DNA from: an uncultured Litoreibacter sp.
GTDB taxonomy: Bacteria > Pseudomonadota > Alphaproteobacteria > Rhodobacterales > Rhodobacteraceae
Reading direction: 5' to 3'
NCBI RefSeq assembly: GCF_947487515.1
Contig: NZ_CANKWO010000003.1
Location: 575,103 to 639,102 of the forward strand
Length of the DNA: 64,000 nt
Positions 1-64,000 of the stretch are shown here, piece by piece (positions within the stretch are counted from its first letter, which is position 1; each line of letters begins with the position of its first letter). The translations under genes and the position numbers were made by a program. Below the pieces are notes generated by a model that saw only the letters and a list, made by a program, of their open reading frames with translations, ran no database searches and was not told where the DNA came from.

Positions 1-118
1 GGTTGAGGACACCGGATTTCTCGACAATTAACTCGCCAAGTGCTGCGAGAAGGATCGGCGTGGCCGCAACCATGAGGGAGGCCAGTAGGAGGGTCGGGGA
101 GATTGCACTTAGGTCCAT
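1..118 (-). CDS. ABC transporter permease, nucleoside type (5' part only)
   Basis: The reading frame starts with ATG at 118-116 and runs off the window edge, giving 39 residues that begin MDLSAISPTLLLASLMVAAT. Hydrophobic helices near the N-terminus, with the ATPIL and GELIVEKSGVLN pattern, match the second permease of BMP-family purine-nucleoside ABC importers (NupQ/YufQ type). It would form a heterodimeric inner-membrane channel with the permease at 441-1532, powered by the ATPase at 1529-3073. It overlaps the end of the small gene before it by about 10 bases, so it belongs to the same operon. The rest of the protein lies outside the window. Confidence 0.85.
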   Translation of the reverse strand, partial: MDLSAISPTLLLASLMVAATPILLAALGELIVEKSGVLN

Positions 119-444
119 AGCGGTAATCCTCCAAATACAGCGAGTTGCCCCATGACCAACAGCATTATGAAGCCGCCCCAAAAAGCGAGTCTCACTCGCG
201 GCGGGACATTTTCATTATCCGTAACGACATTTTGCGACACTAATTCATAGGCTTGTTCGCTTCGTGGCCCAACTAGTCCAAGCAATGCGCGAATGAATTC
301 GAATACCGAAACTGAGCCAGCAATTAATATGATGAAGAACCCAAAAGAACCGACAAATAGCAGCCCAATTACTGCTAATGAGAATACTACTCCGCAGGTA
401 AAATAGAATTTGTTGCTACGGTATCTGGGGTGGGGCTCATTCAT
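109..444 (-). CDS. Small membrane protein between the two nucleoside permease genes
   Basis: This 111-residue protein starts at ATG 444-442, overlapping the upstream permease stop in an ATGA junction, and its TAA stop overlaps the next permease start. Two hydrophobic segments lie at about residues 13-57 and a third at about 86-107, so it is probably an integral inner-membrane protein with a polar middle loop. I do not recognise the family. Tight coupling on both sides suggests it is translated with the transporter and may be an accessory subunit, but that is inference. A longer open frame extends upstream to 921 but would lie wholly inside the permease gene, so the ATGA start is preferred. 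Confidence 0.75.
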   Translation of the reverse strand: MNEPHPRYRSNKFYFTCGVVFSLAVIGLLFVGSFGFFIILIAGSVSVFEFIRALLGLVGPRSEQAYELVSQNVVTDNENVPPRVRLAFWGGFIMLLVMGQLAVFGGLPLWT

Positions 445-1532
445 ATTGAACCACCTCCCTTGGTACCAAACTTGATCCGATAGTTCGTCAACACGTCGAC
501 GGCCAACAAGAAGAACAACAACATGCCTTGGAAGGCTTGGATTGCCGCCGTGGGCACACCCAGCATGAAGCTCGCCAATTCGCCGCCGATATAGGTCAGC
601 GCCATCAGCAGCCCCGCCAACAGAATGCCGAACGGGTTCAGGCGGCCAAGGAAGGCTACGATGATCGCGGTAAAGCCGTAGCCCACGTTGAAGTCGATAC
701 TGATTTGGCCCGCTGGGCCGGACACTTCGAACAGCCCTGCCAGCCCTGCCAATGCGCCGGATGTGCCGAGGCAGAACAGGATTAGACGTGCAGGCTCCAC
801 CCCGCCGAAACGTGCGGCTTTCGGGGCTTGACCTGCAAGGCGAATATGGAAGCCCATCATATGTTTGGAGAACAGAACATAGGCAAAGATCACAGCGATG
901 ATCGCGGCCACGACGCCCCAATGCAGGCCGGTGTTGGGCAACAGCTCCGCGTTGAAGGCCGAGGGGTATTCCTTCAGGTTCCGAGAGCCGGGGAAGCCGT
1001 TGCCCTCAGGGTTGCGCAACGCCCCCAGTGCCATGGAGGCAAGGATAAACTCGGCCACATAAACCAGCAGCAAGGAGACCAAAATTTCATTGGTGTGGAA
1101 CTTGACCTTCAATACCCCAGGGATCATCGCCCAAAGGAAGCCGCCCAAGGCCCCTGCGGCGATCATCAGCGGAAATATCAAGAAGCTTTCTGTGGGGTAG
1201 AACGCCAACCCCACGGCGGCCCCGCAGATCGCCCCCATGATATATTGCCCTTCGGCCCCGATGTTCCAAACACCGGCGCGAAACCCCATGGCAAGGCCGG
1301 TTGCGATCAGGATCAGCGGCGCGGCTTTGACCAGCAATTGAGGACGAGAGAACCCCGCGAATTGTTCATTGAACAAAGGGTCCCAGAAAATCGTGCGGAT
1401 CGCGACGAGGGGGTCCTTTCCCAACACGGCGAACATGATGCCACCAGCGATCATCGTCGCGACGACCGCCAATATGGGGGTGATGGCAGTCCAAAGCTTC
1501 GACGGCTCGGGGCGTTTTTCCAATGTAATCAC
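441..1532 (-). CDS. ABC transporter permease, purine nucleoside uptake
   Basis: The 363-residue protein has about ten hydrophobic segments and belongs to the branched-chain/BMP permease family. The conserved stretch GLAMGFRAGVWNIGAEGQ at about residues 78-95 is typical of NupP/YufP-like permeases. It should form half of the inner-membrane channel that takes up purine nucleosides or bases. The start is GTG at 1532, which overlaps the ATPase stop as GTGA, so the genes are translationally coupled. The adjacent xanthine dehydrogenase genes fit a role in purine scavenging followed by oxidation; the exact substrate is inferred. Confidence 0.9.
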   Translation of the reverse strand: MITLEKRPEPSKLWTAITPILAVVATMIAGGIMFAVLGKDPLVAIRTIFWDPLFNEQFAGFSRPQLLVKAAPLILIATGLAMGFRAGVWNIGAEGQYIMGAICGAAVGLAFYPTESFLIFPLMIAAGALGGFLWAMIPGVLKVKFHTNEILVSLLLVYVAEFILASMALGALRNPEGNGFPGSRNLKEYPSAFNAELLPNTGLHWGVVAAIIAVIFAYVLFSKHMMGFHIRLAGQAPKAARFGGVEPARLILFCLGTSGALAGLAGLFEVSGPAGQISIDFNVGYGFTAIIVAFLGRLNPFGILLAGLLMALTYIGGELASFMLGVPTAAIQAFQGMLLFFLLAVDVLTNYRIKFGTKGGGSI

Positions 1533-3073
1533 GCGCTCACCTGCTCAGCTTTTGTGTCACTCGCGCCACCTAGCATGAGGCCGATTTTTTCGACGTCCAG
1601 ATCGGAGGTTTCCACCGGCGCGCTTAAGCGCCCTTCATTCAGCGCTGCAAACCTGTCGGATATCTCCATCAACTCATCCAAGTCCTGACTGATCACCACG
1701 ATAGCCGCGCCTTCGGCCGCAAGGTCCAACAACGCTTGGCGGATCGCGGCGGCGGCAGAGGCGTCAACGCCCCAAGTCGGCTGATTGATCACCAAAGCAG
1801 ACGGGTTTTGCAATATCTCGCGGCCCACCACGAATTTTTGCAAGTTGCCACCAGAAAGCGCGCGCGCGGCCGTGTTGGCTGAAGGGGTGCGCACGTCGAA
1901 TCTGTGGATGATCTTTTGGGCGAAATCACGGGTTTTACCCCAGTCGATCATCCCGTTGTGTTCCAAGCCTTCACGCACCGCGCCCGATAGCAAAGCGTTT
2001 TCCGTCAGCGACATATCAGGCGCAGCGGCATGGCCCAGACGTTCTTCTGGGGCAGCAAGCAGCCCCAAGGCGCGGCGGGCATTCGGGCCGAGGTCGCCAA
2101 TGGGGGTTCCGGCAAGTTTAACTTGCTCAGCTGCTGTTAAGGCCTCGCCAGAAAGGACGGAGCACAACTCGTCCTGCCCATTGCCTGCCACGCCGCCAAT
2201 TCCAAGGATTTCGCCCTTCTGAACCGATAGGCTGATGCCCTTGAGGGAAGTGCCAAATGCGGCTCGGGCGGGGACATCCAGTTGGTCAATTTCAAGCGCC
2301 ACATCTTGTGGGATACGCGGCGCCTTTTGCGGGACGTGCAGCGCCTCTCCGACCATCATTTCGGCCATTGCGCGTGCCGTTTCTTGGCGCGGGTTGCAGG
2401 TGGCAACTTTCTGACCCAACCTCAAAATCGTTGCATGGTCGCAAAGCGCGCGGATTTCTTCGAGTTTGTGCGAGATATAGAGGATCGAGCAGCCCTCGCC
2501 ACGCAGCTTTTCCAGCGTTTGAAACAGCACCGAGACCTCTTGCGGGGTCAGCACGGACGTCGGCTCATCCATGATCAGCAGCTTCGGATTCTGTAGCAGG
2601 CAGCGAATGATTTCGACGCGCTGACGCTCCCCTGCGGACAGATCACCCACCATTTGATCGGGGTCCAGCGGTAAGCCGTAGTTTTGGGAAACCTCTCTGA
2701 TACGAGCAGCCAAATCACGCATTTTGGGTGGGTTTTCCATCCCAAGGGCGATGTTCTCCGCGACGTTGAGCGCCTCGAACAAAGAGAAATGCTGAAACAC
2801 CATCGCCACCCCCGCAGCGCGGGCGGCGCGGGGTTCTGCTGGGCTATAGGGCACGCCCTTAAGCACCATGGATCCGGCGTCGGGCTTCACCAATCCGTAA
2901 ATCATTTTCACAAGCGTGGATTTGCCTGCACCGTTTTCGCCCAACAAGGCGTGCACCTCTCCAGGACGGATAGAAAACGAGACCTGATCGTTCGCAACAA
3001 CACCGGGATAGGCCTTTGTCAGCCCTGTGATCGTAAGCAGATCTTCACCTGCGATGCTAAGACGATCCTCCAT
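1529..3073 (-). CDS. ABC transporter ATP-binding protein with two ATPase domains (nucleoside type)
   Basis: The 514-residue protein carries two ABC cassettes in tandem, as in RbsA/NupO-type ATPases. The first has Walker A GENGAGKS (about residues 45-52), signature LSAGERQ (about 145) and Walker B LLIMDEP (about 165). The second has a degenerate Walker A (GGVAGNGQDE) but keeps the signature LSGGNLQK, the usual arrangement in this family, where only one site hydrolyses efficiently. ATG at 3073 overlaps the xdhC stop as TGATG, and a TTG one codon earlier is less likely. It supplies energy to the permeases encoded downstream. Confidence 0.93.
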   Translation of the reverse strand: MEDRLSIAGEDLLTITGLTKAYPGVVANDQVSFSIRPGEVHALLGENGAGKSTLVKMIYGLVKPDAGSMVLKGVPYSPAEPRAARAAGVAMVFQHFSLFEALNVAENIALGMENPPKMRDLAARIREVSQNYGLPLDPDQMVGDLSAGERQRVEIIRCLLQNPKLLIMDEPTSVLTPQEVSVLFQTLEKLRGEGCSILYISHKLEEIRALCDHATILRLGQKVATCNPRQETARAMAEMMVGEALHVPQKAPRIPQDVALEIDQLDVPARAAFGTSLKGISLSVQKGEILGIGGVAGNGQDELCSVLSGEALTAAEQVKLAGTPIGDLGPNARRALGLLAAPEERLGHAAAPDMSLTENALLSGAVREGLEHNGMIDWGKTRDFAQKIIHRFDVRTPSANTAARALSGGNLQKFVVGREILQNPSALVINQPTWGVDASAAAAIRQALLDLAAEGAAIVVISQDLDELMEISDRFAALNEGRLSAPVETSDLDVEKIGLMLGGASDTKAEQVSA

Positions 3074-3990
3074 CAAACCGCGACGTCCTTCTCCAAGGCC
3101 TTCGATTGCAGCGACAGAAGTAGCTCAGAAGCCACGCCTACGGCAATGGCCTGCGGATGTTTTCCAAGCGCGGGTTGCCCGATGGGGCAGCGAATGCGTG
3201 AAATTTGTGCGCTTGTGTGCCCCAAGGTCAAAAGCCGAGATTTGAACCGCGCCCATTTGGTCGCTGATCCGATCACACCAAGGCTTGAAAACCCATGGGC
3301 CAGCAAGCGGTGGCAAAGCTCTAGGTCATAGGCATGCGAATAGGTCAGGATCAGATGATGCGCGTCAGCGGGGGCAAATTTTGCGGCGTCGGGGATATTG
3401 GCTACCGGAAGGTGGGTGACTGCATGGCGCGCGGGGGGGAAGCGTTCCGGCCCACTATCAACCCAAGTTATATCAAAGGCTTGCGTAGGGGCGAGGGTCT
3501 CCACAATCGCCCGACCGACATGGCCAGCCCCCCAAATCCACAACGGGTTCGGGGGATGAGAAACGGTTTCAAACAGCCACCCGTTCTCAAAGACCAACTG
3601 CCCGCCAGACCCGTTTCGGGCCGCAGCGATGGCGCGTTGGATCGACATTGGTTGCGGCGCATCGCCCTCTACTTGTCGCGCAAAACCGGCGCGCGTGTCT
3701 GGCATTTGCTCGAAAATCTCTGTGACAAGTGTAACCGCCCCTCCACAACATTGTCCCAACGCGGGGCCAAGCGGAACCCGCGTCACGCCGCAAGACTGTG
3801 TCAGGGCAGCGCGCGATGCTTCTAATTCCAAAGCGCCGCCGCCGATCGTCCCAGATTGGCCGCCCTCCCAAACCAGCATTGAGGTCCCTGCCTCGCGAGG
3901 GCTGGAGCCACTGTGGGACACAATAACCACCCGCGCAACGCGGCCATGTTCTGCCAGTGCCACTTGCAGGTTTTTCGGGTCAAAACTCAT
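3073..3990 (-). CDS. xdhC: Xanthine dehydrogenase accessory protein XdhC
   Basis: XdhC binds the molybdenum cofactor, promotes its sulfuration and inserts it into XdhB. The 305-residue protein has the N-terminal XdhC/CoxI pattern (HSGSSPREAGTSMLV, then GTIGGGALE) and a C-terminal Rossmann-like part (WIWGAGHVGRAIV) followed by GVIGSATKWARFKSRL. The chosen ATG at 3990 overlaps the xdhB stop as ATGA; an in-frame start six codons earlier would lie within xdhB. It sits directly after xdhAB and before the transporter ATPase, so cofactor loading, enzyme and purine import are probably expressed together. Confidence 0.95.
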   Translation of the reverse strand: MSFDPKNLQVALAEHGRVARVVIVSHSGSSPREAGTSMLVWEGGQSGTIGGGALELEASRAALTQSCGVTRVPLGPALGQCCGGAVTLVTEIFEQMPDTRAGFARQVEGDAPQPMSIQRAIAAARNGSGGQLVFENGWLFETVSHPPNPLWIWGAGHVGRAIVETLAPTQAFDITWVDSGPERFPPARHAVTHLPVANIPDAAKFAPADAHHLILTYSHAYDLELCHRLLAHGFSSLGVIGSATKWARFKSRLLTLGHTSAQISRIRCPIGQPALGKHPQAIAVGVASELLLSLQSKALEKDVAV

Positions 3991-6248
3991 GCGCGCAACT
4001 TTTGGCAAGCCATCAACACAACTTCCGCAGTTGCGGGGGCATCAATGTCGGGGAAGCTTTCGCCGCAGGACGAAATGGCGTTCGTTAATGCCGACCATAC
4101 CGAAATACCATGCATAAACGGCGGCTCCCCGACCGCTTTGGATTTGAACACGGTCTCGGCGCGATTTTCCCCGTCCCACAAGGCGACATTGAACACTTCG
4201 GGGCGGTCTGAAGCCGTGGGGATTTTGTAAGTCGATGGGGCGTGGGTTTTCAGGTTGCCCTTGTCATCCCAAACCAGCTCCTCGGTTGTCAGCCAGCCGG
4301 CACCTTGCACATAGCCCCCTTCGATCTGGCCGATGTCCAGTGCTGGATTCAAGGAGCGCCCGCAATCATGCAAGATATCCGCGCGCAGGATGCGGTTCTC
4401 ACCGGTAAGCGTATCGATCACCACCTCTGTCACCGCCGCGCCGTAAGCGAAGTAGAAGAACGGGCGACCATGGCCCGCAATTCGGTCCCATTCGACGTCG
4501 GGGGTGGCGTAAAAGCCGGTCGCCGACAAGGAGATGCGGTTTTGATAGGCTTGTGATGCGGCCTCTGCGAAGCTGAGCGTCGTGCCGTCGAATTCAACAC
4601 GACCACCTTCGAACACCACGGGGCCTTGCGACAGGAATGTTGCAATCCGCGCTTTGATTTTCTCGCAGGCATCCAGCACCGCCATGCCGTTCAAATCTGA
4701 CCCCGAAGAGGCCGCCGTGGCAGAGGTATTGGGAACTTTGCCGGTATCAGTCGGGGTGATTTTGACCGCCTCCAGCGGCACCCCAAAGCACTGCGCTGCG
4801 ACTTGCGCCACCTTGGTAAACAACCCTTGGCCCATTTCTGTGCCGCCATGGTTCAAATGGATCGACCCGTCTTGGTAGACATGTACCAAAGCGCCTGCTT
4901 GGTTCAAATGCGTCAGAGTGAAGGAGATGCCGAATTTCACCGGTGTGAGGGCTATCCCGCGTTTCAAAACGGGGTTTTTGCCGTTCCAGTCAGCCACCGC
5001 CTTGCGCCGTGCTTGGTAGTCTGACGACACCTCCAATTTATCCGTCATTTCGCGAATAATGCTGTCAGTGACCTGCATGCCGTAAGGGGTGGTCTGCGTG
5101 GTTGACTGCGAGGCGTAGTAGTTTTCGCGGCGTACGGTCAACGGGTCCAATCCAAGGGTGTGGGCGATGTGATCCATGACCCGCTCGATCCCGACGATAC
5201 CTTGTGGACCGCCAAAGCCGCGAAAGGCAGTATTGCTTTGAGTGTTGGTCTTCAGTCGATGCGAAGTGATCCGCGCGTGCTCCAGATTATAGGCGTTGTC
5301 GGCGTGCAGCATGGCACGGTCCGCAACAGGCAAAGAGAGGTCCTGCGCCCAACCGCAACGCGCAAAATGCGTGACGTCGATGGCTTGGATTTTGCCGCGG
5401 GCGTCAAATCCGACGTCATAGTCGATGCGAAACTCGTGGCGTTTGCCCGTGATGATCATGTCATCGTCGCGGTCATAGCGCATTTTGACCGGCTGGCGGT
5501 GTTTGTCGGCCACCACCGCACAGGCCACACATAGCGCGTTGCCTTGGCTCTCTTTCCCGCCAAAGCCGCCGCCCATGCGCCGAACCTCCACCCGCACGGT
5601 ATTCATTGGGCGGCCCAAAGCTTCCGCCACCTTATGTTGAATTTCGGTGGGGTGCTGCGACGAGGCATGAACGACCATATCGCCGCCTTCTTGGGGCAGC
5701 GCCAGCGCGGCATGGCTTTCCAGATAGAAATGCTCCTGACCGCCAATTTCGAAGCTGGCTTGCAGGCGATTGGTGGCACTGGCGAGTTGCGCAGGTGCGT
5801 CGCCTTTGGCGTAGACGCGCGGCCCTTCCTCAAAATGAGAATTGGCGGCCAAGGCCTCGTCAATCGTCAGAACAGGAGTTTGCGCGTCATAGTCAATCTG
5901 CGCCAGTCGCGCTGCTTTGCGCGCCGCCAGATGCGACTTGGCGACGACTAGAAAGACCGGTTGGCCCAGATAGTGCACTTCGCCCTTGGCCAACAATGGC
6001 TCGTCATGGTTCGAAGGGCTGACGTCATTGTCATGGGGCAAATGGTCGGCAGTAAGCACATCGACCACGTCATGGGCCGCGCGCACCGCGTCAAGGTTCA
6101 TTGCGGTGATCTTACCCTTCGCAATGGTGCTTAACCCGAAGGCCAAATGCAGTGTTCCTCGCGGGGTGGGTATGTCGTCAGTATAGCGCGCGGTGCCCGT
6201 CACATGCAAAGACGCCGCGTCATGGGGGGCAGATGTGCCGACACTCAT
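3987..6248 (-). CDS. xdhB: Xanthine dehydrogenase molybdopterin-binding subunit XdhB
   Basis: This 753-residue catalytic subunit oxidises hypoxanthine to xanthine and xanthine to urate at a molybdenum cofactor. Family motifs are visible in order: the N-terminal a/b hammerhead ([13 protein letters not shown]), [46 protein letters not shown] and, near the end, [11 protein letters not shown], which contains the active-site Glu region. ATG at 6248 overlaps the xdhA stop as ATGA. The length is close to other two-subunit bacterial enzymes. It works in the cytoplasm with XdhA and needs XdhC for maturation. Confidence 0.96.
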
Positions 6249-7600
6249 GGGCGCACCTCATGCACTGATGCCGGAACGCCCAAGCTTTCTACAAACACGC
6301 GCCGTAGCATGTTTTGCGCAGCCTGCATTCGGTAGCCAGCAGAGGCGCGCATGTCGCTCATCGGGGTGTAATCTTGCGGAAACTGCAGCAAAGCTGCTTC
6401 CATATTGTCTTCGTTCCACGCCTTGCCAATCAAGGCATTCTCAACATGTATGGCCCGCTTGGGGGTGCCGGCCATCCCGCCAAAGGCAATCCGCGCCTTA
6501 GCGACAGAACCGCCAGCCACCACAATATTGAAACAGCCACACACCGCCGAAATGTCTTGGTCGAACCGCTTGGACAATTTGTAGCATTTCACCGTGTCGC
6601 GCTGCTTGGGGATTGTGACGTATTCCACAAACTCGCCCGCTTGCAGGTCTTGCTGACCATAGGCGATGAAGAAATCCTCTAGCGGCATGGCACGGCGGAT
6701 GTCCCCTTTACGAAGATGCAAGACAGCGCCCAAAGCGATCAGCGCGGGCGGGCCGTCCCCAATGGGTGACCCGTTTGCGATGTTCCCGCCGATCGTTGCG
6801 GCATTTCGCACTTGTTCAGACCCATAACGACGCAGCATTTGTGCGAATGAAGGATAGAGCGGGGCCACAGCCTCCATGATTTGGGTAATCGTGCAAGCAG
6901 CCCCTATGCGCAGCCCCTCGTCGGTTACCTCAATCTGCTGCAAGTCGGCGCAACGTCCCAAGAACACAACATTTTCCAGATCCTGTAGCCGTTTGGTGAT
7001 CCATAGGCCAACATCGGTAGCCCCGCCGATCAATGTGGCTGTGGGGTTTTTGCTGTACCATTCGGCCAATGCGTCCGAGGTTTGCGGCATCGGAAAGGGG
7101 GCTTTGGCCTCAATGGACGACTCTTCCATCCATGAGGGGACGCTTTGCGTCGAGGCAGCCTGTGCGGCGCGAATGATCGGGGCATATCCTGTGCATCTGC
7201 ATAGATTTCCGGCCAACTGCTCCTCATGATTGGTCGCCCCATTGGCGTGGGCAGCAGCCATGGTGGTCACAAATCCTGGCGTGCAAAAGCCGCATTGCGC
7301 GCCGTGCAAATCAACCATCGCGCGTTGCACAGGGTGCAATTCACCATTGGGCCCCGAGATGCCTTCAACCGTGCGCACGGCGCGGCCAGAGAGTTGGGGC
7401 ATGAGCAAAATGCAAGCATTCATCGCGCGGGCAATTCCATCCTGCCCCGTGACCACAACCGAACAGGCCCCGCAATCGCCTTCGTTGCAGCCTTCTTTGG
7501 TGCCAGTGAGATCGCGTCGGTCGCGCAGAAAATCGAGCAGGGTTTCGGTTGGACCGACCTCAGCCTCAACAGTCTCTCCGTTCAGAAGAAACGTTAACAT
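6245..7600 (-). CDS. xdhA: Xanthine dehydrogenase small subunit XdhA (2Fe-2S and FAD)
   Basis: The 451-residue subunit passes electrons from the molybdenum centre to NAD+ through two 2Fe-2S clusters and FAD. Cluster ligands are visible: C38, C43, C46 and C63 in a plant-ferredoxin-type site ([10 protein letters not shown]), then C103, C106, C134 and C136 (QCGFCTPG and CRCTGY). The FAD-binding region follows with [10 protein letters not shown] and [15 protein letters not shown]. The start MLTFLLNGE at 7600 is chosen because it matches the family N-terminus; the frame is open 32 codons further upstream. It heads the xdhABC-transporter operon. Confidence 0.95.
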
Positions 7601-7725
7601 ATGAAATTTGTCCTGCCGCGTTACTTGTTGGCTGTTCCCTTTGGCGTGCTTTCGATGCGACGTAGAAGGCGCGCGGGATGTGTTGGTTTCCAACAAAGCC
7701 TAGGAATGTGCTTTTGGCAAGTGAC

Positions 7726-8028
7726 TCAGTTCTCGGGGTCCGAGACTTGGGCTTCCCACGCCAGTCGTTGCCACTCCAGCCATCCTTGCAGAGGGATCAG
7801 GGCATTTGGCTCCATTCGGCAGATACGTTGTCGGCCTTCCTTGCGGGTGGCGATAATACCGCCTGCCTCCATCACTTTGATATGTTGCAGAAAAGACGGC
7901 AGAGCCATGTTATGTGGCGCGGCAAGCTCCTTCACCGCAGCGGGACCATGGGCCAGCCGTTCAATGACCGCGCGGCGCGTGGGATCCGCGAGCGAGGCAA
8001 AAAGCGTATCAAGGGAATGGTTAGCCAT
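7726..8028 (-). CDS. ArsR-family helix-turn-helix regulator
   Basis: The 100-residue protein has the winged-helix pattern of the ArsR/SmtB family: TLFASLADPTRRAVIERLA, then a recognition helix region (LPSFLQHIKVMEAGGI) and a wing with basic residues (TRKEGRQR). It lacks the Cys/His pairs of metal sensors, so it is probably one of the non-metal ArsR regulators. It lies 125 bp upstream of xdhA on the same strand and divergent from dnaE. Control of the purine operon is possible but not shown. ATG at 8028 is preferred; an alternative start eight codons earlier lies at 8052. Confidence 0.85.
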   Translation of the reverse strand: MANHSLDTLFASLADPTRRAVIERLAHGPAAVKELAAPHNMALPSFLQHIKVMEAGGIIATRKEGRQRICRMEPNALIPLQGWLEWQRLAWEAQVSDPEN

Positions 8029-8117
8029 CTGACTAACTAATGCGATTCCCATCGTCGGAACAATGGCTGATGGATTTCGGGGTTTCGCGATGGAAGGGGG
8101 CGACGTAATGTGTGGCC

Positions 8118-11100
8118 ATGAGCAATTCCCCCCGATTCATTCACCTGCGCACCCATTCCGAGTATTCCTTGCTGGAAGGGGCGATGCGCCTGAAAAAACT
8201 ACCCGGTATTTGCGCCAACGGGGGGATGCCCGCGGTTGCGTTGACGGACACGAACAACATGTTCGCAGCCTTAGAGTTTTCCGAATATGCCTCCGGCGCG
8301 GGAATCCAGCCGATCATCGGATGCCAAGTTGATTTAACCTTCGACAAGGCCCCGCAAGGCGAACGCGCACGCGCACCGGCCCCCATTGTCCTTCTCGCTC
8401 AAACCGAGCAGGGCTATGAAAACCTGATGAAGTTGAATTCCTGTCTGTACATCGATTCAGATGGGGAATTGCCGCAGGTCTCTGTCGATGAATTGGACGC
8501 GCACAACGCGGGGCTGATTTGCCTGACCGGCGGGCCAGATGGCCCCATCGGGCGGTTGTTGCAGGCGGGGCAACGTCCCAAAGCGCAAGATTTGATGGAC
8601 AAGCTGGCGCTGATCTACGCCGACCGTTTGTATGTCGAGTTGCAACGCCACCCAGTGGATGGCGGGTTACCTGAGGCAGAACAAAAGTCGGAGCAGGGGC
8701 ACGTGGAAATGGCCTATGCCATGGGGCTTCCTTTGGTGGCTACGAATGATGCCTACTTTCCAAAGCCGGATATGTATGAGGCCCATGACGCGCTGATTTG
8801 CATCTCTGAAGGCGCCTATGTGGACCAACAAGAAGGCCGCCGCCGCTTGACTCCGCAGCACTATTTCAAATCCCCTCAGGAGATGGCGACACTGTTTGCC
8901 GACCTGCCGGAAGCTTTGGAAAACACCGTGGAAATCGCGCAGCGCTGTGCGTTCAAAGTCTACAAACGCGATCCGATTTTGCCGAAGTTTGCGGATGACG
9001 AAGTCGTTGAATTGCGGCGCCAAGCGCAAGAAGGCCTTAAGGCGCGTTTGGCGGTGATCCCCCACGCGGCAAGTGTTGAGGAATACGAAGAGCGACTGGA
9101 ATTTGAGCTGGGCATTATTGAGGGCATGGGGTTCCCCGGCTACTTTTTGATTGTGGCCGATTTCATTAAATGGGCCAAAGACCACCACATCCCTGTGGGG
9201 CCGGGTCGTGGATCTGGTGCGGGGTCCTTGGTGGCCTATGCGCTGACAGTGACCGACCTTGACCCACTGCGGTATTCCTTGCTGTTCGAGCGCTTCTTGA
9301 ACCCCGAACGTGTGTCGATGCCCGACTTCGATATCGACTTTTGCATGGATCGCCGTGAAGAGGTTATTCGCTACGTTCAGGGAAAATATGGCCGCGACAA
9401 GGTGGGGCAGATCATCACGTTCGGTGCTTTGCTGTCCAAAGCTGCAGTGCGTGATGTGGGGCGTGTGTTGCAGATGCCTTACGGGCAGGTGGACCGCCTA
9501 TCAAAACTGATCCCTGTCGAGGGCGTGAAGCCGGTATCGATTGAAAAAGCCTTGGCTGACGAGCCGAAGCTGCGGGAAGAGGCGAAATCCGAAGAGGTCG
9601 TGGCCCGTTTGCTGGATTACGGCCAACAGGTCGAAGGATTGCTGCGGAACGCGTCAACTCACGCGGCGGGTGTGGTGATCGGGGACAGGCCTCTGGATTT
9701 GCTGGTTCCGCTGTATCAAGACCCCCGTTCTGACATGCCAGCGACGCAGTTCAACATGAAATGGGTTGAGCAAGCTGGCCTCGTAAAGTTCGACTTCTTG
9801 GGCCTGAAAACCCTGACCGTGATTCAAAACGCCATTGACCTGATCACGCCCTCCCGCCCGCTACACATTGATGCGGCGGGTGAGACGTTGTTTGACCCCC
9901 CTGAGGGCGCGCTGAATGACATCGGGGCGATCCCGTTGGACGACAAAAAGTCCTATGACCTTTATTCTGCAGCCAAAACTGTGGCCGTGTTTCAGGTGGA
10001 AAGCTCGGGCATGATGGATGCGCTACGGCGTATGAAGCCCACTTGCATTGAAGACATCGTGGCGCTGGTGGCTTTGTATCGCCCTGGCCCGATGGAGAAT
10101 ATCCCGACCTATTGCGAGGTGAAAAACGGCACCAAAGAGTTGGAATCGGTTCACCCGTCGATTGACCATATTTTGGCCGAGACCCAAGGCATCATCGTTT
10201 ACCAAGAACAGGTTATGCAAATCGCGCAGGTCATGGCGGGCTATTCGCTTGGTGGTGCTGACTTGTTGCGCCGTGCGATGGGTAAGAAGATCAAGGAAGC
10301 GATGGATGCGGAGCGTCCGAAGTTTGAAGAAGGCGCCAAGGAAAACGGCGTCGATGCGAAGAAAGCCCGCGAGGTCTTCGATCTTCTGGAAAAATTCGCC
10401 AACTACGGCTTCAACAAATCTCACGCCGCGGCCTATGCGGTGGTCAGCTACCAAACAGCGTGGCTGAAGGCGAACCACCCCGTCGAATTTATGGCGGGCG
10501 TGATGAACTGCGATTTGCACCTGACGGATAAATTGGCGGTGTATTTCGACGAGATCACCAAACGCATGGACATAGAAGTGGTGCCGCCCTGCGTGAACCG
10601 CTCGGATGCGACGTTTACCGTAAAAGACGGCTGCGTGGTCTATGCGCTAGGTGGTTTGAAGAACGTCGGCGTCGAAGCGATGAAGCTTTTCGTCGAAGGG
10701 CGTGACGGCACGCCGTTTGCGACGCTGTTCGATGTCGCCCGTCGCGTGGATTTGAAGCGAGTGGGCAAACGCCCGTTGGAAATGCTGGCGCGCTCTGGTG
10801 CCTTTGATCAACTGGACCCGAACCGCCACCGCGTTTTTGCGTCGCTCGACGGGTTGGTAAACTACTCGGCCGCAATTTTTGAGCAACGCAACTCGAACCA
10901 AGTGTCGCTGTTCGGGGAGGCGGGCGATGATCTTCCGGAGCCTCGGTTGTCACCAGTAGATGATTGGCTGCCGGCAGAACGGCTAATGGAAGAGTTCAAA
11001 GCCATTGGCTTCTACCTGTCCGGTCACCCGTTGGACGACTACATGCTGATCTTGAAGCGCAAGGGGGCGATGACCCTGACCGAGATCGAGCAGCGCGCAC

Positions 11101-11615
11101 AAGGGGGCCCGTTCGTGGCAACACTTGGGGCGAATATCGCAGGGCGTCAGGACCGCAAATCCGCGCGCGGCAACCGGTTTGCATTTGTGCAAGGCTCTGA
11201 CCCGACGGGTCAGTTCGAGGTGACCGTGTTCTCTGACACGCTAGAGAAATCCGGCGATCACTTGGTCACGGGCGCGAATGTTGTGATGACCGTCGAGGCG
11301 ACCTTGGAGGCGGAACAGCTGAAGTTGCTGTGCCGTGGTGCGCAACCGGTGGATGGGGCCGTGGCCGATGCGGGGTCGCTTGGGTTGAAGATTTTCGTGG
11401 AAGAAGACAGCGCGATCACGGCTATTGCATCCGTGTTGGAGCGATCCGGCCAAGACCCGAAAATCCGCGCGCGCGGGCCGGTGTCTTTGTGCTTGATGTC
11501 GCCCGATCTACCTGGCGAAGTTGAAGTGTCACTCGGCGATCGCTTTGCGGTGAACCCGCAAGTTAAAGGCGCGATCAAATCTCTGGGCGGCGTGGTGATG
11601 GTGGAAGAAATCTAG
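8118..11615 (+). CDS. dnaE: DNA polymerase III alpha subunit
   Basis: This 1165-residue protein is the replicative polymerase catalytic subunit. The N-terminal PHP domain begins at FIHLRTHSEYSLLEGAM. The palm carries PDFDIDFCMDRREEV, with the two catalytic Asp residues at about 395-405, preceded by VGPGRGSGAGSLV. The helix-hairpin-helix and OB-fold regions follow, with FAFVQGSDPTGQFEV near residue 1020. Its length matches type-1 DnaE. I chose ATG at 8118 because MSNSPRFIHLR resembles relatives; a GTG two codons earlier at 8112 also reads in frame. It is divergent from the ArsR gene. Confidence 0.97.
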   Translation: MSNSPRFIHLRTHSEYSLLEGAMRLKKLPGICANGGMPAVALTDTNNMFAALEFSEYASGAGIQPIIGCQVDLTFDKAPQGERARAPAPIVLLAQTEQGYENLMKLNSCLYIDSDGELPQVSVDELDAHNAGLICLTGGPDGPIGRLLQAGQRPKAQDLMDKLALIYADRLYVELQRHPVDGGLPEAEQKSEQGHVEMAYAMGLPLVATNDAYFPKPDMYEAHDALICISEGAYVDQQEGRRRLTPQHYFKSPQEMATLFADLPEALENTVEIAQRCAFKVYKRDPILPKFADDEVVELRRQAQEGLKARLAVIPHAASVEEYEERLEFELGIIEGMGFPGYFLIVADFIKWAKDHHIPVGPGRGSGAGSLVAYALTVTDLDPLRYSLLFERFLNPERVSMPDFDIDFCMDRREEVIRYVQGKYGRDKVGQIITFGALLSKAAVRDVGRVLQMPYGQVDRLSKLIPVEGVKPVSIEKALADEPKLREEAKSEEVVARLLDYGQQVEGLLRNASTHAAGVVIGDRPLDLLVPLYQDPRSDMPATQFNMKWVEQAGLVKFDFLGLKTLTVIQNAIDLITPSRPLHIDAAGETLFDPPEGALNDIGAIPLDDKKSYDLYSAAKTVAVFQVESSGMMDALRRMKPTCIEDIVALVALYRPGPMENIPTYCEVKNGTKELESVHPSIDHILAETQGIIVYQEQVMQIAQVMAGYSLGGADLLRRAMGKKIKEAMDAERPKFEEGAKENGVDAKKAREVFDLLEKFANYGFNKSHAAAYAVVSYQTAWLKANHPVEFMAGVMNCDLHLTDKLAVYFDEITKRMDIEVVPPCVNRSDATFTVKDGCVVYALGGLKNVGVEAMKLFVEGRDGTPFATLFDVARRVDLKRVGKRPLEMLARSGAFDQLDPNRHRVFASLDGLVNYSAAIFEQRNSNQVSLFGEAGDDLPEPRLSPVDDWLPAERLMEEFKAIGFYLSGHPLDDYMLILKRKGAMTLTEIEQRAQGGPFVATLGANIAGRQDRKSARGNRFAFVQGSDPTGQFEVTVFSDTLEKSGDHLVTGANVVMTVEATLEAEQLKLLCRGAQPVDGAVADAGSLGLKIFVEEDSAITAIASVLERSGQDPKIRARGPVSLCLMSPDLPGEVEVSLGDRFAVNPQVKGAIKSLGGVVMVEEI

Positions 11616-11619
11616 CTTT

Positions 11620-11823
11620 CTACCAATGTGGCGGACGTTGATCTGCAAGAACAGCCGTGCCGCCAACGTCCAATTCCTGCTCGGCGGAACGCTGCATCAA
11701 CATTTCGACCCGCCTCAGAAGAGACGCGATTTCGGTTTCCTGACGCGCCACGATGTCGGACATATCCTCGACGGTGCGTGTCAGATGGGCGATTTTCTCT
11801 TCCAGCTGGGTCGTGTCTGTCAT
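11620..11823 (-). CDS. slyX: SlyX family protein
   Basis: This 67-residue protein is almost all predicted coiled coil (LEEKIAHLTRTVEDMSDIVARQ) and ends in the conserved PPHW motif, which identifies the SlyX family. The function of SlyX is unknown. The second of two adjacent ATG codons is chosen because GGAGG lies five bases before it; the first, at 11826, is only two bases away. It is convergent with dnaE, whose stop codon is four bases from this gene's stop, and it is divergent from hisS. Confidence 0.88.
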   Translation of the reverse strand: MTDTTQLEEKIAHLTRTVEDMSDIVARQETEIASLLRRVEMLMQRSAEQELDVGGTAVLADQRPPHW

Positions 11824-11925
11824 CATTGCCTCCGGTTTTCATGTCGCAGATATGGCGCTTTGCTTGCCCCCGCAAGGGCTGCGGGGTAAAGCCTTGGCCA
11901 AACATACCAAGCAGGACAGCGTGTC

Positions 11926-13413
11926 ATGGCCAAAGTCAAAAAGCAGCCCCGCCCGAAGGCCGTCACCCCAAAAGGGTTTCGCGACTACTTTGGCGCAGAA
12001 GTCACGCAGCGCAAAGCGATGCTGGATCAGATATCTGACGTCTACCAGCTTTATGGCTTTGAGGCCCTCGAAAGCAGCGCCGTTGAAACTGTCGAGGCGC
12101 TTGGCAAGTTCCTGCCCGACGTGGATCGCCCCAACGAGGGTGTCTTCGCGTGGCAAGAGGATGAGGACGCCGACTGGCTGGCGTTGCGCTACGATCTGAC
12201 GGCCCCTTTGGCCCGCGTTTATGCGCAATTCCGCAATGATCTGCCCACACCTTACCGCCGCTATGCGATGGGACCGGTTTGGCGCAACGAAAAGCCTGGC
12301 CCCGGCCGGTTCCGCCAGTTCTATCAATGTGATGCGGACACAGTTGGCGCGTCTTCGGTGGCCGCGGACGCGGAGATTTGCGCCATGTTGTCGGATACTT
12401 TGGAGGCCGTTGGCATTCCGCGCGGTGACTACATTGTGCGGGTCAACAACCGCAAGGTTCTGAACGGCGTCATGGAAGTGGCAGGGGTGCTGGACCCAAG
12501 CGATCCGGCCAAATTCATGGACGAACGTGGAATCGTTTTGCGCGCGATCGACAAGCTGGATCGCCTTGGCACAGATGGCGTGCGGGCGCTGCTGGGGGCG
12601 GGGCGCGAAGATGGTAGCGGCGACTTCACCAAAGGCGCGGGTCTCAGCGATGAGCAGGCTGAGATCGTGATGGGCTTCATGCAGGCCAAACGCGATAGCG
12701 GTGGGGCGACCGTTACGCGCCTGAACGAGTTGGTCATCGGCTCCGACACGGGCGTCGCCGGTGTGCAAGAGTTGGAAACCATCGCGGAGCTGATGGCGGC
12801 GCAAGGCTACAACTCGGACCGTATTGAGATTGACCCAAGCGTCGTGCGTGGCCTTGGGTATTACACGGGCCCTGTCTACGAGGCAGAGCTGACGTTTGAG
12901 ATCAACGACGAGAAGGGCCGCCCACGCCAGTTTGGCTCTGTTGCCGGTGGTGGGCGCTATGATGATCTGGTCAAGCGCTTTACCGGTCAAGAAGTGCCAG
13001 CAACGGGGGTGTCCATCGGCGTGGATCGCCTGTTGGCGGCATTGCATGCGAAGGGGCGCATGAACAAAGAAACCGTGGGCCCTGTGATCGTGACAGTAAT
13101 GGATCGGGCGCGCATGGCGCATTATCAAAGCATCGTGAGCGAGCTGCGCAACGCAGGCATCCGCGCGGAGGTCTATTTGGGAAACCCGAAGAACTTTGGC
13201 AACCAGTTGAAATACGCCGACAAGCGGCATTCACCGATTGCGATCATCGAAGGCTCGGACGAGGCAGAGCGCGGGGTGGTGCAGGTCAAGGATCTTGTGT
13301 TGGGCGCAGAGATTGCCAAAACCGCGACGCTTGAAGAATGGAAAGGCCAGCCGGCGCAAAGCGAAGTCGCGCGCGCGGATTTGGTGGCCACGATTAAGAA
13401 GATGTTGAACTGA
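11926..13413 (+). CDS. hisS: Histidyl-tRNA synthetase
   Basis: The 495-residue class II synthetase charges tRNA-His. Class II motif 1 lies in the first 60 residues ([14 protein letters not shown]), motif 2 is [20 protein letters not shown] at about 110, the histidine-specific [11 protein letters not shown] lies at about 308, and motif 3 is [14 protein letters not shown] at about 362. The C-terminal anticodon-binding domain follows. It is followed immediately by hisZ and hisG. The grouping of a tRNA synthetase with its paralog HisZ is common in alphaproteobacteria. ATG at 11926 is the natural start. Confidence 0.97.
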
Positions 13414-13414
13414 T

Positions 13415-14446
13415 ATGGACCGCATTCGTCAAGAAACCGAACGGCTGTCGCGCCTGTTTCGGGAAGCCGGTGCCGTTTCGGTCGAAACGTCGGTTTTGCA
13501 ACCTTCGGATACGTTGTTGGACCTGTACGGCGAAGACATTCGTGCGCGGGCCTATGTGACCTCTGACCCAGTTTTGGGCGAACAAATGCTGCGTCCTGAC
13601 TTTACGGTTCCGGTGGTGCAGCAGCATATGAAAGACGGCGCGGAGCCTGCGCGCTATACCTACCAAGGCTTGGTGTTTCGCGCCCAAGAGGCGGGCACGG
13701 GCCGCCCTTCCGAATACACCCAAGTCGGGTATGAGGTTTTCGACCGCGCTGATCCGGCGGGTGCAGATGCGGAAGTTTTCTCCTTGTTTTCAAAGGCATT
13801 AAGCGGGTTTTCGGTGACTGCAGCGACAGGGGACATTGGCATATTGACGGCCGCCGTCTCAGGCCTGTCTACCACCGAACGCCGCCGCGATGCCCTGCTG
13901 CGACACATCTGGCGGCCCGTGAGGTTCCGCGCCCTTCTGGACCGATTTTCGTCGACTTCAACACGAGAGGTTCCTGCCTTTAACTCGGAGGCACCGCAGA
14001 TCGGGCTACGCTCTGCGGTTGAGGTTGAAAGCCGCCTGAGTGCGCTGCGTACTGATGCAGAGTTCGCACCTTTGGAACCATCGGAGTTACAGGCGTTGCA
14101 AGCGATTTTGGACGTCTCGGACGTCGCTCCGAAGGCCTTGGTTGAATTGCGCCAGATTGCGAAGGATTTACCCGCAATCACGCCCGCGCTGGATCAGTTG
14201 GAGACGCGCCTGAGTTCTATGGCGCAGCGGGGCATCGACGTGGATAACCTTAACTTCGCAGGGGCATACGGACGCACAACGATGGAATATTACGACGGTT
14301 TTGTGTTCGGGTTTCACGGTGAGACGGGCGTTCCTGTGGCAACTGGCGGGCGTTATGATGCGCTCACAAAAGTGCTGGGGCAGGGGCGCGAAATTCCTGC
14401 AGTGGGTGGTGTGATCCGCCCCGAATTGCTGGAGGTGTTGGCATGA
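13415..14446 (+). CDS. hisZ: ATP phosphoribosyltransferase regulatory subunit HisZ
   Basis: HisZ is a catalytically inactive HisRS paralog that binds short-form HisG and confers histidine feedback regulation on the first step of histidine synthesis. The 343-residue protein shows HisRS-like motifs (RPDFTVPVVQQHM, RYTYQGLVFR, TGGRYDALTKVLGQG) but lacks the anticodon-binding domain. It begins one base after the hisS stop and ends in an ATGA overlap with hisG, so the three genes should be cotranscribed and hisZ-hisG translationally coupled. That fits the required hetero-octamer stoichiometry known for the family. Confidence 0.95.
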   Translation: MDRIRQETERLSRLFREAGAVSVETSVLQPSDTLLDLYGEDIRARAYVTSDPVLGEQMLRPDFTVPVVQQHMKDGAEPARYTYQGLVFRAQEAGTGRPSEYTQVGYEVFDRADPAGADAEVFSLFSKALSGFSVTAATGDIGILTAAVSGLSTTERRRDALLRHIWRPVRFRALLDRFSSTSTREVPAFNSEAPQIGLRSAVEVESRLSALRTDAEFAPLEPSELQALQAILDVSDVAPKALVELRQIAKDLPAITPALDQLETRLSSMAQRGIDVDNLNFAGAYGRTTMEYYDGFVFGFHGETGVPVATGGRYDALTKVLGQGREIPAVGGVIRPELLEVLA

Positions 14447-15141
14447 TCAAGCTTGGAATCCCCTCCAAAGGTCGTTTGATGGAAGACACATTTGCGTGGT
14501 TTGCCGCGCGCGGTGTGACCTTGGCGCGCACCGGGTCGGATCGTGAATATGCGGCCGAGGTGAAGGGCGTCGAAGGCGTGTCCTTAGTGTTGCTGTCAGC
14601 AGGGGAAATCCCGCGCGAGATGGCAGCAGGCCGCATCCATTTGGGGGTGACGGGTACTGATATGGTGCGCGAGAAAATCTCGCTGTGGGAAGAGAAGATC
14701 GTACCCGTTGCGGAAATGGAATTTGGTTATGCGGACTTGATCATCGCAGTTCCGGACTTTTGGGCAGATGTTGAAACAGTGGGCGATCTTGATGCGGTTG
14801 CTGCAGCGTTTCGCAAAGAACATGGCTTTCGAATGCGAATTGCTACGAAGTACCATCGTTTGGTACGCGAATACCTGCAACGGCAAGGCGTAGCGGATTA
14901 CCAGTTGATTGACAGCCAAGGTGCAACTGAGGGCACTGTCGCAAACCTCACAGCGGAAGCTGTCGCAGATATTACCACCACAGGCGCCACGTTGAAGGCC
15001 AACCACTTGCGTATGTTGTCGGATGGCCCAATTCTGGCATCTCAAGCCACATTGTTTGCAAGTAAGGTCGCGGATTGGTCTGGGTGCGACTTGAACAAGC
15101 TGATGGGTGTCTTGAACCTAGAAAATCCCGATATCAGCTAA
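14443..15141 (+). CDS. hisG: ATP phosphoribosyltransferase catalytic subunit, short form
   Basis: HisG condenses ATP with PRPP, the committed step of histidine synthesis. At 232 residues it is the short form without the C-terminal regulatory domain, consistent with the adjacent hisZ. The PRPP-binding region is present (TTGATLKANHLRMLSDG at about 178-194), as is the N-terminal KLGIPSKGRLMEDT. Its start overlaps the hisZ stop (ATGA), and its 3' end overlaps the convergent DUF1489 gene by 24 bases. Confidence 0.96.
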   Translation: MIKLGIPSKGRLMEDTFAWFAARGVTLARTGSDREYAAEVKGVEGVSLVLLSAGEIPREMAAGRIHLGVTGTDMVREKISLWEEKIVPVAEMEFGYADLIIAVPDFWADVETVGDLDAVAAAFRKEHGFRMRIATKYHRLVREYLQRQGVADYQLIDSQGATEGTVANLTAEAVADITTTGATLKANHLRMLSDGPILASQATLFASKVADWSGCDLNKLMGVLNLENPDIS

Positions 15142-15546
15142 GGCTGCAGACATCTCTGCGGGTAAGGCGTCATCGTTTTCTCGTTGGGCTGTTAGGTCAG
15201 GCGGGCTGTCTTCTGGTTTTAGATATCGCCAACCTTGAAATGGTCGCTTGAGCACAGCTGCTGTTCGAACAATTTCTGGCTCTAAAACAATGGCACAGCG
15301 GCGGATGCCGTCATTTCCAATGACCTCATCCAAACGCAAAACCTTCTGGCGGGCCTGGATGGAGCCCTTGATGACCCAATAAATTGAACCACCGTTCACA
15401 AGCTCTGTTTCGCGTTTGGGCCACATTCTGGTAACATGGCGCGGCAACCCCTCAGGCATTTCGGCGCGGCGCAGCGTTTGCCAATCTTGCAGGTCGGATA
15501 TGCTTTCGGTCCCGACACTTAATTTAACTAGATTGATTTGCGCCAA
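15118..15546 (-). CDS. DUF1489 family protein
   Basis: The 142-residue protein matches the DUF1489 family, which is common in alphaproteobacteria and has no assigned function. Recognisable features are the N-terminal NLVKLSVGTESISDLQDWQ, the RHVTRMWPKR segment and GSIYWVIKG in the middle, and the PFQGWRYLKPEDSPPDL tail. There is no signal peptide or membrane segment. The start appears to be TTG at 15546, as no ATG is available before conserved sequence. It is convergent with hisG (24-base overlap) and divergent from nrdJ. Confidence 0.85.
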   Translation of the reverse strand: MAQINLVKLSVGTESISDLQDWQTLRRAEMPEGLPRHVTRMWPKRETELVNGGSIYWVIKGSIQARQKVLRLDEVIGNDGIRRCAIVLEPEIVRTAAVLKRPFQGWRYLKPEDSPPDLTAQRENDDALPAEMSAALADIGIF

Positions 15547-15629
15547 TTGCCTCGCCCCTTGCCTGTGCTACCTATAGTAACCCCACAACTGCCGACTTCA
15601 ATCCGATTCCCTGCTAAGGACCGACCACT

Positions 15630-17903
15630 ATGACCGCTTTCGCTGCCCCAATCGCCTCGCAAATCTGGGACATGAAATACCGCTTCAAAGAGGCGGATGG
15701 CACCCCGATTGATGCAGAGGTCGAAGACACATGGCGCCGCATTGCCAAGGACTTAGCCAAAGTTGAAAGCGACCCGACCCAATGGGAAGAGGCCTTCTAC
15801 GGCGCCCTGTCAGATTTCAAATACCTGCCCGCTGGCCGAATTATTGCAGGGGCTGGAACAGGGCGTTCGGTCACTTTGTTCAACTGCTTTGTCATGGGAA
15901 CGATCCCCGACAACATGGGCGGTATCTTTGAGATGCTCAAAGAGGCCGCGCTGACGATGCAGCAAGGGGGCGGCATTGGATATGACTTCTCCACGATCCG
16001 GCCCAAGGGCGCGGACGTCAAGGGCGTGGCGGCGGATGCGTCGGGACCTTTGTCGTTCATGGACGTCTGGGACGCGATGTGCCGCACGATTATGTCCGCA
16101 GGGTCACGGCGCGGCGCAATGATGGCGACCATGCGGTGCGACCACCCTGATGTGGAGGCCTTCATTGCCGCCAAGCAGGATGCGGCCCGCTTGCGGATGT
16201 TCAACCTCAGCGTGTTGATCACCGATGACTTCATGGAAGCGGTGAAGGCAGACGGCGAATGGGACTTGGTCTTTGACGGCCAAGTGTACCAAACCGTGCG
16301 CGCGTTGGATCTATGGAACAAAATCATGCGCGGCACCTATGAATATGCCGAGCCCGGGGTGATTTTCATCGACCGGATCAACAAGGCCAACAACCTGTCC
16401 TATGTCGAGCAAATCGCCGCGACCAACCCCTGCGGCGAGCAACCTTTGCCGCCCTATGGCGCGTGTTTGTTGGGCTCCATCAACTTGGCGCGTCTGGTAG
16501 ATCGCCCGTTTGAAGAGGGCGCTGATCTGGACGAAGCCAAACTGGATGCACTGGTGCGCACGGCCGTGCGGATGATGGACAATGTGGTGGATGCGTCGAA
16601 ATTCCCGCTTGAGGCGCAGGCTCGCGAAGCGGCTGCAAAACGCCGGATTGGGTTGGGGGTCACGGGGTTGGCGGATGCGTTGCTGATGGTCGGGTCACGC
16701 TATGGATCCGAAGAGGCGGCGCGTCTGACCGAGCGTTGGCTGCACGCGGTCGCCCGCGCCGCATATCTGGCGTCGGTTGATTTGGCGAAGGAAAAAGGCG
16801 CGTTCCCCTTGTTCGACGCCGAAGCCTATCTGTCCTCCGGCGCGATGCAGGCCATGGACGACGATGTGCGCGAAGCCATCCGCGAACACGGCATCCGCAA
16901 CGCCTTGCTGACATCCATCGCCCCCACTGGCACGATCTCGCTTTACGCGGGCAATGTGTCCTCGGGCATCGAGCCGGTCTTTGCCTATGCCTACACCCGC
17001 AAAGTCTTGCAAAAAGACGGGTCGCGGACCGAGGAAGAGGTCGTCGACTATGCGGTGAACCTGTGGCGCGAGAAATTTGGCGACAAGGAGCTGCCCGATT
17101 ACTTCGTCAATGCACAAACCTTGGCCCCATTGGATCATGTCCGCATGCAGGCGGCGGCACAAAAATGGGTGGATTCGTCCATTTCGAAAACGATCAACTG
17201 CCCGGAAGACATCAGCTTTGACGACTTCAAAGACGTCTATATGGAGGCATGGGATACGGGCTGCAAAGGCTGCACGACGTACCGACCCAATGCCGTAACC
17301 GGCTCTGTTCTGAGCGTATCGGAGACGGCTGAAACCACCCCGTCCGAGCATCCCGAAACCGCCACCGACGGCGACGTTATCTATATGTCCGAACCACTGG
17401 ACCGCCCAAATGAATTGGAAGGCCAGACCTACAAGGTTAAATGGCCCGATAGTGAGCACGCGATCTACATCACCATCAATGACATTATCCTCAACGGCCA
17501 CCGACGCCCCTTCGAGGTGTTCATCAACTCTAAGAACATGGAGCATTTTGCATGGACCGTGGCCTTAACGCGAATGATTTCGGCCGTGTTCCGGCGCGGG
17601 GGCGATGTCTCTTTTGTGGTTGAGGAATTGAAAGCCGTGTTCGATCCGCGTGGGGGCGCTTGGATGCAGGGCAAATACATCCCTTCCATCCTTGCAGCGA
17701 TAGGCGGGGTGATTGAAAAACACATGATCGCAACGGGATTCATCGAAGGCGAAGGCATGGGGCTGAAAACGGACCCTCAAGCGCAGGTCGTGAATTTGTC
17801 TGAAGGGCGAGGTCCGGCTTGCCCAAGCTGCGGTCAGTTCGATCTACGCATGATCGAGGGCTGCATGACTTGTGGGTCATGTGGGCATTCTAAATGCGGA
17901 TAG
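15630..17903 (+). CDS. nrdJ: Adenosylcobalamin-dependent ribonucleotide reductase (class II)
   Basis: The 757-residue enzyme reduces ribonucleotides using adenosylcobalamin, independent of oxygen. The 10-stranded barrel motifs are visible: FNCFVMGTIPDNMGGIFE, GGGIGYDFSTIRPKGADV, NPCGEQPLPPYGACLLGSIN (containing the radical Cys and catalytic Glu), and APTGTISLYAGNVSSGIEP. A C-terminal cysteine-rich tail (CPSCGQF, then CMTCGSCGHSKCG) suits re-reduction of the active site. AAGGA lies nine bases before the ATG. No cobalamin riboswitch fits in the 84-base leader between this gene and DUF1489. Confidence 0.95.
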   Translation: MTAFAAPIASQIWDMKYRFKEADGTPIDAEVEDTWRRIAKDLAKVESDPTQWEEAFYGALSDFKYLPAGRIIAGAGTGRSVTLFNCFVMGTIPDNMGGIFEMLKEAALTMQQGGGIGYDFSTIRPKGADVKGVAADASGPLSFMDVWDAMCRTIMSAGSRRGAMMATMRCDHPDVEAFIAAKQDAARLRMFNLSVLITDDFMEAVKADGEWDLVFDGQVYQTVRALDLWNKIMRGTYEYAEPGVIFIDRINKANNLSYVEQIAATNPCGEQPLPPYGACLLGSINLARLVDRPFEEGADLDEAKLDALVRTAVRMMDNVVDASKFPLEAQAREAAAKRRIGLGVTGLADALLMVGSRYGSEEAARLTERWLHAVARAAYLASVDLAKEKGAFPLFDAEAYLSSGAMQAMDDDVREAIREHGIRNALLTSIAPTGTISLYAGNVSSGIEPVFAYAYTRKVLQKDGSRTEEEVVDYAVNLWREKFGDKELPDYFVNAQTLAPLDHVRMQAAAQKWVDSSISKTINCPEDISFDDFKDVYMEAWDTGCKGCTTYRPNAVTGSVLSVSETAETTPSEHPETATDGDVIYMSEPLDRPNELEGQTYKVKWPDSEHAIYITINDIILNGHRRPFEVFINSKNMEHFAWTVALTRMISAVFRRGGDVSFVVEELKAVFDPRGGAWMQGKYIPSILAAIGGVIEKHMIATGFIEGEGMGLKTDPQAQVVNLSEGRGPACPSCGQFDLRMIEGCMTCGSCGHSKCG

Positions 17904-18028
17904 AAGGCTGTTTAGGGGGAGGCAGATGAAATGGGTCAGCTAACAGGGCCCTTTGGGTCACAAAGCGACCTTTAGAATAGATGCAGGACCAACCCATTTA
18001 TCTAATTTAGTGCATAAATAACAAGAGG

Positions 18029-18274
18029 TTACGCTTTAGTGAGCGTTGCCTCAATTTGGCGGATCAACTCAGTCATTGTCATCTCGAGGCCTTCGCTTAG
18101 GCCATTTATCGTCTCAAGCGTTGGCTGGTGCTTTTTCGTCTCCAAAAGAGATACATATCGCATCGACACATTCGCCCTGTGTGCGAGTTCTTCTTGCGTT
18201 AGCCCAAGCTCCAGTCGACGCTGGCGCACGACAAATGCAAATGAAGTGAGTAACTTATCCGATAGTTCTTCCAT
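18029..18274 (-). CDS. XRE-family helix-turn-helix regulator
   Basis: The 81-residue protein has an HTH_3 domain covering about residues 12-70: RRLELGLTQEELAHRANVSMRYVSLLE, then NGLSEGLEMTMTELI. Small regulators of this kind control restriction-modification, toxin-antitoxin or mobile-element genes. It lies at the left edge of the defence island, divergent from the three-gene set starting at 18514. GTATAC-centred palindromes in the shared upstream region (18313-18320 and 18453-18458) are candidate operators. Its target is not known. Confidence 0.85.
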   Translation of the reverse strand: MEELSDKLLTSFAFVVRQRRLELGLTQEELAHRANVSMRYVSLLETKKHQPTLETINGLSEGLEMTMTELIRQIEATLTKA

Positions 18275-18312
18275 CCTATCGGCATCTTGGGTCTTTACCG
18301 TTTGGTCTATGA

Positions 18313-18458
18313 AGTATACTGTGAATTTGTGTATTTAAGGTGCTCAAATCTGGTGTGATCACATCTCTTCATTGAATCATGTGAAACTGCTTGTGGGCTC
18401 AATTTACGCATATGTGATGTCTGCAATGCCGAGGGCAAAGTGATGAAATTAGGTATAC
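18313..18458. promoter_or_regulatory. Candidate operators between the XRE gene and the 18514 operon
   Basis: In this 239-base divergent intergenic region I see AGTATACT at 18313-18320, the perfect palindrome TGTGATCACA at 18354-18363 and a second GTATAC core at 18453-18458. Palindromes of this size are typical XRE or CRP/Fnr binding sites. No protein has been linked to them, so this is a sequence observation only. Confidence 0.3.
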
Positions 18459-18513
18459 ATACAATCAGTGCTTCTAGGCTGCAAAGTGCGGTCTTCGCTC
18501 AAATAAGATCAGA

Positions 18514-18936
18514 ATGATGGATAAGGTTCCTCCTCAAGCGCTAGATTCTGTAGAATCATTCCGGACGAGATTTACCCCAGTCTTGGCGTTGATGTCGGCT
18601 GCTCAAGATTCGTCCCTAACTGCAAAATCCTTAAGTGAGACTGAGCAGCAGCAGGCATGGGACGTTTTGGTGTCTGTTGTTCCAGAAGTTCTGGCGCAAT
18701 GTTCGGGCATAACGATCCAAACAGACCAAAAGGACACCTTTCTCACACTGGTGCTTTGGGATTTTTTCAATGGGCGTGAGATATGCGTCAGCGTCAACAA
18801 ACGTGGCGGATATAATCTGAGCATCCGATCCGAGGACATACGCTCGATGGAAACACAATTGCCTCTGGATCTGCTCTTTCTAAAATTACTGGCCCTAGAC
18901 TACACCCCCGAAGAACTTCGGGCTCTGACGGGCTGA
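18514..18936 (+). CDS. Hypothetical protein, first gene of a three-gene cassette
   Basis: I do not recognise this 140-residue protein. It is soluble, acidic and mostly helical in appearance, with a middle part rich in beta residues (DTFLTLVLWDFFNGREICVSV) and a helical C-terminus (LPLDLLFLKLLALDYTPEELRAL). It starts MMDKVPP and has no signal peptide. It is followed 20 bases later by a metallophosphoesterase and then by a Phd-type antitoxin gene, so it is probably the first gene of that small operon beside the restriction system. Confidence 0.6.
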   Translation: MMDKVPPQALDSVESFRTRFTPVLALMSAAQDSSLTAKSLSETEQQQAWDVLVSVVPEVLAQCSGITIQTDQKDTFLTLVLWDFFNGREICVSVNKRGGYNLSIRSEDIRSMETQLPLDLLFLKLLALDYTPEELRALTG

Positions 18937-18956
18937 CCAAACCGAGAGAATGTTCA

Positions 18957-19526
18957 ATGACAATCTGGTATACAGCCGACACACATTTCGGCCACGAAAA
19001 TATCATGCGATTTTGTAATCGCCCCTTCGTGTCAGCATCACAGATGGATGCAGCGATGCTGGAAAACATGTGGAAGGTGGTTGGCCCGGAAGACCAGCTT
19101 TGGATTCTGGGCGACTTTGCATTTGGCTCCAGGGCAAAGGACAGCGCTTATGTCGCGCAAATTTTCAATCAGTTGCCAGGAGCGGAACGTCATTTGGTAG
19201 TCGGCAACCACGATCACAAGCCAACGCTCGAACTGCCATGGGATTCAGTCTCTCAATTCGCTGAACTGCGAGACGGGCCTCAGAACCAGCTCAACACTTT
19301 GTGCCATTATCCAATGATTACATGGAACCACGCTCGAAGAGGTGCGCTGCAGTTGTTTGGCCACGTTCACAACAACTGGCGCGGATCGCGCAATTCCGTG
19401 AATGTTGGCGTTGATGTGTGGGACTTCATGCCGATCACCTTTGCCGATATTGCGCGGCGGGCAAAGAAGCTGCCGCCAAACAAACACTGGTGCGATGTCG
19501 AACATGGGGCAGAATCCGGCACATAA
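18957..19526 (+). CDS. Metallophosphoesterase family protein
   Basis: The 189-residue protein has the calcineurin-like phosphoesterase metal-binding motifs in order: D-x-H (TADTHFGHEN, residues about 6-15), GD (ILGDFAFGS, about 50), GNHD (VVGNHDHKP, about 84), H (LCHYPM, about 119) and GHVH (LFGHVHNN, about 138). All dinuclear metal ligands appear to be present, so it should be active on a phosphoester; the substrate is unknown. Small standalone members of this type are often carried on islands and phages. The next gene, a Phd-type antitoxin, starts 19 bases after its stop. Confidence 0.85.
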   Translation: MTIWYTADTHFGHENIMRFCNRPFVSASQMDAAMLENMWKVVGPEDQLWILGDFAFGSRAKDSAYVAQIFNQLPGAERHLVVGNHDHKPTLELPWDSVSQFAELRDGPQNQLNTLCHYPMITWNHARRGALQLFGHVHNNWRGSRNSVNVGVDVWDFMPITFADIARRAKKLPPNKHWCDVEHGAESGT

Positions 19527-19545
19527 TCGGCAGTGAGGCCAAGAT

Positions 19546-19737
19546 ATGAAGAGCTTCTCAACGACCCAATTGAGGCGCAGCACGATGGCGATCCTACAGG
19601 CTGCTCAATGTGAACCTGTCACGCACACCTGGTATGGAAAACCGCGCTTTGTGCTGATGTCGCACGAGCAGTTTGAATCAATACGACGCGCGCTAGACCA
19701 TACCAACATAAATGAGGGTACAGATAGTCAAGGTTGA
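19546..19737 (+). CDS. Phd/YefM-type antitoxin, no partner toxin seen
   Basis: The 63-residue protein resembles the N-terminal DNA-binding half of Phd/YefM antitoxins: it starts MKSFSTTQLRRSTMAILQAA and continues with PVTHTWYGKPRFVLMSHEQFE, the usual strand-helix pattern in which a target gene's 'prevent-host-death' domain ends. The toxin-binding tail is short. No Doc, YoeB or VapC-like gene follows; the next 312 bases are non-coding. It is probably coupled to the metallophosphoesterase gene 19 bases upstream. Confidence 0.75.
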   Translation: MKSFSTTQLRRSTMAILQAAQCEPVTHTWYGKPRFVLMSHEQFESIRRALDHTNINEGTDSQG

Positions 19738-20049
19738 GGGGCGGAAAGTGTGCATTCGCCGCTTTGCAGCGAGAACCTTGAGATAACGCAAAAGCGGAAC
19801 TTCAATGCCGAGCAGCCCGTTTGGTCCTTTCTCCGGACGGTGGGGGCCTTCGCTTCGAAGGCACGATCCATTTTGGTGGCGGCATGAGGAAGACGTTTGC
19901 TGCTAACCGAGGAGGCGCTTCGAACGTTTTGTCTGCCGAATAGTGGTCTTGAAAGTGGTGATAATTGGCAGCGAGCGTGAATGGCGCTTGTTGGTTCAAT
20001 CTACGTCCCCTAGTTTCAACTCATATCCCTCAGAGAGGACATTTTTGAA
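19738..20049. other. Non-coding stretch before the restriction-modification operon
   Basis: I find no convincing gene in these 312 bases. Short open frames lack recognisable protein character. The stretch TTTCTCCGGACGGTGGGGGCC near 19840 resembles decayed intergenic sequence common in this bacterial group. A GAGAGGA ribosome-binding-site-like sequence lies about 12 bases before the HTH gene at 20050. Confidence 0.4.
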
Positions 20050-20244
20050 ATGCCCAACGAAGATATTTTGACCGTGAAAGAGCTCGCTGAGTATCTCAAA
20101 ATCGCTGAGAAAACGGCGTATCGGTTCGCATCTGAGGGGAAGGTTCCCGGTTTCAAGGTGGGAAGTGCATGGCGGTTTCGGAAAAGCGAGATCGACCGCT
20201 GGATTGCCGAGCAGGAACAAAAACAAGAAGGGGAGCAGAAATGA
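20050..20244 (+). CDS. Excisionase-type helix-turn-helix protein, first gene of the hsd operon
   Basis: The 64-residue protein is almost entirely a MerR-like/excisionase DNA-binding domain ([37 protein letters not shown], shown in two pieces: helix [20 protein letters not shown] and wing [14 protein letters not shown]). It ends in a charged coil, [11 protein letters not shown]. Its stop overlaps the hsdM start as ATGA, so it is translationally coupled to the methylase. A role in timing or repressing hsd expression is likely by position, but it could also bind DNA for a lost mobile element. Confidence 0.85.
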
Positions 20245-21785
20245 CTGGTCAACAACAGGCAGAGGCATTGCGCCGCGAAATCTGGCATATCGCAAATAGA
20301 GTGCGAGGCGCGGTTGATGGCTGGGACTTCAAGCAGTTCGTCTTGGGCGCGTTGTTCTATCGCTTCATCAGCGAGAACTTCACAAACTACATCGAAGGTG
20401 GTGACGACAGCGTCGATTATGCTGGTATGTCAGACGTTGACATCCCCGATGACGTCAAAGTCGATGCGATCAAGACAAAGGGATACTTTATTTATCCCAG
20501 TCAGCTCTTTCAAAATGTGGCCAAGACCGCGAGCAAAAACGACAGCCTGAACACCGACTTGGCAGAAGTCTTTTCGGCGATCGAGGCTTCAGCGAGTGGC
20601 TACCCGTCCGAAGACGACATCATTGGCCTCTTTGCTGACTTCGACACCACCAGCAACCGCCTTGGCAACACGGTTAAGCAAAAGAACGAGCGTCTGACAG
20701 AAGTCCTCAAAGGTGTCGCAGGCCTGCCGTTGAAATTCGACGAAAACGAGGGCGACCTCTTTGGCGACGCCTATGAGTTTCTGATCTCAAACTACGCCGC
20801 CAACGCGGGCAAGTCAGGCGGCGAGTTCTTCACGCCAACCCACGTATCAAAACTCATCGCCAAACTGGCCATGCACAACCAAACCAGCGTCAACAAGATC
20901 TACGATCCGGCGGCAGGGTCTGGGTCGCTGCTTTTGCAGGCCAAGGATGAGTTCGACAAACACATCATCGAAGACGGCTTCTTCGGGCAGGAAATCAACT
21001 ACACCACCTACAACCTCGCCCGCATGAACATGTTCCTGCACAACATCAACTACGACAAGTTCAACATTCAACACGGCAACACGTTGATGGAGCCGCACTT
21101 TGGCGATGACAAGCCTTTTGATGCCATCGTGTCGAACCCGCCTTATTCGGTGAACTGGAAGGGTTCAGACGATCCAACCCTAATCAACGATGAGCGTTTC
21201 GCCCCCGCAGGCGTGCTGGCCCCAAAGTCGAAGGCGGATTTTGCCTTTGTCCTGCATGCGCTGCATTATCTGTCGGCCAAGGGGCGTGCCGCGATCGTTT
21301 GCTTTCCTGGTATTTTCTATCGTGGCGGGGCGGAGCAGAAGATCCGCAAGTATCTGGTCGACAACAACTATGTAGAATCGGTGATTGCTCTCGCGCCCAA
21401 CCTGTTTTTCGGAACGACCATTGCAGTGAACATTCTGGTGCTGGCCAAAAACAAAACCGACACGGCCGTTCAGTTCATCGATGCAACGGGGGAAGAGTTC
21501 TTCCGCAAAGGTGTTAACATCAACATCATGGATGACCGGCACATTGCCGAGATCATGAGGATGTTCGACAACAAGGAGAACGTGCCTCATGTAGCTGAAA
21601 CCGTCCCCTACGATACGATTGTCGAGAAGGACTATAACCTGTCGGTCAGTGCCTATGTTGAACCCAAGGACACCCGTGAGGTCGTCGAAATTTCCAAGCT
21701 GAATGCCGATCTTAGAACCACTGTCGCCAGAATCGACCAGCTGCGTGCGGACATCGACGCGATCGTTGCGGAGATCGAGGCATGA
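20241..21785 (+). CDS. hsdM: Type I restriction-modification methylase subunit HsdM
   Basis: This 514-residue N6-adenine methyltransferase subunit methylates the host recognition sequence as M2S1. The AdoMet-binding motif I is [12 protein letters not shown] at about residue 218, and motif IV is NPPY in [13 protein letters not shown] at about 297. The N-terminal HsdM_N domain begins [22 protein letters not shown] in two adjoining parts. ATG at 20241 is chosen over an upstream in-frame start at 20169 because it overlaps the HTH gene stop as ATGA. The similarity pattern fits the type IC group (EcoR124I-like). The stop overlaps hsdS as ATGA. Confidence 0.95.
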
Positions 21786-23044
21786 GCGCACAGGGGTTTC
21801 TGGAAAAGCTGCTGGATGGGGCCTCGGTGGAATGGAAATCTCTGGTTGCCATCTCAAAGAAAATCTCCTCTGGCGGCACTCCTAAAACGAGCGTCCGATC
21901 TTACTACGATGGCGACATTCCGTGGCTTCGGACGCAAGAAGTCAACTTTGGCAATATTTGGGATACCGGGGTCAAGATCACCGACGAAGGTTTAAGGAAT
22001 TCCAGCGCAAACTGGATTCCGAAAAATTGCGTCATCGTTGCCATGTACGGTGCCACAGTTGGAAAAATCGGAATCAACAAGGTCCCAATGACGACCAACC
22101 AAGCGTGTGCAAATATTCAGCTTGATCCAGAGGTTGCTGATTATCGTTATGTTTTTCATTTCTTGCGAAGCAAGTATGAGTACATAAAGTCACTTGGAAC
22201 AGGCTCACAGACCAACATAAACGCGGGGATTGTCAAAGCCCTCGAGGTTCCAATACCATGCCCTGAGGACCCAGAAAAGTCGCTTGCGATCCAAGCGGAG
22301 ATTGTTCGGATTTTGGATAGCTTCACCGAGCTGACAGCCGAGCTGACAGCCGATCTGACAGCCGAGCTTAAGGCCCGTAAGCAGCAATACAACCACTATC
22401 GAGAGCAATTGCTAGACTATGAGGGCCAAGACGTTGAGCATTTGCCGATGGGTGACGAGCGGGTGGGATCCTTTACGCGCGGCGGCGGCCTTCAAAAGAA
22501 AGACTTCGCAGAGTCTGGAGTGGGCTGCATTCACTACGGTCAGATTTACACCCATTACGGAACCTATGCCCACGACACCAAAAGCTTTGTATCAGAAGAA
22601 TTTGCAAAGAAAGCCCGCATGGCAAAGCCCGGCGATTTGGTGATTGCGACAACGAGCGAGAACGATGAAGACGTCTGCAAGGCAGTCGCTTGGCTTGGCG
22701 ATGAGGAAATCGCAGTCAGCAGCGACGCATGCTTTTACTCGCACAAGTTAAACCCCAAATTTGTCGCCTACTTCTTCCAAACGGAGCAGTTTCAAAAACA
22801 AAAACGGGTTCACATTACCGGTGCAAAAGTCAGACGCGTCAACGCCGACAGCCTGGCCAAGATCCTGATCCCTGTCCCTTCACCCGAGGAACAAGAGCGC
22901 GTCGTCAACATCCTCGACAAGTTCGACACGTTGACCACCTCGCTCAATGAGGGCCTGCCGCGTGAGATCAAGTTGCGCAAGCAGCAATATGAATACTACC
23001 GCGACCTGCTATTGAGCTTCCCCAAACCCGAGGAGGCCGCGTAA
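21782..23044 (+). CDS. hsdS: Type I restriction-modification specificity subunit HsdS
   Basis: HsdS determines the DNA sequence recognised by both the methylase and the nuclease. The 420-residue protein has two target recognition domains (about residues 15-180 and 225-395), each followed by a conserved helix ending in [13 protein letters not shown] (about 200) or [13 protein letters not shown] (about 400). The central helix starts with a tandem repeat, [12 protein letters not shown], encoded by 12-bp units. In the EcoR124I/EcoR124II pair the copy number of such TAEL units sets the spacer length of the bipartite target. The start overlaps hsdM (ATGA), and the anticodon nuclease gene follows with no gap. 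Confidence 0.94.
22328..22375 (+). repeat. Tandem 12-bp repeat inside hsdS (TAEL units)
   Basis: GAGCTGACAGCC occurs at 22328-22339 and 22340-22351, followed by GATCTGACAGCC at 22352-22363 and a degenerate fourth unit GAGCTTAAGGCC. The in-frame repeat encodes TAEL/TADL units at the join between the two recognition domains. Copy-number change keeps the frame and alters the distance between the domains. Confidence 0.9.
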
Positions 23045-24220
23045 ATGAGCCAGACCCTCGAACAGATCGCACAGCAGCTGCGAGATGCTGACAAAAAGGT
23101 GCAGCTGATCTATGCATTCAACGGCACCGGCAAGACCCGCTTGTCCCGCGCGATGAAGGATCTGATCGCTCCCAGGCCCGAAGAAGGTGAAGAAGGCGAA
23201 CCCTCTCGCGAAAAGGTGCTGTATTACAACGCGTTCACCGAAGACTTGTTCTACTGGGACAATGATCTGCTGGGCGATGGTGAGCCCAAGCTGATGATCC
23301 AGCCAAACACCTTCACCGACTGGATCCTTGGTGAGCAAGGCAAGGGCAACGATGTCATTGCGAATTTTCAGCACTACACGAACAAGAATCTGACCCCCGT
23401 CTTCATGGAAAAGGATAGCCAGAAGGCCGGAGAGAAGACCTATCCTTCTGTCTCATTCTCCATCGCGACCGGCGACGACGAAGCCACGACGGGCATCAAG
23501 ATTTCAAAAGGCGAGGAAAGCAACTTCATCTGGAGCATTTTCTACACGCTGATGGAAGAAGTGGTCTCGGTTCTAAGTGTTCCCGAGGCCGATGATCGAA
23601 GCACCAACCAGTTCGACAAGCTCGAGTATGTTTTCATTGACGACCCTGTGAGCTCACTTGACGACAACCATCTCATTGAGCTGGCGCAGACCCTGGCGAC
23701 GCTGATCAAGTCTGCACCGCAGGACGGCCCCAAATTCATCATTACGACCCACAACCCACTATTTTTTAACGTTCTTTTCAATTCGCTGAAAAATGGCCTC
23801 AAGTATCGACTGTCCCACAATGAAGACGGAACGTACTCACTGGATCCCTTGAAAACTGACAGCCCGTTTTCTTACCACCTGCATCTGATTGAGAAGCTTA
23901 AGTCCGCATCGGAACGCGATGCGTTTGAAAAATACCACTACAACTTCCTGAGAAACATTTTGGAAAAGACGTCGACTTTTCTGGGATATGAAGATTGGTC
24001 AGACCTACTACCCAAAACTGCTGACGGGACCAGCGATGCCTATTTGAAGCGCATCGTCGACATCTCGAGCCACTCGAAACACGCGGGTGATGAGCAGTCA
24101 GAGCTCTCTAAAGATGATAAGCGAGTTCTTGGGTTCCTTCTGGGTGCTACTGCCAACAACAAATATGAGTTCCCTGAGCGGTATCGAGTGGCTTTGAAGC
24201 AGGACGAACAAAATGGTTGA
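23045..24220 (+). CDS. prrC: PrrC-like anticodon nuclease within the type I restriction operon
   Basis: PrrC is a latent tRNA-cutting enzyme held inactive by a type IC restriction complex and released when a phage inhibits restriction; it then cleaves a host tRNA anticodon loop. This 391-residue protein matches Escherichia coli PrrC throughout. It has Walker A AFNGTGKT (24-31), the PrrC-specific [17 protein letters not shown] (59-75), the ABC signature-like [10 protein letters not shown] (154-163), and Walker [12 protein letters not shown] (197-207). The proposed nuclease triad R-E-H is retained as R303, E307 and H343. It lies between hsdS and hsdR, as in the E. coli locus, with no gap after hsdS and an 8-base overlap with hsdR. 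It lacks an N-terminal insert present in E. coli PrrC, and the E-to-H distance is slightly longer. Confidence 0.9.
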
Positions 24221-27200
24221 GCAGACGAAAACCATCGCGGAAACGAAGAATTTCATCGTCCTCGATAAGTACACCAAAGAGTGGGACGCCGCCGATCGGT
24301 ACCAGAGCGAAGATGATCTGGAACGTGAGTTGGTTCAGGACCTGGTCAATCAGGGCTATGAGTTTATGCCTGCACTCACGACCCAAGAGGCCATGCTCGC
24401 TAACGTTCGGGTGCAATTAGAAGAACTGAACAACGTCAAGTTTTCGAATGAAGAATGGAAACGTTTTGCCGAGACTTACCTAGACAAACCCAGCGACAAC
24501 CTCGTCGACAAAACCCGCAAGATCCACGACGACTACATCCATGATTTCGTCTTTGACGACGGGCGCATCCAGAACATCTACCTCGTCGACAAAAAGAACA
24601 AGGCACGTAACAAACTGCAGGTGATCAAGCAGTTCGAGCAAGCCGGTACGCACGCCAACCGTTATGACGTGACGATCTTGGTCAATGGTTTGCCCTTGGT
24701 ACAAATCGAGTTGAAAAGGCGCGGCGTGGCGATCCGGGAGGCGTTCAATCAGATCCACCGGTATAGCAAAGAGAGCTTCAACAGCGAAAATTCCCTGTTC
24801 AAGTTCCTGCAGCTCTTCGTGATTTCGAACGGCACCGACACTCGGTATTTCGCCAACACGACCAAGCGTAACAAGAACAGCTTCGATTTCACCATGAACT
24901 GGGCGAAGTCTGACAATGAACTGATCAAAGATCTTAAGGACTTCACAGCTACTTTCCTTCAGAAGCGCACACTGCTGAACGTTTTGCTGCAGTATTCGGT
25001 CTTCGACGTCAGCGACACATTGCTGGTCATGCGCCCCTACCAGATTGCTGCGACAGAACGCATTCTATGGAAGATCAAGAGTTCATTTGAGGCCAAAAAC
25101 TGGAGAAAGCCAGAGGGTGGTGGCTTCATCTGGCACACCACTGGCTCTGGCAAGACCCTAACGAGTTTCAAGGCTGCGCGGTTAGCGACTGAGCTGGGAT
25201 TTATCGACAAGGTTTTCTTCGTCGTGGACCGTAAGGATCTCGATTACCAGACCATGAAGGAATACCAGCGATTTTCCCCTGACAGTGTCAACGGCTCTGA
25301 CAGTACCGCCGGGTTGAAGCGCAACTTGGGTAAAGACGATAACAAAATCATCGTCACGACGATCCAGAAGCTGAATAATCTAATGAAATCAGAAGGTGAT
25401 CTGCCGGTGTACGATCAGCAGGTGGTCTTCATTTTCGACGAGTGCCACCGCAGTCAGTTTGGCGAGGCGCAGAAGAACCTGAAAAAGAAGTTCAAGCGAT
25501 TTTATCAGTTTGGCTTCACCGGAACGCCGATCTTTCCTGAGAATGCACTTGGGGCTGAAACGACCGCCAGCGTGTTTGGACGTGAGTTGCATTCCTATGT
25601 GATCACTGACGCCATTCGCGACGAAAAGGTTCTGAAATTCAAGGTCGACTACAACGATGTACGTCCCCGGTTTAAAGCCATTGAAACAGAGCAAGACGAA
25701 AGAAAGCTCAGCGCAGCTGAGAACAAGCAAGCGCTGCTTCATCAAGAACGTATTCGAGAAGTTTCGCAGTACATACTGAACAATTTCCGTCAGAAAACCC
25801 ACCGGATGCATGCGGGAAGCAGTGGCTTCAACGCTATGTTCGCCGTCAGCAGTGTGGATGCGGCCAAGCTCTACTACGAAACCCTAAACGCTCTGCAGGC
25901 AGACAGTGAAAAGCCGCTGAAGATCGCGACGATCTTCTCGTTTGCGGCCAACGAAGAGCAAGACGCGATCGGGGACATTCAGGACGAGAGCTTTGATGTG
26001 TCAGCGATGAATAGCAGTGCGAAGGAATTTTTGAGCGCCGCAGTCGAAGACTATAATGCTTTTTTCAAGACGAATTTCAGTGTCGATAGCAGTGGTTTTC
26101 AGAACTACTACCGCGACCTTGCCAGCCGGGTTCGCTCGAAGGATATCGACCTGCTAATTGTCGTCGGCATGTTCCTTACCGGCTTTGATGCTCCGACGCT
26201 CAATACCTTGTTTGTTGACAAAAACCTCCGGTACCATGGCTTGATGCAGGCGTTCTCCAGGACCAACCGGATCTACGATGCAACGAAGACATTCGGCAAT
26301 ATCGTAGCTTTCAGGGACCTTGAACAAGCGACAGTTGATGCGATCACGTTGTTCGGTGACAAGAACACAAAGAACGTTGTGCTGGAAAAGAGCTACGACG
26401 AGTACATGAATGGTTTCGTTGATCAGGAAACCGGTGCGGCGCGACGCGGGTTCATTGATGTTGTGAAGGAGCTAACCGAACGCTTTCCCAATCCGGACGA
26501 AATAGTCAAAGAAGAAGACAAGAAGGAGTTTGCAAGGCTCTTTGGTGAGTATCTGAGAGTCGAAAATGTGCTTCGGAACTACGATGAATTCTCAGCATTG
26601 AAGGCCTATCAGGGCCTAGACCCAAAAGACGCTGATGCCGTCGAAGAGTTTAAGCAAAAGCACTACTTGAACGATGAAGACCTTCGTGACTTGGAGGCAA
26701 TAGACCTACCCTCAGAGAGGGCGATTCAAGATTATAGATCGTCGTACAATGATATTCGCGATTGGCTACGTCGAGAAAAGTCGTCTGCTGAGCAAGAACA
26801 GAACACTATCGACTGGGATGACGTCGTTTTCGAGGTCGACCTTCTGAAATCGCAAGAGATCAACCTCGACTACATCCTCGAGTTGATCTTCGACAAGAAC
26901 AAGAAGGTGAAGAGCAAGGGAGATCTGATTGAAGATGCCCGGCGTGTCATTCGCGGCAGTCTTGGCAATCGGGCAAAAGAGAGTCTGATAGTGGACTTCA
27001 TCAACCGGACTGATCTCGATCAGATTGATGACAAGGCTGGTGTGATCGACGCATTTTTTTCATTTGCCCAAGCGGAGCAACGCAAGGAAGTCGAGGAGCT
27101 TATCAAGTCAGAAGATCTAAATTCTGACGCCGCAAAGCGTTATATTTCGGCTTCCATAAAACGCGAATTTGCAAGTGAAAACGGTGCCGACCTAAATGCC

Positions 27201-27314
27201 ATACTTCCCAAAATGAGCCCACTAAATCCGCAGTTTCGGACTAAGAAGACGACTGTCTTCGAGAAGATTTCGGCCTTTGTCGAAAAGTTCAAAGGGGTCG
27301 GCGGGCAAGTCTAG
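24213..27314 (+). CDS. hsdR: Type I restriction enzyme subunit HsdR
   Basis: HsdR is the translocating nuclease of the R2M2S1 complex and cuts unmethylated DNA at a distance. The 1033-residue protein has the N-terminal PD-(D/E)xK nuclease ([10 protein letters not shown] then [10 protein letters not shown], about residues 150-172), then the SF2 translocase motifs [11 protein letters not shown] (about 310), DECHRSQFG (about 410) and FTGTPIF (about 436), and helicase motif VI near FSRTNRIYD. Similarity is to the type IC (EcoR124I) group. The start overlaps the end of the anticodon nuclease gene, so the restriction subunit and its guarded toxin are translated together. Confidence 0.95.
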
Positions 27315-27332
27315 CGAAAGCGTTGACGCTGC

Positions 27333-28250
27333 CTAGGAGGGGCGGTTCGCTTCAGCTTGTTGCCAGTCATGGTAGGTCTGCTTCGATCCTTTGACCTTCC
27401 ACTCCAGGCGGCCGTTGCTGTTTCGGTCTAAGATGACGGCTGCGGCGGCTGAAGGACTATTGAAGGACCAAGGTTTCGTGAACCTGAGTTTTTGGCCCGC
27501 GTCCGCGACCAGGACACCGTCTGTGACGAGCTTTTCCTTCAAGCCGCCGTAGCTTTGTTGGACATAGCCGGTCTCGGTGAGCGCCTCGGACCCTTCCAGC
27601 ACAACAAATTCGCCATCTTCTTCGACAGCGGTCGCTTTGACGCCGCTCTTGTGGCGGATCTCGAACTGCACATCACCTTCTGTTCGCTCGTCGACCGGCT
27701 TCGCTGTCTGTGTCACCGCGCGCGGTTGTGGTTTGAGCAAATCCAGGCCAATCACGGGCAGGATGATGCGCAGGTTTGATAGAAACTGCTCCATATTGGC
27801 GATGTCGGCCTCTGGCAGTCGTCGTCTGCTTGTGTCCGGCTGAGTGCCATTGTCCAACGTGACGCGGCCTGCTTGGGCGGCTTGCTCTATGAGCCGCGCC
27901 TCAAGGTATTCCGCGTGCCCTTTGGATAGGTCGTCGTCACTTGTGGTGATGGTGATGGCTGTTTCCCAGAAATCTCTTTTGATCGCGCTTTGCTTGATCC
28001 TCTCAGCCACAGAGTTCCCAGAGCCAATATAGGCGCGGGATGCACCGGCCTTTTCTGGATCAGGACCGGATAGTATGTAGATGCCGGTCCGATCGACCTC
28101 TTCACGAGCGGTCAGATCGCCGAAAGCTGAAGCCCCGCTTACAAAAAGCAAACCTGTCCAACCATGGATCGTCGCTTTTCGCAGCCCGGTTGGCTTTCCG
28201 TCTACGAGGAAAAGCTGGATTGTTCGACCGAATAAGGCCTCTGTCGACAC
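27333..28250 (-). CDS. GIY-YIG nuclease family protein with DUF4357 tail
   Basis: The 305-residue protein has a GIY-YIG nuclease-like module at about residues 55-135: TGIYILSGPD then RAYIGSGNSVAERIK, with an Arg and a Glu (EYLEARLIEQA) where catalytic residues are expected. The C-terminal 50 residues (SPSAAAAVILDRNSNGRLEWKV) match DUF4357, a small domain common beside restriction genes. It is convergent with hsdR, with only 18 bases between stops, and forms the right edge of the defence block. Whether it cooperates with the restriction system is unknown. Confidence 0.85.
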   Translation of the reverse strand: MSTEALFGRTIQLFLVDGKPTGLRKATIHGWTGLLFVSGASAFGDLTAREEVDRTGIYILSGPDPEKAGASRAYIGSGNSVAERIKQSAIKRDFWETAITITTSDDDLSKGHAEYLEARLIEQAAQAGRVTLDNGTQPDTSRRRLPEADIANMEQFLSNLRIILPVIGLDLLKPQPRAVTQTAKPVDERTEGDVQFEIRHKSGVKATAVEEDGEFVVLEGSEALTETGYVQQSYGGLKEKLVTDGVLVADAGQKLRFTKPWSFNSPSAAAAVILDRNSNGRLEWKVKGSKQTYHDWQQAEANRPS

Positions 28251-28857
28251 GAGTTACTCCTTAAAAGCATTATTGGTAGCAATTTGTCTGTTGTGAACCG
28301 TAACTGCGACGGTACCAACACGTTACGCAGGAAGTCTAACGTGCAATAAGAATTTTTTGCATTGGTGTTCTTAATGCGCGCGACTTGTCGATCCTGTCCA
28401 ATGTCCGCAATGCGGGATGCGAGCGCAGCATCTCCACCAGTTGGCCAACGGCAGGAAAGGGCCGACTTGTTGGTCAAACCGAGATCGTTTAGTAGGATTG
28501 CGGCGATGCGGCTAACGGCAGGAACGAGCCCAGACTGTGAATTCGAATTTTCGGGCTGCATGCGTTCGCAGCACGAAAATTGCCACAATTGCGTAATTTC
28601 AAACGCTGCATTGCGGCCGAAAAACCGGCCATTCACGCAAATCGCAGAGAAGATATGACAGCCAAGGATCAAGTCGCGGGGTTCTGCAACCTTTCGTCAC
28701 AATAGGGCCAATCGCTACTTTCGAGAAGAGTCTCCCAAAATACTGATGGCCTTGTCAAAATCAGCCGCGTAGAATTCACAGTGTTTCACAAGAAATTGAA
28801 CTGTTTTAAACGCCGATCGACAGCAACGCGAGTTCAGGTCTTGCACAGCTCACTAGT
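28251..28857. other. Intergenic region holding one copy of a dispersed repeat
   Basis: No credible gene is seen in these 607 bases. They contain the 79-bp repeat at 28456-28534 and, just upstream, CCAATGTCCGCAATG (near 28399), which is also part of the other repeat copies. The remainder (28540-28857) looks like AT-richer decayed sequence before the DUF4123 gene. Confidence 0.5.
28456..28534 (+). repeat. 79-bp direct repeat, copy 1 (left of type VI cassette)
   Basis: This copy begins AAAGGGCCGACTTGTTGG and ends GGAACGAGCCCAGA. It appears identical base for base to 32044-32122. The two copies lie on the same strand on either side of the type VI cargo cassette. Confidence 0.93.
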
Positions 28858-29982
28858 TTGAATACTATCGCAGCATTAGATTTAATAAATATTTTTAGGC
28901 TGCCAAACGTGAACGCAGACAATCGTATTGATGACTATTGGACGGAACAGTCTACCGCGCCTGAAACGCTATCCAAACCTCATCTGAACATCGAGATTAT
29001 CCAAGGCATTGAGCCGCTGGGCGCCCAGTTTAGTGTGGACACTCCTAAGTCAGTACCGGAGGGCGTGCATGAGCCGCTGTTTGGCCAAGTAGATCCAACA
29101 CAGTTTGAACTAGAGCAAGTAGGGGGCGATCTTGTAAAGGTGCCTCTGCTCCAAACTTATGCGATATTAGATGCAGCCAAGATTCCAGGCTTGCCTGAAT
29201 TGTTGATCGCGTCAGGGCTTGAGCATCGCTGCCTGTTCCAGGGCGGTGCATATGAAGAGCTGAAAGACGTGGCTCCGTGGATTGTGCGTCTGGAGGAAAG
29301 TAACAACCTCACTCGAAACCTGTTCACCCGGTCGGGTGCTGGGTGGCATCTGTGGGATGATGAACCAGGGATTTACCTGCGCTCTCGCGGTACATTGGAC
29401 GAGATGTGGGGGCACTTTAGAAAATTCACGAGGGTACAGGACGAGCAAGGAAAGTGGTTTTACTTCAGGTTTTGGGAACCAATACTGTTTCAAACCCTTG
29501 CAGAGGGGGATTCCCAGTGTGGCGTTGTAAACGGCTCATTTTTTAAGGGTAATTCGATTGTTATTGTTGATCCATTTTTAGGATGCATAGTTGGCATCAC
29601 TGCACACAGTCTCACAGTTAATACGAAGCCTTCTAGGTTTGGTGATGGAGATTTTCGGCTGTTGAAGCAATTTAGCCGCAATTTAGGGAACAGGAAAATA
29701 GCATCTCTGCTTCAAGGTGAGGAGGGGAAGTGGAGCGACTTTAGTGGTGTATCAGCTAAGGAGTGCTTGCATAAAGTTACGGCTGCTGTTGAGCAAGCTC
29801 ATGCAATAGGCCTGAAAAAACCATCTCACTTGAAGCGGTTTGTTAAGATGTGTGAAGAGATGGGGGAAGTATCCTTTGGGACGGATCCCTTTTGTAGAAC
29901 CATCAGCGCTGGTCACACGCCTGCGCGGCTCATTGCGGAACTCGAGTTTGATGTAAAAGATCTTATGAAAGAGAGTGCTTAA
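28858..29982 (+). CDS. DUF4123 protein, type VI secretion effector adaptor
   Basis: DUF4123 proteins are chaperone/adaptors (Tap/TEC type) that load a neighbouring effector onto the VgrG spike. The 374-residue protein has the family core at about residues 95-215: LLQTYAILDAAKIPGLPELL, GLEHRCLFQG, VAPWIVRLEES, TRNLFTR and a later HFRKFTRVQDEQGKWFYFRF. The frame opens with TTG at 28858 and has no good ribosome-binding site; GTG at about 28909 (MNADNRIDDYW), with AGG upstream, may be the real start. The stop overlaps the effector start (TTAATGG). No VgrG gene is in the window, so this is an orphan cargo set. Confidence 0.85.
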   Translation: MNTIAALDLINIFRLPNVNADNRIDDYWTEQSTAPETLSKPHLNIEIIQGIEPLGAQFSVDTPKSVPEGVHEPLFGQVDPTQFELEQVGGDLVKVPLLQTYAILDAAKIPGLPELLIASGLEHRCLFQGGAYEELKDVAPWIVRLEESNNLTRNLFTRSGAGWHLWDDEPGIYLRSRGTLDEMWGHFRKFTRVQDEQGKWFYFRFWEPILFQTLAEGDSQCGVVNGSFFKGNSIVIVDPFLGCIVGITAHSLTVNTKPSRFGDGDFRLLKQFSRNLGNRKIASLLQGEEGKWSDFSGVSAKECLHKVTAAVEQAHAIGLKKPSHLKRFVKMCEEMGEVSFGTDPFCRTISAGHTPARLIAELEFDVKDLMKESA

Positions 29983-30878
29983 TGGGGCAACATGAAGAAA
30001 TCTGTCAGGTCTGCCCTTGCACGTGCTGTCCGAAATATGAGGAACTTAACGATTGGGCTGACAAGCTTGAAGAAATAGCCGTCAGCATCGAGCGGGATGA
30101 GTGGTTTTATCTCGAGGTTAAGGCCGACATTGTCGAGAATGGATGGGAATCAGATTATGCCCGCATCGGCATTAGTGGATATCGTGACCGAACGGTGCCG
30201 AGCCAAAACGCAGCGGCGCTCATTCAGCATTATGAAGGATTACCCGCCGAAGTAATCTTCGCGGAAGATCTGACGCCCGCTGTGCTCGACAACGCAACAG
30301 CGCGACCTGGGCTGGCTCGGGTGATTAGAGAACGTGCGGAAAACGCGCGTAATCTCGCACAGCGTGGCTTAGATTATTGTCAGACTGACAGCAATTATAT
30401 TGGTCAGGATGCAGATCCGGTTTTAGATTACTTTTGCACCCTTGATCCCGACAAAATCGACGCCGACGTTTGGGATGAGCTGTATCGTATCGGATATATC
30501 GATTTTGCGACGTATGATGATGTAGGATATCGTGTTTTATCAGACAGACTGATGCGTGCGGAGCTTGCGGCTAGTATTGCAAGCTTAGTGTTTGCATTCA
30601 GGGCGGGGTTGGTAGCCTTAGCCCGAAACGCATCTTATGGGTTGATGAGACTGACACGTACCCAGGCTAGGCGGCTCGCCTCAATAGGTCGTCGGCGGAT
30701 GCCAACGGACGTCGTCAAAAAGACTGATCTGAGACGTTCTTCACTAGCGGCTCAAGCCGATAATGAAGCCGGTATTATGAACGGTTTCTTGGGTATTGGT
30801 CATGCCGTGCCTTGGTCGCAAATGTCTGCAAAGATGAAAATGGCTTTTCAGCATAGTTATATGCCGACATGGAGCTGA
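29982..30878 (+). CDS. Type VI effector candidate, truncated by a probable frameshift
   Basis: The 298-residue product starts MGQHEEICQVCPCTCCPKY and has no PAAR domain. Residues about 195-225 are hydrophobic (AELAASIASLVFAFRAGLVALA). It directly follows a DUF4123 adaptor and precedes a small immunity-like gene, the standard adaptor-effector-immunity order. The frame stops at 30878 just after SYMPTWS, but the +1 frame continues smoothly (EFGLPPWRATQAEEL and on) to 31134. I therefore think a one-base insertion near 30876 has cut off the toxin tip. The toxin family is not recognised. Confidence 0.7.
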   Translation: MGQHEEICQVCPCTCCPKYEELNDWADKLEEIAVSIERDEWFYLEVKADIVENGWESDYARIGISGYRDRTVPSQNAAALIQHYEGLPAEVIFAEDLTPAVLDNATARPGLARVIRERAENARNLAQRGLDYCQTDSNYIGQDADPVLDYFCTLDPDKIDADVWDELYRIGYIDFATYDDVGYRVLSDRLMRAELAASIASLVFAFRAGLVALARNASYGLMRLTRTQARRLASIGRRRMPTDVVKKTDLRRSSLAAQADNEAGIMNGFLGIGHAVPWSQMSAKMKMAFQHSYMPTWS

Positions 30879-31134
30879 GTTTGGTCTGCCACCGTGGAGA
30901 GCAACGCAGGCGGAGGAGCTTCAAGACCTCTTTAACACGGCGGTTGGCCGCGTGCGAAACAATGCTCACACAGTTCGTATTGTTATGAAGCCATATGCTG
31001 TCCGAGGGTATCCGGCAGGTCCTCCTGCCAGAATGACTGAGTTTAGGGCCACACTTAACGGCCAGGAGTTTTACTATTATGAGCTACGCGATATCGGAAA
31101 ATTCGTGAGTGCTGGTCTGGCGAGGACTCGATAA
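30879..31134 (+). pseudogene. Out-of-frame toxin C-terminus of the effector at 29982
   Basis: In the frame one base ahead of the effector, about 85 codons are open and end at TAA 31132-31134. They encode LPPWRATQAEELQDLFNTAV, then HTVRIVMKPYAVRG, ARMTEFRATLNGQEFYYYEL and GKFVSAGLARTR. This mixed helix-strand tail ends two bases before the immunity candidate, as toxin tips normally do. A single-base indel near 30870-30880 would join it to the upstream 298 codons. Whether the full toxin is ever made by slippage is not known. Confidence 0.65.
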
Positions 31135-31135
31135 G

Positions 31136-31600
31136 ATGGATGCAGATGCACTGTTTTATTTCGTTTCAGATAGGCCTGTTGGGGAAGTCATGACGTTCGT
31201 TCAGGACAACCAACTTATCCCTAACACCAACTATTATGAGTTTCCTTGGTTTGGTGGGGTGCAACGGTCTTTTGATAGCTTGAGAGACTTAATCGAGTTT
31301 TTGGAAGGCCAACTTGGGCATGAATACCCACTCTACTTCAAGGATAGAAAAGGGGATCACTACTTCGCTGGCGTGACGGGGGATGGGCTACTTGTTTTTG
31401 GGATACCCTACTTCGGGAAGACACCAGATAGCCTTGCAAAGACTGTGCGGAGGTATGGTGGTTTTTATGGGTACATTGGTGCAGGGATGCCTGAAATTGG
31501 AAGCTTGGAGCAGTTTAAACTAGATCCAAAATATAAGCCTTCGAAGATACTAGATGACGGGCATATTGTCATTTATGGCGAAGCCAGTGATCTTGAGTAA
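31136..31600 (+). CDS. Candidate immunity protein for the adjacent type VI effector
   Basis: The 154-residue soluble protein starts at ATG 31136, one base after the stop of the toxin C-terminal frame; the open frame extends nine codons upstream. I do not recognise the family. It has many aromatic residues (YFVSDRP, NYYEFPWFGG, YGGFYGYIG) and no signal peptide, which suits a cytoplasmic immunity protein. Its role is inferred from its position behind a DUF4123-effector pair. It is intact although the effector is frameshifted. Confidence 0.6.
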   Translation: MDADALFYFVSDRPVGEVMTFVQDNQLIPNTNYYEFPWFGGVQRSFDSLRDLIEFLEGQLGHEYPLYFKDRKGDHYFAGVTGDGLLVFGIPYFGKTPDSLAKTVRRYGGFYGYIGAGMPEIGSLEQFKLDPKYKPSKILDDGHIVIYGEASDLE

Positions 31601-31941
31601 GTCTTGCAGCCAAGTTCTTACTCAGAAGACACCTACCATTGATTTGTGAAGTCCACGGAGAGCAACTCGCATTCGCACCCCCACAATTTTGCACATATTG
31701 GCAGCCTGTTTCACGTTGCAAGATTGCATATTTGTAACAGGCATTTCGACGGTCTCACTTCGCGGGCCTCGAATTGTTCACCAAACCCACGTGCAGTGAA
31801 TGGATAGTTTGGAACTACCCGGTTTTGATCCCGCTGAATGGCCGCTATGGTGGATTCTACTGCAGTGCCGAAAGTGAGATGCTGCACATGCGAAGGTTTT
31901 CTGCGCGGGCATCGACCGCGGCTGCAAAAGGCGGCTCCGTC

Positions 31942-32045
31942 CCGCAGACTGCTAGTTCGCCTACGCTGGGATTTTGCGGTCGCCGCGAATGGCTGGTTCG
32001 ACGGGCCGCACTGCAGCATTCCAGATCACCGGCCAATGTCCGCAA
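31942..32045 (+). repeat. 104-bp dispersed repeat, copy 1
   Basis: This copy begins CCGCAGACTGCTAGTTCGCC and ends GGCCAATGTCCGCAA. It matches 37394-37497 base for base as far as I can compare by eye. It is joined directly to copy 2 of the 79-bp repeat. Confidence 0.92.
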
Positions 32046-32122
32046 AGGGCCGACTTGTTGGTCAAACCGAGATCGTTTAGTAGGATTGCGGCGATGCGGC
32101 TAACGGCAGGAACGAGCCCAGA
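32044..32122 (+). repeat. 79-bp direct repeat, copy 2 (right of type VI cassette)
   Basis: This matches copy 1 at 28456-28534, in the same orientation 3.6 kb away. Together they bracket the DUF4123-effector-immunity genes and are a possible substrate for homologous recombination. Confidence 0.93.
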
Positions 32123-32188
32123 GTCACCGATGCTGCGGTGTGCTGCAATGACTGCTTTCGATTAATCGTAAAGCCTCGCAAAAAGGCG

Positions 32189-33037
32189 TCAAAAATCCAA
32201 ACCCAGATCGACCGTTGCCGCCGAATGGGTCAACCCGCCGGACGAAATGTAATCAACGCCAGTTGCGACAATCGACTCAACCCGATCGAGGGTCACATTC
32301 CCACTCGCTTCTGTTTTCATACGCCCATTCACCAGCGTGACCGCATCGCGCAGCATGTCGTTGCTCATGTTGTCCAACAGAACAACTGAAGCTCCGCCAA
32401 CATCCAAAACTTCGGCCAATTGATCCAGCCGATCGACCTCTATCTCGACGACCATCATATGGCTCGCATACGCCATGGCGGCATCCAGAACTTGCCGCAC
32501 GCCACCGGCCGCCGCGATGTGGTTGTCTTTGATCAGGATCGCATCGGACAGCGAATACCGGTGATTAAATCCACCGCCATGCAGAACCGCCAACTTTTCC
32601 ACCAAGCGCAAGCCGGGCGTTGTTTTACGGGTGCAGGTCACGCGGGCATTGGTGCCCGCGGTCTTGGCTACGAATGAGGCCGTCTTGGTCGCGATGCCCG
32701 TCAAACGACCCGCAAAATTCAGGGCCACCCTTTCCGCAGACAAGATAGAGGCAGCACTGCCTTCAATCGTCATAAGCGTTTCACCAGCCTTGCAAGGTTG
32801 ACCATCCGCAACACGTGTTGTGATGGCGAGCGTGGGATCAACAAGCTGAAACGCCATCCGCGCGACTTGCATGCCCGACACAATCGCATCAGCGCGGGCG
32901 TTCAGGCGCGCCGTGTATGTTGTGTCGGCAGGGATCACAGCGCGGGTGGTCACATCGCCATAGGTGCCCAAATCTTCCGCCAGCGCATTGCGAATCATGG
33001 GCTCTAGGATCAAGTCAGGAACGTTGGAAAAACTCAT
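32189..33037 (-). CDS. nadC: Nicotinate-nucleotide diphosphorylase (quinolinate phosphoribosyltransferase)
   Basis: NadC converts quinolinate and PRPP to nicotinate mononucleotide in de novo NAD synthesis. The 282-residue protein shows CTRKTTPGLRLVEKLAVLHGG (in two parts CTRKTTPGLR and EKLAVLHGGG) with PRPP-binding basic residues at about 135-155, ILIKDNHI at about 170 and the ISSGGLTHSAATVDLGLDF C-terminus. ATG at 33037 overlaps the nadB stop as ATGA; an in-frame start five codons upstream is less likely. It is the last gene of nadABC. Confidence 0.96.
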   Translation of the reverse strand: MSFSNVPDLILEPMIRNALAEDLGTYGDVTTRAVIPADTTYTARLNARADAIVSGMQVARMAFQLVDPTLAITTRVADGQPCKAGETLMTIEGSAASILSAERVALNFAGRLTGIATKTASFVAKTAGTNARVTCTRKTTPGLRLVEKLAVLHGGGFNHRYSLSDAILIKDNHIAAAGGVRQVLDAAMAYASHMMVVEIEVDRLDQLAEVLDVGGASVVLLDNMSNDMLRDAVTLVNGRMKTEASGNVTLDRVESIVATGVDYISSGGLTHSAATVDLGLDF

Positions 33038-34599
33038 GATGTTTTCTCGCAAATTTTGGACCTTATCGCCAAGGCCTCTTTCAGCGTCAGCAGTGATCTT
33101 TGGCCCGGACCGGGCAAGGTGTCGGGGAAGTCAGAACGGGCATGCGCCCCGCGACTTTCTTTGCGGCTGAGGGCGGATACTGCGATCAATGTGGCCGTCG
33201 CCGTCATATTTAGGAACGACACACTGGATTTGTGGGCGGTTTCGAGCGCTGCCAGCTTGCACAGAGCAGATTTCAGGCCATCAGCGTCGCGAACAACACC
33301 AACATGATCGGTCATCGTTTGACGCAGCTCCGTCACGGCATTTGGATCGGGCGGTATGCCACCGCTTTCGAGTGAAATATCGATGGCGGACGCGTTTGTC
33401 TCAGGAACGTATTTTGCGATGTCATCAGCACAGATGCGTGCGAATACTAACGCTTCGAGCAGCCCGTTCGACGCCAGTCGATTGGCGCCATGTAGACCGG
33501 TCGATGATGCTTCGCCACAAACCCAAAGATGGCCCAATGACGCGCGTCCATCAATGTCAGTTGCGATCCCGCCCATGTGGTAATGCGCGGCTGCAGCGAC
33601 AGGAATGGGTGTAATTGCAGGGTCGATTGCATTGCGGGCGCAGGCATCCGCTACGGCTGGATATTGGGTCTTGATCGCCTGCCCTAGCACATCGCGCGTA
33701 TCAAGCACCGGACGCCGCCCCGCTTGGGTTTGCGCAAAAATCGCACGGGCCACGATGTCGCGTGGCGCAAGTTCTGCATCAGGATGCAAAGCCTGCATGA
33801 ACCGTTCGCCACGGTCGTTTGTCAGGATCGCACCTTCGCCTCGCAGGGCTTCTGTGGCCAGAGGAGCGGGGTCTTCGCCGACATCCATGGCTGTCGGATG
33901 AAACTGCACGAATTCCGCATCCGCAATAAGGGCACCTGCACGCGCGGCTAATCCGATGACCTGACCACGGATGCGCGGTGGGTTGGTCGTCTGGGCATAG
34001 AGCCCGCCAGACCCGCCACCTGCCAACAAGACAGCGCTGCCACGCAGCATCACAGGTGCAGAGCAAAGGGCATCGGCCGATTGCACCGCAACGCCAGTGA
34101 CGCGTCCGTCTGATACCTCAAGCTCAAGCGCCATCGTGCCGTCTAACACTTGAATGGATCGGGTCGCGCGAACGCGTTCGATCAGGGCGGCCATGATCTC
34201 GGCGCCCGCTTGATCACCCTTGACGCGCACCACCCGCGCAAAACTGTGGGCCGCCTCGCGTGACATGACATAATCACCGGTCTCTGTCCGATCAAAGGGC
34301 GTGCCGAGCGCCGTCAGATGAAGAATGTGAGAACGGGCTTCTTGGGTGACAAGGCTGGCAACCTCTGGATCAACGGTTCCATCACCCGCTTTGACGGTAT
34401 CTGCGGCATGGCTTTGTGCGCTATCTGCGGAGTTCATCGCAGCCGCGACCCCGCCTTGGGCCCAAGCAGAGCTGGCTCCCTCGCCCAAACTTGCAGGTGA
34501 GATCATCACAACGGGACGCGGCGCAAGTCGCAGGGCTGCATAAAGCCCCCCAAGGCCTGCGCCAACAATGACGACCCGGTCGGTTTGAATAGTTTTCAT
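33034..34599 (-). CDS. nadB: L-aspartate oxidase
   Basis: NadB oxidises L-aspartate to iminoaspartate with FAD. The 521-residue protein has the FAD dinucleotide-binding motif VVIVGAGLGGLYAALRL at the N-terminus, GASSAWAQGGVAAAM at about 45, the HPTAMDVGEDPAPLATEALRG region around 235 and WVCGEASSTGLHGANRLASN (about 350), all typical of the succinate dehydrogenase/aspartate oxidase family. ATG at 34599 (MKTIQTD) is chosen; TTG at 34608, overlapping the nadA stop, is possible. It feeds NadA in the same operon. Confidence 0.95.
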   Translation of the reverse strand: MKTIQTDRVVIVGAGLGGLYAALRLAPRPVVMISPASLGEGASSAWAQGGVAAAMNSADSAQSHAADTVKAGDGTVDPEVASLVTQEARSHILHLTALGTPFDRTETGDYVMSREAAHSFARVVRVKGDQAGAEIMAALIERVRATRSIQVLDGTMALELEVSDGRVTGVAVQSADALCSAPVMLRGSAVLLAGGGSGGLYAQTTNPPRIRGQVIGLAARAGALIADAEFVQFHPTAMDVGEDPAPLATEALRGEGAILTNDRGERFMQALHPDAELAPRDIVARAIFAQTQAGRRPVLDTRDVLGQAIKTQYPAVADACARNAIDPAITPIPVAAAAHYHMGGIATDIDGRASLGHLWVCGEASSTGLHGANRLASNGLLEALVFARICADDIAKYVPETNASAIDISLESGGIPPDPNAVTELRQTMTDHVGVVRDADGLKSALCKLAALETAHKSSVSFLNMTATATLIAVSALSRKESRGAHARSDFPDTLPGPGQRSLLTLKEALAIRSKICEKTS

Positions 34600-34604
34600 T
34601 TGGA

Positions 34605-35654
34605 TCAAAGACCCAGCTTGCGCGACATATCAATCATCGCCTGCACCGATGCGCGGGCTTTTGCGCCCACCTCAGGATCGACAAGAACCTCATTTTCGCC
34701 CGTGTGAAGCACCCAAAGGATCTTTTCGAGCGAAATTTTCTTCATGTAAGGGCACATGTTGCAGGGGCCGACGAAATCGACCTCTGGCAGTTCATCAGCA
34801 ATATTGGATGCCATCGAACATTCCGTAATCAGCATCGCCTTTTGAGGCTTCTCATCCGTGACATATTTGATGATGCCACTGGTGGAACCGGAAAAGTCCG
34901 CCTCTTCCACAACGTCTGGGGGGCATTCAGGGTGTGCGATCAGACGCGTACCGGGATTCCATTCGCGAAAGTCGCGCAGGTCCTTGGCGGTATATTGTTC
35001 GTGCACGATGCAGGAGCCGGGCCAGTAGACCACATTCTTGTGGCTTTGGTTGGCGACGTTCTGCGCCAGAAATTGATCCGGCGTCATGATGACTGTGTCG
35101 CTCTCCATCGCGTTCACGATTTGCAGGGCATTTGAGGACGTACAACAAATGTCAGACGCTGCTTTCACCTCGGCTGTTGTATTCACATAGGTCACGACCG
35201 GCGCACCGGGATATTTGGCACGCATTTCGTCGATACCACCCGCAGTGATGCTTTCAGCAAGCGAACACCCGGCTTCCATATCGGGCATCAACACGGTCTT
35301 TTCAGGACACAGGATTTTCGTCGTCTCGGCCATAAAATGGACACCAGCCTGAACGATCACCTCCGCGTCTACCTCTTGGGCTTTCATTGCAATCTGAAGA
35401 CTGTCGCCCACGTAATCCGACACGCCATGAAAGATCTCAGGCGTCATATAGTTGTGCCCCAAGATGACTGCGTTACGTTCTTTTTTGAGCGCATTGATCG
35501 CTTTTACATAAGGCGCATAGATTGCCCAGTCCGGCGGGGTCACGACGCGTGCCATTCTGGCATAGGTGTCGGCCATCGCCTCGGCAACCTCAGGTGACGG
35601 GGTCAGGTCGTAATGCTCTGAAAGAGCGGATCGAACATGTGGCAAGTCTAGCAT
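34605..35654 (-). CDS. nadA: Quinolinate synthase
   Basis: NadA condenses iminoaspartate with dihydroxyacetone phosphate to quinolinate using an oxygen-sensitive 4Fe-4S cluster. The 349-residue protein has the typical segments AVILGHNYMTPEI, GVHFMAETTKILCPEKTVL, ASDICCTSSNALQIV and GPCNMCPYMKKISLEKI, which include the cluster Cys ligands. It is the first gene of nadABC, reading leftwards; the nadB ATG lies five bases after its stop. The 218-base upstream region contains a CGGCAG/CTGCCG inverted repeat that might be an operator. Confidence 0.96.
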   Translation of the reverse strand: MLDLPHVRSALSEHYDLTPSPEVAEAMADTYARMARVVTPPDWAIYAPYVKAINALKKERNAVILGHNYMTPEIFHGVSDYVGDSLQIAMKAQEVDAEVIVQAGVHFMAETTKILCPEKTVLMPDMEAGCSLAESITAGGIDEMRAKYPGAPVVTYVNTTAEVKAASDICCTSSNALQIVNAMESDTVIMTPDQFLAQNVANQSHKNVVYWPGSCIVHEQYTAKDLRDFREWNPGTRLIAHPECPPDVVEEADFSGSTSGIIKYVTDEKPQKAMLITECSMASNIADELPEVDFVGPCNMCPYMKKISLEKILWVLHTGENEVLVDPEVGAKARASVQAMIDMSRKLGL

Positions 35655-35700
35655 TTAGCGCATTTCCAACTCATTTTGGTGTCCAATACATGCTAAACAA

Positions 35701-35720
35701 CGGCAGGCCAACATCTGCCG
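35701..35720. promoter_or_regulatory. Inverted repeat upstream of nadA
   Basis: CGGCAG at 35701-35706 and CTGCCG at 35715-35720 form a 6-bp inverted repeat with an 8-base spacer, about 47 bases before the nadA start. NAD synthesis operons are often repressed by NadR, NrtR or NadQ-type proteins, but I cannot assign one here. Confidence 0.3.
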
Positions 35721-35872
35721 GTTAGGATTTGTGTTCGCGCATCCCAGTTAAGATACTCTATTTATGATTAGGTAATGTCGTCGGCTCGAATTGATGACAC
35801 CTTGTTGAGCGGAACCGCCAACGCGTCAAAACTGAGGCTCTTGCAACTTGCACTCACTGCGGCAAGTGATTT

Positions 35873-36202
35873 GTGAAATTCAGTAGTAAATTGAACGCAG
35901 GTTTCGCCTTGTCTGACAGAGCTTTCATCCGGCATGTGGTCTTCTTCAGTGCGGCAGACGAAAATGACGTCGCGCGCATTGTTGGTGGCCTCTCCTTGCT
36001 AAAGAACATTCCACATGCTTCGGTGTTTGAGGTAGTCCAAAACAGTCGTGTTGATGAACTCTCAGGTGAAGTGGATGTGGTCGTCTATTCCGAGTTCGTC
36101 GATGATGCCGCATTGCAGGCCTATAAAGCGCATCCAATTTACCAGCAGGCGATTGATGTTGTGCGGCCCTTGCGCGAAATGCGGATAGCTGCGGACTTTT
36201 GA
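35873..36202 (+). CDS. Dabb (stress-responsive alpha/beta barrel) domain protein
   Basis: The 109-residue protein is a dimeric ferredoxin-like Dabb domain: FIRHVVFFSAADENDVARIV, then VDVVVYSEFVDDAALQAYKA and VVRPLREMRIAADF. Members act in stress responses or as small enzymes, and the function here is unknown. The frame opens with GTG at 35873 without a clear ribosome-binding site; a TTG at about 35909 (MSDRAFIRHVV) would give a product closer to the family's usual start. Its stop overlaps the pabB start as TTGA, so the two are coupled. Confidence 0.8.
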   Translation: MKFSSKLNAGFALSDRAFIRHVVFFSAADENDVARIVGGLSLLKNIPHASVFEVVQNSRVDELSGEVDVVVYSEFVDDAALQAYKAHPIYQQAIDVVRPLREMRIAADF

Positions 36203-37332
36203 CGTTAGTGACGAATGCCAAGGTGATCTTTGACAGCGGTCCGGTCGCGGGCGGCACGGAATTCTCCGCACCAGTTGCGCAGATTAGGGCAGATACGCCG
36301 GCCGAGGCGGAGGGTGCGTTCAATGCCATGCAGCAAGCGCATTCCGACGGTCATTGGTTAGCCGGGTATATTTCTTACGAATTTGGGTATCTGACTTCGT
36401 CAAAGTTGGCACCCCTATTGCCTCCCGTACGAGACATGCCGCTGCTCCATTTTGGCGTCTTTGACGCACCGATATCTCCCCAGCCAGTGCCAAATGACAC
36501 GCAAGCCACATTGTGCCCGATGCAACCACTTTGGGATTTTGCGCGCTATGCAAAGGCTTTTCAGACGGTTCATGATTACATCTCAGCAGGCGACATTTAT
36601 CAGGCCAACCTTACCTTCCCTCTTACTTCCCGTTTTACTGGGAGTGTCGCGCAGCTATATGCCCAACTGAAGGACCGCCAGCCCGTACCTCATGGGGCAT
36701 TGGTTGACTTGGGTGGCACTGCCTTGTTGTCAAGGTCTCCTGAACTATTCTTTTCGCTTTCAGAAGACAGCAAGCTGACAACTCGCCCGATGAAAGGCAC
36801 TGCCGCGCGTGGGAAAACCGTAGCTATTGACGATGCTCTGCGAGACGAGTTGCAGGCCTCTGAGAAAAACCGCGCCGAAAACCTGATGATCGTTGATCTG
36901 TTGCGCAACGACATGAGCCGTGTATCAGAGATTGGCAGCGTCGCGGTTCCAAAGTTGTTCGCCGTAGAACGGTTCGCAACATTGCATCAGATGACGTCCT
37001 GTATCACTTCTCAAATGTGCCAAGGCATCTCTTTCAAAGATCTGTTTGAGGCGTTGTTTCCTTGCGGTTCGATCACCGGAGCGCCTAAGTTGAGGGCCAT
37101 GCAGATCATTCGAGACATCGAAACACAACCGCGTGAGGCCTACTGTGGCTCTATTGGTTGGATTGCGCCTGACGGCGCAATGGAATTAAACGTGGCCATC
37201 CGTACGTTGCAGTGCCGCCAAGATAAAACTGTTCAGATGAATGTTGGCGGTGGTGTCGTTTACGACAGTACTGCTGAGGGCGAATTCGAAGAGGCCCTAT
37301 TGAAATCCCGCTTTGCTGACTTGAGCCAATGA
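36199..37332 (+). CDS. pabB: Aminodeoxychorismate synthase component I
   Basis: PabB makes 4-amino-4-deoxychorismate from chorismate for folate synthesis. The 377-residue protein has the chorismate-binding domain in its C-terminal 260 residues: SAGDIYQANLTFPL, SRSPELFFS, TRPMKGTAARG, ENLMIVDLLRNDMSRV, CGSITGAPKLRAMQII and GSIGWIAPDGAMELNVAIRTL. The start is TTG at 36199, overlapping the Dabb stop; GTG at 36208 is an alternative. No pabC follows. The next 259 bases contain a dispersed repeat copy. Confidence 0.92.
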   Translation: MTLVTNAKVIFDSGPVAGGTEFSAPVAQIRADTPAEAEGAFNAMQQAHSDGHWLAGYISYEFGYLTSSKLAPLLPPVRDMPLLHFGVFDAPISPQPVPNDTQATLCPMQPLWDFARYAKAFQTVHDYISAGDIYQANLTFPLTSRFTGSVAQLYAQLKDRQPVPHGALVDLGGTALLSRSPELFFSLSEDSKLTTRPMKGTAARGKTVAIDDALRDELQASEKNRAENLMIVDLLRNDMSRVSEIGSVAVPKLFAVERFATLHQMTSCITSQMCQGISFKDLFEALFPCGSITGAPKLRAMQIIRDIETQPREAYCGSIGWIAPDGAMELNVAIRTLQCRQDKTVQMNVGGGVVYDSTAEGEFEEALLKSRFADLSQ

Positions 37333-37393
37333 CAATAGCGCTCTGAGCGCGCAGACCAGACATCGGTGCGGCCGCAGCGAAATGGCGGTTTGT

Positions 37394-37497
37394 CCGCAGA
37401 CTGCTAGTTCGCCTACGCTGGGATTTTGCGGTCGCCGCGAATGGCTGGTTCGACGGGCCGCACTGCAGCATTCCAGATCACCGGCCAATGTCCGCAA
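37394..37497 (+). repeat. 104-bp dispersed repeat, copy 2
   Basis: This copy matches 31942-32045 and lies 60 bases after pabB. Here it is followed by TGGGCCGTGAGTGC instead of the 79-bp repeat, so the two repeats are separable modules. The upstream flank also differs from copy 1. Confidence 0.92.
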
Positions 37498-37591
37498 TGG
37501 GCCGTGAGTGCTTTCTTGCCTGGTGACCGATGACGTCAAACCGACGCTTGCAAGTTAAAATCCAAAGTTCTTTCCTGCCGGGAACTTTGGA

Positions 37592-39403
37592 TCACAGTTC
37601 AGCCGGTACGTCTGAACGCAAATAAATGTTCCCGTAGTCTTCTCCATCTGGAGAAAAAGCGCGGATTGATCGATGCCGCATCTGCGCTGAAATCTTTTGC
37701 CAGCTCTGCTCAAAGTGGAGGGACATGGTCCTTGGAGTAAAATACCTTTCATGAAAATTCGCGGCATCTTCGTCTGTGATGTAGTCTTGTTGAGCTCTCG
37801 TCTTTGGGTTCTGCATTCTTGTCGCCGTCGTATGCTTATTCTTAATGAGGCGTTTGAGGCGACTTGGTTGGTTGATACCGACCGATTTTGCAAACCGTTC
37901 GAGTGACATCGCCCTCGGGCCATCGTTATCAAAAAGAGCCTGCACGGCTTGGAAATCGACATAGACCGCAGCATAGCCGTCGAAATCTGCGTGATTTCCT
38001 ACGCTTGTGAGACGTCCGTCGATAATCGCCCTTGCTAAGATGCCCGGGCCGATCTTCAACCGAGCTGCAGCTTTGCCGATATGGCACCAACTGTGCTGTG
38101 CTTGCCGAAGTAGGACAGCACCTTTGAGGAGTTGGTCGATCAAGTTTGCCCCGGCCATAGGATCCCAAATTGCTTTTACGTTCGCATCAGTGACCGCAGG
38201 AACCATAAGCTCGTCAGCAACAAGGAGGTCGAACTGCGACCGTGACATACACATGGCCTCTTGAAATGCCTTATCATCAAGAAGTGTCTTTGCTTCTGAA
38301 AGAAAGTGCTGGGCCTTGGCCGCGTCAAACAAGGCCCAAGCATCAGGACGTCGGCGCATCGCTTCACTCAACAGACCTTCAGCTTCGATCATTTTTCGAA
38401 TTCGGCGCGCATCGATGCCTGTTAATCTGGCGGCAGTCTTTACTGAGTGCAGGCGTCGTTTTGTGATAGGCTCGCCAAAGAGTTCATCTCCCGGTCCAAG
38501 CGGCCATGTTTCGAGAAGATGTTCGCGCAAGATACAGCGAAATTCTTCGTATTCAGGATCATGCAGGTGTTCTCGGGAAAGCCGTTCATAGAGAAGTGGA
38601 AAGAGCTTTTTGGGACCGTCACTCGGGCCGCCTGGTAATTCTTGGAGGTCACGGAGAGCCTCGCGAATGGCCGGCTCACCTTGCGAAGCAACTCTGAAAC
38701 CAAGCTCATAAACAAGCCAGCGATCGTCACGACGCACACGCGACGGCGCTGTCGTGTGATTGCGCAACAATGCATGACCAAGCAAATGACAGAATGTCGC
38801 CGCTGCATGTAGCGGGAACTGATCGAGCCAGTTGTCACTGGCCCCGTCAGCAAGGCGGTTGTCCAGCCACGTATCGAAATCAGTGACCGGTCTGGGCTTA
38901 GGATCCAAGTCTCCCCGCAATACGCTCTCTTTGATACTTTCGAGATGTTTGGCGCAATCATAGCGAGGGTAGATACCGGGTTCTCTCCAGAGCTGCACGA
39001 TCGGCAAGCCGTGCTCAACGCAAGCACTGACGTGGGGGATTGACCAATGACCGCGCAAATACATTGCACCGTGACGGGCCTCATCTTGTTGTAAGCAGGC
39101 CGTGCAACCGCGCACCCCCGGGTTTTTCACGGTCTTTCCGAGAAACGTTTCACCCCTGAACAGGGAGTGTCGGCTGTCTTGATGAAGGTAAGACCAAGCG
39201 GTGAGCTGTTCCACGTCAGTCGCTCCGAGCGCAGCCAGGCCTGCCAACGCGGCGCTGTCACCATTGATTACATCGCTAAAGATTACCCCTGTCTCACGTC
39301 CGAGCGTCGCGGCATCGATCCCGTTTGCCGAGGCCAACCGTGACATGTACGATGTCGCTGTCTCGCGCGGCAGAGGATCAAAAGCGATGAATAAAGCTGG
39401 CAA
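37592..39403 (-). CDS. TniQ family protein (orphan Tn7-like target selector)
   Basis: TniQ/TnsD proteins choose target sites for Tn7-like transposons. The 603-residue protein begins with the TniQ domain: FDPLPRETATSYMSRLASANG, then the zinc-binding region VRGCTACLQQDEARHGA and HWSIPHVSACVEHGLPIV at about residues 98-135. The large C-terminal part contains several helix-turn-helix-like stretches (VKTAARLTGIDARRIRKMIE and IGKAAARLKIGPGILARAI). No tnsA, B or C is adjacent; the nearest are at 51.7-56 kb on the other strand. It appears full length, with no frame break. Confidence 0.85.
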   Translation of the reverse strand: MPALFIAFDPLPRETATSYMSRLASANGIDAATLGRETGVIFSDVINGDSAALAGLAALGATDVEQLTAWSYLHQDSRHSLFRGETFLGKTVKNPGVRGCTACLQQDEARHGAMYLRGHWSIPHVSACVEHGLPIVQLWREPGIYPRYDCAKHLESIKESVLRGDLDPKPRPVTDFDTWLDNRLADGASDNWLDQFPLHAAATFCHLLGHALLRNHTTAPSRVRRDDRWLVYELGFRVASQGEPAIREALRDLQELPGGPSDGPKKLFPLLYERLSREHLHDPEYEEFRCILREHLLETWPLGPGDELFGEPITKRRLHSVKTAARLTGIDARRIRKMIEAEGLLSEAMRRRPDAWALFDAAKAQHFLSEAKTLLDDKAFQEAMCMSRSQFDLLVADELMVPAVTDANVKAIWDPMAGANLIDQLLKGAVLLRQAQHSWCHIGKAAARLKIGPGILARAIIDGRLTSVGNHADFDGYAAVYVDFQAVQALFDNDGPRAMSLERFAKSVGINQPSRLKRLIKNKHTTATRMQNPKTRAQQDYITDEDAANFHERYFTPRTMSLHFEQSWQKISAQMRHRSIRAFSPDGEDYGNIYLRSDVPAEL

Positions 39404-39835
39404 AGTGGTTTCTCCTGCGGATCTCTGATCGATTTATGCGCAGAGAAAATCAAAGCAAGCACTCTGGGCGCAGCAGGTGGAAAATGTTTGCGTTTCCCAT
39501 TGCCACTCCGGAATGCGAGCATCGACGTCCATAATAGAAATCGAAAAAACGAAGGCAATGCAGACATTGATTACTTACCTGACGAGGGTCGGGAGTGCGG
39601 ACAAAACTGACCTTGGACGCGATTTGCGCAATGGCTGCTTTCAACAGGCTACAAGGCAACGAAAAACAACTTGGGCAGAAAACAAGCAGTCGTGGCACCT
39701 CGCGGTAAGAACTGCGGAACTGGTGAATGTGCCTATCCTTTCGCGCCCGCGACGATGATTGAGGGATATACGAACGCCTTCACTTGCTTTCTGAATTCAC
39801 TGTTCAAGCCCTTGGTGTCGCCTATGTTGAAGCGT
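39404..39835. other. Non-coding stretch between tniQ and tctA
   Basis: No credible gene is visible in these 432 bases. Close to tniQ, GGATCTCTGATCGATTTATG followed by GCGCAGAGAAAATC contains short CAGAGA/TCTCTG inverted elements that could belong to a promoter or a transposon end. I could not find a matching partner elsewhere by eye. Confidence 0.35.
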
Positions 39836-39854
39836 TCAAACTCCCTTTGAACGC
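39832..39854 (-). terminator. Hairpin across the end of tctA
   Basis: GCGTTCAAA at 39832-39840 and TTTGAACGC at 39846-39854 form a perfect 9-bp stem with a 5-base loop that covers the last codons and the stop of tctA. There is no strong U-tract after it, so it may stabilise the mRNA end instead of terminating it. Confidence 0.4.
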
Positions 39855-41329
39855 GCGAGCAAAGCGCGCAAGCCAGGAAGGAATACGAGCGACACTGCGA
39901 TGATCAGCAAGCCCAGTGTCATGGGGCGTTCCCAGATGAACGACATGCCGCCATAAAGCTGCATTGAGCGAGAGAAATTATCCTCCATCATGCCGCCCAA
40001 GATAAAACCAATCAGGAGTGGTGGCAGCGGGTAACTGGCGAACTTCAGAGCTAATCCGCATATCCCGAAGCCGACGAGCAACAAGAGTTCAGTTGCATTG
40101 TTCTGGCCAATGTAAGCCCCCATGAGGGTGAAAAACATAATAAAAGGGATCAGGTAGTTGCGCGGTATGGCGAGCAGTTTTGCAATGTAAGGGATCAGCG
40201 GTAAGTTCAGGATGAGCAGGACCAGATTGCCGATAAACATGGACATGATAACGGCCCAAAAAATCTGTGGCTCGTCTATCATCAGACGCGGACCGGGTGT
40301 AACGTTCAGCGCAATAAGCGCACCCAGTAGGATCGCGGTCGTACCTGAGCCCGGAATGCCGAGTGTCAGCAACGGCACAAACGATCCCGTGCACGCCGCG
40401 TTGTTGGCGGTTTCTGGCGCGGCAAGACCCTTGATCGACCCTTTGCCAAACTCGTCCTGTTCATGTTTCGGGGCGAGATTGCGTTCGACTGCATAGCCCA
40501 AAAAGCTGGCGATGGTGGCACCTGCACCGGGTAACACACCAATGAAGAAGCCTTGGATCGACTGACGGCCAATAACAGGAGCGATGGCGCGGGCTTCTGC
40601 GCGCGTGATACGCAGGTCTTTGATTTCGCCGCCATCGTCGCCGAGGTTCTTCGGCTTGAGCACGAGGAATACGGCTTCTGGCAACGCGAACATCGCCATG
40701 GCCAGCGTGATAAACCCAAAGCCAGACTGCAAATCCATGATACCCATTGTAAAGCGTGGTAAATTAAACAGGGCACCTTCGCCTACCGTGGCCATAATCA
40801 GACCTAAGACCGTCATCAACAGCGCCTTGGTTACTTGCCCGCGCCCCGCAAATGCGGCGATTGCGGATAGGCCAACGATCATTAGCGCAAAGTATTCAGC
40901 TGAATGAAACAGCAGCGCAACGGAAGACAACATCGGTGCAAAGATCATCAACAAGATGGCACCGATTGTGCCGCCCGCGAAACTGGCAATGGCGGCAATT
41001 GTCAGCGCCTTACCGGCTTTGCCTTGTTGTGCCATCGGGTAGCCGTCGAAACTTGACGCTACGGTTCCAGCCACTCCGGGGGCGTTCAGCAAGATAGAAG
41101 ACGTCGACCCACCAAAAATCGCACCGTAATAAACACCTGCCAGCAGGATCAGCGCAGCCGACGGGTCGCCCATCGAGATGGCGACCGGGATCATGATCGC
41201 AATGATCGACATTGGTCCGAGGCCTGGCAACATGCCGATAAATGTGCCGATCAGACAGCCGGCAACAACGAGCAATAGGTTTTGCAGGGACAAGGCCGTT
41301 TGCAGGCCAATCAGAATACCTTCGAGCAT
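39836..41329 (-). CDS. tctA: Tripartite tricarboxylate transporter large permease TctA
   Basis: TctA is the large inner-membrane subunit of the TctABC carboxylate importer. The 497-residue protein has about twelve hydrophobic segments and the family signatures LLVVAGCLIGTFIGMLPGLG near the N-terminus, YYGAIFGGSTSSILLNAPG at about 67 and the repeat-like GSFVPLLTLGIPGSGTTAIL at about 320. AGGAGG lies eight bases before the ATG. Gene order tctC-tctB-tctA, all leftward, is normal. The substrate is probably a di- or tricarboxylate but cannot be read from the sequence. Confidence 0.95.
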   Translation of the reverse strand: MLEGILIGLQTALSLQNLLLVVAGCLIGTFIGMLPGLGPMSIIAIMIPVAISMGDPSAALILLAGVYYGAIFGGSTSSILLNAPGVAGTVASSFDGYPMAQQGKAGKALTIAAIASFAGGTIGAILLMIFAPMLSSVALLFHSAEYFALMIVGLSAIAAFAGRGQVTKALLMTVLGLIMATVGEGALFNLPRFTMGIMDLQSGFGFITLAMAMFALPEAVFLVLKPKNLGDDGGEIKDLRITRAEARAIAPVIGRQSIQGFFIGVLPGAGATIASFLGYAVERNLAPKHEQDEFGKGSIKGLAAPETANNAACTGSFVPLLTLGIPGSGTTAILLGALIALNVTPGPRLMIDEPQIFWAVIMSMFIGNLVLLILNLPLIPYIAKLLAIPRNYLIPFIMFFTLMGAYIGQNNATELLLLVGFGICGLALKFASYPLPPLLIGFILGGMMEDNFSRSMQLYGGMSFIWERPMTLGLLIIAVSLVFLPGLRALLARSKGV

Positions 41330-41330
41330 T

Positions 41331-41825
41331 TTAGCCTCCTACCAAGCTGACAATGAAGTTGGGAAGCGGGCGCATATAAATGCCCAATATTTCTTGGACA
41401 AGGTACCAGATGATGAACGTCGCTGCGAAGGCGACAGGCAACATGACGTGCCACTTCCTCTCACCCAGAATGAATGAACCGAGTACCAAGAAAGACGTTG
41501 TAGAGATGAGGAACCCAACAGAACGCAGGCAGAGCGCGTAGAGTGCCATGAGGGCGAGCAGTAAAATCGCTTGACCGAGGTTGTAATCCGTGAGGCGTCG
41601 ATAATCGATTTCGCCGATCCTTTGCTCGTCCTTCTCAAGACCGAGAAGGATGACCATCGAGGCGATAATACCCAAAATCGACAAAACCTTGGGGAATGTG
41701 CTGGGCCAGATAGGGTTGCGTCGCATGAACGGGGCGAGCCCTTCGTCCATCGTAAACCAGGCCGTGTAGCCATAAGCAAGGCAGATGCCCAACAATATAA
41801 GTGCAATCCAACGGTCCAGAGCCAT
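41331..41825 (-). CDS. tctB: Tripartite tricarboxylate transporter small permease TctB
   Basis: The 164-residue protein has four predicted membrane helices (for example LILLGICLAYGYTAWF at about 9-24 and ILLLALMALYALCLRSVGFL at about 87-106) and matches the TctB family. It is the small membrane subunit that partners TctA. GGAGGG precedes the ATG at 41825, and only one base separates its stop from the tctA start codon. Confidence 0.92.
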   Translation of the reverse strand: MALDRWIALILLGICLAYGYTAWFTMDEGLAPFMRRNPIWPSTFPKVLSILGIIASMVILLGLEKDEQRIGEIDYRRLTDYNLGQAILLLALMALYALCLRSVGFLISTTSFLVLGSFILGERKWHVMLPVAFAATFIIWYLVQEILGIYMRPLPNFIVSLVGG

Positions 41826-41893
41826 CCGATCAATCCCTCCAAGAATTCAGATAGAGAAGGCGGAGCGGTTGCCCGCTCCGCCCAAGGTGCCTC

Positions 41894-42880
41894 TTAGAGG
41901 AAGCCCAATTTTGTCATCAGCTCACCAATGACTGTTTCCTGCTCTTCAAGGAATACGCGGAAATCGTCACCGGAATTGTGGATGTTGACCCAACCGTTGC
42001 GCGCACGGACAGTTTCCCACTCAGGTGTCTCGTACATGGCTTCGATAGCTGACTGGTAGGCCGCAACCTTTTCGTCCGACAAGCCCGGTGCGCCAAAGAA
42101 ACCACGCCAGTTGACGAACGTCGTGTCGATTCCTTGCTCCATCATGGTCATGGCTTCTGGAGCCGCATCAACGCGATCGCTTGACGTCACACCAATGATT
42201 TTCACTTCACCCGCGTTTGACAGATCAACCGCTTCGGAAAAACCAGTCGACAAGGCCGCGATTTCACCGGACAGCAAAGCTGCCATAGCTGTACCACCGG
42301 CGTCGTATGGAATGTAGTTCACGCCAAGCGCGTCACGCCCGGATGCTTCCATAACCATGGCTGCAACAAGGTGGTCCATACCACCCGGAACAGAACCGCC
42401 ACCGATTGGTGTGCCGCTTGGATCAGCGTCATACACCGCAAGGAATTCTTCCATCGTGTTGATTGGGCTGTCTTTACCGACAACGATCGCCGCGTAGTCA
42501 CCGATGGTGCCAGACACGAGTGTCAGGTCACGGAAGTTGTGCGGGAAAACGCCAGTCAGCGAGCGGATCACGATTGGCGTTGAGTTGACCATCAACGTGC
42601 CTTCAAGGCTTTCAGCATTCTCGATCAAGTAACCGATAGCTGTGCCGCCACCGCCGCCGGACATGTTTTCGAAAGACGCGGAACCGATCAGGCCGGATTC
42701 TGTCAAGGCTTCGCCGGTACCCCGCGCTGTGCCATCCCAACCGCCACCAGCGCCGCCGGGGATCAAGAAGTGGATGTCGTCAAGGATCTGATGACCATCA
42801 GCAAATGCTGGCGTCCCAAGACCAAGTGTTGCGACTGTTGCCGCGATCAGGGCACGACGTCCCATTTTCATCGTTTTCAT
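41894..42880 (-). CDS. tctC: Tripartite tricarboxylate transporter solute-binding protein TctC
   Basis: This 328-residue periplasmic receptor delivers the substrate to TctAB. A signal peptide ending near TPAFADGHQ (residue about 28) is clear. The mature part has the TctC/Bug pattern: FLIPGGAGGGWDGTARG near the start, GGGGGTAIGYL, SVPGGMDHLVAAM and YIPYDAGGTAMAALLSGE. Start at 42880; a second Met three codons on is also possible. It is divergent from the tctD-tctE regulatory genes across a 108-base region that should hold both promoters. Confidence 0.94.
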   Translation of the reverse strand: MKTMKMGRRALIAATVATLGLGTPAFADGHQILDDIHFLIPGGAGGGWDGTARGTGEALTESGLIGSASFENMSGGGGGTAIGYLIENAESLEGTLMVNSTPIVIRSLTGVFPHNFRDLTLVSGTIGDYAAIVVGKDSPINTMEEFLAVYDADPSGTPIGGGSVPGGMDHLVAAMVMEASGRDALGVNYIPYDAGGTAMAALLSGEIAALSTGFSEAVDLSNAGEVKIIGVTSSDRVDAAPEAMTMMEQGIDTTFVNWRGFFGAPGLSDEKVAAYQSAIEAMYETPEWETVRARNGWVNIHNSGDDFRVFLEEQETVIGELMTKLGFL

Positions 42881-42988
42881 TTTTCTCTCCCATTTGGTAG
42901 CCGTTCTCTCCTACGGCTATCTCGGCAGAGAAAACCACGTTAACCTGACACAAACCTGACACCAGCCGAAGAAAGGTCAAAAAGCGCG

Positions 42989-43657
42989 ATGAAGTACCTT
43001 CTCGTCGAAGATAATCCAGAGCTGGCAAAAGCCATCTGTTCACGCATGGGGCTTGATGGGCATCAGGTTGATCACGCTGATAAAATCAGCGACGCAGTGG
43101 CATTCGCGCAAACCGGCGAATACGATCTAATCTTGCTAGATATTATGTTGCCGGATGGGGATGGCCGCAGCTTTTTAAAACAACATCGTGCAGAGAAAAA
43201 CGATACCCCCGTGATCGTTTTGACAGCGCGTAGCCAAGTGTCAGATAGAATCAGCATGCTTGATCTTGGCGCTGACGATTACGTCACCAAACCCTTCGAC
43301 CATGCCGAACTGCAGGCCCGCTGCCGCGCGGTTTTGCGTCGCAACACCGGCACAGCACAACCAACGACCCGCTTGGGTGACGTCGAATTTGACCCCGTCG
43401 GCGGGTACCTGAACGTCAAGGGGACGACCATCAATCTGCGCAACCGCGAACTGCGTTTGTTAGAGCTTTTGATGAACGCGAAGGGCCAGGTTTTCTCAAA
43501 GCAAAAGCTGGTGGATCGGCTGTTTTCCTACGACGACGATGTGTCTGAGAACGCGGTCGAGGTCTATGTCGGGCGGCTTCGCAAGCACCTTGAAGGGTCC
43601 AGCGTGCATATCAGGACGCTGCGCGGTCTTGGCTACAGGCTTGATCATGAAGGCTAA
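42989..43657 (+). CDS. tctD: Response regulator, OmpR type (TctD-like)
   Basis: The 222-residue protein has a receiver domain with D51 as the phosphorylation site (LILLDIMLPDGDG), acidic pair E7-D8, and the switch Lys in YVTKPFDHAEL (about 102). The C-terminal winged helix of the OmpR type follows (LRNRELRLLELLMN, then RKHLEGSSVHIRTLRGLGYR). Divergent position to tctCBA strongly suggests that it activates this transporter in response to its substrate. The last 11 bases overlap the sensor kinase gene. Confidence 0.93.
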   Translation: MKYLLVEDNPELAKAICSRMGLDGHQVDHADKISDAVAFAQTGEYDLILLDIMLPDGDGRSFLKQHRAEKNDTPVIVLTARSQVSDRISMLDLGADDYVTKPFDHAELQARCRAVLRRNTGTAQPTTRLGDVEFDPVGGYLNVKGTTINLRNRELRLLELLMNAKGQVFSKQKLVDRLFSYDDDVSENAVEVYVGRLRKHLEGSSVHIRTLRGLGYRLDHEG

Positions 43658-45014
43658 TGTTGTCGTCTTTGGATCGCTTCGCAATCGCCTTGGGATAATC
43701 CTGACAGGTGGGGCCGCACTTCTTGCGATCCTGCTGTTTTTCGTTGTGCGCGGATATGCTGCCCAAATCGCCCAAGAAGGGCAAGACAACATCCTTGGCG
43801 CGTCGGTGTCCTCCATTCTTGACGCCACAGTTCTGCGCGAAGGGACCATTGAACTCGATTTCCCCTACGCTTCCTTGTCCATGCTCAGCACATCAGCCGA
43901 CGACCGAGTATTCTACGCTATTTACGAGGACGGTGCACTTTTGTCGGGCTATGATGGTTTGGACGTAGAGCTTCCCGTCTCCGTGGGTGAAGCCGTGTTC
44001 ACCTCGACACAATACGACAACGCCACCATCCGCGTCGCCTCAGCGAGCCGTACCTTAATTGGAATCGACACGCCGCGACAGGTCTCTGTCAGCGTGGCAC
44101 AAACTCAAGATGCGCTGGCAGAAACATTGAATAGAATCTCACGCAACGTTGCCGTGTTTGGCACCGGTTTTTTTGCACTGGCAACAGCTTTGGCGTTCTG
44201 GGCTACGTCTGCGACCATTGGTCAGCTAAGCCGCCTGACCACGTCCGTCACACGGCGCGGACCACAGGACCTCAGCCCGTTCCTCAAGCCAGTGCCAACT
44301 GAAATGGTGCCACTGGTGGGGTCGCTGAACACGCTGATGTCGCGCTTGGACCAATCCCTCAAGCAATCCGAAGACTTCATCGCAGAGGCGGCACACCGTG
44401 TCCGCACCCCGCTGGCCACTGTCCGTTCTTACGCTGAGGCCACATTTCAACGGGTGGAGACACAGGAAAACCGCGACGCCCTACGCTCCATGATGCGCGC
44501 GATTGATGAAAGCTCACGCGCGGCGGGGCAGTTGCTCGATCATGCGATGGTCACCTTTCGCGCCGAAAACCTTGAGCGCGAAGACGTTGAATTCGACGGG
44601 TTATTGCGTGATCTCGTTCAACGAATGACGCCTGTGGCAGACATGCGTGATGTGACAATCAACCTTGAAAGCACCGCACCAGCGATCATACGGGGCGATC
44701 CGGTCTTGCTGCAAAATGCCTTTCGCAATCTCATCGACAACGCACTCAAATACGCGCCCGTGGACACGTCGATCACGATCCGCGTCCAAACAAACCCCTC
44801 CATTTCGGTTGATGTTCTCGACCAAGGTCCCGGATTCTTGGTCAATGAGATGGACATGCTCGCCGGGCGGTTTGTTCGTGGCGGTGATACCCAAGGTCAC
44901 ATCGGTTCCGGACTTGGGCTGACAATTGTGCAAGACGTGGCGATGGCCCACGACGGAACCATGGTATTGTCCAATAGATCTGAAGGCGGCGCATGCGTTA
45001 CTTTGCAATTTTAA
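43647..45014 (+). CDS. tctE: Sensor histidine kinase (TctE-like)
   Basis: The 455-residue membrane kinase has an N-terminal TM helix (LGIILTGGAALLAILLFFVV), a periplasmic region of about 120 residues, a second TM near residue 170, then the dimerisation/phosphoacceptor domain FIAEAAHRVRTPLATVRSYAE and the ATP-binding boxes NALKYAP, DQGPGF and GSGLGLTIV. The start MKANVVVFGSL at 43647 is chosen because it overlaps the response regulator stop; the open frame extends 36 codons upstream inside tctD. It should phosphorylate the TctD-like protein. Confidence 0.93.
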   Translation: MKANVVVFGSLRNRLGIILTGGAALLAILLFFVVRGYAAQIAQEGQDNILGASVSSILDATVLREGTIELDFPYASLSMLSTSADDRVFYAIYEDGALLSGYDGLDVELPVSVGEAVFTSTQYDNATIRVASASRTLIGIDTPRQVSVSVAQTQDALAETLNRISRNVAVFGTGFFALATALAFWATSATIGQLSRLTTSVTRRGPQDLSPFLKPVPTEMVPLVGSLNTLMSRLDQSLKQSEDFIAEAAHRVRTPLATVRSYAEATFQRVETQENRDALRSMMRAIDESSRAAGQLLDHAMVTFRAENLEREDVEFDGLLRDLVQRMTPVADMRDVTINLESTAPAIIRGDPVLLQNAFRNLIDNALKYAPVDTSITIRVQTNPSISVDVLDQGPGFLVNEMDMLAGRFVRGGDTQGHIGSGLGLTIVQDVAMAHDGTMVLSNRSEGGACVTLQF

Positions 45015-46003
45015 TCCTTTCCTTTTTGCCGTTGTTCGCCCTTGCGCAAGAATGGGAGGATCAGCGCGTATTCGGGTCCGAAGATGCCCCTCATTCCATG
45101 CGGATATTATCAAGCACAGACACGTCGTTCTTTGTCCCGATTATCGAGAGTTTCATAACTCAGCGTCCGGATGTCTCCGTTGAATATCTTGTCACCGGCA
45201 CAGCCGACCTCGACGATCTGTTCCGCCAAAGCCCCGATCAGTTCGACGTTGTCATCTCAAGCGCGATGGATCTACAACTCAAGCTGACCAACGACGGCTT
45301 TGCGCAGCGGTTGGACGGCCTGACCCACCCGGACTGGGCACAATGGCGGAGCAGCTTGTTTGCCTTCACCACCGAACCGGCGGCCATCGTTATAAACACA
45401 GCCGCGTTTGAAGGTCTGACGATACCATCCACACGGCAGGACTTGATCGAAGTCCTACGTGGAAACACCGAGCTCTTTCAGGGAACCGTCGGCACTTATG
45501 ACGTGCGCTTATCGGGGCTGGGGTATTTGTTTGCCACGCAAGACGCCCGCGCATCCGAAACCTTTTGGCGGTTGTTGGAGGTGATCGGCAGTCTGGATGC
45601 GCAGCTTTACTGTTGTTCGGGTGAGATGATTGACGATCTCGCGGAAGGGCGCATTTTGGTGGCCTACAACGTATTGGGCAGTTACGCGTTGGCCCGCGCC
45701 GACATCGAAGATGTACTCACTGTAATCTTGCCATCGGATTTCCCAACGACGATGATGCGAACCGCCCTCGTTTCGAAATCCACCTCAGATCCAGCCTTGG
45801 CTGAATCGTTTGTAAGCCACCTCATTCGCCTGCAATCTCAAGGATCGGTTGAAAATTTGCTGTTGCCATCACTTGACGCTTTTCAAAACACAAATGGCCG
45901 CTCGTCCATTCGCCTCGAACCCGCCCTGATGACCTATCTTGATCAACTCAAGCGGCAGGTATTTATTCGTGAATGGGAAAACGCGATCATCCAAAACCAG
46001 TAA
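44993..46003 (+). CDS. Periplasmic binding protein of the two-component cluster (PgtC-like)
   Basis: The 336-residue protein has a signal peptide (start MRYFAILILSFLPLFALAQ) and resembles extracellular iron/phosphoglycerate-type binding proteins: RILSSTDTSFFVPIIESF, FDVVISSAMDLQLK, and LAEGRILVAYNVLGSYALA. It overlaps the end of the kinase gene, with no permease or ATPase beside it. In the Salmonella PgtABC system a binding-protein-like PgtC modulates the sensor. By analogy this protein probably feeds a periplasmic signal to the TctE-like kinase. Confidence 0.8.
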   Translation: MRYFAILILSFLPLFALAQEWEDQRVFGSEDAPHSMRILSSTDTSFFVPIIESFITQRPDVSVEYLVTGTADLDDLFRQSPDQFDVVISSAMDLQLKLTNDGFAQRLDGLTHPDWAQWRSSLFAFTTEPAAIVINTAAFEGLTIPSTRQDLIEVLRGNTELFQGTVGTYDVRLSGLGYLFATQDARASETFWRLLEVIGSLDAQLYCCSGEMIDDLAEGRILVAYNVLGSYALARADIEDVLTVILPSDFPTTMMRTALVSKSTSDPALAESFVSHLIRLQSQGSVENLLLPSLDAFQNTNGRSSIRLEPALMTYLDQLKRQVFIREWENAIIQNQ

Positions 46004-46192
46004 ATGTATTGCCGTTTTGGGAAGATTCCGGACGGTTGCCTTCGCAAGGTTCTCAACGAAGAGTCGCAAAAGTTCGCCGAACCAGACATTCGTGCGAACC
46101 CAAGCTTCAAGCAGTTTGGGCTCTTTGCAGTCATTAGCTGCAACACGCGCGGATGACTGCTATCGCTCCACCGCAATTCAATCGATACCATT

Positions 46193-46732
46193 CTACGAAG
46201 AAATTGATGCCTCGAGCCAAGTTTGAAGAATTTGCTTTGAAGCGGCTCCTGTCCTGTGTGCTGACACCTTACCATCACGAAATACAAACAGTGCCGAGAT
46301 ACCGCGTACACCTAGATTCATTGCGACATTGGGTGTCGTATCGACGTCGACCTTGAAAACTTTCAATCTGTCTTTGAGTTCGCATTCAAGTGCGATCAAC
46401 GAAGGTTCGATTTGCTTACATGGTGCGCACCATTCGCTCCCAAAATCGACCCAAACGGGTATGTCGGATTGGTATACTTCAGTGTCAAATGAACTGTCGG
46501 TCACGGTAGGTAAGGGCATACCTGCTTCAAGGAACTCTTTTGACCAGCTGTAATACAGGCTCTCCGCTATGCCTTCGCGACGGCACAGAACGGCGATACT
46601 CTCCTCGCGACGCAGGCCAGCCAAAACAATCCGGATCTTCTCTTCAGATGAATAAGTTTGGCGCGCCTTACGCCGGATGTTCTTAACCACCTTGTCGGCG
46701 GCCTCTTTCGATGTGGTCGACTTCTTCGTCAT
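46193..46732 (-). CDS. Thioredoxin fused in frame to a truncated IS3 OrfA
   Basis: Residues 1-71 are the N-terminal HTH region of an IS3-family OrfA transposase (QTYSSEEKIRIVLAGLRRE, then REGIAESLYYSWSKEFLEAG). From M72 the protein becomes a complete thioredoxin of about 108 residues (VWVDFGSEWCAPCKQIEPSL and on). The active site is WCAPC instead of WCGPC, and the usual cis-Pro position reads GVRGISALF, with Ser in place of Pro. An AGGAG site precedes the OrfA start at 46732. Internal initiation at M72 (46519) would give free thioredoxin. The fusion seems to result from an insertion that removed the thioredoxin promoter and most of the transposase. Confidence 0.82.
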   Translation of the reverse strand: MTKKSTTSKEAADKVVKNIRRKARQTYSSEEKIRIVLAGLRREESIAVLCRREGIAESLYYSWSKEFLEAGMPLPTVTDSSFDTEVYQSDIPVWVDFGSEWCAPCKQIEPSLIALECELKDRLKVFKVDVDTTPNVAMNLGVRGISALFVFRDGKVSAHRTGAASKQILQTWLEASISS

Positions 46733-46784
46733 CTCGATCTCCTAATCGATAAGATGAACCAGAAACTCTCTTTTATTCAAATCC

Positions 46785-47144
46785 TCAAATCTGTCCAACG
46801 GGTGCTGACGTCAGACACTTCTCGAGTCTTTGCCTCCATATTCTTGTGGGTAGAAACTTGCGTTGAGTTTCGTCAACCAAACCCTCGACTTTTTCAGCTA
46901 TACTTTTCCTGAGTTTTTTCCCTAAGTCTTTGACCTTTGATATGATCTCAGCGAGATCATCCATGACCCGCAATAGTTTGCCGACGGCCTCGCTACCGTT
47001 GATAGCCTTACGAATAGAGGCTGCAATGCGTAAGCACCGTGCCGCTAGTATTCCTGATGTTGAGCCAGCACTCAGGGCCGCAATTATAGATACTATGGCC
47101 CAGATGATAAGCTCGGGCGCAATGAAACCAACACCTTCGCTCAA
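46785..47144 (-). pseudogene. Displaced fragment of an older type VI effector
   Basis: The 119-codon frame begins at TTG 47144, three codons after the in-frame stop of the immunity candidate. It is clearly homologous to the middle of the 591-residue effector next door: EGVGFIAPELIIWAIVSIIAAL against EGVGFVIPEILIWVITILIGAL in pieces, then AARCLRIAASIRKAINGSE and DLGKKLRKSIAEKVEGLVDETQ. It ends where the toxin domain would begin (RLEKCLTSAPVGQI). I read it as the remains of an earlier effector whose tip was replaced by the present toxin-immunity pair. It has no start signal of its own. Confidence 0.75.
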
Positions 47145-47150
47145 AGACTT

Positions 47151-47471
47151 TTATAATAAAATTTCGCCGACGTCGGGCTGCGATCTATTCGGATCAACCA
47201 CAAAAAGTGCTAGTGACCTAAGGAAGTCTCGTGCGGCAACTTCATCGCGTACATCGTCACCGATACGTTGACCTAACCACTCTGCAACCTTGCTCTCCGA
47301 ACTGACTAAAGCATGCAACTCTTGTTCGACGTTCTGCCTATCGAAGTCAGTCCATCCGTTCATGCATACCCTGGCATCAGGCTCTCCCTGATCAGGCTCA
47401 AGAGTTTCGGGATGAAAGGCACCCAATAGAGTGCGCAAACGAGTAGATATCAGGAACGTGTCTTTGATCAT
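47151..47471 (-). CDS. Candidate immunity protein for the 591-residue effector
   Basis: The 106-residue protein starts in an ATGA overlap with the effector stop, the typical coupling of toxin and immunity genes. It is soluble and helical, with a middle region FDRQNVEQELHALVSSESK and a hydrophobic stretch near the end (AARDFLRSLALFVVDPNRS). I do not recognise the family. The function is inferred from position only. The displaced effector fragment follows directly after its stop codon. Confidence 0.62.
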   Translation of the reverse strand: MIKDTFLISTRLRTLLGAFHPETLEPDQGEPDARVCMNGWTDFDRQNVEQELHALVSSESKVAEWLGQRIGDDVRDEVAARDFLRSLALFVVDPNRSQPDVGEILL

Positions 47472-49243
47472 GGCTCTGGATACATTGTTATAAGTTTGAT
47501 GATACCATTTTCGCGCTTGAATCGCACAACTACTTTGGCATTTTCGGAGAACACTGTACGAATTATAGTCGGTTGCCTTCCAGTCCGTCCAGATGCACGA
47601 GTAAATCCCCTTACTCGAGCTTGGAATTTAGGGCCGAAAATATCTGACATTGGTATTTCAACTTGTTGGCGATCAAGAGCAGAATTGCTCTTAAAAGACT
47701 TAAAGTCTGGGTGCTTCAGAGCTTTCTCATAGGCGCGGACGTAGTCAGCAGGGGTGTGAAACTTAGTCGAGTGCTTACCGACACCTCGAATACGTCCTCT
47801 TCTGTCTGTCGGGTGCATGCGACCTGTCGCTGGGTCTTTGCCTCGATAAACTCGGTCAAAAAGAGCCTTATCTGTAACGTCGCCTTCGTGCCTCTGCGGT
47901 CCATGCCCTTGTCTGGCAAGATCATCAAGCTTGCCTCTGTAATATCGGCTCCGACGAAACAGCTTCTGAGTGGTATCGACAATCCCAGTTCGAATTTCAT
48001 TGATGCTCTGTCTCAGTTTCTTGGCTAAGTCAGCGATCAAATTAATAATGGGCATTAATTCATCAAGAAATGACAACAGCCTTGATACGTGCTGCGATCC
48101 TTTGATCAAAGAACGTATTTTGGAAGCGATCCCAGCACACCTTTGTGCTAATAAAAAAGATCCCGCTCCCGTGCTCAATGCTCCAATGAGTATTGTAATC
48201 ACCCAGATCAAAATCTCTGGAATCACAAAACCAACACCTTCGCCAATTACTTTTGCCCAATAATTTGGCGTCATCAGCATTATGCATCGCATTGCTGTAT
48301 TCGCTATAAGGCCCAATACTGGTGTCCGCCGGATCATTTCGATCATATCTCGGATCCAGTCGATACCATCGGCCATTGCATCTTTCAGCATTTTGCCAAA
48401 GTCACCGATAGCGCCCGGAATATCCTCTAAGCCTGTTAGAGTTTCCAACTCATTAATTACTCCATCAATATCACCAATTAATAGAGCACGCATCAATACG
48501 GTGAGGTTAGCGAGAAAGTCACCGACACTTTCAGAATTCTCACTAAACCACTCTGCAAGCGATTGGCCCGCACGCATCCCTAATTTTTGGGCATGGATCA
48601 TGTAACCCACCGGGCCCAACAATAGTTCAGGGTTCGACCTAGTGTACTGTTCGACTGCTGCAGCGGAACTTTTTAGGGCTCCCCAAGCTGATCCCCAAAA
48701 GTCTTTCTCGCCATTCCACCAGCTCGTAATTCCTTTCCCAACTCCTCTATAATAGTCCGCACCAGCTCCGAGCAGCCCGTCACGTTCCCACTCATCAACA
48801 TAAGGCTGGAACTTAGTGAGCATCGACTGCTCAAATCTCCAAAGCTTGCCAACAATGTCTTGTTCGATAACCCATGCATCATCTGCAGCAGACTCAATGT
48901 CTTGAGATGGATTAGTTGTTGCGGTAACCGCTCCAACCGAGAACGGAACTTCGCCATGCAAAACTCCACCGAGTTCCGAACGCACCGCCCTGACACCAGA
49001 AGTGGCATCTTGCAGTCCGCGAGAGACAGGAGCTTCCGTCGTGATCGCCTCTACAAGCGTCCCGCCTGACATATCGGCGAGCTTTACCTCTAAGTCGGTT
49101 ATGGGCGTATTCAGCGGGTCGTCATAGAAAAACTGCACCCCAACAGCTCGAGCGCAGATTTGGCACTCAGACCCCATCTCTCCCGCATTTTTCATCCCAC
49201 TGTGTTCCGAGCGTGCGGTCACTTCTCCCGGCTCGAGGCTCAT
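47468..49243 (-). CDS. Type VI secretion effector with C-terminal toxin domain
   Basis: The 591-residue protein lies between a DUF4123 adaptor and an immunity-like gene, with ATGA overlaps on both sides. Residues about 1-300 are a leader of unknown fold. A hydrophobic region spans about 310-375 (IPEILIWVITILIGALSTG), possibly for membrane passage. The last about 145 residues form a separate toxin module starting at GHGPQRHEGDVTDKALFDRV, with GKHSTKFHTPADYVRAYEKA and ending VVVRFKRENGIIKLITMYP. That layout resembles RNase-like CdiA-CT/polymorphic toxins, though I cannot name the family with certainty. No PAAR motif is seen. Confidence 0.75.
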   Translation of the reverse strand: MSLEPGEVTARSEHSGMKNAGEMGSECQICARAVGVQFFYDDPLNTPITDLEVKLADMSGGTLVEAITTEAPVSRGLQDATSGVRAVRSELGGVLHGEVPFSVGAVTATTNPSQDIESAADDAWVIEQDIVGKLWRFEQSMLTKFQPYVDEWERDGLLGAGADYYRGVGKGITSWWNGEKDFWGSAWGALKSSAAAVEQYTRSNPELLLGPVGYMIHAQKLGMRAGQSLAEWFSENSESVGDFLANLTVLMRALLIGDIDGVINELETLTGLEDIPGAIGDFGKMLKDAMADGIDWIRDMIEMIRRTPVLGLIANTAMRCIMLMTPNYWAKVIGEGVGFVIPEILIWVITILIGALSTGAGSFLLAQRCAGIASKIRSLIKGSQHVSRLLSFLDELMPIINLIADLAKKLRQSINEIRTGIVDTTQKLFRRSRYYRGKLDDLARQGHGPQRHEGDVTDKALFDRVYRGKDPATGRMHPTDRRGRIRGVGKHSTKFHTPADYVRAYEKALKHPDFKSFKSNSALDRQQVEIPMSDIFGPKFQARVRGFTRASGRTGRQPTIIRTVFSENAKVVVRFKRENGIIKLITMYPEP

Positions 49244-50322
49244 ACCTGCTCCTTTCGCGTTCCAAGCTCGTCCATACGCAATTTGAGCGCTTTGAAACGG
49301 CTAACCTCTGGCTCTTGAGAGGCACAAATGGATTGCAAGCGACCGTCAGGGTCTTTCTCGTCAAACTCCGGACCAAAGAACAAAGCCCACGCGGCGATGA
49401 CGTGTAGGTGCTCGCGGCGTTTGAAGCCAAAACGCATGAACCTTGAGATTGCTGGTCGCACATGACGTTTAATCACTTCTGGTCTGTAGGCGCTTAGTTC
49501 AGGAGCAAAGTCAGACTTCAATGTCTGTGCCATCTCTTCGATGTGACGATCAAGAGCGCTCGCTTTGAAGGGTTCAAGCTCCCACTCAGTGAGGACAACC
49601 GGAGGTAAATGGGCATTGCTATCCAGCCGACTTGCAGCCACGCCATCAAAAACACTTGCTTGCTTGCCGAGTTCTTCTTCAATCACGATAGTCTGTACGA
49701 GACCTTGTCCAAACCATTGCGCGGCCCGGACCGGATCATGCTCGATCGCACGGAAATACACCGACGCAATCGCGGGATCCCAAAACCGGAAAAGAAACCA
49801 ACGTTCGTCCCGTTCGCGTTTGAGTCTTGTAAACTTGCGGAAGTGTCGCTTAAGTTGATCGAGATTAACCGAGGACGTAATGAGTATGCCCGTCCCTTGC
49901 CCCCAATGCTTAGCAAAAAACTCTCGATGGAAACGTGGGATCACGTCTCCGATCAGAGTTAAATCTACCAGATAGGGAGCAACTTCTTTTTGCTCACCTG
50001 CCGCATCGCCGTTGAAAAGACATGCAACTGGTACGTCCAGAACATCCAAGTCAAACAACCCGACTATCGAAGTTCGAAGAGTAGAATCGACTAACAGGTA
50101 TGTTCGTATAGGCTCTGCCCCGTCAGGGAAAAGAAGAGTTTTCAATGCCGTTGGAATCCAGTCGTCTGTGGTTGCTCGATCATCATGCACCTCAAAGACT
50201 GTTGAAGTGGATATCGGAGGTTCATTGTCGCGTGGATTGGTCCCATCCAACAACCAAATTTCATCACTGACGCCTTGCACTGTATAACCTTTGAAAGAAC
50301 TGCCGTGGATGTCTGGCATCAA
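49240..50322 (-). CDS. DUF4123 protein, adaptor of the second type VI cassette
   Basis: This 360-residue protein has the DUF4123 core at about residues 75-190: IRTYLLVDSTLRTSIVGLF, VACLFNGDAAGEQKEVAPYL in two parts, then LDQLKRHFRKFTRLKRERDE and RWFLFRFWDPAIASVYF. The second half is helical and unknown, and contains RHVRPAISRFMRFGFKRREHL. It should load the 591-residue effector, with which it overlaps by four bases, onto a VgrG encoded elsewhere. It is only distantly similar to the DUF4123 protein at 28858, so the two cassettes are independent acquisitions. Confidence 0.84.
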   Translation of the reverse strand: MMPDIHGSSFKGYTVQGVSDEIWLLDGTNPRDNEPPISTSTVFEVHDDRATTDDWIPTALKTLLFPDGAEPIRTYLLVDSTLRTSIVGLFDLDVLDVPVACLFNGDAAGEQKEVAPYLVDLTLIGDVIPRFHREFFAKHWGQGTGILITSSVNLDQLKRHFRKFTRLKRERDERWFLFRFWDPAIASVYFRAIEHDPVRAAQWFGQGLVQTIVIEEELGKQASVFDGVAASRLDSNAHLPPVVLTEWELEPFKASALDRHIEEMAQTLKSDFAPELSAYRPEVIKRHVRPAISRFMRFGFKRREHLHVIAAWALFFGPEFDEKDPDGRLQSICASQEPEVSRFKALKLRMDELGTRKEQV

Positions 50323-50833
50323 TTTAATTTAGCGACTGCTTCAAAATACCTAACCGTCATAGTTAATGTATCGCCCATATGCCCGCAAAGCTTAAGGCAG
50401 GAATTCCTTACTTGATCCAATCCCGGAAATCAGAGGCCTTCAATTCGATTGTGTATATTGGGCTTTCTATGCCGACTAACCGTACAAGGTTTTGAAACCG
50501 CAAGAATTCCTGCACATCCCTCAATCGGAATTTGCAATTGATACTATGTGTGAGCGGCAAGATATTGTGAGGAGCAATGGCAAACGTATCGCTCAGATTA
50601 ATTGCTCCGTCGGGTAGCAACAGGTAGTGGATCGGAGGCTGGGCACTGAAAAAAATGTACTGCGAATGGCCGCTCTCCAGAGCGATCCTAGGTGCCCTCG
50701 CACTTACAGCGAATGACCGGCATCCGCCCCCCTTGCAGCATAATCCATGTTGTGGACGGACACTTCTCTCCTTATCGATTGTCTTATGACGGCAAGCATC
50801 AGACCTGCAGCAAACACTCTGCGTATTCACTGG
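50323..50833. other. Intergenic region with a possible minus-strand gene fragment
   Basis: Between the DUF4123 gene and the zinc-ribbon gene, the minus strand is open from about 50690 to a stop at 50408. It encodes a protein-like tail (YIFFSAQPPIHYLLLPDGAI, RLRDVQEFLRFQNLVRLVGI, ELKASDFRDWIK). There is no good start, and the upstream part of that frame lies under the plus-strand gene. It may be the 3' remnant of a gene cut by insertion. The rest appears empty. Confidence 0.35.
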
Positions 50834-51352
50834 ATGACGCTATTTCTTCAAGTCCCGGAGCCTGGAGTCGCCTCTACTTTTCCAAGCGTAGTATCCTGCA
50901 ACCAACGACTCGCCAAAGTCAGATGGCCCGAGGGGCCGGTTTGTGTGGGATGCCAAGGCGGCGAAGTTGGTTTTCTTGAAAGTCGGCAAATTTACTATTG
51001 CCGGAGCTGCAATTACCAGTGTTCTGTGAAAGCTAAGACGTTTCTGCACCGTTCCCGTCTGGATCTTCGGACCTGCTTTCTTGCTGGAGAAGACATAATT
51101 CGTTGTCATGCACACGGGAACGAATGGTCTGAGCTTACAGGTCATGCGTTCGCAGAGCGGCTGGGTGTTTCATACGTGGCCGCCCGTCGGATCAAGAAAT
51201 CATTAATCGAAGACTTAAGTCAGGTTGGCGGCGGATTGATGGGAAAGTGCATTTGTACCAACCCAATTCCGAAGCCCGAAGATATCAACAAAAACAGCCG
51301 GGAACATTACTTTTGGCTATACGATCAGTTACCGCCACCACAGCAACGATAA
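50834..51352 (+). CDS. IS1595-type zinc-ribbon/HTH protein without a transposase core
   Basis: The 172-residue product (start MTLFLQVPEPGVAS; the frame is open from 50747) resembles the N-terminal part of IS1595/ISXO2 transposases. It has VRWPEGPVCVGCQGGE and QIYYCRSCNYQCSVKAKTF, a C-x2-C pair plus a second C-x2-C forming a zinc ribbon, then RSRLDLRTCFLAGE and an HTH-like GHAFAERLGVSYVAARRIKK. The DDE nuclease domain that should follow is absent; the protein ends with PEDINKNSREHYFWLYDQ. It may be a truncated transposase or a DNA-binding protein recruited by the neighbouring tns genes. Confidence 0.7.
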   Translation: MTLFLQVPEPGVASTFPSVVSCNQRLAKVRWPEGPVCVGCQGGEVGFLESRQIYYCRSCNYQCSVKAKTFLHRSRLDLRTCFLAGEDIIRCHAHGNEWSELTGHAFAERLGVSYVAARRIKKSLIEDLSQVGGGLMGKCICTNPIPKPEDINKNSREHYFWLYDQLPPPQQR

Positions 51353-51480
51353 AACTAGCTTATTGAGTTAGCGATACAGCCAATCCCCACCGTAGTACGC
51401 GCTATCTGTGTAAATCCATTTTTTGGGGTCCTAGATCTGTTTTGAGGCACCGCACCGATTTGATCTGGAGATACGAGAAA

Positions 51481-51702
51481 ATGAAAGAAATCATGCTTGA
51501 AGAACTGTGTGGTTGCGAAATTAGAGACTGCAATAATTTTCGCAAAGCATTGAGATTTAACAATAATTTGACTCGAATCGATTTCTCGCAAATCAATGCC
51601 GTTAAGGGAAATTTAAGAGACATCGCAGTGCGCAAAGCTATCAGCGCGCGCAGAGTTTGGATGAGAGAGGCGGGCGAGATGACAACCGCACTGTTTACAT
51701 GA
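51481..51702 (+). CDS. Small unknown gene upstream of tnsA
   Basis: The 73-residue frame from ATG 51481 (start MKEIMLEELCGCEIRDCNNF) ends one base before the tnsA start. The frame is open 13 codons further upstream, to 51442. It has basic character near the end (VRKAISARRVWMREAGE) and three Cys in the first 18 residues. I do not recognise it. Close spacing suggests that it is the first gene of the tns operon. Confidence 0.5.
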   Translation: MKEIMLEELCGCEIRDCNNFRKALRFNNNLTRIDFSQINAVKGNLRDIAVRKAISARRVWMREAGEMTTALFT

Positions 51703-51703
51703 C

Positions 51704-52522
51704 ATGACGATGGAAGTTCAGACACACTCAGGCAGCGCCTCATCGGACGTCCTAATCCAGATGGATGTTGACCTGATGGAAACGGACGGAGGATATTTAA
51801 GGGTGCTGGTCGGCCGCCCTGAATATCTGGGGTACGAGAACCTCGATGAGTTATTACCATATGACGGTACGCGCGGTGTCGTGGGGCGCAGTGCGTCTGC
51901 AAAAACGGGTGCATTTGTCGCGAGGACCGAAGAGGATGGGTATATTCCCAGGGTCGTAGGCCATGAATCGAGCCTTGAGCGTGCGACAGCTATCCGATCG
52001 CTATTACACCCAAATGTTTTCGGCTTAAAATGCCAGCCCAGAAAGGTGTATTTCTCAAAGCCGATCGCAAAGTTGAAGTCCAATACACTAGACTACCTCG
52101 TCACGCTTAAGACGGGTCAGAAATACTATCTATATGTGAAAAACGAAGAGTCGTTGAGTAAGCCAAAACATGCGCTGATCTGTGAAGAAATCCGTAAGCA
52201 GCTACCGGCTGGCTATGGCTTCGCAGCAGTTTCCGAGGCTGAGTTCCCACCATATGTGCGTGGCAACAATGACCGAATGTTCTTGGCCAAGAGGTTTCCA
52301 GATCCTGACGCGGATCAGCGCCTGTTGGCGGTCTTGTCTGACCTGATCGACGTTGACAGGTTCACAGTTGAGGAGCTGGTTTTTCGGTGCGAATTGGGGC
52401 CTAAAAACACTGACAAGGGACGTGCTTTTGACGCAGTGCTGCGGGCGATTGCTGACCATAAACTTGTCGCAAACCGGCGAGAATTGATCGATTATCCGAC
52501 TGTCTTAGGTTTGCCGGGATGA
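51704..52522 (+). CDS. tnsA: TnsA-like transposon endonuclease
   Basis: TnsA is a restriction-enzyme-like nuclease that cuts the 5' strands in Tn7-type transposition. The 272-residue protein shows the family's nuclease core: HESSLERATAIRSLLHPNV (with the first acidic residue), LKCQPRKVYF, TLDYLVTLKTGQKYYLYVKN, where LDY holds the Asp and YVK the Lys of the PD-(D/E)xK site. The C-terminal third (VDRFTVEELVFRCEL, then GRAFDAVLRAIADHKLV) looks like the TnsC-interacting winged helix. Start at 51704 or ATG 51710. The stop overlaps the tnsB start as ATGA. Confidence 0.75.
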   Translation: MTMEVQTHSGSASSDVLIQMDVDLMETDGGYLRVLVGRPEYLGYENLDELLPYDGTRGVVGRSASAKTGAFVARTEEDGYIPRVVGHESSLERATAIRSLLHPNVFGLKCQPRKVYFSKPIAKLKSNTLDYLVTLKTGQKYYLYVKNEESLSKPKHALICEEIRKQLPAGYGFAAVSEAEFPPYVRGNNDRMFLAKRFPDPDADQRLLAVLSDLIDVDRFTVEELVFRCELGPKNTDKGRAFDAVLRAIADHKLVANRRELIDYPTVLGLPG

Positions 52523-53427
52523 ATGTTTGCGTCCAGAGATTCCACTTTGAGCCTGGAACGCTCATTGAATATGATGGCTATTCAGTCATTGTGGCGGGCT
52601 CTGGAAAAGCTGGGCTGATTATTCGTGATCGTTTCGTCGGCGACGATGAAGTCGTAAAGTACCATGTTCTGACCGACGGAAAGATCCAAGAGATCCTGAA
52701 CCGTTTTGACGTCGTTATCGATACTGATTTCAGCAAGAATGATCCGAATGATCCTGGTTTTGATGTCGCTGAGGGCGGCGAAATACCTTGGGAGAACCGG
52801 TCCGAGGCTGACAAGAAGACAGCTTTCCAACGAGAGGCTTGGTGCCTTGCCGCAAGGAGTGTCCTGGGGCTGCCGCCGTATACTGAAACCCTGGTCGAGA
52901 ACCACTACCGTGATATCAAAGAAGCGGCACATGATCGACAGCGCCTAAATGCGCTCGGTGAGGACAAAAATGGTGAGTTCTTGGCGCGTTCATGGGGCGC
53001 GAAATCGGTTTCCAATTTTTGCACAACATATTTTACCGCAAAAGTCCCGCACCCAAAGCTACTGTTGTCCAAAAAGCTGAAAGGTAACACTTTCTCTGAT
53101 CTTACCAGTGCTCAAAATGCACTTCTCGACAAATGTTGCCAAGCGTACCTTAGCAAGGCACAGCGCTTCAAAAGCGTCGATCGTCAGGTTCGTCGAAAGA
53201 GCTTTCCGGCAGGCGACCAGAGAACGACTTGCAAACGGCGATGCGCGTCCCCTAAAGGCACCTCACACGAATACAGTCTATCGGAGACTGAAAAGGTTTA
53301 CGCGGCTTCAGTTGGTGATCAGTCGCGAAGGATACCGCGCTGCACAAAAGGAGTTTTCGCCGACACAGCATGGTGTCCGTGCTCTGAAACCTGGCGAGCT
53401 CATCGAACTGGATTTCTGGAAAGGTGA
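52519..53427 (+). pseudogene. tnsB: TnsB-like transposase, N-terminal part before a frameshift
   Basis: This frame encodes the N-terminal DNA-binding half of a TnsB/TniA transposase. Sense-like sequence runs to about 53170 (TFSDLTSAQNALLDKCCQAY, then LSKAQRFK), after which the frame turns into non-protein-like text and stops at 53427. The correct continuation is in the +1 frame (ASIVRFVERAFRQATRERL). The switch falls in or near CTTCAAAAGCG, where the A4 run at 53171-53174 could have gained one base. The start overlaps tnsA as ATGA. A programmed shift is possible but not indicated by any clear stimulatory structure. Confidence 0.75.
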
Positions 53428-54373
53428 TGTTTTCACCTTGAGCAAGAAGGGCGAGTTTTGGGACCTTCTCGCCCCCGATCTGCAAAAGAAGTTGAAGGAA
53501 GGCGAGGGCAAGGGAAAAAAGAAAACTCGTCAACGGTTGTGGGTTTGTGCTGCCATCGATGTTGCCACAAGAATGATCCTCGGTGTCGGTCTGGCTGCGA
53601 CACCAAATGCGCGCACCGTCATCGAAGTGCTAGATATGGTGACCCGCGATAAGAGCGACGTCAGCCGGATCGCGGATTGCAAAATGCCGTGGAGCCAGCG
53701 TACCGGACTCGGGACAATCGTCGTGGATACCGGTGCTGAGTTCTTCAATGAAGAGGTGCAAGCCGCTATCCTCGCGATGGGGGGTGCAATCGTCTTTGGA
53801 CGTGCGGGGGTGCCGATGGACAAGCCATTCATCGAACGTTTCTTTGGCGGCCTCCGTACCATGTTTGCAGACGAGCTCCCCGGCAAGACGGGTTACTCGA
53901 TTGACTGTTTGATTGACTATGACTCACAAGGAATGGCTGCATTTAATTCTGATGAGCTCCGCCACCTTTTAATCAAGTACATAGTCGACTCTTATCCGCT
54001 GGAAGAACATGGAGGTCTGCTAGGACAGCGTCCCATCGAAGCCTGGAAAAAGGCGCAGAAATACGGTGCGGTGCCAACACCATTGCCGCGCGTGCGCCGG
54101 AATGCGACGGTCCTCAAGGTCAAGAGGCTGATGTCTAAAGAAGGCATCCGCATCCTTGGAATCCCCTTTGGTGATGCCGATCTCTTCCCAAAACATACAT
54201 CGAACGGAAAGTTCGAAGTCGAAGTGCGCATTGATCCTAATGATCTGCAAGAAGTCACCGTCTTGATTGAAGGCAAACAGGTTCACCTGGAAAACCAACG
54301 TAAAGACCTAGCCCACCATTCGCTCAGAACCCTGATGGCCGCTATCAAAAAAAATGAGATCGACGAAACCTAA
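53108..54373 (+). CDS. tnsB: TnsB-like transposase, DDE catalytic part after the frameshift
   Basis: This open frame of 421 codons has real TnsB sequence from about 53172 onward. The integrase-type core shows the DDE triad: first Asp in ELDFWKGDVFTL, second in IVVDTGAEFFNEEV, and Glu in DKPFIERFFGGLRTM. The C-terminal beta-barrel region follows (NATVLKVKRLMSKEGIRILG). It would cut the 3' strands and join them to the target. If repaired with the upstream part, the protein would be about 617 residues, a normal TnsB length. It overlaps the 170-residue gene by 20 bases. Confidence 0.82.
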   Translation: MLKMHFSTNVAKRTLARHSASKASIVRFVERAFRQATRERLANGDARPLKAPHTNTVYRRLKRFTRLQLVISREGYRAAQKEFSPTQHGVRALKPGELIELDFWKGDVFTLSKKGEFWDLLAPDLQKKLKEGEGKGKKKTRQRLWVCAAIDVATRMILGVGLAATPNARTVIEVLDMVTRDKSDVSRIADCKMPWSQRTGLGTIVVDTGAEFFNEEVQAAILAMGGAIVFGRAGVPMDKPFIERFFGGLRTMFADELPGKTGYSIDCLIDYDSQGMAAFNSDELRHLLIKYIVDSYPLEEHGGLLGQRPIEAWKKAQKYGAVPTPLPRVRRNATVLKVKRLMSKEGIRILGIPFGDADLFPKHTSNGKFEVEVRIDPNDLQEVTVLIEGKQVHLENQRKDLAHHSLRTLMAAIKKNEIDET

Positions 54374-54866
54374 AGACCAGATTTTCTATGAATACGTTCT
54401 TTCAGATTACGCAGACTGGTTCGCGGACAAAATTGCAATTGGGATTGACGCGCATGGGCTCCCATCGACCGAGATTTCTGCGGAAACGCTGGAATATTTC
54501 GAGCAAAGCTTTTGCATGAAATTGCATATCGACAAAAACCCAGATCAGGTGACGTCAGTCGACTTTGACCAACTGCTTGGTGGTGGAACAGGGCAAGGTA
54601 TCTATTCCGCAGACGATATTGCTGAAGAGCAAGAAGAAAATGCGCAGTTGTGTCGGGAGGGGGACGGCAGCCCCGATGAGATGGAGGCCGCCGAACGGAT
54701 TGATGAAACCCTTCGGGATGAAAAGCTAGACGTTGGCGGCTCTCTTCGGCGGTCATCAAGCGATCCGCCTAAGAAGAAAAAGCCTAAGACCACAATAGCC
54801 AAGTCAGGAAGTGCTCCTACCGGGCGTTATTCCGGAAAACCCAAAGGAAAAGGACGCTTCACTTGA
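54354..54866 (+). CDS. Unknown protein between tnsB and tnsC
   Basis: The 170-residue protein starts inside the tnsB end and ends in a TTGA overlap with tnsC, so it is embedded in the operon. The first 90 residues look folded (FYEYVLSDYADWFADKIAIG, then TLEYFEQSFCMKLHIDKNP). The rest is acidic, then strongly basic and low complexity (SSSDPPKKKKPKTTIAKSGS). I do not recognise it. By position it may be an accessory of target binding or of TnsB-TnsC contact, but this is a guess. Confidence 0.6.
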   Translation: MRSTKPKDQIFYEYVLSDYADWFADKIAIGIDAHGLPSTEISAETLEYFEQSFCMKLHIDKNPDQVTSVDFDQLLGGGTGQGIYSADDIAEEQEENAQLCREGDGSPDEMEAAERIDETLRDEKLDVGGSLRRSSSDPPKKKKPKTTIAKSGSAPTGRYSGKPKGKGRFT

Positions 54867-56005
54867 AGATCATTGATATACCTAGGCACCTCAGCAAGGT
54901 GCGCCGTCTCTCAATGTTGAAGTCAATGTACTTTTACATGTCCCGGGCCGAAGAACTCGATGAGGTCCTCGCATCGGTGGTAGATGAGTACGATGCTGGC
55001 GCTTTGACCAGCCAGCACTTTGAAGGTTGTGGTTTGGTTGTGGTTGGCGAAAGCCATTCAGGGAAAACCTGGGAGATTGATCATGCGCTTGCCCGTATGG
55101 CTGAAGGAGGTGATCTTCTTGAGTGTGGGCGTGAAAAGCGCTTCACGCAATTTGCTTTGAACGGGGAAACAACGTGGAAGGCGATGGGACTGCAGATCAC
55201 CAAAGAACTTGGCTATGAGATGTCACCACGCTGTACTGAGCACGTCATATGGTCCGAGATTCGCAAGCGTTTACAGCAGGATGGGGTTTGGCTTCTGCAT
55301 ATTGATGAATGCCAACACATGTTCCAGACCCTCGGGGAAAACGAGACCAGGAAGGTTCTGAATTCAATCAAGACTTTCATGAAGCACAGAGATTGGCCGA
55401 TTGTCGTGGTTCTCAGCGGGATTCCCGAACTTATGGATAAAGTTAACCTTGATCCTCAGCTTCGGAATTTGATCACGCCTTGTTTCTTGCCCCCTCTGGA
55501 CCCGCTGGCAGAGGATGCATTTGATGAAGTGGATACCGTCCTTTGTGGCTTCTCGCAGGCGACAGGTATCGGTGTGAGCGACGTCCGCAACGAAGATGTG
55601 TATGCGCGCCTGTGCCATGGGCACGGCAACTTGTACGGCCGTATTTTTCGATTTTTGATGGACGTCTTCGCTGCGCTACCGGCTGATCAATCAGAGCTAT
55701 CAGTGGAGTTCCTAGCCGACCGCTATGCATCAAGAACCGGCTGCGTTCCTTGCCACAACGTTTTTTTAGGGATGACTATTTGGGATGCGATGTCGAGGTT
55801 TTGTTGGCGGGAACTTAGTTGGGCTGTGTTGGAGTTGAACGAGGTCATATTTGGCGTTGTGGGTCACCAAACAGGTCGAGACCGCGCAAAAGGCCTTCCG
55901 CCGCAAGAAGGAGACGTTCGCTGCGTCGCGTGGCGAGGTCAATTCTGCGGACGAAGCAACCTTTCCGTATTTGTCCACGAACGCCTGCTTTTCACTGTTT
56001 TTTAA
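54863..56005 (+). CDS. tnsC: TnsC/TniB-like AAA+ ATPase with a frameshifted C-terminus
   Basis: TnsC links the target selector to the transposase using ATP. Walker A is VVVGESHSGKTWEI (about residue 65), Walker B LLHIDECQHMF (about 148) and sensor-like IVVVLSGIPELMDKV (about 183). The start is TTG at 54863 in a TTGA overlap. Near the end, RTGCVPCHNVFL is followed by unnatural sequence. With one extra T in the T7 run at 55771-55777 the frame would read NVFFRDDYLGCDVEVLLAGT and stop at 55818, giving the usual length of about 318 residues. I infer a one-base deletion. No tniQ follows, and 55819-56001 has no recognisable gene. Confidence 0.78.
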   Translation: MKIIDIPRHLSKVRRLSMLKSMYFYMSRAEELDEVLASVVDEYDAGALTSQHFEGCGLVVVGESHSGKTWEIDHALARMAEGGDLLECGREKRFTQFALNGETTWKAMGLQITKELGYEMSPRCTEHVIWSEIRKRLQQDGVWLLHIDECQHMFQTLGENETRKVLNSIKTFMKHRDWPIVVVLSGIPELMDKVNLDPQLRNLITPCFLPPLDPLAEDAFDEVDTVLCGFSQATGIGVSDVRNEDVYARLCHGHGNLYGRIFRFLMDVFAALPADQSELSVEFLADRYASRTGCVPCHNVFLGMTIWDAMSRFCWRELSWAVLELNEVIFGVVGHQTGRDRAKGLPPQEGDVRCVAWRGQFCGRSNLSVFVHERLLFTVF

Positions 56006-56523
56006 TGCGGTGATTGTCCTGCTGCTATCATAAGATGGTGCTGTTGATGATGCGCACCGACGGTCATCAACCCAAAGAAACCCAGTCCCAGCACTTGGTT
56101 CAACTCTTCCTCCGAAGCTGTCTGAACCAACATTGATGCGCCGCCTCCCACTTCTTCCGCGATGAATGTCCAATCCGATGATCGCTGCAGCATTGGGCTA
56201 TGTGCCAAGACCATACGCCTGATGGATTCTGCGACTACTTCATCTCCCGTGACTTTGAATGTCACTCCCAAGCCATCGACCCTTCGTTCAACCAACACTT
56301 TGGTCGTCACGTTGTCCATATCCACGAGGTGATCACGCAGTGCTTTGATATCTACCTGCGTCCAGTCCGTGTCTGTGTCGTCACGCAGCAATGTCACGAT
56401 CTCAGAAATCGCTGCGAACTGGGACTGTCCCGCTTCGTTTGGTGACCCCGACGTATGCGCATGTTGTGCCATGGCGTTCGATGCGGCAAACATCAGGGCT
56501 GCTGAAAAAAGTCCTAGCTTCAT
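56002..56523 (-). CDS. Exported His-rich protein of the metal-resistance island
   Basis: The 173-residue protein has a signal peptide (start MKLGLFSAALMFAASNAMAQ) and AGGAGG seven bases before the ATG at 56523. The mature protein begins HAHTSGSPNE and ends with a His-rich tail (GAHHQQHHLMIAAGQSPH), suggesting periplasmic metal binding. I do not recognise the domain. It lies beside copper and mercury genes and is divergent from a Crp/Fnr regulator whose start is 65 bases away. A role in copper or mercury handling is inferred. Confidence 0.7.
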   Translation of the reverse strand: MKLGLFSAALMFAASNAMAQHAHTSGSPNEAGQSQFAAISEIVTLLRDDTDTDWTQVDIKALRDHLVDMDNVTTKVLVERRVDGLGVTFKVTGDEVVAESIRRMVLAHSPMLQRSSDWTFIAEEVGGGASMLVQTASEEELNQVLGLGFFGLMTVGAHHQQHHLMIAAGQSPH

Positions 56524-56587
56524 TGAATCCTCCTGTTTCTTGATAACCCTATCCAACTTCACTTTGGCCGCTTATGATCTCGATCAT

Positions 56588-57154
56588 ATGATTACTGATC
56601 CTTTCTCCCATCTACCCAAGACTGCGTGTCGCGCAATTGACATGCAAAAAGGTGACGTGCTGTTTCGCCAGGATCAGACAACATCGGGGCTTTACCGTGT
56701 CGTTTCTGGCTGCGTGACGCTGCAACGCACTGGACTGGGTGGCGACACCTTGACCCTTCATAGAGCGGTGTCGGGCGGGCTGTTTGCGGAGGCATCAGTC
56801 TTCTCAGAGACCTACCATTGCAATGCGATTTGCACTGCGGCTGGCAGCGTCACAAAGATCGCAAAGGCAGATGTCGTTGCAGCGATCCAATCCAATCCTG
56901 CGTTCTCCGAAGGCTTCACAAGGTTGCTGGCTGTTCAGGTCCAACAGTACCGCGCACATATCGAGTTGCTGGCAATCCCGTCGGCCAAGGACCGCATCTT
57001 GGCTGCGGTTCAGGCAGGGTACTTCGATGCTACGGTGACCGAGTTGGCCACCCGCATCAATCTCAGTCAAGAAGCCTGCTATCGCGCACTGCGGGCCTTG
57101 TGTGATGACGGTCGTGTGGTTCAAACAGGACGTGGACAGTACAGCCTAACGTAA
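56588..57154 (+). CDS. Crp/Fnr-family transcriptional regulator
   Basis: The 188-residue protein has an N-terminal cyclic-nucleotide-binding-type beta-roll (GDVLFRQDQTTSGLYRVVSG, then GGLFAEASVFSETYHC) and a C-terminal helix-turn-helix (VTELATRINLSQEACYRALR). Fnr-type iron-sulfur Cys residues are not evident at the N-terminus, so the signal is unknown. ATG at 56588 is chosen; the open frame upstream is unlikely because it overlaps the divergent exported protein. It probably regulates that neighbour or the metal genes. Confidence 0.85.
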   Translation: MITDPFSHLPKTACRAIDMQKGDVLFRQDQTTSGLYRVVSGCVTLQRTGLGGDTLTLHRAVSGGLFAEASVFSETYHCNAICTAAGSVTKIAKADVVAAIQSNPAFSEGFTRLLAVQVQQYRAHIELLAIPSAKDRILAAVQAGYFDATVTELATRINLSQEACYRALRALCDDGRVVQTGRGQYSLT

Positions 57155-57182
57155 TCATTCAGATCAATTGGCTGATAGTCAG

Positions 57183-57590
57183 CTAAAGTGGCACCGTTGG
57201 AGCCTCGCTCATCAAGCTGTCCAGCATCGGGCATGAAGATGTTCCCTCATCACAACTCGCAGACAGGCTCTGTAAGGCTGCACGAAGTCGTTCAAGACTT
57301 TCAATCTTGGCATTGATCGCAACTAGTTGGTCTTCGGCCATGCTCTTCACTTCCTTACAAGAACGGCCTTGCTCGTCGTTCAGTGAAAGCAACGTTTGGA
57401 TGATCGACATCGGAAACCCAAGATCACGGCAACGCTTTACGAAACGCAACTTTGCGATTTCATCAGCGGTATACAGGTGTCGCCCTGCCGCCGAGCGATC
57501 AGGTTTCGGAACAAGCCCCTCACGTTCGTAATATCGGATCGTCTCAATGTGGACGCCGCTCTTCTGCGAAGCTTTCCCGATGGCAAACAT
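57183..57590 (-). CDS. merR: MerR-type mercury-responsive regulator
   Basis: The 135-residue protein has the MerR winged helix (IGKASQKSGVHIETIRYYER, RHLYTADEIAKLRFVKRCRD) and a dimerisation helix. Three Cys fit Hg(II) binding: one in GRSCKEV, corresponding to C82 of Tn501 MerR, and two in SCDEGTSSCPML, which form a C-x6-C loop, slightly shorter than the C-x8-C of Tn501 MerR. AGGAG lies about eight bases before ATG 57590. It is divergent from merF and faces a typical MerR promoter, so it should repress and activate that operon. Confidence 0.85.
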   Translation of the reverse strand: MFAIGKASQKSGVHIETIRYYEREGLVPKPDRSAAGRHLYTADEIAKLRFVKRCRDLGFPMSIIQTLLSLNDEQGRSCKEVKSMAEDQLVAINAKIESLERLRAALQSLSASCDEGTSSCPMLDSLMSEAPTVPL

Positions 57591-57595
57591 TTCTT

Positions 57596-57626
57596 TTGCT
57601 CCTGTAGTCGCTACAAGAGCTATGAT
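57596..57626 (+). promoter_or_regulatory. MerR-type promoter and operator of the merF operon
   Basis: TTGCTC (57596-57601) and TATGAT (57621-57626) are -35 and -10 boxes separated by 19 bases, the long spacer typical of MerR-activated promoters. The spacer holds the dyad CTCCTGTAG-TCG-CTACAAGAG (57599-57619) with one mismatch. MerR bound there would untwist the DNA on Hg(II) binding to activate merF. Confidence 0.85.
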
Positions 57627-57697
57627 TGGATGACGGGTGCCAATGCAAATCAAACTTTGGCGATAACCGCACAGTCAGGACGACAAGGGATAGTAAT

Positions 57698-57904
57698 ATG
57701 AAAAATAAACTGCTGGCATTTGGCATTGGGGGAACGCTGCTTGCTGCGCTGTGTTGCTTTACGCCGTTGCTGCCAATCGTTTTGACCGCACTCGGTCTTA
57801 CTGGGTTGTTGGGTGTGCTGTATAACGACGCAGTTTTGCTGCCAATTTTGGCAGGGTTTCTTATTCTTACGGGGTACGCGATATGGCAACGACGGAAACA
57901 GTAG
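57698..57904 (+). CDS. merF: Mercury transport protein MerF
   Basis: The 68-residue membrane protein has two helices and the MerF-type vicinal Cys pair in LLAALCCFTPLLP (C19-C20), which carries Hg(II) inward across the inner membrane. Tn-borne MerF has a second Cys pair near its C-terminus; here the protein ends IWQRRKQ without it. ATG at 57698 is chosen over an upstream in-frame start at 57626, which lies in the promoter. The stop overlaps the next gene by 22 bases. No merA or merP is found in the window. Confidence 0.85.
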   Translation: MKNKLLAFGIGGTLLAALCCFTPLLPIVLTALGLTGLLGVLYNDAVLLPILAGFLILTGYAIWQRRKQ

Positions 57905-58107
57905 TTGCTCTTGAGTCCACACTGACCTGTCCCGACTGTGGGCATGTCGAAACTGAAATGATGCCAACAGATGCGTGTCAGTGGTTTTATGAATGCAAGT
58001 CATGCCAAACTGTACTCAAGCCACTGAGCGGTGACTGCTGCGTTTACTGTTCATATGCGACGGTTCCTTGCCCGCCGATACAAGAGGGCAAGTCCTGTTG
58101 TGGATGA
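57883..58107 (+). CDS. GDCCVxC-domain protein, Cys-rich
   Basis: The 74-residue protein has a zinc-ribbon-like first half (TLTCPDCGHVETEMM, then YECKSCQTVLKP) and the name-giving motif GDCCVYCSYATVPCPPIQ, ending KSCCG. Proteins with this motif are regularly found next to mer genes, but their function is not established. It contains twelve Cys in 74 residues, some in vicinal pairs, consistent with binding Hg(II) in the cytoplasm. It overlaps merF and so must be coexpressed. Confidence 0.85.
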   Translation: MATTETVVALESTLTCPDCGHVETEMMPTDACQWFYECKSCQTVLKPLSGDCCVYCSYATVPCPPIQEGKSCCG

Positions 58108-58125
58108 AGCGACTCCACTGAATTG

Positions 58126-58551
58126 TTAGTGGGGAGGGTTCCTGCTGGCTTGGACTTCGCGTTCCCGCTCAGACCAAGTTGATCTGATGTAGGCGAGGAT
58201 ATCCCATATCTCATCATCTGTGAGTGTTCCGCCTAAGCCTGGCATCCCGCTGTTGAACCCAGTGACACCCCTAACCTCCAATGCAGCAGTGCCACCGAGC
58301 TTGGTATATTCGAACAGCAGTTCATCATCATGGTGCCACGTGTGACCTGTCCCGTCATGAGGCGGTGCTGGAAGCACACCATCAGCGTTTGAGGATTGCC
58401 AGTTCGGCTGTCCCTCAAGGTTGGCACCGTGGCACGATGCGCAGTTGTCTGAATAAAGGCTTTGACCCGCAACGATGTCGCGGTGATCCCAGTTGTGATC
58501 AGCGGCGATTGGGGATGCCAAAGACAGCAAGATTGTGATCACCCACCTCAT
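58126..58551 (-). CDS. Cytochrome c, periplasmic, single heme
   Basis: The 141-residue protein starts in an ATGA overlap with the multicopper oxidase gene. It has a signal peptide (start MRWVITILLSLASPIAADH), one heme site CASCHG at about residue 38 and a probable axial Met in NSGMPGLGGTLTDDEI. It is a class I cytochrome c domain with a WDILAYIRSTW helix near the end. It may accept electrons from the copper oxidase neighbour or from elsewhere in the respiratory chain. Confidence 0.88.
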   Translation of the reverse strand: MRWVITILLSLASPIAADHNWDHRDIVAGQSLYSDNCASCHGANLEGQPNWQSSNADGVLPAPPHDGTGHTWHHDDELLFEYTKLGGTAALEVRGVTGFNSGMPGLGGTLTDDEIWDILAYIRSTWSEREREVQASRNPPH

Positions 58552-59858
58552 GCCACATTCACCCATGTACGCATTCCACCAACGGCGTGGCTGAGCATGT
58601 GGCAATGGATCAACCAGCGACCAGGGTTATCGAAGACACAGATGACATCACGGCTTTCACCTGCGTTTACCAAAGTTGTGTCGCGCAGGTCGCCCAAGGC
58701 ACCATTCTCATCGACTTCATAGAAGTGGTGACCGTGCAGGTGGATGCCATGCGGGAACAAGGTATCGTTTGCAAATGTAATCCGTACCGTCTCGCCATTC
58801 TGAAATGATCCAAACGGGTCGCCTTGTAGGTCCGAGACGTTGTTGAACGCCCAGATATTGTCGCCATCGTGGCGACCGCCCATTGCCCCCCCCATCATCG
58901 TCAACGTCAGATGTTGCGTGGGATCAGCAGGTGTTGGCAGATTAGGCGGCGACAGGGCCATGATCGGCCCACCCAACCTATCCGTATTTGTGCCACTCAC
59001 AGCCAGATCAGCCAACCGATATGATCCCTGACGGGTCAGCATATCAAACCCAACGGGGCCAGCGACATCAACGATCAAGTCTGCCCGTTGTGCAGGTGCG
59101 AGGGTAAGCTCGGCCATAAGACGTGGCTCCGATAGAGCCATGCCATCCAAGGCCACAAGCAACCCGCTGACGCCGCTTACCGCTACAGGAAAAATGCGAT
59201 TCGTTGCTGCATTAATCAACCGAAACCTAACACGATCTCCAGTCTTCACCTGACCTTGGGACAAGAAAGCACGGGCGAAATTCCCCATGTAACCGCCATG
59301 GGCGACACTGTGCATATCGGTAAACTCTTTGGACAGGCTACCATCTTCCTGCATCTGCCAATCTGCCATCAACACGGTGATGTCATGGTCAATATCAGGA
59401 GGAGTTTCATCCTCAACAATCAGTGGTCCCATCATGCCACGTGCGACTTGTTCATGAGAAATGTAATGCGAATGATACCAATAAGTGCCTTCGTCTGGCG
59501 GGACAAAGCTATAGGTTTTGGTATCGGAGGGTTCAATCAACTCCTGTGTCAGCATCGGCACTCCATCCATCTGGTTTTCCAGCCTGATGCCGTGCCAATG
59601 CACTGCGGTGCCTTCTTCAAGACCGTTCTCAACATCGATGTTCACACGCTCACCACGACGCACCCGCAGTTCAGGACCTGGCATTGATCCGTTGAAGCCC
59701 AGCATGGATGTCACGCCATTTCCATCTGGTAGGATTTGTTGCGTCACCGCTTCTGCCTTCAATCGTAACGTATCTTCGGCTGCGAATGTGGGCATAGGCA
59801 AGATCGCGGTGGCTGAAACGGAGGCCAAGAAGTGTCGTCTATTCATGTGGTGTCTCAT
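58548..59858 (-). CDS. Multicopper oxidase, exported through Tat
   Basis: The 436-residue protein has a twin-arginine signal (NRRHFLASVSAT) and three cupredoxin domains. All four copper-ligand motifs are visible: HWHG, WYHSHY, HGIHLHGHHF and HCHMLSHAVGGM, which include the T1 Cys and axial Met. A Met/His-rich stretch (TMMGGAMGGRHDGDN) may bind Cu(I). It probably oxidises Cu(I) to the less toxic Cu(II) in the periplasm, like CueO or CopA. ATG at 59858 overlaps the copD stop as ATGA. Confidence 0.92.
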   Translation of the reverse strand: MRHHMNRRHFLASVSATAILPMPTFAAEDTLRLKAEAVTQQILPDGNGVTSMLGFNGSMPGPELRVRRGERVNIDVENGLEEGTAVHWHGIRLENQMDGVPMLTQELIEPSDTKTYSFVPPDEGTYWYHSHYISHEQVARGMMGPLIVEDETPPDIDHDITVLMADWQMQEDGSLSKEFTDMHSVAHGGYMGNFARAFLSQGQVKTGDRVRFRLINAATNRIFPVAVSGVSGLLVALDGMALSEPRLMAELTLAPAQRADLIVDVAGPVGFDMLTRQGSYRLADLAVSGTNTDRLGGPIMALSPPNLPTPADPTQHLTLTMMGGAMGGRHDGDNIWAFNNVSDLQGDPFGSFQNGETVRITFANDTLFPHGIHLHGHHFYEVDENGALGDLRDTTLVNAGESRDVICVFDNPGRWLIHCHMLSHAVGGMRTWVNVA

Positions 59859-60703
59859 GCTGGCAGAGTTAGGTGTGTTGTCAAAACAGCGGTCGTGCCA
59901 AGCACAACAAGGATGACCAGCCATTCAAACGATATAGATTTGGATAGGTGGCTTGCAGCGGCTGGATCACCTGCTCGGAGCGCGGGAACGAACCAAAGTT
60001 TGTTGGCCGCAGCCAACCCCAGCAGGCCACCTACGAGAAGAACCTTGATGATCAATGCCTGTCCGTATCCAGTCCCGATAAGTGCGGTGAACGATCCAAC
60101 AAGCTGGTAGCCCATGTAACCACCAACGATGATCAGCACGGGGACTGTAGCGGACGCAACAACGCCAAATCGATGCCCCACGTTCGCAGCCATGTTAAAG
60201 GTGTCGGGTAACGATGCCAGGCGCTTCAATGGCGTGAGAACACCGATCCACAACGCGACAGTCAGCAAATGCAACGTCAAAGCGATGTCGAGCAGCGTCG
60301 TGTCTCGGCTAGAGATGTGTCCGACGTGATCGAATGACCAGATCGCCACGACTCCACCCAGAGCCGAGACCCAAGCTCCAACACGCCCCATGAACAAGCC
60401 AACGAACAACAGGCCGAGACCCACCAAACGCAATAGCAATGCCGTACCGACAGGCGTCGTCCATAGCAGACCCAGCATCTCTGGATCTGTCATACCGCTG
60501 AGATCACCCGTCAGGTTGGCTCCGCGTAATGAGAAGGCAAGGATGGTCGCCGCCATCCCTAGAACAGCGAATGCTGCGGCCAAACCATGTGTGCGATCTA
60601 GCCGAAACATCAGCGTCGCCATGACAGTGCCAGCCGCAGTCATCACGCCAAGGTATAGGGCAAATTTTGTGACGATGGCCGCCAGACCGAACGCATCAGG
60701 CAT
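59855..60703 (-). CDS. copD: Copper resistance protein CopD family
   Basis: The 282-residue inner-membrane protein has eight hydrophobic segments and belongs to the CopD/PcoD family. Conserved polar residues lie within helices, for instance FDHVGHISSRDTTLLDIALT and LHLLTVALWIGVLTPL, which are thought to carry copper. It acts with periplasmic CopC to import copper. Its start lies two bases after the copC stop, and it overlaps the multicopper oxidase start by four bases, so copC-copD-oxidase are coupled. Confidence 0.9.
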   Translation of the reverse strand: MPDAFGLAAIVTKFALYLGVMTAAGTVMATLMFRLDRTHGLAAAFAVLGMAATILAFSLRGANLTGDLSGMTDPEMLGLLWTTPVGTALLLRLVGLGLLFVGLFMGRVGAWVSALGGVVAIWSFDHVGHISSRDTTLLDIALTLHLLTVALWIGVLTPLKRLASLPDTFNMAANVGHRFGVVASATVPVLIIVGGYMGYQLVGSFTALIGTGYGQALIIKVLLVGGLLGLAAANKLWFVPALRAGDPAAASHLSKSISFEWLVILVVLGTTAVLTTHLTLPA

Positions 60704-60705
60704 CG

Positions 60706-61047
60706 TTATTCGACTGTGAAGCTAAAGGTGCCGTTCAGGGCATGGCCATCTACACCAAGCCCACGCCATTCAACCACATAGGTTCCTACTCCCATGTCGT
60801 GCATTGGCAAGGCAAACTCCTGCGTGAAAGCCGTTTGTTCGCCAAGGTCCATGTCCATGCTGTGTGTGCCGGCATGTGTGATCGCGACCCGCGTCAGACG
60901 GATGTCACCTTTGAAGTTCATCAAAACTTCGGTCGGCATCTCTGTGACGATGGCCTCGTTAGCTGGTATCGTTGTATCGAGGGGGGAATGCGCCATCGCA
61001 CCCGTGCCCCAAATCCCCATCATGCCTGCAAGTAGAATAGCTTTCAT
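60706..61047 (-). CDS. copC: Copper resistance protein CopC
   Basis: This 113-residue periplasmic copper chaperone has a signal peptide ending at GAMA before HSPLDTTIPANEA. The mature N-terminal His is the typical Cu(II) ligand of CopC, and the second motif is VDGHALNGTFSFTVE at the C-terminus. A Met-containing stretch (SMDMD, ALPMHDMG) may bind Cu(I). It is the partner of CopD encoded next in the operon. Confidence 0.9.
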   Translation of the reverse strand: MKAILLAGMMGIWGTGAMAHSPLDTTIPANEAIVTEMPTEVLMNFKGDIRLTRVAITHAGTHSMDMDLGEQTAFTQEFALPMHDMGVGTYVVEWRGLGVDGHALNGTFSFTVE

Positions 61048-61074
61048 TGTTGTTTCCAGTCTTGTTGTAGGAGA

Positions 61075-61518
61075 TCAATTGATCCCGTTGGCCCGTTGCA
61101 GTTCCCGAATGTAGGCGATGATCATCGTGACATCGCCTCGTGTTACCCCCTCAACAGGGGGCATGTCGCCAAACGGCCAATGGTGTCCCCGAACGCCCAC
61201 AGCAGCGGCCCGTTGGAACGCCTCATCGCCGTGATGGCTTGGCTCATAGATAACGTGGACCAGCGGCGGTGCAACGCCATCTTGGCCCGCAGCGTTCCCC
61301 CCGTGGCAAGCCACGCATTTGGCCTCGTAGGCGAGTTGCCCGATCTGGGCATTCTGGGACAGCGTGTCAGGCAGCAGGACATTTGCAATAACTCCGTCTT
61401 CCATGGCGATGGCAACGTCTGTCGTTGTGGTGTGGGGTACTGTGGGCCACATCGCGTAGCCCACACCACCTGCAACCAAAATAGTAGCAATAGCGATGGT
61501 CGATTTCATTGAAGGCAC
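61075..61518 (-). CDS. Cytochrome c, membrane-anchored or periplasmic, single heme
   Basis: The 147-residue protein has an N-terminal hydrophobic helix (IAIATILVAGGVGYAMW), which may be an anchor or an uncleaved signal, and one heme motif CVACHGGNAAG at about residue 69. The axial Met is probably in FGDMPPVEGVTRGD. A GTG start at 61518 with GAGGA close by is preferred; ATG at 61509 is possible. It lies 27 bases upstream of copC in the same direction. Confidence 0.85.
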   Translation of the reverse strand: MPSMKSTIAIATILVAGGVGYAMWPTVPHTTTTDVAIAMEDGVIANVLLPDTLSQNAQIGQLAYEAKCVACHGGNAAGQDGVAPPLVHVIYEPSHHGDEAFQRAAAVGVRGHHWPFGDMPPVEGVTRGDVTMIIAYIRELQRANGIN

Positions 61519-61623
61519 TGATCCTCACATCTTTCTGCCATCGCTAAGCCTTCCAGTTGGTGGAGGGTCAAGCGTTTTCTTATCACAGCTTTGAGAGCAT
61601 CCAGATCGCCATACCGATCATCA

Positions 61624-62340
61624 TCAGGTTCTCGGTAAGCGACGCGGACCCAAGTGGAACTTTGCTGTCACCGCCGACACACAGGCGCACTTGAGTTCGC
61701 GTTTGTCGATGTAGACCGCCTTGAACACACTGATCGCGCCGATGCTTGCCACAAACAAAGCGGTTGGTGCAGACAACCAGGTGAGAACGCCCGCCATCAT
61801 GAGCAGCCCCGCTCCCGTCTCAACGAAAGGATAAACGTAGCCGTAGGGAACCCATCGCTGAGCAAGCAGGTCGTAGTTCAGGAACTTGGTGGCGAACCGG
61901 TCAACATCTTGCAGTTTCTGTAGACCCAACAAGACCATTGAAATCGAGATAAACAACTCAACCGTCCGCCCAGTGAACATGGTGCCAAGGATGAGCCAAG
62001 TGTCTGCAACAGCCATCAACGCAGCAACCGTGAACAAGGCAACCACGGGCTTATAGGTCGTGGCATCATCAGCCATGGTGGCTTTCCCAAAGTATGCATT
62101 CAGATCGTCGAAGCCACCAATGCGGGTTTCACCAATGAATGTCTGCGGCGTCGTCCTTACTTCATGCTTGGCCTTGAACGCATCAACCTCGTCACGGCTG
62201 GTGAGGTGGCGATCATCAACTTGATAGCCCTGACGTTCCAGCAAGTCTTTCGACTTCAATCCGTACGGACACATGTGATCGGTCATTACCATCCTAAAGA
62301 GGGTCGCAGTTTTGTTGGCGGTATACTTGGGCATGGTCAT
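61624..62340 (-). CDS. Glutaredoxin-MauE/DoxX fusion protein with a frameshifted tail
   Basis: Residues 1-85 form a glutaredoxin-like domain (VMTDHMCPYGLKSKDLLERQ, TTPQTFIGETRIGGFDDLNA), followed by a four-helix MauE/DoxX-like membrane part. The active site is CPYG with only one Cys. The chosen start is at 62340 (MTMPKY), with AAGAAAAG upstream; the open frame to 62466 would cross the CueR-type promoter. The end reads VSAVTAKFHLGPRRLPRT, but a two-base change at the (AC)3 run at 61677-61683 would give GGDSKVPLGSASLTENLMMI and so on to a stop at 61583, the family's normal tail. The last helix has therefore been lost. It is probably regulated by CueR. Confidence 0.8.
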   Translation of the reverse strand: MTMPKYTANKTATLFRMVMTDHMCPYGLKSKDLLERQGYQVDDRHLTSRDEVDAFKAKHEVRTTPQTFIGETRIGGFDDLNAYFGKATMADDATTYKPVVALFTVAALMAVADTWLILGTMFTGRTVELFISISMVLLGLQKLQDVDRFATKFLNYDLLAQRWVPYGYVYPFVETGAGLLMMAGVLTWLSAPTALFVASIGAISVFKAVYIDKRELKCACVSAVTAKFHLGPRRLPRT

Positions 62341-62401
62341 TCTTTTCTTACGCAGGTGCGGGCATCCATCCGACTGGCGCCCTTGAAACTCATTCAGCAT
62401 C

Positions 62402-62432
62402 AACCTAATCCCTCCAGTAACTAGAAGGTTAA
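62402..62432 (-). promoter_or_regulatory. CueR-type promoter for the glutaredoxin-MauE gene
   Basis: Reading leftwards, TTAACC (62432-62427) and TAGGTT (62407-62402) are separated by 19 bases that contain CCTTCTAGTTACTGGAGGG. This closely resembles the CueR dyad CCTTCC-N7-GGAAGG. Its long spacer fits a promoter activated by Cu(I)-CueR. The divergent gene encodes a CueR protein. Confidence 0.85.
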
Positions 62433-62444
62433 GAGGTGAGTTCG

Positions 62445-62828
62445 GTGAATATTTCTGCTGCATCAAAGGCTGCGGGTCTCCCCGTCAAAACTGTGCGCTA
62501 TTACGCTGACATTGGCCTCGTTCAAGCTCCGTCGCGTTCTGATGCAGGGTACCGCACTTATGACGATGCTTCTGTGCGAAAGCTGGTCTTCATCCGACGA
62601 TCACGAGAGTTTGGCTTCACCATCGAAGAATGCCGTGAACCTCTCGGACTATACCAGGATCAAGATCGCACCAGCGCAGAAGTGAAACGTATAGCATCCA
62701 AGCGGCTGGAAGAAATCGAAGAGAAGCAACGTGAGCTGCAGTCACTGCATGACGAATTGGCGCATTTGGTGACAACTTGCCGTGGTGATCATATGCCTGA
62801 CTGTCCAATTATTGATTATCTTGGGTAA
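62445..62828 (+). CDS. cueR: Cu(I)-responsive MerR-family regulator CueR
   Basis: The 127-residue protein has the MerR winged helix (ISAASKAAGLPVKTVRYYAD, then RTYDDASVRKLVFIRRSREF) and the CueR metal loop CRGDHMPDC near the C-terminus, a C-x7-C pair that binds Cu(I). GTG at 62445 is chosen because GAGG lies eight bases before it; GTG at 62436 is also in frame. It is divergent from the glutaredoxin-MauE gene and lies beside its operator. The rest of the copper operon may be read through from there. Confidence 0.9.
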   Translation: MNISAASKAAGLPVKTVRYYADIGLVQAPSRSDAGYRTYDDASVRKLVFIRRSREFGFTIEECREPLGLYQDQDRTSAEVKRIASKRLEEIEEKQRELQSLHDELAHLVTTCRGDHMPDCPIIDYLG

Positions 62829-63471
62829 AGTTAGCAGCTCCGTATTTCTCATAAGCCGACCTTCGCTGCGTAACAGAAAAATGTAGGTATGGGCTCCTAG
62901 CGGACATTCTCTGCGCAAACCATGAAAGTCTGTTCTCAGCAGGTGAAATTGACAAAGTGGCTGTAAAATGGACGAACATGAGCAGAACTCACCGGAAATT
63001 GTAGGGTGTTCAAAAGAAAAGCTACGGTGTGCTTCAGACAAAGAAAATCCAATGAAATCAATAGGCATCTTTTGCTGCTTGGAAAAGTTATGATGTGTCT
63101 AACAGGATTGTTGGAAATAGATGAGTGCTTTCGCATCTATTGCGGTTCTATACAACGCATCTGCAGCACGGCCAGTTTCGATCCGGCAAGAGCATTTGGA
63201 ACGTTTGGGTAGGTGGGGCGCTGACACCAAGTTGACCGCCCCCTTTGGCGCGACACGGCCCAAAGCATATCTTTTACTCAGGCTTTAGGATAAATCCGTC
63301 TTGGGGACGGGGAAGCTGAGCCTCAATCAGCTTATGCAACAAAGCTCCCTCTCAACCTTGCATCGCAGCCACCGCCTCCACCAAAGGACGGGGGAGGCCC
63401 AAAGCAATGGTATGGCGCTGTTGAGCAGTTTCATCTGGACAGAAAGAGGATTGCGCCTTAGACGCATTCCC
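62829..63471. other. Long non-coding stretch between cueR and the argD leader
   Basis: In 643 bases I see no credible gene. Parts resemble decayed intergenic sequence common in this group (for example AAGCCGACCTTCGCTGCG near 62857 and GCGGACATTCTCTGCGC near 62902). From about 63220 base composition becomes GC-richer, like the argD leader. This is probably the right boundary of the metal-resistance island. Confidence 0.45.
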
Positions 63472-63516
63472 ATGATCAAAACCGCACATATTACCATTTT
63501 GCGACGCCGACGCTGA
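63472..63516 (+). CDS. Putative arginine-codon leader peptide upstream of argD
   Basis: A 14-residue ORF encodes MIKTAHITILRRRR, with four consecutive Arg codons CGA CGC CGA CGC at 63502-63513 directly before the stop. It lies 117 bases upstream of argD. A run of codons for the pathway's end product is the hallmark of an attenuation leader, where ribosome speed at Arg codons controls downstream RNA folding. The ribosome-binding site is weak (AGAGGA about 20 bases upstream), so expression is uncertain. It is too short for ordinary gene calling. Confidence 0.55.
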   Translation: MIKTAHITILRRRR

Positions 63517-63525
63517 TTTAGCGTC
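63509..63525 (+). promoter_or_regulatory. Hairpin overlapping the Arg codons of the leader
   Basis: GACGCT (63509-63514) and AGCGTC (63520-63525) form a perfect 6-bp stem with a 5-base loop. Its left arm covers the last two Arg codons, so a stalled ribosome would open it. GACGC at 63461-63465 could pair with the freed right arm. A short GC stem follows at 63537-63547, but without a clear U-tract. Confidence 0.45.
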
Positions 63526-63633
63526 TGATCACCTGTGCGCATTGCGCGCCTTCTCTTCCCTCTATCAAATTGACTTGTACCGGAACTTCCTAACATATCT
63601 GGATTTCCGCTGCGTATTAAGGAAACAAACGCG

Positions 63634-64000
63634 ATGACATCTGCTGTACTGCCGACCTATTCACGGGCGAATATGAGCTTTGAAACCGGTGAGGGGAGCT
63701 GGTTGATCGCGCGAGATGGCACGCGATATTTGGACTTGGGCGCTGGCATTGCGGTAACGGGGCTTGGGCACGCCCATCCGGCTTTGGTCAAGGTGCTGCA
63801 AGATCAGGCGGGCGCGCTTTGGCACACCTCCAACCTTTACCAAATTCCACACCAAGAGGCGTTGGCCCAGAAGTTGAGCGACGCGACATTCGCAGACACG
63901 ATGTTTTTCACCAATTCGGGCGCCGAAGCGATGGAATGCGCAATCAAGATGGCGCGCAAATACTGGTACGACAAAGGCCAGCCGGACCGGGTGAACATCA
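63634..64000 (+). CDS. argD: Acetylornithine aminotransferase (N-terminal part)
   Basis: The first 122 residues of a class III PLP aminotransferase are present, and the gene runs past the window edge. Family motifs include GSWLIARDGTRYLDLGAGIA, GLGHAHPALVKVLQDQ, LWHTSNLYQIP and FFTNSGAEAMECAIKMARKY, typical of ArgD/AstC. The enzyme transfers the amino group to N-acetylglutamate semialdehyde in arginine synthesis. AAGGAAA precedes the ATG at 63634 by about nine bases. The Arg-codon leader upstream supports the arginine assignment over other class III aminotransferases. Confidence 0.9.
   Translation, partial: MTSAVLPTYSRANMSFETGEGSWLIARDGTRYLDLGAGIAVTGLGHAHPALVKVLQDQAGALWHTSNLYQIPHQEALAQKLSDATFADTMFFTNSGAEAMECAIKMARKYWYDKGQPDRVNI

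Follow-up and report, generated by a model that had tools for sequence, protein, structure and literature searches.

A PrrC-type anticodon nuclease gene within a type IC restriction-modification operon of an uncultured Litoreibacter sp.

The 64,000-nucleotide stretch of contig analysed here (hereafter the window), derived from an uncultured Litoreibacter sp., contains a canonical type IC guard locus, in which the gene of an ordinary member of the widespread PrrC family is embedded in an hsd operon. By analogy with the E. coli system, the operon very likely provides restriction together with a second line of defence, an anticodon nuclease that would cut tRNA-Lys(UUU). Its five genes are arranged in the order HTH-hsdM-hsdS-prrC-hsdR and are fully coupled (Table 1). 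The HTH gene and hsdM share an ATGA (4-nt overlap), as do hsdM and hsdS; the stop codon TAA of hsdS (23042-23044) is followed without any gap by the ATG of prrC at 23045, and the end of prrC, with its stop codon at 24218-24220, overlaps hsdR by 8 nt from 24213 on. Promoter and terminator patterns at the operon were not above those of shuffled sequence.

Table 1. Genes of the hsd operon (positions in the window) and motifs of the PrrC protein (residue numbers).
Feature	Position	Strand	Product	Basis
HTH_17 / excisionase-type small DNA-binding protein, first operon gene	20050..20244	+	64 aa	Pfam HTH_17, 64 bits
hsdM, type I methyltransferase, EcoR124/EcoprrI-like	20241..21785	+	514 aa	TIGR00497, 608 bits
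hsdS, specificity subunit	21782..23044	+	420 aa	Pfam Methylase_S, 2 stretches
prrC, ABC-ATPase / anticodon nuclease	23045..24220	+	391 aa	PADLOC PrrC and alignments
hsdR, restriction subunit	24213..27314	+	1033 aa	EcoR124_C, 232 bits; TIGR00348, 685 bits
PrrC Walker A	residues 25-31			alignment
PrrC signature	residues 154-158			alignment
PrrC Walker B/D-loop	residues 195-206			alignment
PrrC H-loop	residues 232-240			alignment

Assignment of the embedded gene to the PrrC family is based on the PADLOC PrrC profile, which matched the protein with 457 bits (E 1e-137), the second-best model reaching 63 bits; a match to Pfam AAA_13 scored 67 bits. As a reference for E. coli PrrC (EcoPrrC) and its operon EcoprrI (prrABCD), we used a locus on an IncY plasmid of E. 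coli strain 7.1994 (L033), annotated as ‘anticodon nuclease’, the 396-aa PrrC of which has D222, D287, R320, E324 and H356 exactly at the numbers published for EcoPrrC (PMC2610378, PMC3014915). The Litoreibacter protein is 53.7% identical to it over 369 aligned residues; R303, E307 and H343 are aligned with the nuclease triad R320, E324 and H356, and D272 is the equivalent of D287. A first-pass annotation of the window had proposed a PrrC-type anticodon nuclease within a type IC hsd operon, similar to E. coli PrrC, provided with this very triad and inserted between hsdS and hsdR without a gap and with an overlap, and in all these points it proved right. The guard architecture that it invoked likewise corresponds to the arrangement described for E. 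coli (PMC3014915).

Conservation was assessed across 92 tabulated loci. One of them (L043) was left out of the alignment, its prrC frame not having been recovered intact, and the remaining 91 sequences comprised Litoreibacter, six plasmid loci of the same branch, two distant plasmid loci, 79 genome loci and three further genome loci; the 79 are the best 80 of at least 579 relatives less L043, ranked by similarity to the query and not a random sample. The R/E/H triad and the Walker B aspartate were kept in 91 of 91 sequences, and the D287 equivalent in 88, being absent from L090, L102 and L214 (in the last of which the residue depends on the alignment). Moreover, a conserved block of 15 residues at positions 60-74 is a candidate for the PrrC box, a 15-residue element of the N-domain. 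The Litoreibacter protein carries the ABC ATPase motifs, without a zinc-hook insert and without any cysteine. A PrrC search of the host genome (3.34 Mb, 8 contigs) returned this single locus only.

The surrounding hsd genes are of the type IC family: HsdM is recognised by the hsdM equivalog and HsdR by EcoR124_C, each is 78% identical to its counterpart in L033, and the central conserved region of HsdS contains three four-residue TAEL-type repeats (22334-22369; two in the HsdS of L033). Such repeats between the half-sites of HsdS are what we take to be the hallmark of type IC systems. The order of prrC and hsdR is common: in 90 of 92 loci, Litoreibacter included, hsdR follows prrC in the same orientation. 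The two exceptions, L035 and L037, have a different type I layout; they belong to a distant PrrC branch and run hsdR, TrlF-like ATPase or hypothetical protein, RNA-binding or regulator protein, hsdS, prrC and hsdM. Of those 90 loci, 89 have an intact prrC frame; the two genes overlap in 42 of these, 25 of them having an overlap of exactly 8 nt, and in seven hsdR lies 0.8-1.5 kb beyond prrC.

An AlphaFold model of PrrC built with 73 sequences had a pLDDT of 78.6 and a pTM of 0.64, with pLDDT below 50 at the recognition loop (272-275) and at 345-350, following H343. The best among the 50 Foldseek matches listed were Rad50 and SMC heads (TMq 0.23-0.37); complexes of Septu PtuAB and of retrons also matched, at low TM-scores, and none of the 50 was an anticodon nuclease by name. 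As for a solved structure, phmmer returned one meaningless match (E 0.49) and the profile search none at E 0.01. The predicted fold agrees with an ABC head and adds nothing about the nuclease part.

Silencing, trigger, cleavage and target we infer from EcoPrrC, following the guard model (PMC3014915, PMC2610378). The Hsd complex would modify and restrict DNA and at the same time keep PrrC silent; a phage product inhibiting the restriction complex on unmodified DNA would switch the ABC-ATPase head, a step that in E. coli depends on GTP/dTTP, whereupon the C-terminal R-E-H nuclease would cut the host tRNA-Lys(UUU) 5' of the wobble base, so that translation would stop.

That tRNA-Lys(UUU) is the target of the Litoreibacter enzyme we regard as probable, by analogy with EcoPrrC. 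The host has one tRNA-Lys gene, with anticodon TTT, and no CTT among 43 tRNA matches, each scanned with ARAGORN, in a draft assembly of 99.83% completeness (one match, L175, uncalled by ARAGORN, was read by eye as tRNA-Asp cut at a contig end). Compared by eye, its anticodon loop CTTTTAA is that of E. coli lysT and A73 is kept, with two of five pairs of the anticodon stem being different. D287 of EcoPrrC contacts the wobble base (PMC3014915). The recognition segment KTDSPFSYH, equivalent of EcoPrrC 284-294 (KYGDSNKSFSYH), is two residues shorter than in EcoPrrC and of a different type, and it might direct the same guard to another tRNA, such as tRNA-Glu(UUC), tRNA-Gln(UUG) or tRNA-Arg(UCU). 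This we consider unlikely, even though the substrates of PrrC may vary (PMC3014915) and EcoPrrC, when overexpressed, cleaves Arg and Glu isoacceptors too (PMC2610378). It should be added that host MnmA and MnmE scored above their cut-offs and MnmC_Cterm reached 59.5 bits versus a cut-off of 174.2, on account of which the host wobble base may carry cmnm5 and not mnm5, and its chemistry may differ from that in E. coli. What argues for tRNA-Lys nevertheless is that the short segment keeps both the D287 equivalent and the FSYH core, and that PrrC170 of Klebsiella quasipneumoniae, 35% identical to EcoPrrC, is reported to be specific for tRNA-Lys (PMC11555353). Furthermore, L035, which has a short segment, may be related to PrrC170, judging by the identity of its PrrC to that of L033 (36.7%) and by its S-prrC-M order; it has two genes beyond the four listed for PrrC170. 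If this kinship holds, PrrC proteins of the long and the short type would both hit tRNA-Lys, which would make it the likeliest target here as well.

Two other readings concern the protein itself. In the family of the host (295 genomes), nine loci, Litoreibacter included, encode an HsdR that is near-complete and 73% or more identical (one broken HsdR, in G569, was not counted); six have prrC, and in three (L190-L192) it is absent between hsdS and hsdR, which points to prrC being dispensable and would suit a nuclease that is silent or decayed in an operon devoted purely to restriction. Yet the frame is intact, the catalytic and ATPase residues are all present, and PrrC proteins about 85-88% identical are kept in L040 and L041, so that we hold a decayed nuclease to be highly improbable. 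Hardly any credence can be given to an RloC-like protein responding to DNA damage instead of inhibited restriction: the AAA_13 or Rad50-type head is common to RloC, but the type IC operon setting, the PrrC profile far above all others, the length of 391 aa and the lack of a zinc-hook/coiled-coil insert and of cysteine all speak for PrrC.

The first-pass annotation had also pointed to the excisionase-type HTH gene at the head of the operon and to the missing N-terminal insert of E. coli PrrC, taking both as hints that trigger or tRNA target might differ. Both observations stand, by Pfam and by alignment respectively; the interpretation is not supported by them. A lead of 22 residues before Walker A, as in Litoreibacter PrrC, was the norm (69 of the 85 sequences where the motif could be located), and only L032, L033 and L118 had a lead longer than 35 residues; the 16-residue insert is thus a feature of two E. 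coli sequences (L032 and L033), one other of the 85 having a long lead. An HTH leader directly upstream of hsdM was detected in 13 of 87 loci, Litoreibacter included, by an HMM built from most of those same leaders. Twelve of the 13 were assigned to the Alphaproteobacteria, either from their titles or from their kinship with the family of Litoreibacter, and among loci with named hosts the HMM found the leader in 7 of 12 alphaproteobacterial versus 0 of 18 gammaproteobacterial ones; in L105 and in the prrC-less L220 it was found by tblastn only. Since L220 has the leader and no prrC, and the distribution is alphaproteobacterial, the leader belongs with the hsd operon, not with prrC, and is perhaps its regulator. 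The leader, which tracks hsd, and the insert, which is peculiar to E. coli, were therefore dismissed as grounds for a different trigger. As for the surroundings of the two E. coli prrC operons (L032, L033), they lie on IncY plasmids and adjoin late promoter-activating and death-on-curing genes, presumably a P1-like phage-plasmid setting.

PrrC relatives are widespread. At least 579 were recovered in a scan of one genome per species (579 of 593 stretches), and the best 80 of these span several phyla. Within the class, a strong match (E < 1e-120) was present in 8 of 385 genomes, that of Litoreibacter included, and the other 23 matching genomes gave weak matches (E 2.5e-20 or worse), 16 of which lay in frames as long as those of RloC (658-897 aa). 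Matches were also found in 113 of 72,556 plasmid records. No tblastn match occurred among 50,697 phage records, and a phage origin of prrC was rejected on this ground, despite a PHROG of no known function that matches PrrC at 517 bits. In one of the prrC-less relatives, L191, a Fic/death-on-curing-like gene (81-689, identified by eye) is located between hsdM and hsdS.

Recognition segments were divided into type A, long (GDSNKSFSYH; 16 rows), and type B, short (DSPFSYH; 64 rows), types named after the alignment had been viewed, and the distribution of the two was followed over trees covering 80 loci. L214, missed by the pattern, was assigned to type A by eye (GAANKSF). Twelve of the 92 rows were dropped because HsdR or PrrC was short, truncated or absent, and five more for the HsdM tree (75 rows); all trees were quick searches under a simple model. 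On the PrrC tree without the segment columns, the type changed twice, and forcing type A into a single PrrC clade gave a likelihood above that of the tree from the free quick search (p-AU 0.915); with all columns the type changed once. On the HsdR tree there were 11 changes, a single type-A clade being rejected (p-AU 9e-58), and the HsdM tree also required 11. With shuffled labels the mean was about 15 changes and the lowest value 11 or 12; the HsdR tree, too, shows some clustering of types, 3 of 500 shuffles being equally low. Given 11 changes against a shuffled mean of about 15, the association of type with hsd lineage is mostly, not wholly, gone. As type A is compatible with one PrrC clade and is scattered over the HsdR and HsdM trees, prrC, like hsdS, appears to have been exchanged against more conserved hsdM and hsdR genes, and as a reading of the sequences such exchange between operons is well supported.

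The Litoreibacter operon is itself an example. Its sister on the HsdR tree is L214 (HsdR 94% identical, starred branch), which has a type-A PrrC of 52% identity; on the PrrC tree Litoreibacter groups with L040, L041, L034 and L042. Along the DNA, identity to L214 in 250-nt steps was 74-81% over the HTH gene and hsdM, 53-70% over prrC and 89-96% in hsdR from about 24.8 kb on. Further discordant pairs were L034/L218, L102/L103 and L093/L098. The PrrC of L214 forms a long branch and has the wobble-contact aspartate replaced, which perhaps reflects altered specificity or decay. Tentatively, the type IC operon may be seen as a conserved chassis and prrC as its exchangeable effector cassette, with two segment alleles swapped among similar hsdM/hsdR operons, also within the family of Litoreibacter; selection could then come from phage decoy tRNAs or inhibitors specific for an allele, or from different tRNA targets. 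Reportedly, to go by the title of Linder et al., the classical view is that of an anticodon nuclease gene inserted into an hsd region. No report of repeated exchange of prrC alleles was found in the literature searched, which left subscription papers mostly uncovered and gives no proof of absence.

Co-variation of PrrC with its partners was also considered. In pairs with at least 90% identity over HsdR 301-1033, the mean identity of HsdR 1-200 was 90.1% when types were alike (26 pairs) versus 83.3% when they were unlike (12 pairs), and lower HsdR bands gave no clear difference by type. Partial correlations with PrrC identity were 0.19 for HsdR 1-50, -0.01 for 51-100 and 0.17 for 151-200, the highest being that of HsdM 129-192 (0.32); block-wise they were modest and not confined to the N-terminal end of HsdR, several exceeding all 200 shuffles. 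An interface between PrrC and HsdR was not accepted on these data as anything beyond a lead, linkage or shared descent explaining them equally.

For all three congeners tested, DNA similarity to the window breaks off no more than 7 nt from the end of nrdJ (17903), and past this gene the GC content, 0.58 before it, is about 0.50; for both reasons the operon is placed within a genomic island (17904-32000). Convergent with hsdR is a gene for a DUF4357 protein (27333-28250, minus strand), matching the PADLOC candidate system PDC-S14 with 383 bits, and a distant relative of this protein (32%) adjoins hsdR in L219. Beyond it, on the plus strand (28858-31600), a DUF4123 gene is followed by two genes without family matches (29982-30878, none in Pfam and PHROGs; 31109-31600, none in Pfam, NCBIfam and PHROGs), a layout resembling that of type VI genes for an adaptor, an effector and an immunity protein.

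The E. coli-type restriction guard thus occurs, apparently intact, in alphaproteobacteria, on a chromosome as well as on a plasmid. Moreover, swapping of prrC alleles on more conserved hsdM and hsdR genes makes it testable whether PrrC diversifies in its tRNA target or in its escape from phage tRNA decoys.

Among the systems compared, EcoprrI (L033) shares with Litoreibacter the order hsdM-hsdS-prrC-hsdR, the 8-nt overlap of prrC and hsdR, the triad, the ATPase motifs and D287; the Litoreibacter operon differs by a PrrC of 54% identity without the 16-residue insert and with a short segment, by the HTH leader and by three TAEL-type repeats instead of two. Plasmid pZYMOP02 of Zymomonas mobilis subsp. 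pomaceae (L034) has all five genes, the leader included, with PrrC 82% and HsdR 80% identical; unlike the Litoreibacter operon it is plasmid-borne, and identity falls to 45% in the HTH protein and to 49% in HsdS over the 199-aa stretch compared. Pseudaestuariivita rosea (L040) and an uncultured Rhodobacteraceae (L041) are closer, with the same segment type, PrrC 87% and 85% and HsdR 91% and 93% identical, respectively, and they differ in HsdS (72% and 68%, the latter over a 317-aa stretch; HsdS identities for L034, L041 and L051 rest on partial frames). No HTH leader was found in L040 with the leader HMM. PrrC170, as described, is similar in joining PrrC to a type I restriction-modification system with anti-phage function; it is distant, and its genes are given as HsdR, HsdS, PrrC and HsdM (PMC11555353). 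Finally, RloC has in common with PrrC the ABC-ATPase head and the R-E-H anticodon nuclease, and is set apart by its 658-897 aa, its zinc-hook insert and, according to PMC2610378, its rare linkage to restriction-modification genes, the same source giving 341-416 aa for PrrC proteins, a range into which the Litoreibacter protein falls.
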